11,467 nucleotides of DNA from contig DAOVUU010000031.1 of the NCBI GenBank assembly GCA_030632405.1, positions 1 through 11,467 on the forward strand, read 5' to 3'. Position 1 is the stretch's first letter; each line of letters starts with the position of its first letter. Under the pieces are notes generated by a model. The model worked only from the letters and a program-made list of their open reading frames with translations, ran no database searches and was not told the DNA's origin. Made by a program: the position numbers and the translations under genes. Positions 1 through 11,467 of this stretch are shown in pieces. The DNA is from Desulfobulbaceae bacterium (GTDB lineage: Bacteria; Desulfobacterota; Desulfobulbia; Desulfobulbales; Desulfocapsaceae).

Positions 1-400
1 GGACGCTCTCTACGGAGGGGAAATGTCCGCTCATCATTATTTTCGTGATTTTGGCTATTGTGACTCCGGAATGATCCCATGGCTGTTGATCGCCTCACTT
101 TTAAGTAAGAGCGGGGTAAAGCTCTCAGAACTGGTTGCCGACAGGATTGCAGCATTCCCTGTGTCGGGTGAGATAAATAATCGGGTTGGAGATCCGGATG
201 CTGTTATTGCCAGAATAGAAAAAGAGTATGGCGGAGGGAGTAAAGATTATACCGATGGTGTGAGCATTGCTTTCCCTGAATTTCGATTTAATATTCGTAA
301 ATCAAATACGGAACCGCTGCTGCGTCTCAATGTTGAAAGCAGGGGTGATGCGCAATTAATGAGGGAAAAGACAGAGGAAATACTCGGATTAATCAAATAA
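1..400 (+). CDS. manB: Phosphomannomutase, C-terminal part (5' end outside window)
   Basis: This enzyme interconverts mannose-6-phosphate and mannose-1-phosphate in the cytoplasm, feeding GDP-mannose synthesis. The reading frame is already open at base 2 and encodes DALYGGEMSAHHYF. That is the sugar-binding loop (GGE-M-S-AHH) of the alpha-D-phosphohexomutase family, so the ATG at 23 is internal and the true start lies upstream. The C-terminal phosphate-binding loop RKSNTEP (bases 296-316), followed by LLRLNVESRGD, closely matches the CpsG/ManB type; phosphoglucosamine mutases have a different loop. About 133 codons are present, covering the end of domain 3 and domain 4; the catalytic serine is out of view. 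The stop at 398-400 lies 10 bp before manC and overlaps its ribosome binding site, so the two are almost certainly co-transcribed. A bifunctional phosphoglucomutase activity cannot be excluded. Confidence 0.92.
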   Translation, partial: DALYGGEMSAHHYFRDFGYCDSGMIPWLLIASLLSKSGVKLSELVADRIAAFPVSGEINNRVGDPDAVIARIEKEYGGGSKDYTDGVSIAFPEFRFNIRKSNTEPLLRLNVESRGDAQLMREKTEEILGLIK

Positions 401-410
401 GAGGCTTAAT

Positions 411-1823
411 ATGAAAAAAATCCAACCAGTGATATTGGCGGGTGGCACAGGTTCCCGGTTGTGGCCGTTGTCCCGGGAGCTCTATCCCAAACAGCTGCTG
501 CAGTTAACCAACGATACTTCTCTTTTACAGACGACCCTGCTGCGGGTCGGGCAGCTGCCCGGTGTGCTGCCGCCGATTGTAGTTGTTGGTGAGGAACATA
601 GATTTATTACCAGAACACAGATAGATGATCTTGGCATTTTCGACGACTACTCTATTCTTCTGGAACCTATGGGCAGAAATACGGCACCGGCAATTTGTGC
701 AGCCGCTGAGTATTGCGGGGATCTGGAAGAAGAGACCATTCTCCTGGTTTTGCCGGCTGATCATATCATTTTGCATGGGGAAAAATTTACAGATGCCGTT
801 ATGCAGGCAGCCAATCTTGCAGCCGATGGATTTGTTGTCACCTTCGGTATACAGCCCACAAGTGCTGAAACAGGGTATGGATATATTGAGCGTGGGGAAG
901 GATTCCGGGTTGCCTCGTTCAAGGAAAAACCCGACCTCGAACTGGCCCGGAAATATTTGAGTGATAAAAAGTATTTCTGGAATAGCGGGATGTTTTCATT
1001 TTCCATTAAAACCTTTAAGGCCGAGATGCAGGTTCATTCCCCTGAAATGGCGGCAAGTATGGCCGATGCGGTAGAGAAAGGTGATGCAGACGGCCGTTTT
1101 TTTCGATTGGAAAAGTCGGCAATGTTGACCTGTCCCAGTGACTCGATTGATTATGCTTTGATGGAAAAAACGGCTAATGCGGCAATGGTCACTGCCGATC
1201 TGGGCTGGAGTGATATCGGCTCGTGGCGGGCATTGTGGGAGGTTCTGGAAAAAGATACGGCAGGAAATGCTGTGCGGGGAGATGTTATCCTGGAAGATAC
1301 CAGCAATTGTCTGGTGAGAGCGGGAGAGAAGCTGGTAGTAACAGTTGGCATGGAAGATACTCTTGTCGTTGAGACTGCCGACGCGGTACTTGTTGCTCCT
1401 CTGTCCAAATCACAGGATGTGAAGAAGGTGGTTACCCGGCTGAAAAAGGAAAACCGGAAAGAGTTCAGCCTGCATCGTACGGTCTATAGACCATGGGGAA
1501 GCTATTCAGTGCTGGAAGAACATCCGCGTTTTCAGATCAAGAGAATTTCGGTAAACCCCGGGGCTAAATTGTCCCTGCAGATGCATCATCACCGTCATGA
1601 ACATTGGGTGGTGGTAGCCGGTACTGCCAAGGTGACAAATGGGGATGAAGAGTTTTTGCTCTATGAAAACCAGTCTACATATATCCCTGCCGGAACTATG
1701 CATCGATTGGAAAATCCGGGTGTGATCTCTTTAGAACTCATTGAAGTGCAGAATGGCAGTTACCTCGGGGAGGATGATATCGTTCGGTTTGAAGATGTCT
1801 ATGGACGGAAGGAACAGGGGTAA
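411..1823 (+). CDS. manC: Mannose-1-phosphate guanylyltransferase / mannose-6-phosphate isomerase
   Basis: This 470-residue type II enzyme makes GDP-mannose from GTP and mannose-1-phosphate and usually also isomerises fructose-6-phosphate to mannose-6-phosphate. The N-terminal nucleotidyltransferase domain shows the pyrophosphorylase signature LAGGTGSRLWPLSR (residues 9-22) with PKQ at 26-28. It also has FKEKP at 170-174 and the sugar-binding YFWNSGMF at 188-195. The C-terminal cupin/isomerase domain starts near VYRPWGSY (about residue 357) and holds the metal-binding histidine cluster MHHHRHEHW (391-399), with PAGTMHRLENPG further on. The length matches the family (about 470). The start at 411 has a good AAGAGG Shine-Dalgarno at 399-404, overlapping the manB stop. 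It follows manB directly and supplies GDP-mannose for capsule, LPS or exopolysaccharide. No terminator is visible before the convergent pilZ gene, whose 3' end is 9 bp away. Confidence 0.96.
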   Translation: MKKIQPVILAGGTGSRLWPLSRELYPKQLLQLTNDTSLLQTTLLRVGQLPGVLPPIVVVGEEHRFITRTQIDDLGIFDDYSILLEPMGRNTAPAICAAAEYCGDLEEETILLVLPADHIILHGEKFTDAVMQAANLAADGFVVTFGIQPTSAETGYGYIERGEGFRVASFKEKPDLELARKYLSDKKYFWNSGMFSFSIKTFKAEMQVHSPEMAASMADAVEKGDADGRFFRLEKSAMLTCPSDSIDYALMEKTANAAMVTADLGWSDIGSWRALWEVLEKDTAGNAVRGDVILEDTSNCLVRAGEKLVVTVGMEDTLVVETADAVLVAPLSKSQDVKKVVTRLKKENRKEFSLHRTVYRPWGSYSVLEEHPRFQIKRISVNPGAKLSLQMHHHRHEHWVVVAGTAKVTNGDEEFLLYENQSTYIPAGTMHRLENPGVISLELIEVQNGSYLGEDDIVRFEDVYGRKEQG

Positions 1824-1832
1824 ATCGGCGAT

Positions 1833-2195
1833 TCACTGGTTTTCCAGTTCGGTTTTTCTCTGCCGGAAAGCCTCTACATATTTGGCAAATATCCGTCTGC
1901 CGTCTTTTGAGATTTTAAGAAAACCAACCCCAGAAATAAACCGGCCGTTATGGGGGGCTGTATGGGTTGTTTTCCCCTCCAGGTCTACCAGATCATCCTC
2001 CAGCCCCACAGTTATAAGGAGTCTGGTATCTACTTTGAGAGGGGAAGTCGTTTCCAGCTTTATACCGTCAATACTTACATCTATAGTTCTCCCCATGGAA
2101 TAATCACCTGTGTTTCCGTTTTCGTCGAGGGTAACGTAGTCAAGGAGATGCAGTGCATCATAGCGGATGAATCTTCTCTGTTCTGTCTGTTTCAT
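1833..2195 (-). CDS. Small PilZ-domain protein (probable c-di-GMP receptor)
   Basis: This 120-residue cytoplasmic protein consists almost only of a PilZ domain, which binds the second messenger cyclic di-GMP. Both ligand motifs are visible: RxxxR as R7-R8-F-I-R11 near the N-terminus, and DxSxxG as D39-V-S41-I-D-G44. They are followed by the usual beta-barrel pattern (IKLET, LLITVGL, GRFISGVGFLKI). No catalytic or membrane segment is attached, so it is a stand-alone adaptor whose partner is unknown. The start at 2195 is supported by AGGAA at 2201-2205, five bases upstream. It converges on manC with only 9 bp between the stop codons. Because PilZ proteins often control exopolysaccharide and motility, the neighbourhood is suggestive, but the opposite strand means it is not in the manBC operon. 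Domain assignment is firm; the physiological output is unknown. Confidence 0.85.
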   Translation of the reverse strand: MKQTEQRRFIRYDALHLLDYVTLDENGNTGDYSMGRTIDVSIDGIKLETTSPLKVDTRLLITVGLEDDLVDLEGKTTHTAPHNGRFISGVGFLKISKDGRRIFAKYVEAFRQRKTELENQ

Positions 2196-2244
2196 AGTAT
2201 TTCCTGTTTATTTACTTAATTGATGGCGTTGTAAAAAGTCTAAG

Positions 2245-2259
2245 GCGGGCGATGCCCGC
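2245..2259 (-). terminator. Possible intrinsic terminator of the MtnA-like gene
   Basis: GCGGGC and GCCCGC form a perfect 6-bp GC-only stem around a 3-base loop. Read on the minus strand, the stem is followed after seven bases by five T residues (2233-2237). It lies downstream of the minus-strand isomerase gene and upstream of the minus-strand pilZ gene. The gap before the T run is longer than ideal, so this could instead be part of a small interspersed repeat. Confidence 0.35.
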
Positions 2260-2274
2260 AATTCAGGTTAATTA

Positions 2275-2345
2275 GGCTGTAGGCTGAAGGCTGTTAGGAA
2301 AAGCAAAAGACGGAGTGAAAACCTCCCCTAATAGCCTTCAGCCTA
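2275..2345. repeat. Long imperfect inverted repeat (hairpin) in intergenic DNA
   Basis: The 19-base arms at 2280-2298 and 2327-2345 are reverse complements with a single mismatch (G versus A), separated by 28 bases. The left arm is extended by direct repeats of GGCTG (GGCTGTAGGCTGAAGGCTG). This long stem sits between the 3' end of the MtnA-like gene and the start of pilZ. No T run follows the arm on either strand, so a simple terminator is unlikely. A related GGCTGCAGGCTG block occurs at 8496-8507. It may belong to an interspersed palindromic repeat family or a tiny non-autonomous element; this is inference. Confidence 0.6.
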
Positions 2346-2428
2346 AACAACCTGTTGATTTAACATAATGAACTTAAGACAATATCCTTGTTTTTTATGA
2401 CAGAAACAGGGGAATAAGGTACTAAGTA

Positions 2429-3541
2429 TCACTTTATCCTCGATGCCTCGGGAAAAAGCCGATGAATCGCTTCCCGCTCCGCCTTTACTATTCCCCGTTC
2501 CGTAATAAGTCCGGTAATCAACCGTGCCGGGGTAACATCAAAACTGTAGTTTACAGCTCTGGTTCCTTCTGCAGCTAATCCAACTGTCGTAATATCACCT
2601 TTGGCATCGAGACCCGAGATAGTTGTGATTTCTTCCCCTGATCTCTGTTCTATCGGAATTTGCATCCCATTGTCAAGGGTCCAGTCGAAGGTTGATGACG
2701 GGAGCGCCACGTAAAATGGAATATTATTGTCATGTGCGGCCAGTGCCTTCAGGTAGGTTCCGATCTTATTTGCGACATCACCGGTATGGGTTGTTCGGTC
2801 TGTACCGACAATAACAAGGTCAACCATGCCGTGTTGCATGAGGTGACCGCCGGCATTGTCAGTGATGAGGGTGTTGGCAATGTTCTCCTGCTGGAGCTCC
2901 CAGGCGGTGAGTTTGGCACCCTGATTCCAGGGTCGCGTTTCGTCAACCCATACATGGACGTCTATCCCCGCATCCCGTGCCGCATAGATCGGTGCGGTGG
3001 CACTGCCATAGTCCACAAACGCCAGCCATCCCGCATTGCAATGGGTGAGAATATTAACGGAGCGGCCATTTTTTTCTGCGCTGATCTTTTTGATAATCTT
3101 AAGGCCATGCGTGCCGAGTTTTTTACAAAACGATGCATCTTCATCCGCTATGATGCAGGCAGTTGAGAAGGCAATGTGTCTTTTTTCTGCAGGTGTGTCT
3201 GCCTCTGCCATATCTGACGATACCCGGTCGATTGCCCACTTCAGGTTTCTGGCCGTCGGCCTGCTGTTGTTGAGTCTGGTACCGGCTTCTTTCATGAAAT
3301 CAGCAAAGCCATTATCCGGTGCCTGCAGAGATGCGAGATACATTCCGAATCCCGCTGTGGCTCCAATGAGGCCGGCACCGCGAACATGCATATCCTTGAT
3401 GGCAGCAACAGTTTGCTCAACACTGCTGAGCCGTTCCGTCACAAAATCATGGGGGAGTCTGCGCTGGTCTATAATGCAGATAGTCTGGTCATCTCGTGGG
3501 TCCGGCCAGATAGTTCTATACCGGTTTCCATTTACATTCAT
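2429..3541 (-). CDS. MtnA-family sugar-1-phosphate isomerase (methylthioribose-1-phosphate isomerase-like)
   Basis: This 370-residue protein belongs to the aldose-ketose isomerase branch of the eIF2B-alpha/MtnA family. The family's classic member converts 5-methylthioribose-1-phosphate to methylthioribulose-1-phosphate in methionine salvage. Conserved blocks are ILTHCNAGWLAF with the catalytic cysteine (C168), DETRP (200-204), LTAWEL, LITDNAGGHLM, and VGTDR with the catalytic aspartate (D248), then GDVANKIGTY and PFYVALPSSTFDW. It differs from canonical MtnA at the phosphate-site loop, which reads RGAGLIG rather than RGAPAIG, and at GTDR rather than GADR. The start at 3541 is chosen because a GGA lies about seven bases upstream and family similarity begins here. 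An in-frame ATG at 3601 would add 20 unconserved residues without a ribosome binding site. No other methionine-salvage gene is adjacent, so the substrate could equally be 5-deoxyribose-1-phosphate or a similar pentose phosphate. Confidence 0.85.
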   Translation of the reverse strand: MNVNGNRYRTIWPDPRDDQTICIIDQRRLPHDFVTERLSSVEQTVAAIKDMHVRGAGLIGATAGFGMYLASLQAPDNGFADFMKEAGTRLNNSRPTARNLKWAIDRVSSDMAEADTPAEKRHIAFSTACIIADEDASFCKKLGTHGLKIIKKISAEKNGRSVNILTHCNAGWLAFVDYGSATAPIYAARDAGIDVHVWVDETRPWNQGAKLTAWELQQENIANTLITDNAGGHLMQHGMVDLVIVGTDRTTHTGDVANKIGTYLKALAAHDNNIPFYVALPSSTFDWTLDNGMQIPIEQRSGEEITTISGLDAKGDITTVGLAAEGTRAVNYSFDVTPARLITGLITERGIVKAEREAIHRLFPEASRIK

Positions 3542-3684
3542 AATATTCCGTGATTGTTGGCGAAAGTACAAACTTTCCTGCTGAACCAGTGCAATAATCA
3601 TACACGCTTAGGTTGAAAATGTAAATGTGTACAGGTGATAAAGGCGGTTGGAAAAAATTGTGAATCATTTTGAGTTTCGTAAGA

Positions 3685-3690
3685 TATAAT
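3685..3690 (+). promoter_or_regulatory. Candidate -10 element upstream of glnD
   Basis: A perfect TATAAT lies 65 bases before the glnD start, in the 154-200 bp region between the divergent isomerase gene and glnD. No good -35 box lies 16-18 bases upstream; the nearest, TTGTGA at 3658-3663, is 21 bases away. The element is plausible but not proven. No terminator is visible in this divergent spacer. Confidence 0.4.
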
Positions 3691-3755
3691 GTACAAAAAT
3701 GTGTTAAATATGGATCAGCGGAATAAGATTTTTAATAAAAAAAGGCTAAGATGCG

Positions 3756-6344
3756 GTGCAGTCGATGATTGAGAAATTTCGTGAAGAAAAGGCGGGGCTG
3801 GAAGAGATGTGGCGGAAAGGAAAGGCCGGGATTGACCCGCTTCGTCTGTACAGCGACCTTGTGGACAGGTTTCTTGTTGATCGTTTTCAAGAGATTGCTG
3901 CGGAAGATGAAGATACGTCTGTTACACTTGTGGCCCTGGGTGGTTACGGTCGGCAGGAGCTTTTCCCCCGTTCGGATATTGACCTGATGATTCTCTATCA
4001 TCCTGAATATAAAGGAGTCAGCAAAGTCGCAGATGGTATTCTCTACCCTCTGTGGGACACTGGCCTTGAGGTGGGTCACGGTGTGCGGAGTGTAGAAGAG
4101 TCTGTAGACCAGGCACGGGAGGATTATTTTTTTCGAGTAGCACTGCTGGATGCCCGTCTGATATGCGGCTCCCTGGATTTGTTTGAAGAGTTGCAGGATA
4201 CGTACTGGAATCGATTTGTTGACGGGCGCCGAGAAGAATTTGTGGTTGAGATGAAAGTTCACCGTAATGCCCGCCGGGAACGGTTCGGTACCCATAGCTA
4301 TCTCCTTGAGCCTAATATTAAAGAGGGCCGGGGGGGGATGCGGGACATTCAGGCCATGTTCTGGACGGCGCGGGTTGTATTTGGTTTGAGTGGACTGGAG
4401 GATATGTGCAGTGCCGGCCTGCTGCTTGAAGAGGAGAAAAAAGATTTCATTGCGGGCATGGAAATGCTGGTTCGTATTCGAAACTATCTGCATTGCCTCA
4501 GTAAGCGAAAAAATGATCAGCTCTATTTTGAACAGCAGGAGGATGCGGCAGAGGCACTGGGCTATAGTGCTGAAAATGGTGTGCTTGCCGTGGAAAGTTT
4601 TATGCGCGAGGTGTATGGTAGTCTGCAGAATATTGCTGTTATCACTGATCTTTTTTTTGATCATGTTGATGAGGTGCTTGGCCTTGTAAGCCGGGATGGC
4701 GTGGAGAATGTGGACAAGGTCGTTGAAAAAGGGGTTGAGATCCTCAAGGAAAAAGTTCATCTTGCAGCTCAAATTGATCAGCTGCAGGAGAAGCCGCATA
4801 CTCTTGTTCGCCTGTTTCTTGTAATGGCCCGAACCGGACTTTCCCTGCATTACAGAACTCGGAAAATACTTCCTGGATACCTTTACCTCATAGATAATAA
4901 AGTACGCGCTTCTCCCAGGCTTGCAAAATCCTTTTTCAGTATTTTGCTGGAGGCGCAGGATGTTTTTTCAGTACTGGAGACGATGCTCGAAACCGGACTG
5001 CTGCCCGCGTGTATCCCTGAATTTTCGCGCATTATTACACTCGCCCAATATGATGTGTACCATATCTATACCGTGGATCGTCACTCGCTTCAGACTGTGG
5101 CGGAGGTGACCCGGCTGACAGGTGAGATGGAGAGGAGTTTTGGCAATGTGAAATCGCTGAAGGTTCTCTATCTTGGAGCTCTTCTGCATGATATTGGTAA
5201 GGGGGCGGGGCGGGATCATTCTATCGAAGGAGCCAAGATAGCTGTTGTTGCAGGGAGGCGGCTTGGCTTAAGTGAGGTGGAATGTGAGTCTCTTGATTTT
5301 CTTGTCAGGCTGCATCTCTTTATTCCTGAAAACGCACTGCGAAGAGATTTAAATGATGTTCTTTTTATCAAGAGATGTGCTGAAACTATCGGAGATATAG
5401 ATCGGTTGTCAATGCTGTACATTCTCTCCGTGGCTGATTCAAAAGCCACCGGGCCGTCTGCCTGGAGCGAATGGAAGGCAGCTCTGATGGAAGAACTCTA
5501 TTTAAAGATATACTCGCATCTTGATCATGGTGGAGCCGTGGATGGTGCAGAGTTTGAAGAGCATGTTGAGCAGGGAGTTGAGTGGCTGCGGGAACAGGTT
5601 GGTGAGTTGCTTGAGGGAGAGCAAAATATAAGGGTCGATGTGGCCACACTTTCTCCAGATTATATGCTTTCCTTTGCACCTGATGCCATCGTCCGGCATA
5701 TACTGAGCCATCGGGATAATTATCAACTTCTGCGGCAAAAGTCGCTGCTCAGGGTTGATGAAAGTGATGATTGTTGGTCTTTGCTGCTCATGGCCTCTGA
5801 TCGCCCTGGATTGCTGGCAAAAATTTGCGGGGTGATGGCACTGAATAATCTCTATGTGGTCAGGGCGCAGATTTTTACCTGGGAAGACGGTACTGTTGTT
5901 GATGTGATTGACGTGAGGCCCACGGATGGATTGACTTTTACTGAAAAAGACTGGCAGGGTCTGGGTGGTGATCTGGACAAGGCTATTTGCCACAGGTTGG
6001 GGCTCGGTCACCGGCTATACAAAAAATTATCTTCTACATATGATCAGAGGCGGGAAATCGCAGGAGAGGTGGCAACCAAAGTAGTGATTGATAATAAAAG
6101 TTCAGATGCGTATTCGGTAATTGAGGTCTATTCGGCTGACGAACCGGGGCAACTTTATCGTATTACCCAGATGCTGGCTGACTTTGGTATGAATATTCAT
6201 AAGGCCTATATTGCCACAGAAGTTGGACAACTTATTGATATATTTTATTTAGTTGATGGCCAGGGTGAGAAGCTGGTCGACGAGGAACTCCAGCAGGAAG
6301 TCACTCAGGGGCTGCTCTATTCTGTGGATCACTCTGTAGGTTAG
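3756..6344 (+). CDS. glnD: [Protein-PII] uridylyltransferase / uridylyl-removing enzyme GlnD
   Basis: GlnD is the cytoplasmic glutamine sensor that uridylylates PII proteins when glutamine is low and removes UMP when it is high. At 862 residues it is close to the usual 850-900. The nucleotidyltransferase motif GGYGRQELFPRSDIDL (residues 62-77) carries metal-binding D74 and D76. The GlnD linker motif GRGGMRDIQ follows. The HD hydrolase domain shows LHDIGKG with H478-D479. Two C-terminal ACT glutamine-binding domains begin near SDRPGLL (D682) and ADEPGQL (E796). The start is taken as GTG 3756, with AAGG at 3742-3745; an in-frame ATG at 3765 is an alternative that would remove three residues. 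It lies 148 bp upstream of glnA. No glnB/PII gene is in view, so its substrate is encoded elsewhere. Confidence 0.95.
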   Translation: MQSMIEKFREEKAGLEEMWRKGKAGIDPLRLYSDLVDRFLVDRFQEIAAEDEDTSVTLVALGGYGRQELFPRSDIDLMILYHPEYKGVSKVADGILYPLWDTGLEVGHGVRSVEESVDQAREDYFFRVALLDARLICGSLDLFEELQDTYWNRFVDGRREEFVVEMKVHRNARRERFGTHSYLLEPNIKEGRGGMRDIQAMFWTARVVFGLSGLEDMCSAGLLLEEEKKDFIAGMEMLVRIRNYLHCLSKRKNDQLYFEQQEDAAEALGYSAENGVLAVESFMREVYGSLQNIAVITDLFFDHVDEVLGLVSRDGVENVDKVVEKGVEILKEKVHLAAQIDQLQEKPHTLVRLFLVMARTGLSLHYRTRKILPGYLYLIDNKVRASPRLAKSFFSILLEAQDVFSVLETMLETGLLPACIPEFSRIITLAQYDVYHIYTVDRHSLQTVAEVTRLTGEMERSFGNVKSLKVLYLGALLHDIGKGAGRDHSIEGAKIAVVAGRRLGLSEVECESLDFLVRLHLFIPENALRRDLNDVLFIKRCAETIGDIDRLSMLYILSVADSKATGPSAWSEWKAALMEELYLKIYSHLDHGGAVDGAEFEEHVEQGVEWLREQVGELLEGEQNIRVDVATLSPDYMLSFAPDAIVRHILSHRDNYQLLRQKSLLRVDESDDCWSLLLMASDRPGLLAKICGVMALNNLYVVRAQIFTWEDGTVVDVIDVRPTDGLTFTEKDWQGLGGDLDKAICHRLGLGHRLYKKLSSTYDQRREIAGEVATKVVIDNKSSDAYSVIEVYSADEPGQLYRITQMLADFGMNIHKAYIATEVGQLIDIFYLVDGQGEKLVDEELQQEVTQGLLYSVDHSVG

Positions 6345-6390
6345 GCAGTAAGCAAAAATGACAAACATGTAATAAAAATCCATTTGTCTG

Positions 6391-6418
6391 TTGCATAAAA
6401 TTTCAAAATTGTTATCTT
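6391..6418 (+). promoter_or_regulatory. Weak candidate sigma-70-type promoter of glnA
   Basis: The glnD-glnA spacer holds TTGCAT (6391-6396) and TATCTT (6413-6418) separated by 16 bases. Each is only a partial match to consensus. No terminator separates glnD from glnA, so read-through from glnD is equally possible. I found no GG-N10-GC sigma-54 pattern in this spacer. Confidence 0.25.
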
Positions 6419-6492
6419 GGGGGAAGTTGGGTTGAGGCGTGTGAAATTAACAACGGGAAAATTTGGTTTGACTGAAAAGGAGACTGTGTAAA

Positions 6493-7821
6493 ATGACAAG
6501 AGAAGAAATATTGAAAATAATTGAAGAAGAAAATATCAGATTTTTTCGCCTTCAATTTGTAGATATTCTTGGTTTTATGAAAAATGTTGCTATTCCCAGG
6601 AGCCAGATAGGTAAAGCTCTGGATGGTGATATGATGTTTGATGGTTCGTCGATTGACGGCTTTGTGCGCATTGATGAATCTGATATGTATCTTAAGCCGG
6701 ACTATAATACTTTTACGGTTCTCCCCTGGAGAAATAAGGATGGCGTAGCTGCTGCACGTATAATCTGCGATGTGTATAAGGCAGATGGGACGCCTTTTTC
6801 GGGGTGCCCGCGGGTCAATCTAAAGCGCGTTTTAGCTGAGGCAAAAGAGTTGGGATACACTATGAATGTCGGGACCGAGGCTGAGTTTTTTCTCTTTGAA
6901 AAGGCTGCTGACGGTACACCTACTACAATTACCAATGATGTCGCAGGGTATTTTTCACTTGATCCTGACGATATGGCCAACGATTGTCGCCGTGAGATTA
7001 TCGAGGTGCTTGAACTGATGGGATTTGAGATTGAAGCATCCCATCATGAGGTTGCGGAAGGACAGCATGAGATTAATTTTAAATATTCAGATGCACTCGA
7101 AGCGGCAGATAATACAGTAACTTTCAAATGGGTAGTAAAATCAATTGCGTCTAAATACAATTTACACGCCACCTTTATGCCTAAACCTATTTTTGGTGTT
7201 AATGGATCGGGGATGCATACCAATCAGTCTCTCTTTAATCTTGATGGTACCAATGCGTTTTTTAATGAGAGTGATGGCTTGCAACTTTCAAAGGTGGCTT
7301 ATTCGTATATTGCCGGATGCTTGAAAAATGCCCGTGGTTTTGCTGCGGTTACAAATCCACTGGTTAACTCATATAAAAGACTTGTCCCTGGATATGAAGC
7401 ACCTGTCTATGCGGCATGGTCTGCTTCAAACCGCTCAGCTCTGATCCGAATTCCTGCTGCCCGCGGTCTATCCACACGTACGGAAATTCGTTGTCCCGAT
7501 CCAGCCGCTAATCCGTATCTGGCACTTGCCATGATGCTGGCCTCCGGCCTTGACGGTGTGACGAATAATCTTACGCCACCTCCCGAGGTTGCAAGGGATA
7601 TTTTTAAAATGACTGCGGCTGAAATGGAAGAAGAGGGTATAAGTGTTATGCCTGGAAATCTGATGGAGGCCATTGAAGAATTGAAGGCTAGTCCGATTGC
7701 TAAAGATACCCTTGGAGAGCATATTTTCGAGAAATATATCATAGCAAAAGAAAGAGAATGGGATAGTTTTAGAACTGCAGTAACTGACTGGGAACTTAAA
7801 GAGTATCTCACAGCCTACTGA
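6493..7821 (+). CDS. glnA: Glutamine synthetase type I-alpha
   Basis: This enzyme makes glutamine from glutamate, ammonia and ATP. The 442 residues are full length for the short GSI-alpha class (about 444 in Bacillus); GSI-beta enzymes are about 470. Visible motifs are DGSSIDGF (50-57), GTEAEFFLF with an active-site glutamate, [11 protein letters not shown] (N237-H242), the glutamate-flap loop LVPGYEAP (E302), and NRSALIRIP with substrate-binding arginines. The 25-residue GSI-beta insertion is absent, and the adenylylation site NLYDLP is replaced by DIFKMT with F371 at the tyrosine position. Control by GlnE-type adenylylation is therefore not expected. R59 in GFVRIDESD matches the arginine linked to glutamine feedback in Bacillus GlnA, suggesting allosteric inhibition. 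The start has AAAGGAGA at about 6475-6483. The gene ends in a strong terminator, and glnD lies upstream. Confidence 0.97.
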
Positions 7822-7854
7822 TCAGTTCTTATCTCAAAATAAGAGGTGCAGTTT

Positions 7855-7887
7855 ACCCGCATGCCTTTGTAAGGTATGCGGGTTTTT
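7855..7887 (+). terminator. Intrinsic terminator of glnA
   Basis: CCCGCATGCC (7856-7865) pairs with GGTATGCGGG (7873-7882) through ten pairs including one wobble, extended by A7855-T7883. The loop is seven bases, and TTTTT follows directly at 7883-7887. It lies 33 bases after the glnA stop and cleanly separates the nitrogen genes from the next unit. Confidence 0.9.
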
Positions 7888-8008
7888 CGTTTCAGTCGTT
7901 TACAGCAACAATTCTTGCCAATTTTTTTATTTCTCAGTAGTGTCTATTATTGCATTTTTCTGCTCCGTTGTTGAATAGTTGTTAACTTTATGTATTTGGT
8001 TATTTGAA

Positions 8009-8488
8009 ATGGACTGGCTTAAAAAAAAGAAAGCGAAAGTTATAGCTGGAGTTTTGCCGACCCTTATGCGTGAACGGGGATGGGAAAAGCAACTTGATCT
8101 TCATTCCATCTTCCCGCGCTGGCCTGAACTTGCAGGCAAAGAGGTAAGCGACCATGCCCAGCCGCTGAAGATTGTCCGCGGTACTCTGTGGCTGGAGGTT
8201 GAAAACTCTTCCTGGTTACAGCACCTGCAATATCAGAAATTTGAGTTGTTGGATATTCTCAACCAGTCCCTTCGGATGAGCAGACTTTCTGATATTAAAA
8301 TGGTTTTGCCAGTTAAGAAAAAGGAGAGCGGGCAGAGACCTGGTCGTTCTGTGAGTTTTGTCAGCCCGGATGAGAAAAAAATTGCAGCTTTTGAGCAGCA
8401 GTTAAGCTGTATTGCGGATGAAAAGTGCAGGGAAGCGCTGATGCAGTTCTGGTATCTGTCACAGGCATGCAAGGTTGATGAACAATAA
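8009..8488 (+). CDS. DUF721 / DciA-like protein
   Basis: This 159-residue cytoplasmic protein carries the DUF721 pattern. The core (about residues 33-100) reads IFPRWPELAGKEVSDHAQPLKIVRGTLWLEVENSSW followed by LQYQKFELLDILNQ, which is typical of the family (W-x-E-hydrophobic-x-G, a P-x-x-hydrophobic segment, then G-x-L-x-V and an SxW). DciA, the studied member, loads the replicative helicase DnaB in bacteria lacking DnaC. The C-terminal 55 residues are charged and not conserved in any way I recognise. The ATG at 8009 is chosen because the conserved, lysine-rich start MDWLKKKK begins there; a TTG at 7979 would add ten hydrophobic residues. Neither start has a clear ribosome binding site. It follows the glnA terminator and precedes the cysteine fusion gene by 50 bp. 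Whether it really loads helicase is unknown. Confidence 0.75.
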   Translation: MDWLKKKKAKVIAGVLPTLMRERGWEKQLDLHSIFPRWPELAGKEVSDHAQPLKIVRGTLWLEVENSSWLQHLQYQKFELLDILNQSLRMSRLSDIKMVLPVKKKESGQRPGRSVSFVSPDEKKIAAFEQQLSCIADEKCREALMQFWYLSQACKVDEQ

Positions 8489-8494
8489 ATAAAG

Positions 8495-8523
8495 AGGCTG
8501 CAGGCTGGCAGCCTGACCCCCCC
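8495..8523 (+). repeat. Short hairpin plus C7 run before the CysK-CysRS gene
   Basis: AGGCTG (8495-8500) and CAGCCT (8509-8514) form a 6-bp stem with an 8-base loop, followed by GA and seven C residues (8517-8523). There is no T run, so it is not a standard terminator. The GGCTGCAGGCTG segment is 11/12 identical to a segment in the inverted repeat at 2275-2286. The only purine-rich ribosome-binding-like sequence upstream of the next gene (AAAGAGG, 8491-8497) lies partly inside this stem. Confidence 0.45.
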
Positions 8524-8538
8524 AAAACAATTAAAACA

Positions 8539-10866
8539 ATGTTACACAAAAATATTCTGAGTGTCATAGGTCATACTCCGCTCGTACGCATTAATCGTCT
8601 CTTTCAGAGTGATACCGTTGAAATGTACGGTAAGCTCGAGTCGTCTAATCCCGGTGGTTCCGTTAAAGAGAGAATTTCCCTTTCCATGATAGAGGCGGGG
8701 GAGGCTGGCGGAGAGTTGACAGCGGACAAAATTGTACTCGAAGCTACCAGTGGGAATACGGGTATCGGCCTGGCAATGGTCTGTGCAGCGAAGGGATATC
8801 GCTGTGTTCTGGTAATGCCTGAATCTGCATCTGTGGAACGGCGGAAAATTATGCAGGCCTATGGCGCTGAAATTCTTCTAACCCCGGCCAAAAGGTCGAC
8901 CGATGGGGCGATAGAGAAAGCGTATGCCATGGCCAGGGAGTTTCCTGACAGGTATTTTCTTACCGATCAGTTTAATAATAAGGCAAACTGGCGAGCACAT
9001 TACGATAAGACTTCGCCTGAGATATGGGAGCAGACCGAAGGAAGGGTAACCCATTTGGTGGCCACCCTGGGCACTTCGGGGACAGTTATGGGGCTCTGTG
9101 CCTGGTTTAATGAATTTCAGCCCCATGTGAAAATTATTGCAGTGGAGCCCCATCTGGGACATAAAATCCAGGGACTTAAAAACATGAAGGAGTCGTATAA
9201 ACCTGAAATATTTGATAAAAAAATCCCGGATGTAGTGGTGTCAATTGATGATGAACCTGCTTTCTCAATGGCTAGAAGTCTTGCAAGTCAGGAAGGTATA
9301 TTAGTGGGGATGAGCAGCGGCGCGGCAATGTCAGCTGCAATCAATTACAGTGAAAAAATGGAGAGCGGCCTGGTGGTTGTCATGTTCCCTGATGGTGGGG
9401 AACGTTACTTGAGTACACCGCTTTTTATTCCTTCAAAAAAGAAAGAGAAGAAGAATCAGCTCTTTTTTTACAACACCATGAGCAAGAAAAAGGAGTTGTT
9501 TGTTCCTCAGCAGGAGGGGCGGGTAACTTTCTATTCCTGCGGGCCGACTGCATATGAGTCTGCCGATTTACAGATTTGTCGCAGGTTTATTGTTTCTGAC
9601 CTTATTACACGTGCTATAGAGGCTAAGGGATATCAGGTCGATTCATATATGAATTTCACCGATATTGATGACAGGACAATTGCAGGTGCTGAAAAGGCAG
9701 GTCAGCCGCTGGCGGAGTTTACTCAGGGATATATTGACAGTTTCATTGAAGATATTGATTCCCTTGGTGTCAAGCGGGCAAAGGTATATCCGAAAGCGTC
9801 TGAATATATACCCGATATGATTGAAATGTCCCACGAGCTTATGCATAAGGGATTTGCCTATGAAAAGCATGGGTCTATCTATTTTGATATCTCAAAGTTT
9901 AAAAAATATGGCAGACTTTCCGGTATTGACCTGGGAAAAATCCAGCTTGGAAAGACTGTTGATCTGGACAACTATGAAAAAGACAATCCCCGGGATTTTA
10001 CTCTGCTGAAGCGGTCGACTCTTGGAGAGTTGAAGAAGGGGATTTTCTACGAGACCGACTGGGATAGTGTGAGCGGCTTCTTTCATGGGCTGTTTGCTGC
10101 CATGGCCACCAGGAACATCGGACCCACAATGGATATCCATACCTCCAGCAGGGATCTCATCTTCCCGCATCATGAGAATGAAATTGCGGTTGCTGAAGCC
10201 TTGACAGGCAAGCCTCTGGCCAACTACTGGCTTCACTCCGAGCTGGTTGTGGTCGATTCCAGGAAGATGTCCAGAGAGGCGGAAAACAGGATCACCCTTA
10301 AAGATCTGATTAGCAGGGGCTATACTGCTCGTGAAGTGAGGTTTATGCTTCTCTCTGTGCATTATAGAAAACCGTTGAATTTTTCCTATAAAAGGCTGGA
10401 GAGTGTACGCACTGCACTCAGGCGACTGGATGAGTTCACCTGCAAGTTGAATTGTCTACCTCCGGGGATACCGCATCCAGAAGTGGCGGTCTTCGTATCA
10501 ACCATGGAAAAGCAGTTTTTTGAGGCTATGGATGATGATCTCAATGTTTCTAAGGGAATGAGCGGGGTATACAATTTTATCCGGAAAGTGAATCCTATCC
10601 TTCATGTGAATCACCTCGATAAGGATCAAAAATCTTATATCCTGGAAAGTTTAAATAAAATTAACCGGGTGCTCAATATTTTCCGATTGAGTGGGTGCCC
10701 ACTCGCGCCTGATGTTAATGACCTTATCAAACGCCGGGAAGAGGCCAGATTGAACATGGACTGGCAGGCCGCTGATGCAGCCCGGAGTGAGTTGGCGAGA
10801 AAGGGGATAACTGTGATAGACACGGAAAATGGAACCATATGGAGACGAACCCGGGAGGGCGAGTAG
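8539..10866 (+). CDS. Fusion of cysteine synthase (CysK/CysM type) with a degenerate cysteinyl-tRNA-synthetase-like domain
   Basis: This is one uninterrupted 775-residue protein. Residues 1 to about 300 are a complete fold-type II PLP enzyme: IGHTPLVRINRL, NPGGSVKER with Schiff-base lysine K43, substrate loop TSGNTG (70-75), phosphate loop GTSGT (178-182), SSGAA (259-263) and PDGGERYLS (284-292). It should make cysteine from an activated serine and sulfide. A lysine-rich linker (about 301-309) joins a CysRS-like domain of free-standing length. That domain keeps CGPT (C334), FTDIDDRTI, DFTLLKR, FPHHENE (H544, E548), YWLHSELVVVDSRKMS and HYRKPLNF. It lacks HIGH (D343-L-Q-I346 instead), has KMSRE (576-580) rather than KMSKS, and has F519 where a zinc-binding cysteine is expected. 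ATG 8539 is the first possible start after the upstream in-frame stop, but it has no Shine-Dalgarno. Aminoacylation looks unlikely; the role of the second half is unknown. Confidence 0.9.
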   Translation: MLHKNILSVIGHTPLVRINRLFQSDTVEMYGKLESSNPGGSVKERISLSMIEAGEAGGELTADKIVLEATSGNTGIGLAMVCAAKGYRCVLVMPESASVERRKIMQAYGAEILLTPAKRSTDGAIEKAYAMAREFPDRYFLTDQFNNKANWRAHYDKTSPEIWEQTEGRVTHLVATLGTSGTVMGLCAWFNEFQPHVKIIAVEPHLGHKIQGLKNMKESYKPEIFDKKIPDVVVSIDDEPAFSMARSLASQEGILVGMSSGAAMSAAINYSEKMESGLVVVMFPDGGERYLSTPLFIPSKKKEKKNQLFFYNTMSKKKELFVPQQEGRVTFYSCGPTAYESADLQICRRFIVSDLITRAIEAKGYQVDSYMNFTDIDDRTIAGAEKAGQPLAEFTQGYIDSFIEDIDSLGVKRAKVYPKASEYIPDMIEMSHELMHKGFAYEKHGSIYFDISKFKKYGRLSGIDLGKIQLGKTVDLDNYEKDNPRDFTLLKRSTLGELKKGIFYETDWDSVSGFFHGLFAAMATRNIGPTMDIHTSSRDLIFPHHENEIAVAEALTGKPLANYWLHSELVVVDSRKMSREAENRITLKDLISRGYTAREVRFMLLSVHYRKPLNFSYKRLESVRTALRRLDEFTCKLNCLPPGIPHPEVAVFVSTMEKQFFEAMDDDLNVSKGMSGVYNFIRKVNPILHVNHLDKDQKSYILESLNKINRVLNIFRLSGCPLAPDVNDLIKRREEARLNMDWQAADAARSELARKGITVIDTENGTIWRRTREGE

Positions 10867-10882
10867 GGTTCCCGGGGTTGCC

Positions 10883-10903
10883 ATGCAAATGGAGTTGCAT
10901 TTT
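10883..10903 (+). terminator. Weak terminator-like hairpin after the fusion gene
   Basis: ATGCAA and TTGCAT form a perfect 6-bp stem with a 6-base loop, followed by TTT, 17 bases after the stop codon. The stem is AT-rich and the T run short, so termination would be weak at best. The rest of the gap up to the tRNA (10904-11020) holds nothing else I can support. Confidence 0.3.
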
Positions 10904-11020
10904 GCTTAACTTTGGTTATAGTGTCGACCGTGATTGTGAAATACTTCCAGGGAGCAGGAAGAGTAGGTTACCTGGATATATTGCATATTAAAGCGGTTAA
11001 TCAAAATAATGAATAAGAGT

Positions 11021-11097
<77 letters not shown>

Positions 11098-11105
11098 ATA
11101 AAAAC

Positions 11106-11139
11106 AAGCCTTTAACTCAAATAGAGCTAAGGGCTTTTT
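11106..11139 (+). terminator. Intrinsic terminator of tRNA-Arg
   Basis: AAGCCTTTAACTC (11106-11118) pairs with GAGCTAAGGGCTT (11124-11136) over 13 positions with one wobble and one A-C mismatch. The loop is five bases, and a T run covers 11135-11139. It starts nine bases after the encoded CCA of the tRNA. Confidence 0.85.
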
Positions 11140-11211
11140 CGTTTGGTCAGTAGTATGTCAGTAATCTCGTTGCCTTTTTTTTACCCATTATATCTTTTGC
11201 AGTCCCCTTTT

Positions 11212-11226
11212 AGTCATACTATGACT
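11212..11226. promoter_or_regulatory. Perfect 15-base palindrome, possible operator
   Basis: AGTCATA-C-TATGACT is perfectly symmetrical around a central C, in the 285-bp gene-free stretch between the tRNA terminator and the toxin-like gene. Its length and AT-rich character suit a dimeric DNA-binding protein, but no promoter is recognisable next to it. The function is unknown. Confidence 0.3.
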
Positions 11227-11275
11227 TTTAGTTAATATGTAAACTGGCGACTGCTTTTGTGAGGGCCAATGGGGA

Positions 11276-11313
11276 GGGAAGGGTATTCCCCCAAGTAAGT
11301 CCCCTTCCTTTTT
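11276..11313 (+). terminator. Possible terminator-like stem in the tRNA-toxin spacer
   Basis: GGAAGGG (11277-11283) pairs with CCCTTCC (11302-11308) across an 18-base loop, followed by TTTTT (11309-11313). The large loop and lack of an obvious upstream gene make the role uncertain. It may end read-through transcription before the toxin promoter. Confidence 0.3.
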
Positions 11314-11346
11314 CTCAAATGTGAAATATCCAGCAGGGCGTATCGC

Positions 11347-11373
11347 TTGACATATAGCGCGGTACGTTATACG
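11347..11373 (+). promoter_or_regulatory. Promoter with overlapping inverted-repeat operator for the toxin-like gene
   Basis: A perfect -35 box TTGACA (11347-11352) is followed after 15 bases by TATACG (11368-11373), a partial -10. Between and across them lies an imperfect palindrome, TATAGCG (11353-11359) and CGTTATA (11365-11371), matching at six of seven positions. This arrangement is typical of toxin-antitoxin operons, where the antitoxin or complex represses its own promoter. The ATG follows nine bases after the -10 box, so any leader would be very short. Confidence 0.6.
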
Positions 11374-11382
11374 GTGTGGATT

Positions 11383-11467
11383 ATGATCAAGAGTTATAAA
11401 AATTCCAAAACCGAACGGGTTCACCTTGCCGGTACTCCTAAGGGTTTTAAAGGGTTGGATGGTGCAA
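11383..11467 (+). CDS. HigB/RelE-type toxin, N-terminal fragment (runs off window)
   Basis: Only the first 28 codons are in the window. The protein begins MIKSYKNSKTERVHLAG and continues with a basic segment (TPKGFKGLDGA). The pattern M-I-x-S-aromatic-x-x-x-x-T-E, then a basic segment and F-x-G-L-D, matches the start of HigB-like toxins of the RelE/ParE superfamily, which are ribosome-dependent mRNA interferases. A strong -35, a partial -10 and an overlapping inverted repeat directly upstream support an autoregulated toxin-antitoxin operon, with toxin first and a HigA-type antitoxin expected just downstream. There is no clear Shine-Dalgarno (GTGTGG only). With so few residues, family membership is likely but not certain. 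Catalytic residues and the antitoxin gene are outside the window. Confidence 0.6.
   Translation, partial: MIKSYKNSKTERVHLAGTPKGFKGLDGA

Follow-up and report, generated by a model that had tools for sequence, protein, structure and literature searches.

A second cysteine synthase fused to a decayed cysteinyl-tRNA synthetase hints at tRNA-controlled cysteine synthesis in sulfate reducers and their kin

Many sulfate reducers and their kin carry a second cysteine synthase fused to a decayed cysteinyl-tRNA synthetase (CysRS), an arrangement that hints at control of cysteine synthesis by tRNA. The gene lies in a window of 11,467 nucleotides (contig DAOVUU010000031.1 of assembly GCA_030632405.1, from a Desulfobulbaceae bacterium of the order Desulfobulbales, phylum Desulfobacterota) and is accompanied by a canonical cysS in most genomes that bear it, and usually by a standalone cysK as well. 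Across the phylum the PLP site of its synthase half and the anticodon-reading residues of its CysRS-like half are conserved, and its adenylation motifs are eroded. On the reading that we favor, to which we assign a probability of about 0.4, the CysRS-derived module would be a sensor of tRNA-Cys (or cysteine) that adjusts an auxiliary cysteine synthase of the CysM type. The module would have lost, or be losing, ATP-dependent adenylation, would still recognize tRNA-Cys through its GCA anticodon and would, in most lineages, keep a zinc-based cysteine pocket. Binding of tRNA-Cys, uncharged or charged and perhaps together with cysteine, would make the attached PLP enzyme more or less active, and when tRNA-Cys charging falls the fused synthase would make cysteine from sulfide.

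That the module binds tRNA, has ceased to charge it and controls the synthase we infer from the coexistence of a canonical cysS, the eroded motifs, the retained anticodon residues and PLP lysine, the covalent fusion and the loci in which the gene follows dsrMKJOP. The reading is weakened by a shortened C-terminus in some members, by genomes of the order that do not have the fusion, by the unconserved neighbours and by the low overall confidence of the predicted structure. If it is true, a single protein would tie the synthesis of an amino acid to the state of its tRNA, with no need for a transcriptional switch of the T-box kind. Whether this family gives bacteria a tRNA-charging sensor at the level of the enzyme, in which tRNA-Cys on a decayed synthetase module would set the activity of an enzyme on the same polypeptide throughout the phylum, is a more tentative matter, and we consider it doubtful. 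The phylum in question is rich in sulfide producers.

Architecture and distribution of the fusion

The features of the window on which the analysis rests are collected in Table 1. The fusion protein has Pfam matches to PF00291, PF01406, PF09190 and PF23493, and scores above the curated cut-offs of both TIGR00435, the full-length CysRS profile (365.4 bits, cut-off 340), and TIGR01136 (356.6-360.3 bits, cut-off 344.15). Among equivalog models cysM scores best for the synthase half, which nonetheless falls below the cut-offs of both cysM (TIGR01138, 344.2 bits, cut-off 394.2) and cysK; it differs from CysM and CysK in this respect as well as in its additional CysRS-like half. The window's synthase half has the profile match, PLP lysine and substrate loop of a cysteine synthase. 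K43, S71-G75 and D285 are present in 96/96 fusions, and the synthase half is the more conserved of the two (mean identity 0.65, versus 0.55 for the CysRS-like core). Its loop HKIQGLKNM, residues 210-218, which presumably sits where CysM enzymes shape substrate choice, combines conserved letters with low model confidence. In the predicted structure pLDDT falls below 50 at residues 210-218 and 300-303, the domains are connected by a short low-confidence linker near residue 300, and with a pTM of 0.59 the two halves are placed relative to each other without confidence.

Table 1. Coordinates of the fusion gene and its features in the window
Feature	Position	Strand	Basis
Fusion gene, cysteine synthase + CysRS-like protein, 775 aa	8539..10866	+	Single open frame
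CysM-type cysteine synthase half, residues 1-297, PLP Lys43	8539..9429	+	Score above TIGR01136 cut-off
CysRS-like half, residues 308-770	9460..10848	+	
CGPT, zinc ligand Cys334 (E. coli Cys28)	9538..9549	+	C in 120/120 near relatives, 90/96 phylum-wide
DLQI (343-346) replacing HIGH	9565..9576	+	Alignment with relatives
Private anomalous stretch, residues 509-519, F515 and F519	10063..10095	+	9/66 differences to nearest relative (P0002)
TSS (535-537) replacing GGG	10141..10149	+	T[S/A]S in 119/120 near relatives
HHENE (544-548), zinc ligands His544 and Glu548	10168..10182	+	Alignment
KMSRE (576-580) replacing KMSKS	10264..10278	+	Alignment with relatives
Anticodon-binding domain, residues 722-770	10702..10848	+	PF23493

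Every one of the best 120 homologues listed has both halves. Within the window's order the fusion was found in 71/78 genomes, five of them as partial matches, and was missing from 7/78; a canonical CysRS accompanies it in 64 of the 71, once as a partial match. Across the phylum it occurs in 164/394 genomes and 105/248 genera, and 158/164 fusion genomes have a canonical CysRS match (1e-100 or better). Six do not (G096, G167, G192, G213, G379 and G448); for G448 a draft gap is likely, since its congeners G419 and G433 have both genes. One draft genome, G006, has two fusion copies, on contigs C204 and C76, and no canonical CysRS was found in it. Among the matches listed from public genomes, 6/80 loci match both halves, all six titled Desulfobacterota or Deltaproteobacteria, and the other 74 match the CysRS half alone.

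The window's genome comprises 421 contigs and is 72.7% complete and 3.65% contaminated. A search of it for a second, canonical cysS, as the original prediction had advised, found one on contig C62, with HIGH, WHIEC, GGGKDL and KMSKS. Since its best match among the 78 genomes (73% identity) is the CysRS of a genome of the same family, it fits the window's lineage. This canonical cysS, its counterparts in the other fusion genomes and the retention of the fusion across the phylum support the proposal that the fusion gene is a repurposed synthetase paralogue under selection. Where database entries for the fusion are named, the listed names are cysteine--tRNA ligase or cysteinyl-tRNA synthetase, which points to a wide misannotation. 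In the half that supplies these names the adenylation motifs are eroded, and the canonical CysRS usually lies elsewhere in the genome.

A standalone cysK match (36-50% identity) is present in 72/78 genomes of the order. In 43 of these 72 a cysE match lies no more than 1.7 kb away, a count that genes close to contig ends may escape; every cysE match scores below the curated cut-off of its model. The window's own genome, at its level of completeness, yielded neither a standalone cysK (E<=1e-40) nor a cysE (E<=1e-30). The fusion as sole cysteine synthase, a plain analogue of HisZ, was considered and rejected on the standalone matches in the other genomes.

Of the families in a phage library, two, both of unknown function, hit the halves of the fusion, and a third weakly matches its C-terminus; the PADLOC defence library gave no match. 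Our searches of open-access papers turned up no description of a CysM-CysRS fusion.

In a FastTree phylogeny of fusions and non-fused CysRS, the fusions form one clade with support of 100. Its sister group comprises 34 non-fused CysRS from phyla that include Bathyarchaeota and Acidobacteria, and the canonical CysRS of the window's genome falls outside that group.

Adenylation motifs and the zinc site

From the window's sequence it had been predicted that the CysRS-like half has lost HIGH, the GGG of its glycine-rich block and part of KMSKS, and that the surrounding blocks remain. All of this holds. The window reads D343-L-Q-I346, T535-S-S537 and K576-M-S-R-E580 and so has neither HIGH nor KMSKS, and CGPT, TDIDD, FPHHENE and HYRKPLN are all present. 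The changes at the three sites are common to relatives, and their exact form varies. In the 120 nearest proteins (a set that includes the window's), position 343 is N in 89 and D in 24 and never H, and position 346 is H in seven and never N; the KMSKS site varies, and position 580 is acidic in 116/120. In the wider family some groups read HLGN or HLGL at the HIGH site, other groups N(L/I)(G/S/A)H and the window's family NLSL or DLQI, a pattern in which the motif is eroded by degrees and not simply lost.

To place these changes, 96 fusions were aligned with 76 non-fused CysRS (L002, E. coli CysS and loci picked by similarity to the fusion, an unbalanced sample), and 97 columns, each kept in at least 90% of the non-fused CysRS, were taken as conserved. 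The ten columns of HIGH, GGGxD and KMSKS are kept on average in 0.40, 0.48 and 0.47 of the fusions, respectively. The mean is 0.92 for the four zinc-ligand columns, 0.97 for ten columns of the anticodon domain and 0.83 (median 0.97) for the remaining 73. Eight of those 73 fall below 0.5 (E. coli positions 33, 115, 168, 184, 194, 201, 210 and 241). Positions 168, 184, 201 and 241 (residues 473, 490, 511 and 551 of the window's protein) are fixed as R, W, G and Q in non-fused CysRS; almost all fusions have other residues there, chiefly T, L or F, V and I. On the tree, the minimum number of changes is 14 for KMS, seven for H37 and five for the zinc set, compared with three for R427, D436 and D451 together and none for R423 or for an aromatic residue at 432. 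The module decays by degrees across lineages, which makes the family a natural series of a synthetase turning into something else.

The eroded motifs bear on whether the protein is an active, if unusual, synthetase, in which newly made cysteine would be handed to the CysRS-like domain for slow or special-condition charging of tRNA-Cys. The score above the TIGR00435 cut-off and the retained anticodon residues would fit such an enzyme, as would the near-canonical HLGN and KMSRS of some members (L141, L143, L145, L183 and L011). However, one or both motifs are missing in most fusions (HxG[HN] is found in 8/96 and KMS[KR][ST] in 21/96), the KMSKS site is unrecognizable in L008, L010 and L174, and nearly all fusion genomes encode a canonical CysRS as noted above, so that charging as the general role is quite unlikely. 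HIGH-like and KMSKS-like motifs survive together in 5/96 fusions, and these few near-canonical members, which may still charge tRNA, speak against the sensing reading.

Two further roles had been suggested, ligation of cysteine to a small molecule in the manner of MshC and persulfide chemistry in the manner of CARS. For the first, the MshC model TIGR03447 gives the fusion 152.3 bits against a cut-off of 485.1, and ligation is unlikely where the adenylation motifs are gone. For the second, the loss of the KIIK motif noted in the window (the site after TDIDD reads RTIA) recurs in the family, in which the first lysine is kept in 35/96 fusions and the fourth in 8/96; persulfide chemistry is thereby left unsupported. 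A cysteine ligase or persulfide enzyme of either kind is very improbable.

The zinc site presents a different case. Replacement of the zinc Cys by F519 and of the pocket Trp by F had also been read from the window's sequence; both are found in the window, the Trp column being 515 and not 514, but the other near relatives have Cys519 in 118/119 (one is gapped) and Trp515 in 118/119. The window's protein differs from its nearest relative (91% identical) at 66 positions. Nine of them lie within residues 509-519, flanked by two stretches without a single difference (426-508 and 520-574). The anomaly is a private change or possibly a local assembly error. Since it is private to the window it is unfit for inferring function, and the argument from zinc loss to repurposing, which rests on it, fails. 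A single frameshift was rejected as its origin: both other frames of 10021-10128 contain stops, and neither resembles RPSWHVEC. A search of the genome for a second copy of the stretch gave nothing beyond a chance match of 14 bases, and the predicted structure, with a pLDDT of 76 for block 511-520, decides nothing on the cause.

The window retains three of the four zinc ligands, the fourth lying within the anomalous stretch. FPHHENEI is found in 120/120 near relatives; phylum-wide, the His and Glu ligands of HHENE are kept in 96/96 and 74/96 fusions. All four ligands are complete in 73/96, and the losses fall on Glu238 (22), Cys28 (6) and Cys209 (3). The zinc Cys has been lost along with the adenylation motifs in L173, L176, L179, L187, L188 and L189, and these six fusions retain all anticodon-reading residues.

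A cysteine sensor role, as the original prediction proposed, is possible. In one form of it the module would be a cysteine feedback domain resembling HisZ, at whose zinc site free cysteine would adjust the synthase with no role for tRNA; the complete zinc ligands of most fusions, the Trp205 column (W in 93/96) and the eroded adenylation motifs would suit this arrangement. Against it, zinc ligands have been lost in several lineages (at least five changes) and anticodon contacts kept in the same proteins, MshC, a CysRS paralogue that aligns only to residue 716, does without the anticodon domain that the fusion keeps, and most genomes of the order have an ordinary separate cysK. A feedback domain without tRNA is accordingly unlikely.

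The anticodon-binding domain

The original prediction was silent on the anticodon-reading residues, although these are among the best kept of the module. In the window they are R733, R737, W742, D746 and D761, which with R749 correspond to E. coli R423, R427, W432, D436, D451 and R439. We take D451 to be a tRNA contact. Over the 96 fusions, R423 is present in 96, R427 in 93 (with K in the three others), an aromatic residue (W, F or Y) at 432 in 96, D436 in 96 and D451 in 96. This constancy is set in a domain that is variable overall, with a mean pairwise identity of 0.44 among the fusions and eight columns conserved at 95% or more (R423, R427, A435, D436, R439, L442, G446 and D451). In the E. 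coli CysRS complex 1u0b, G34 of tRNA-Cys is bound by R427 and D436, with W432 stacked against it and R423 in its water network (PMC12684709). The kept residues argue that tRNA-Cys would still be read. In the 76 non-fused CysRS they are fixed to much the same extent (R427 is R in 69 and K in seven), which makes a role in folding possible as well.

The selective conservation of these residues in an otherwise variable domain is hard to square with a module that serves only as a ligand-free structural or assembly domain of the synthase. Motifs and zinc ligands that differ by lineage, and the predicted short linker between the domains, are what such a scaffold might show; on balance we judge it decidedly unlikely.

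The C-terminus is shortened in some members, among them L162, L164 and L178. In the single-contig genome G011 (C1:2736760-2738535, L130) the fusion match stops at residue 595, and the C-terminal domains look lost or diverged.

Known synthetase paralogues and the gene neighbourhood

Compared with CysRS itself (TIGR00435; E. coli CysS, 1li5 and 1u0b), the CysRS-like half of the fusion matches in domains and fold along its entire length and retains the anticodon-reading residues and, in most members, the zinc ligands. It differs in its eroded HIGH, GGG and KMSKS, in the attached cysteine synthase and in the canonical CysRS usually encoded in the same genome. MshC is likewise a CysRS paralogue of the same catalytic fold, and has a role outside translation; it presumably keeps its adenylation motifs. 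MshC and CysRS* are the two known CysRS paralogues named in PMC9437257, where both are described as active; CysRS* of some Desulfobacterales, which charges SelC*, is described there as having no anticodon-binding domain. CysRS* resembles the fusion as a non-canonical CysRS paralogue of related bacteria and differs in that the fusion keeps the anticodon domain (PF23493) and erodes the motifs. By its sequence, the fusion is the mirror image of MshC and CysRS*, with the anticodon domain kept and catalysis eroded.

PMC9437257 also describes HisZ as a HisRS paralogue without adenylation that mediates histidine feedback on HisG. HisZ is likewise a synthetase-derived, adenylation-free protein tied to synthesis of its cognate amino acid, and the covalent link of the fusion to a synthase would be consistent with regulation of the partner enzyme. 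HisZ is a separate subunit of class II fold, whereas the module of the fusion is of class I, covalently attached and equipped with an anticodon domain. For tRNA sensing, the HisRS-like domain of GCN2, an inactive synthetase domain that senses uncharged tRNA in a eukaryotic protein kinase, offers only a model for how the fusion might work.

In the window, dciA lies 50 bases upstream of the fusion and a tRNA-Arg(TCT) gene downstream, at 11021-11097. The tRNA-Arg(TCT) is near the fusion in 17/25 sources scanned, and the neighbourhood is conserved within the order; none of the 25 has a tRNA-Cys beside the fusion. No RNA switch was found in the window, whose sole Rfam match at the gathering score is the tRNA. 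Across the phylum, 45 loci (with the fusion ORF called in 44) yielded no conserved operon partner. Over 394 genomes, fusion and DsrK occur together in 143, the fusion alone in 21, DsrK alone in 62 and neither in 168 (Fisher p 2e-34, a value that ignores kinship), an association that is suggestive only. A dciA-like ORF lies upstream in 12/45 loci, and dsrMKJOP is upstream on the same strand in 5/45 (L122, L125, L126, L128 and L131), all of these cases coming from the window's order; the distance from dsrP to the fusion is about 155-167 bases in three of the five and about 1.3 kb in two.
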